Shown here piece by piece: positions 1 through 8,796 of a stretch of 8,796 nucleotides of DNA. The position numbers and the translations under genes are program-made. The notes under the pieces are model-generated. The model was not told the DNA's origin. It ran no database searches and saw nothing but the letters and a program-made list of their open reading frames with translations. Origin of the DNA: Candidatus Fermentibacterota bacterium (GTDB lineage Bacteria; JAFGKV01); assembly GCA_030620115.1 (NCBI GenBank), contig JAUXFG010000159.1:1-8796 (forward strand). The letters are read 5' to 3'. The stretch's first letter is position 1. Each line of letters opens with the position of its first letter.

Positions 1-609
1 CATCTGACACCCCTGTTCTCCTACGATTTAGGGCGTACCCGTACGGTCAAGGAAGAATATACACGTAGGTCTTTCGGATGTCAATAGTAGTATCAAGTCA
101 TGTGAGATTTGCTATAGTAGAGGAATAGGCGCCGCGTCTCCACATTGGACATTCTACCATGAGGCCTTACGAACGCTGATAGGAATTTGCCTTTTGGCGC
201 CCACATTAGATCTCCCTCCGCCGCCACCTTCTGTGTTTTAAGGGCCTCGGAACGTACGAGATGTTCTACGAATGAGTATTCCACCCTACATAGGGAATCG
301 ACGCCACAGGGTCAACAATGATGATCGGGAGAGGCTGTCAGAGCCAAAGTGTCAGAGAAGAGGGATTTCAACCGCGAAGGAGGCAAAGGGGAGAATGAAT
401 GGGCGATCTGCGGTCGCTTGGGGTGGGGATCGTTCTCGTGAAGGGAGTTGGAAGAGATTTCGGGGATTGTTGGGTTACGCTTTGCTAACCCAACCTACAA
501 TTTCAATAGGGTCACGTCGCTGAGGACATATTCAGAATGAAGTTGAAGAATGGCGAAGATTGGGAGAGAGATATTGACCGACCTGTCTCGTGTCGTGTCA
601 GTGAAGCCG
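1..609. other. Leader region without a convincing gene
   Basis: No reading frame here resembles a known protein. The minus-strand frame at 93-284 would start with GTG, lacks a ribosome binding site and matches nothing I recognise. The plus-strand frame from base 1 to a TAG at 88-90 is open, but too short to call the end of an upstream gene. The region does hold one palindromic repeat (468-499) and the start of a marginal small ORF (537), both listed separately. Confidence 0.6.
468..499. repeat. Palindromic repeat, family 1, copy A
   Basis: This 32-base element has an 8-bp perfect stem, TTGGGTTA (470-477) with TAACCCAA (486-493), around an 8-base loop. A second copy at 1624-1655 matches 27 of 32 bases. 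One stem pair is T-A here and C-G in the other copy, and the other three differences lie in the loop. That pattern fits a REP-like element conserved for its hairpin. The two copies flank the toxin-antitoxin operon in the same orientation. Confidence 0.7.
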
Positions 610-668
610 TTGACGCCGGCAAAATCGTACGTATATTCTCCTTGGACACGTACGGAGGAATGACATGA
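537..668 (+). CDS. Possible 43-residue ORF coupled to the antitoxin
   Basis: An ATG at 537 opens a 43-codon frame whose TGA (666-668) overlaps the antitoxin ATG (665-667) as ATGA, the same junction seen between antitoxin and toxin. A GAGGA (522-526) lies about ten bases upstream, a slightly long spacing for a ribosome binding site. The predicted peptide is soluble and mixed-charge, and I recognise no family. Against it, the best promoter (610-637) lies inside this frame, and the frame has no independent support. It may be chance, a leader peptide, or the remnant of an older gene. Confidence 0.2.
   Translation: MKLKNGEDWERDIDRPVSCRVSEAVDAGKIVRIFSLDTYGGMT
610..637 (+). promoter_or_regulatory. 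Sigma70-like promoter of the toxin-antitoxin operon
   Basis: A TTGACG -35 box (610-615) and a TATATT -10 box (632-637) are separated by 16 bases. Each box matches the consensus at five of six positions. Transcription would start near 644, just upstream of the antitoxin ribosome binding site. The left arm of the operator candidate overlaps the first base of the -10 box. Confidence 0.55.
626..654. promoter_or_regulatory. Inverted-repeat operator candidate
   Basis: CGTACGT (626-632) and ACGTACG (648-654) form a perfect 7-bp inverted repeat separated by 15 bases. The arms bracket the -10 box and the expected transcription start, and the right arm runs into the ribosome binding site. Phd/YefM antitoxins and their toxin complexes commonly repress their own promoters by binding such dyads. 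The arms' position makes autoregulation a reasonable inference. The half-site ACGTACG also occurs alone at 252-258. Confidence 0.5.
654..659 (+). promoter_or_regulatory. Antitoxin ribosome binding site
   Basis: GGAGGA lies five bases before the ATG at 665. It is the strongest Shine-Dalgarno match near this operon and fixes the antitoxin start. Confidence 0.7.
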
Positions 669-886
669 CCATCAATGCGACACGACTTCGAGAGAATATC
701 TATCGTATCCTTGACCAGATACTCGAGACTGGAATTCCTGTTCAAATAGAACGGAGAGGGAAGATCCTCAAGATCGTACCCGGAAATCCGAAATCGAAAT
801 TCGACAACTTGGTGAGAAGGAATGCCATGAAGGAAGATCCGCAGGACTACATCCACATCGACTGGTCAAGAGAGTGGAAGCCATGA
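665..886 (+). CDS. Phd/YefM-family type II antitoxin
   Basis: This 73-residue protein is the antitoxin of a toxin-antitoxin pair. It should bind and inhibit the VapC toxin encoded next to it and, with it, repress the operon. The N-terminal part shows the Phd/YefM pattern: a starting beta strand and helix (TINATRLRENIYRILDQ), then the turn and strands ETGIPVQIERRGKILKIVP (residues about 21-39), which form the DNA-binding dimer fold. The C-terminal tail ends IDWSREWKP, the tryptophan-rich end typical of Phd-like partners of VapC toxins that contacts the toxin. Length is normal for the family. The ATG at 665 is fixed by GGAGGA at 654-659. The stop codon overlaps the toxin ATG as ATGA, which suggests translational coupling. 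Family assignment is by recognition of motifs; no search was run. Confidence 0.9.
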   Translation: MTINATRLRENIYRILDQILETGIPVQIERRGKILKIVPGNPKSKFDNLVRRNAMKEDPQDYIHIDWSREWKP

Positions 887-1260
887 TCTTCTTCGATACG
901 CATATCGTCCTCTGGCTTTTCGATGGGAGAGTCGAGTTGTTCGACCAGGAGATGCAGCAGCTTATTGATGAAGAAGAGCTGTACATTTCGCCGATGGTAG
1001 AACTGGAACTGATATATCTTGAAGAAATCGAGCGAATCTCGGTCTCACCATCAGCTATCGTGAAGGATCTTGAGACCAGAATTGGGTTGGGGATCTCCGA
1101 GATATCACTCATGGAAATTGTTGAATCCGCAAAGGATCTCTCTTGGACTCGAGATCCTTTTGATCGTTTGATAGTTGCCCACGCGATATCCAAGAACTCC
1201 AGATTGATCACCGCTGATTCGGCCATTCAGAAACACTTCAAGGACGCGGTATGGAAGTGA
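883..1260 (+). CDS. vapC: VapC-family PIN-domain toxin (ribonuclease)
   Basis: This 125-residue PIN-domain protein is the toxin of the pair, expected to be a metal-dependent endoribonuclease that cleaves RNA (often tRNA in this family) when free of antitoxin. The acidic active-site residues are visible: D5 in the opening strand (IFFDTHIVLWL), E42 in SPMVELELIYLEE, D91 and D94 in RDPFDRLIVAHA, and D112 in LITADSAI. All are in family order, so the toxin looks intact. I chose the ATG at 883 because it overlaps the antitoxin stop by four bases and puts the first PIN strand right at the N terminus. A GTG at 874 would add three residues. There is no clear separate ribosome binding site, so translation probably depends on the antitoxin reading frame. 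No terminator is evident downstream. Confidence 0.92.
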   Translation: MIFFDTHIVLWLFDGRVELFDQEMQQLIDEEELYISPMVELELIYLEEIERISVSPSAIVKDLETRIGLGISEISLMEIVESAKDLSWTRDPFDRLIVAHAISKNSRLITADSAIQKHFKDAVWK

Positions 1261-1371
1261 CATTTTTGCGCGGCAACGACACACTCATCCCCATGGCCCA
1301 GACTTCTCACCGGTTTTCAATCTGATTAAGTTTCTGCGCATATACTTAAATAGTATGAAATATGGCTGGCC

Positions 1372-1413
1372 GTTCAGGGTTCTGGGTTCTGGGTTCTGGG
1401 GTCAGCGTTCTGG
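1372..1413. repeat. GTTCTGG heptamer array with G-quadruplex motif
   Basis: Six consecutive 7-base units follow a GTTCTGG consensus; four are exact and two are variants (GTTCAGG at 1372, GGTCAGC at 1400). Within it, four runs of at least three G (1377-1379, 1384-1386, 1391-1393, 1398-1401) are separated by identical 4-base TTCT loops, a textbook G-quadruplex pattern on the + strand. Related GTTC units recur at 1500-1513 and, on the minus strand, at 1717-1740. Confidence 0.75.
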
Positions 1414-1415
1414 AC

Positions 1416-1446
1416 GGCCTCTGGTGGTGCCGCGCCATCAGAGGCC
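1416..1446. repeat. Strong 14-bp hairpin
   Basis: The left arm 1416-1429 (GGCCTCTGGTGGTG) pairs with the right arm 1433-1446 (CGCCATCAGAGGCC) across a 3-base CCG loop. All 14 positions pair, two of them as G-U wobbles in RNA. No run of T follows on the + strand, so it is not a standard intrinsic terminator. It begins two bases after the heptamer array. Confidence 0.7.
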
Positions 1447-1456
1447 TCAGGGCTAA

Positions 1457-1496
1457 GAGAGTACAGTATGCTCTCAGATATGTTTGCTCTCAAACA
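1457..1496. repeat. Two small consecutive hairpins
   Basis: GAGAG (1457-1461) pairs with CTCTC (1471-1475) over a 9-base loop. TGTTTG (1481-1486) then pairs perfectly with CAAACA (1491-1496) over a CTCT loop. Each is short and could be chance alone; together with their neighbours they suggest a structured segment. Confidence 0.4.
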
Positions 1497-1510
1497 AGTG
1501 TTCAGGGTTC

Positions 1511-1539
1511 GCCTGTCTGCGTGCAACGCACAGGCAGGC
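1511..1539. repeat. Imperfect inverted repeat
   Basis: GCCTG (1511-1515) pairs with CAGGC (1535-1539). Inside it TGCGT (1518-1522) pairs with ACGCA (1526-1530) around a GCA loop, with a small asymmetric internal loop between the two stems. I remember very similar sequences as a dispersed repeat in environmental bacterial genomes, but could not check. A GC-rich stretch with a GGCC-GTA-GGCC palindrome follows at 1551-1561. Confidence 0.5.
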
Positions 1540-1623
1540 CGTTCCCGCCGGGCCGTAGGCCCTATGGGCCGGAGGAAGGATTACCAGAAGCTCGGCTTTC
1601 GCTATTCGTTGAGTAAGCCAGAA

Positions 1624-1655
1624 TGTCGGGTTACGCCGGGCTAACCCGACCTACA
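1624..1655. repeat. Palindromic repeat, family 1, copy B
   Basis: Second copy of the 32-base element at 468-499, with the stem TCGGGTTA (1626-1633) and TAACCCGA (1642-1649). It carries the compensated C-G pair and a GC-richer loop. It lies about 100 bases downstream of the minus-strand ppiD-like stop, where it could form a hairpin in the transcript tail, though no T-run follows. A stretch at 1706-1716 repeats only the right-hand 11 bases of copy A, possibly a decayed fragment. Confidence 0.7.
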
Positions 1656-1757
1656 TTCCTGCTTGATGAAACCTGGAATGATGCCACGGTTCGAATTCTT
1701 GAGGTCAACCTACAATCCCCGAACCTCCGAACCTCTGAACGCTGAGTCCCCGACCAG

Positions 1758-3908
1758 CTACGAAACGCCGAAGAACCGTTCGCGATTGTCCTCGATGATC
1801 GCCTTGTCTTTGAGCCATGTGAACCACGCGCCATAGACCCGCTGACGCGCCTCGTTCTGCAGGTATTCAACAACCTTCTCTCGTGATTCGGTCTCCTCCA
1901 ACGTCCAACTGGAATCTCGTCGAGCCATCACAAACGCCTGGCCTGCGGCAAACGGACCGGCCACTTCGCCCTTCGTTATGCCGAAGGGTGCACCAATCGC
2001 CTCCACCTCCCGGCCTATGCCCGGCGCATAGTCCTTCCGCCCCAACTGGACATCTGAGAGCAACTCAGCCAGCGTATCGGATTCTGCAACCTGTTCAAGC
2101 GTTTCGCCATTGGCGATACGATTCCCAAGGTCCGCAAGGTAGTCCTCAGCTAGCTGGGTCGCCTTCTCTTTGAGCACGGCTCTTACGACCCTGCCCCTCA
2201 CCTCGTCCAGAGTTGCGTGCCGCTCTTCCTGCTTCTCCGTTGATTGGAGGATGAAGAACTCCTTTTCCGTCTCAAATGGATCGCTAATATCGCCTACTCG
2301 TCTGGAAAAAATCCAGCCCGCTCCGGAAGCCGTGGGGCCTACGCCAGGGATATACGGCCCCTTTGTGAACAGCTCGGTTTCGGTAACCTGAAGCCCCTGC
2401 TTCTCGGCTGCCTGCTCCAAGCCCACTTCCTTTGCCTGCTCGGCAATGTCCACCATCACATTGTCCAAGCTATCCAAAGTGGCCCGCTCGGGCTCCACCT
2501 TGAGAAGTATGTGACGGGCTCGGATCAATGCCTTACCGTCTTCACCTGTTTTCTTCTCCTCCACCAGAATGATGTGCCACCCAAACTGGGTCCTCACCGG
2601 CTCGCTTAGCTCGCCCGGTTGCAGGGCAAAGGCCACATCCTCGAATTCCTTGACCATGCGTCCCCTACCAAACTCTCCAAGATCGCCCCCCTGCTCGGCG
2701 CTGCCGACATCTTCGGATTCGATTTGAGCAGCTTCTTCGAACGATTTCCCGCCAATGATCTCCTCTCGAATACTCCGGATATCCGCCAGCATATCTGCTT
2801 CATCCCGCGCGGAAGCCTTCTTCTCCAGCTTGACGATCTTTGTCTTGGCCTTGGCGGGGATATCGTACTCGGAGATGTGTTCATTGAAATACCGCTTGAG
2901 CTCCGCCTCGTCCACAGGCAGCATGACGTTGAGCACGATTTGGGAGAAATCGACCCATTCCTTCTCATCTTCCTCTCCACGCTCATGGACGAAGTAGAGA
3001 AACCAGGATCCGAATCTCTCCACCGGTTGAGAGCATGTTCCCAGGTCCTGAGAGAAGAGCACACTGTCCACAGCGGCCCCTCTGCCGCCCTTGAACGTCT
3101 TACCTACTCGTCCACCTTCCTGCGCCTTGGCCCCCGAGGAGTAACGTTTCGCCAGTTTCGCAAACTTGCCGGGGCTAGTGGCCTGGGTCATGAGCTCGAG
3201 ACCCAATTGTCGGACCCGTTCCTTGTCTTCATCGGTGGCTTGGGTGAAGTGGAAGTCCTTCAGGGCAAGGCACGTAGCCTTGACTCGCTCTGCCTGTGCA
3301 TCCATCTCGCGCTCGACCTCAAGAGACGTCACCCGCGTGCACATAACGATACGTCGCTCCAGCTTGTGCAAGGGAAGCATCTCTGCGTAGGTCGCCTGCA
3401 GCATCTGAGCCGGCCCCTCTGGCGACTGGAGCACCTGCACGTACTTCTGCATGTCGAAATGACCGTCCGTCTGCAACTGGGGATGCTCCATGATCCACTG
3501 CGGGGGATTGCTCACCAGGAACTCCGCCAGTTCCCTGGAGGTCACACCGATACCTAACTTCTTGGTTTCCGAGAATACCAGAAGGCGCTGCAGGAGTACA
3601 TTCCATGTCCGCTCTCTGAGCTGCTGATGCGTTCGCTCGTCCTCTGCGAAAGCCTCACCGAGCCGCTGCTGCTCCGCCTCTCGTTGGCTCCTGTATTCCC
3701 TCTGGAACTGTTCCCTGCTGATGGGAATATTATTGATCACCGCACCCATATTGGACGATGCAGTACTCACCTTGATTCCAAGACTGCGAACAAGATCGCC
3801 GAATCCACCGCTCCCTGTCCCCAGGGCGATCAGCACAAATCCACCTAGAAATCCCACGAGAACTATCCACAATACGGGCTTGGTGTTCTCCCTCATCTGC
3901 TTGAGCAT
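1758..3908 (-). CDS. ppiD: PpiD-like periplasmic chaperone / peptidyl-prolyl isomerase (SurA_N and PPIC domains)
   Basis: This 716-residue protein is expected to sit in the inner membrane facing the periplasm and help fold exported proteins. Residues 10-31 form one hydrophobic segment after a short positive N terminus (MLKQMRENTK), the usual PpiD anchor. Residues about 50-210 match the SurA/PpiD N-terminal chaperone domain. A weak parvulin-like unit spans about 222-310. The clearest parvulin (PPIC) unit is about 352-452, with GGDLGEFGRGRMVKEFEDVAF, then QPGELSEPV and FGWHIILVEE. It lacks the usual first histidine: KTKIVKL stands where xxRHIL is expected. An RARHILLK motif appears just after it (463-470), starting a further degenerate unit. 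It is longer than E. coli PpiD (623 residues, from memory). The ATG at 3908 has AGGAG seven bases upstream. Family is secure; orthology to PpiD rather than another SurA-like protein is less so. Confidence 0.88.
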   Translation of the reverse strand: MLKQMRENTKPVLWIVLVGFLGGFVLIALGTGSGGFGDLVRSLGIKVSTASSNMGAVINNIPISREQFQREYRSQREAEQQRLGEAFAEDERTHQQLRERTWNVLLQRLLVFSETKKLGIGVTSRELAEFLVSNPPQWIMEHPQLQTDGHFDMQKYVQVLQSPEGPAQMLQATYAEMLPLHKLERRIVMCTRVTSLEVEREMDAQAERVKATCLALKDFHFTQATDEDKERVRQLGLELMTQATSPGKFAKLAKRYSSGAKAQEGGRVGKTFKGGRGAAVDSVLFSQDLGTCSQPVERFGSWFLYFVHERGEEDEKEWVDFSQIVLNVMLPVDEAELKRYFNEHISEYDIPAKAKTKIVKLEKKASARDEADMLADIRSIREEIIGGKSFEEAAQIESEDVGSAEQGGDLGEFGRGRMVKEFEDVAFALQPGELSEPVRTQFGWHIILVEEKKTGEDGKALIRARHILLKVEPERATLDSLDNVMVDIAEQAKEVGLEQAAEKQGLQVTETELFTKGPYIPGVGPTASGAGWIFSRRVGDISDPFETEKEFFILQSTEKQEERHATLDEVRGRVVRAVLKEKATQLAEDYLADLGNRIANGETLEQVAESDTLAELLSDVQLGRKDYAPGIGREVEAIGAPFGITKGEVAGPFAAGQAFVMARRDSSWTLEETESREKVVEYLQNEARQRVYGAWFTWLKDKAIIEDNRERFFGVS

Positions 3909-3915
3909 CCGCTAT

Positions 3916-3920
3916 CTCCT
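3916..3920 (-). promoter_or_regulatory. ppiD-like ribosome binding site
   Basis: On the minus strand AGGAG precedes the ATG (3908-3906) by seven bases, which supports that start. Confidence 0.65.
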
Positions 3921-4019
3921 CTCTTTCCGGTTATCAATAGACATATCGACGTAGCATCGCAAATCAGCGCAGCGAACCTAGGGCGCGACCTTGAAGTGAG
4001 CAAGGCTTTCCGTGTCTGT

Positions 4020-4032
4020 TATCGAAACGATA
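4020..4032. promoter_or_regulatory. Small dyad in the divergent intergenic region
   Basis: TATCG-AAA-CGATA is a perfect 13-base dyad between the divergent ppiD-like and CHI-like genes. It could be an operator or a chance palindrome. I could not identify a convincing promoter for either gene in this 226-base gap. Confidence 0.2.
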
Positions 4033-4120
4033 CGTGCATCATGGCACCTCAGCATATACATTCTGGAGCTTCAGAGAAACCGTGGGAAAGGCTGACCCGC
4101 GTTTCTCACTCATGTGCATG

Positions 4121-4127
4121 AAAGGAG
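4121..4127 (+). promoter_or_regulatory. Ribosome binding site that sets the CHI-like start
   Basis: AAAGGAG lies seven bases before the ATG at 4135. It also lies inside the frame that would open from an upstream GTG at 4114, so it argues for the ATG. Confidence 0.75.
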
Positions 4128-4134
4128 CAAAACA

Positions 4135-4698
4135 ATGAAGTGGTGTACTAGTGTTCTCGCATGTGCTGCGATTCTCTGTCAATCGGCTATGAGTGGAGAG
4201 CTTGCCGGGGTCACCATGCCCGATACGCTCAAGATGGAGAGTACGACTCTGAAGCTCAACGGCATGGGTCTGAGAAAGAAACTCTGGGTCAAGGTCTATG
4301 TCGGGGGATTGTACCTGGAACACCCGTCTCATGATCCTGAGGAGATCCTCTCCAGGGGAGGTCCCTGGCAAGTGGTTATGTACTTCCTTCACAGCAAGGT
4401 CAGCGTGGACAAATTGAACGGCGCATGGATTGACGGATTCAAGAAGAACGCGCCGGAGATCCTCGAGACGCATGAAAAAGAAGTCGAGCAGTTCACCAGC
4501 TTCTTCCGCGATGTGGTGAAGGGCGAAGACATCGTGCTCACCTTCCTTCCCGCCGAGGGGCTTACCGTTCGCATCGCAGGAGAGGTAGTTGGGAAAACAA
4601 TCCCTGTAGAATTCGCCAATGCAGTGCTTTCCATCTGGCTCGGGCCTGAACCCCCATCTGGCGGCTTGAAGGAGGGAATGCTCGGGCTCAAAAATTAG
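4135..4698 (+). CDS. Secreted chalcone-isomerase-like protein
   Basis: The 187-residue product has a signal peptide (MKWCTSVLACAAILCQ, hydrophobic core about 5-16, likely cleaved near residue 20), so it should be exported. The mature part has the bacterial chalcone-isomerase-like fold pattern: an opening AGVTMPDTLKMES strand, then LNGMGLRKKLWVKVYVGGLYLE (about 42-62), MYFLHSKVSVDKLNGAWIDGF (about 82-102), and a C-terminal IAGEVVGKTIPVEFANAVLSIWLG segment. Bacterial members of this group have no established flavonoid role. Relatives with this fold bind fatty acids, so a lipid or small-ligand role is an inference. I chose the ATG at 4135 over GTG 4114 because of the ribosome binding site and because it starts the signal peptide. 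It is divergent from the ppiD-like gene, and its last four bases overlap the end of hemW, encoded on the other strand. Confidence 0.88.
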   Translation: MKWCTSVLACAAILCQSAMSGELAGVTMPDTLKMESTTLKLNGMGLRKKLWVKVYVGGLYLEHPSHDPEEILSRGGPWQVVMYFLHSKVSVDKLNGAWIDGFKKNAPEILETHEKEVEQFTSFFRDVVKGEDIVLTFLPAEGLTVRIAGEVVGKTIPVEFANAVLSIWLGPEPPSGGLKEGMLGLKN

Positions 4699-5837
4699 GC
4701 AAACATTCGGGCCAGCCCATCGGCAACTACATAGCCCTCGGGCGTGGGGACCATGCGGTCTCCGGTGACCCGGACCAGCCCGTCTCGTATCAAATCGCCA
4801 AGAATTGCATCCCCGCGCGGAAAGGTTTGGACGAGGCTCAACGCGAGACCATCCGACATCCTCAATCCTGTGTAGAGTGCTTCCAATCGAATCTGCTCCT
4901 CACTCAATTCCTCTGATTCGGCGAGTGGTTTCTTTCCTTCCCGGAGTGACTGCACGTAACTCATCACGGAACGGACGTTCCACCATCGCGTTCCCGCCCG
5001 GAACGAATGTGCCGCAGGGCCAAGCCCGAGATACGGCACATGATGCCAGTATTTCTGATTATGCCGTGAACGTTGAACACGGGATCGTGCAAAACTCGAA
5101 ACCTCGTAGTGTTCATACCCGTGGCTCCGGAGATACTCAGAGGTGAGGAGATAGAATGTGCGCTCCGCTTCCTCATCAAGCCTCTGAAGCCTGCCCTCCA
5201 GATGGCGTCTGCCGAAAGGCGTTCCCGATTCAATGGAAAGCAGGTAGCAGGACATGTGTGCCGGCCGGAATGTCAGCGCCTGTTCCAGATCAGCCAACCA
5301 GGTGGCTTCACGCTGCCCATGGAAACCATACATCAGATCAATGCTCACATTGTCGAACCCGGTCTCTTGCATAAGCTCCAAGGCCTGGAGATTCTGCCGC
5401 ATCGAGTGCCGCCGCCCCAGGAAAGACAGGACCTCGTCATGAAAAGATTGCGCACCAAGACTGATTCTGTTTGTCCCCGCATTGCGCATTCCCCGAAGCC
5501 CATCTGCGCTCACATCATCTGGATTGAGCTCGACCGTGATCTCCACATCATTAGTGAACGAAAACGCCGCCCGCAGCCCGCTTATCAATTCCTGAAACAC
5601 ATCAAGATCAAGCACACTCGGCGTACCCCCACCCAAGTACAGAGTGTCGAACACACCAAATTCATCGATATAGAAGGCGGCCTCCTGTTGCACAAACTCG
5701 GCCCATGTAGCACGGTGGGAATGATCGACTACCGAATAGAAATCGCAGTAGGGGCATTTCGTCTTGCAGAAAGGAATATGAACGTACAGGCCGGGATGCT
5801 CGTCTTTGGCCTTGTGCCGTGAGGCGTAGCGGTCCAT
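4695..5837 (-). CDS. hemW: HemW heme chaperone (radical SAM, coproporphyrinogen-oxidase-like)
   Basis: HemW binds a 4Fe-4S cluster and S-adenosylmethionine and delivers heme to acceptor proteins. Despite older annotation it is not the coproporphyrinogen oxidase HemN. Numbered from the ATG at 5837 (380 residues), the cluster cysteines are C24, C28 and C31 in CKTKCPYCDFYS, right after GLYVHIPF. The SAM-binding GGGTPS motif follows at 69-74, then ELNPDD, ISLGAQSF and SIDLMYGFHGQ. The HemW-type segment YEVSSFARSRVQRSRHNQKYW (about 244-264) and YLGLGPAAHSF come next, with a winged-helix-like C terminus. Length matches E. coli HemW (about 378). A GTG at 5852 would add five residues, but that piece lies in repeat-like GTTC sequence; neither start has a clear ribosome binding site. 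The stop overlaps the convergent CHI-like gene by four bases. Nothing appears missing. Confidence 0.94.
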   Translation of the reverse strand: MDRYASRHKAKDEHPGLYVHIPFCKTKCPYCDFYSVVDHSHRATWAEFVQQEAAFYIDEFGVFDTLYLGGGTPSVLDLDVFQELISGLRAAFSFTNDVEITVELNPDDVSADGLRGMRNAGTNRISLGAQSFHDEVLSFLGRRHSMRQNLQALELMQETGFDNVSIDLMYGFHGQREATWLADLEQALTFRPAHMSCYLLSIESGTPFGRRHLEGRLQRLDEEAERTFYLLTSEYLRSHGYEHYEVSSFARSRVQRSRHNQKYWHHVPYLGLGPAAHSFRAGTRWWNVRSVMSYVQSLREGKKPLAESEELSEEQIRLEALYTGLRMSDGLALSLVQTFPRGDAILGDLIRDGLVRVTGDRMVPTPEGYVVADGLARMFA

Positions 5838-5853
5838 GGGTTCAGAGTTCACC

Positions 5854-5919
5854 GTTTAGGGTTGGGGCTCGCGCAGAAATAACTTCACATTCTTCCGCAA
5901 ACTTGCGCGAACCCTAAAC
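5854..5919. repeat. Long inverted repeat just upstream of hemW
   Basis: GTTTAGGGT (5854-5862) pairs with ACCCTAAAC (5911-5919), and TCGCGCA (5869-5875) with TGCGCGA (5904-5910). That gives 16 perfectly matched pairs, with a 6-base bulge on the left arm and a 28-base loop. It ends only 16 bases before the hemW ATG on the minus strand, so it would form in the mRNA leader or overlap the promoter. Confidence 0.65.
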
Positions 5920-5931
5920 AATGCCCGCGCG

Positions 5932-6034
5932 CAGATTCTTCGGTCGGTGTGCTCCCTCAGAATGACACATGGCAACACATCCTTCTGTGCATTACCCCTA
6001 TCATTCTGAGCGACTGAAAGAAGCGAAGAATCTC
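5932..6034. repeat. Inverted pair of 34-base repeats, family 2
   Basis: A 34-base element at 6001-6034 (+) and another at 5932-5965 (-) share their first ten bases, TCATTCTGAG, and the block CGAAGAATCT near the other end, with a diverged middle of the same length. Facing each other, the copies make an imperfect hairpin with 10-bp outer arms (5933-5942 with 6024-6033) and 10-bp inner arms (5956-5965 with 6001-6010). From memory this sequence is a widespread intergenic repeat in environmental bacteria. Confidence 0.65.
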
Positions 6035-6066
6035 TCTTCATTCTTTGCGTTTTATCATTCGATGTT

Positions 6067-6082
6067 TCCGCCGGCCGGCGGA
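6067..6082. repeat. 16-bp perfect palindrome
   Basis: TCCGCCGGCCGGCGGA reads identically on both strands. It lies between the two inverted repeat pairs and overlaps no gene. It could be a regulatory site or part of the same repeat cluster. Confidence 0.55.
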
Positions 6083-6095
6083 TTGATTGCATCTC

Positions 6096-6163
6096 TGGAG
6101 GGACGCGCTCCGTCGCGTCCGTCGTATCGATCAATAACGGCCATGACGGAGCATGGCCCTCCA
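6096..6163. repeat. Inverted pair of 27-base hairpin elements, family 3
   Basis: Copy 1 (6096-6122, +) has the stem GGACGCG (6101-6107) with CGCGTCC (6114-6120). Copy 2 (6137-6163, -) has GGCCATG (6139-6145) with CATGGCC (6152-6158). Read in the same direction, the copies match at 21 of 27 positions. All six differences lie in the 7-bp stem, as three compensated base pairs; the loop CTCCGT and the flanks TGGAG and CCGT are identical. The face-to-face arrangement is that of a REPIN. In some frames this repeat translates as EGRAPSRP or EGHAPSWP, which explains the spurious ORFs here. Confidence 0.8.
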
Positions 6164-6233
6164 TCATCCTCACTTCGATGTTCGATGTTCATTCCCCCAT
6201 TCCCTCAATCAAGCATTGCAGATTCCTGATCAC

Positions 6234-8699
6234 TCAGCCCCCCTTCCTGGCAATAAAAAATCCATCGTACTCCTTGCCGAAGAAGCTCTTGCGCACCACT
6301 ACATCTACTGTGTCACCGTTATCGACCGCCTTATCCCAGTTCCGCGTGGGGTAGTCCACCGGGCCATCGAACCCATCGAATCTCACGCGCTTACCACGTA
6401 TGCTCCAGTGCAACTCAGCGCCGGAATGGTAGTACGGCTTGATTGAAACGATTCTTGCCGCTTCCAGTTCGACCCTTGGCTGTCTCGACTCCCAGAATCT
6501 CGCATAGGCTCCCAACACCACGATGATTACCAGCACAGAGGAAATAACCGTTCTTGTCCACCACATCTTGGGATTCGTCCTGAAACCACGCCGTATTGAG
6601 AGCGGCAGATTGAAGAAAAAGTCAAAGACCGCATGTTCGAGCAGTCCGCCTTTCTCCCCGAAGACCGGGACAAGGTGGACTGTATTCCGCGCCCATCGGC
6701 CGGCCAAGAAGCGCGCCAAGGCGGGGTCGTGCGTCACCATCTGGAGCGGGAATGCCAGATATCCGATCACATGGATGAACGATATTGGTGCGGCGATGTA
6801 GTAATTCCGTATGTCGCGCTCCTTGATCATAAGGAAGAGCACGAACACACCACGGGTGATCGATCCTGGAGAGATGGGAAGGAGTTGGATCGTAGCGGCG
6901 GCCGCAGTGCCGAGACCCACGCTCTCGACCCAGGAAAGCTGACGGTAGACCAGGCAGTAGACTGTTACCGCTGCTCCCGCCAAAAGCATCACCACCTGTG
7001 TGATGGGCACCGTGCACAGGTGTACCGCAAGGCAACGAAGGTATTTCTGGATATACGGATCCTTGATCTGACCGATAATCTTGTCAGCCTCGCCAGGCGT
7101 GAGCATCCCCTCGTCTCTCCCCATGCGTACCTGTTCCAGCAGCCGCTCTTCCCGGTAGACTGGATCCCGTAAGAACTCAATGCCTCGGCCAAACGCTTTC
7201 CGAATCCGCGCCCATGCCCACGAGAACTCCGTGAAAGCTCGATGCCACTTTGGAGGCAGCCAGCTGAGAACAATACAATCGATCAAGTATTGCACCGGAC
7301 GATCGATGAGTCTGCCGGCCCGATGACACGAGAGCCGGCCTTGCCGAAGCCATCCGATGATGGTCTGGATACGCGATCCGCGCAAGGCGCGACTCAGGTA
7401 GTCCACGCGAGTCAAACAGCGTCTGACATGTTCTCGCGTAACTTCATGACCCCAAACCTTGATGAGGCGATGGCCGAGAATCGGGATCAAGGAGATCAGA
7501 ACAAGCAGCGGGAAGCGGCGCCAAGAACCGGCCGCCAGCTTTGCCACGCCCTTGTCGTCCAACCGGCCTAAATGCTTCCAGCTGGTGATGATGCCGTCCC
7601 TTACCGAGCGACGCAGGGCTCTGCTGGTAAGGAGACGAAAATGATGGTGCGTGATGTCGAACTGTGAAGCTCGATAGGTTTTTTCCTGCTGCTCCAGCTC
7701 ATCGATACCTGATTGCAGATCAGAGAACTCCTCCTCGCGTTCCTTGATAAACGCTTTGAACCTGGAGAGATCGCTCCTGTCGAACTGGACGAATCTCCCT
7801 CGTGCAAGTCCACGCAAGATCAACCATATGTCTGCCGGGCTCATGGGCAGAAAAGGAAGGAGCGTCAGGCCGGCTCGGAAATCGACGGCCGTCAAACCAC
7901 AATCCGGTTCGTCGTCTCTGGAATCCACGCGTTTGAGGGCATTAGGCTGGCTCTTGCATGTCCACCACGTGTACTGGCGTGCAAGCTCCGGTGTCCCCAT
8001 CTCATGCAGCAATGCCACCAGGCGCTGCATGAACAGCTTCTTGTGTACGTACTCAGCGCTATTGTGGTCCCTGGCCGGCTCACCCTGGAACTTCCAGCGA
8101 TCGAACAGACATTCATCAACCTCGAACTTCCAGATACGCCCGTCGATCCATTCATTGATTTCGCCGAAACTGTGATGGTTCTCATCGTAGAATGTCGCGT
8201 ACGTGTCGCAGACTGCCTTCTCGTCTCCGAATCTGTGGGAGGCTGCGCGGCGAATGAGCTTCTGCCAGAGCACCCCGACACGAACGGCCGCAGGATTAAC
8301 TTGGGGGCTGAACGAGCTCTGGAAGCCCAGGAAGTAGAGTAAATTCCGAAACCAGTTGGCAAATGCCGATGGCGGCTTGAGGATTTTGATGGCGTAGGTT
8401 CCGCCGATCTCCAGGCCGATAATAGGCCCGTCCTTTTCCTCAATCTCGACCAGTCTGACCTTGTATACCTGCCCCGCGAATCCACCACCCACGAAACTCT
8501 TCACTTCCAGAACCATACGCCCATGATTCGCCGGCACTATGCCGGTGATTGCATATTCGAGGCGGTCGCCGGGATCGTAACACGTCTTGTGAAAGGGCCG
8601 AACAAGTTCACAAGCTCCGAACTCCTGTTCGAGCTCCTTACGCAAGAGCAGGGACCGGTCGTTCGCGTCAGCCTCTGGATATTCTATTGGTTCAGTCAT
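6234..8699 (-). CDS. Large kinase-like / multi-pass membrane protein of unknown function
   Basis: I do not recognise a named family. From the ATG at 8699 the protein has 821 residues. The N-terminal third resembles a protein-kinase-like fold: a glycine-rich loop GGGFAGQVYKV (71-81), YAIKILKP with K105 in the ATP-lysine position, a hinge-like EINEWIDGRIW (180-190), and LTAVDFRAG (269-277) resembling the DFG segment. The catalytic loop is not recognisable: TWWTCKSQPNALKR (about 244-257) stands where an HxD..N motif is expected, so it may be a pseudokinase or diverged. A charged helical segment lies near 308-345. Hydrophobic segments follow at about 395-414, 555-585, 590-625, 630-655 and 718-733, then a soluble C terminus with two strand-like stretches (YDGFFIARKGG at the end). 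A TTG at 8762 would add 21 residues, which look non-coding. The ATG overlaps an upstream frame as ATGA. The next minus-strand gene is hemW, 396 bases away across repeats. Low certainty on function. Confidence 0.8.
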   Translation of the reverse strand: MTEPIEYPEADANDRSLLLRKELEQEFGACELVRPFHKTCYDPGDRLEYAITGIVPANHGRMVLEVKSFVGGGFAGQVYKVRLVEIEEKDGPIIGLEIGGTYAIKILKPPSAFANWFRNLLYFLGFQSSFSPQVNPAAVRVGVLWQKLIRRAASHRFGDEKAVCDTYATFYDENHHSFGEINEWIDGRIWKFEVDECLFDRWKFQGEPARDHNSAEYVHKKLFMQRLVALLHEMGTPELARQYTWWTCKSQPNALKRVDSRDDEPDCGLTAVDFRAGLTLLPFLPMSPADIWLILRGLARGRFVQFDRSDLSRFKAFIKEREEEFSDLQSGIDELEQQEKTYRASQFDITHHHFRLLTSRALRRSVRDGIITSWKHLGRLDDKGVAKLAAGSWRRFPLLVLISLIPILGHRLIKVWGHEVTREHVRRCLTRVDYLSRALRGSRIQTIIGWLRQGRLSCHRAGRLIDRPVQYLIDCIVLSWLPPKWHRAFTEFSWAWARIRKAFGRGIEFLRDPVYREERLLEQVRMGRDEGMLTPGEADKIIGQIKDPYIQKYLRCLAVHLCTVPITQVVMLLAGAAVTVYCLVYRQLSWVESVGLGTAAAATIQLLPISPGSITRGVFVLFLMIKERDIRNYYIAAPISFIHVIGYLAFPLQMVTHDPALARFLAGRWARNTVHLVPVFGEKGGLLEHAVFDFFFNLPLSIRRGFRTNPKMWWTRTVISSVLVIIVVLGAYARFWESRQPRVELEAARIVSIKPYYHSGAELHWSIRGKRVRFDGFDGPVDYPTRNWDKAVDNGDTVDVVVRKSFFGKEYDGFFIARKGG

Positions 8700-8796
8700 A
8701 TCTGGCGGATTCTCTTGGCCTTTCCCGGATATCTCAAAAGACTCAGTTCGTGGCCCGCGCAATCAGAGAATCTGGGAAAATCCGTATTCTGGCTGA
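8696..8796 (-). CDS. Possible C-terminal end of an upstream minus-strand gene (partial)
   Basis: A minus-strand frame is open from the window edge to a TGA at 8698-8696, which overlaps the ATG of the kinase-like gene as ATGA. It encodes about 32 residues, with a basic end (YPGKAKRIRQI). This is the usual shape of a coupled upstream gene, but 33 open codons can occur by chance and no family is visible. Confidence 0.25.
   Translation of the reverse strand, partial: SQNTDFPRFSDCAGHELSLLRYPGKAKRIRQI

Follow-up and report, generated by a model that had tools for sequence, protein, structure and literature searches.

A probable membrane-embedded pseudokinase family whose genes are often linked to those of phosphatidylglycerol synthesis

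The window, by which we mean the whole 8,796-nt stretch analyzed here and which is an entire contig (G000:C74), carries a complete gene for an 821-residue protein (6234..8699, minus strand) that joins a kinase-like domain to a helical linker, a membrane region and a soluble tail and that has full-length homologues. By the usual definition this protein is a pseudokinase, judging from its sequence and a structural model. It belongs to a family lying outside all profile libraries that we searched, and the genes of many of its relatives sit next to, or in two genomes are fused to, pgpA. The explanation that we favor, tentatively and with a likelihood a little short of even, is that the protein is embedded in the membrane, binds nucleotide and, as a pseudokinase or ATPase, helps or regulates the synthesis of phosphatidylglycerol. 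If this is true, it would tie a kinase-like fold directly and physically to the synthesis of a major bacterial phospholipid, and would provide a testable setting for asking how kinase-like folds act on lipids, the UbiB question included.

The kinase-like domain and its active-site residues

The open reading frame is intact, with an ATG at 8699, and an alternative TTG start would extend the frame to 8762. As the original prediction had it, the family is unrecognised: the protein finds no profile match in Pfam, NCBIfam, PHROGs or PADLOC and no match among PDB sequences, and a search against Pfam returned nothing at E 10, PF00069 and the PgpA profile PF04608 included. No strong match to a characterised membrane family over the whole protein was encountered, and no relatives were found among the viral contigs, plasmids and phages searched.

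The lobes of a kinase that had been proposed from the motifs and their spacing are recovered by structure prediction. An AlphaFold2 model built from 65 sequences (m7e91b5f4a2ad; pLDDT 86.7, pTM 0.83) places a kinase-like fold at about residues 37-309, followed by a helical linker and then the membrane region; taken more broadly, the kinase-like domain covers residues ~40-345 (7665..8582, minus strand). The matches listed by Foldseek are kinases, none of which reaches E 0.001 with the full 821-residue model as query. With VIA-align the best match is HIPK2 (Z 11.2 over 170 residues at 3.9 A), and the bacterial kinase YabT also aligns (Z 10.7 over 177 residues at 3.3 A); the kinase matches run from about residue 37 to residues 290-309. 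The bilobal kinase fold is thus present in the model, with a C-lobe that appears reduced. It should be noted that in a search with the whole model the kinase domain dominates, and the result says nothing about the fold of the membrane region. An earlier model from six sequences reached a pLDDT of 53 and could not be relied on, although its Foldseek matches were already kinases. Several of the kinase alignments reach a helix that follows the membrane region (model residues ~685-692), as if in the model it were packed at the place of a C-lobe helix. In profile-profile comparison (local hhalign), the family matches Hanks kinases with a probability of 61% (E 8e-5), over the Gly-rich loop and beta3 only.

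All of the motifs quoted in the original prediction, namely VGGGFAGQVY (residues 70-79), YAIKILKP (102-109), WTCKSQPNALKR (246-257) and LTAVDFRAG (269-277), are found in the protein. They are not chance resemblances: an alignment of 65 family members (A3), from which our conservation counts are taken, shows little or no variation in the Gly-rich loop and at K105, K249-S-Q-P-N253 and D273. In the Gly-rich loop, GGGFAGQVY (residues 71-79; 8463..8489, minus strand), the GGG, A75, G76, Q77, V78 and Y79 occur in 64/64 covering rows, as does Lys105 of the beta3 strand (residues 101-107; 8379..8399, minus strand). The alpha-C-like helix (residues 136-157; 8229..8294, minus strand) has Arg140, Trp145 and Arg150 as its conserved residues, and neither the alignment nor the model offers a counterpart of the alpha-C Glu, a loss that the original prediction had overlooked. 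The catalytic-loop equivalent, W-x-T-C-K-S-Q-P-N-A-L-K-R (residues 245-257; 7929..7967, minus strand), contains K249, S250, Q251, P252 and the invariant Asn253 in all 65 rows. The catalytic Asp had been suspected to be missing, and indeed its site at position 248, five residues before the Asn, holds C, W, A, L or M and never D in any row. The DFG-like segment LTAVDFRAGL (residues 269-278; 7866..7895, minus strand) has its Asp273 in 65/65 rows.

A pseudokinase has been defined as lacking one or more of the beta3 Lys, the HRD Asp and the DFG Asp (PMC12599244). With the HRD Asp absent and the Lys and DFG Asp kept, the protein falls within this published definition, and the suggestion of a diverged or pseudo-kinase at the membrane is upheld by both the model and the conservation pattern. 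Nucleotide and metal binding have probably been retained, to judge from the residues that are kept. The family shares with Hanks-type Ser/Thr kinases (PF00069; for example YabT and PknI) the kinase-like fold, the Gly-rich loop, the beta3 Lys and the metal-binding Asn and Asp. It differs from them in the loss of the catalytic Asp and alpha-C Glu, and the window protein differs further in a very short segment after the DFG-like motif, the lack of any Pfam match and the fusion to a large conserved membrane region. Another pseudokinase within a multi-pass membrane protein is that of mycobacterial MviN (ActPs3 family), a membrane protein of envelope synthesis in which the pseudokinase no longer has its nucleotide-binding motifs and does not bind ATP or Mg (PMC12599244). 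In contrast, the window family keeps its beta3 Lys, Asn and Asp invariant, and its membrane partner is a different one. A recent review of bacterial pseudokinase families never mentions planctomycetes, in which many of the relatives described below are found.

The kept Lys, Asn and Asp, together with the rigid K-S-Q-P-N block, also look like a selected active site, and the invariant polar residues of the membrane region (see below) have a similar appearance. The protein could therefore be catalytically active in an atypical way, as a phosphotransferase or nucleotidyltransferase with a kinase fold in which the loop beginning at K249 replaces HRD and which acts on a lipid or protein substrate at the membrane. 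There is precedent for this in kinase-fold ‘pseudokinases’ with other activities, such as AMPylation by SelO and glutamylation by SidJ (PMC12409994, PMC6858067, PMC8548325). The group moiety moved by kinase folds of the SelO, SidJ or NiRAN type is AMP, glutamate or NMP. However, the catalytic Asp is gone together with the alpha-C Glu, and this in two related families (the second being sister family B, below), and no similarity was detected to any family with known alternative chemistry; we consider such an enzyme unlikely, if still a serious candidate.

The membrane region and the comparison with UbiB

The helical linker (residues 346-545; 7065..7664, minus strand) is seen as helices in the model, and its sequence has recurring turns of the G-R/M-L-x(3-4)-A type. 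The conserved membrane region that follows (residues 546-705; 6585..7064, minus strand), recognized by hydropathy, contains the blocks P-x-x-P-G-S-x-x-R-G and G-x-L-x-x-P-x-Q-M and the invariant polar residues R616, Q653, E682, E688 and N697. These residues suggest, at the level of sequence, that the region may do work of its own and not simply anchor the protein. A last hydrophobic helix, supported by the model and by hydropathy, spans residues 710-739 (6483..6572, minus strand). The count of five or so hydrophobic segments given in the original prediction agrees with hydropathy peaks near residues 404, 570, 606-616, 643 and 724. The soluble tail that it described is present at about residues 740-821 (the variable part being residues 745-821; 6237..6467, minus strand), but is modeled with low confidence and is clearly common only to the window protein and one relative (L003). 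The C-terminal end varies across the family, with a transmembrane helix and soluble tail in the window protein, other tails elsewhere, and PgpA in the place of the tail in two genomes.

UbiB/ABC1/COQ8 proteins (PF03109) had been put forward as a partial comparison, and they do resemble the window protein in combining a kinase-like domain with membrane helices in a setting of lipid metabolism. Membership of that group was rejected on sequence, since there is no KxGQ and WTCKSQPN stands in place of HADPHPGN. The family profile matches a UbiB alignment with an hhalign probability of just 0.7%, whereas a positive control, UbiB against Hanks kinases, gave 97%. Furthermore, UbiB/ABC1 proteins have an Ala-rich loop where the window protein has the Gly-rich GGGFAGQVY. 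The rejection is one by sequence; the top 50 structural matches listed happen to include no UbiB structure. A functional rather than genealogical analogy could still be imagined, in which the protein would be a UbiB/COQ8-like ATPase extracting or mobilising a lipid of the membrane; this lipid would be a phosphatidylglycerol precursor or a prenyl lipid. The fold, the membrane helices and lipid-synthesis neighbours that include uppS and cdsA would fit such a role, and UbiB itself, in the part of the literature consulted, offers a precedent as a membrane-linked kinase-like protein with a possible ATPase function in lipid metabolism (PMC7263595). The lack of sequence kinship and of both UbiB motifs argues against it, as do the different and longer membrane region and the true UbiB proteins that several genomes of the family's carriers encode separately, and we find this reading quite improbable.

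Linkage to genes of phosphatidylglycerol synthesis

The original prediction had pointed to the neighbourhood of homologues as informative, and the gene neighbours point more specifically to phosphatidylglycerol synthesis. Neighbour clustering places PgpA (phosphatidylglycerophosphatase A, PF04608) directly upstream in many loci, and Pfam confirms PgpA, a CDP-alcohol phosphatidyltransferase of the PgsA type, UppS and CdsA as neighbours. In one planctomycete class, pgpA lies within ~2.5 kb of the family gene in 39 of the 58 carriers, in one of two layouts: pgpA upstream and on the same strand, or a convergent pgsA-pgpA pair. For unlinked genes the expectation would be about 0.1, with the caveat that shared ancestry voids any formal probability. 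Carriers also possess pgpA more often (55/58) than non-carriers (149/190; nominal p 0.003). Several carriers (G177, G062, G155 and G145) have no PgpA match in the genome. The family gene occurs in only 58 of the 248 genomes of that class and so is not essential to the phosphatidylglycerol pathway. In one clade there is a conserved run of pgpA, the family gene, two unknowns, purA, uppS, cdsA and phoH (L083:6065-12917 and similar). In non-carrier genomes (for example G605:C10, G552:C69 and G502:C48), PgpA often lies within open frames of ~450 aa.

In two genomes (G406 and G431), the family protein carries PgpA as a C-terminal fusion (L121:7951-10590 and L100:6281-8869, both on the plus strand), while the window protein has no PgpA domain. 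The fused domains are recognized with E values of 1.8e-33 and 3.9e-28 and keep the blocks common to stand-alone PgpA copies. Each is the sole pgpA of its genome, and the two sequences are free of Ns. In the family tree, the subclade of the window protein includes one relative next to pgsA-pgpA (L004) and one next to cdsA-uppS (L066), and the link to lipid genes recurs in the sister lineage with the fusions and all through the large clade.

For the window copy itself, no such linkage is seen: the genome carries its pgpA on a different contig, flanked by recR-like and cinA-like genes, and in the window only 97 bp precede the start codon of the kinase-like gene before the contig ends. The other genes of the window encode a SurA/PpiD-like foldase, a chalcone-isomerase-like protein, HemW and a PIN-domain protein. 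This absence, shared with several relatives, and the unrelated neighbours found elsewhere would fit a general membrane signalling pseudokinase for which adjacency to pgpA and pgsA is an inherited gene order without functional meaning. However, three arrangements (upstream, convergent and fused) occur on both sides of the family tree, and the PgpA fusion is hard to explain by gene order alone; we regard this alternative as unlikely.

The linkage to pgpA and pgsA suggests a role but does not show a mechanism. For the assisting or regulating pseudokinase that we favor, we can present a rough proposal. The kinase-like domain would face the cytoplasm and, given its residues, bind ATP and a metal. 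ATP binding, or slow hydrolysis, would then cause a conformational change in this domain which, through the conserved membrane region, could control, or present substrate to, PgsA and PgpA, the enzymes that make and dephosphorylate phosphatidylglycerophosphate. A bolder version, which we think is improbable but worth stating, is that the family represents a new class of membrane-embedded enzymes with a kinase fold in phospholipid metabolism. Lacking the canonical catalytic Asp, these would carry out an unconventional transfer or lipid-coupled ATP hydrolysis by means of the K-S-Q-P-N loop, and would thereby feed or gate the processing of phosphatidylglycerophosphate by PgpA. Our literature search turned up nothing that connects a pseudokinase with PgpA or PgsA.

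Distribution, a sister family and variant forms

Relatives at 57-66% identity come from MAGs labelled Phycisphaerales, Phycisphaerae, Pirellulales, ‘Fermentibacteria’ and ‘Eisenbacteria’. The family is present in 3/3 examined genomes of the window's own phylum and in 14 of 392 sampled genomes of the phylum of a planctomycete MAG, one of these being a weak match to the sister family.

This unnamed planctomycete sister, family B (alignment A4), comprises L025 and 17 others, 18 members in all, and is homologous to the window family along the kinase-like as well as the membrane region (hhalign probability 98.9, E 1.2e-17). Like the window family, it keeps the Lys, Asn and Asp and has no catalytic Asp; it is shorter (520-630 aa) and has a motif of its own, WQAGxGNPVAxANF...DxESGVPAL. 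Its gene neighbours have no common theme, and in contrast to the window family pgpA was seen at none of its loci, most of which are flanked by ~1.5 kb or more of sequence on one side or both. An example is L025:1441-3189 (minus strand).

Several further variants were noted. Two versions of more than 1200 aa (L106:7958-11647, plus strand; L107:7135-10809, minus strand) have an additional C-terminal hydrophobic region and an extra domain that by eye resembles an SGNH-type hydrolase; one of the two genomes with such a version is G155, in which no PgpA was matched. In the window, the chalcone-isomerase-like protein (PF16036; 4114-4698, plus strand) is flanked by the HemW and SurA/PpiD-like genes. 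Finally, the two relatives that come from the window's own family (L005:8028-11889 and L006:1571-5482) have a conserved gene pair downstream, which encodes an unrecognised protein and a protein with an HATPase and a transglutaminase core.
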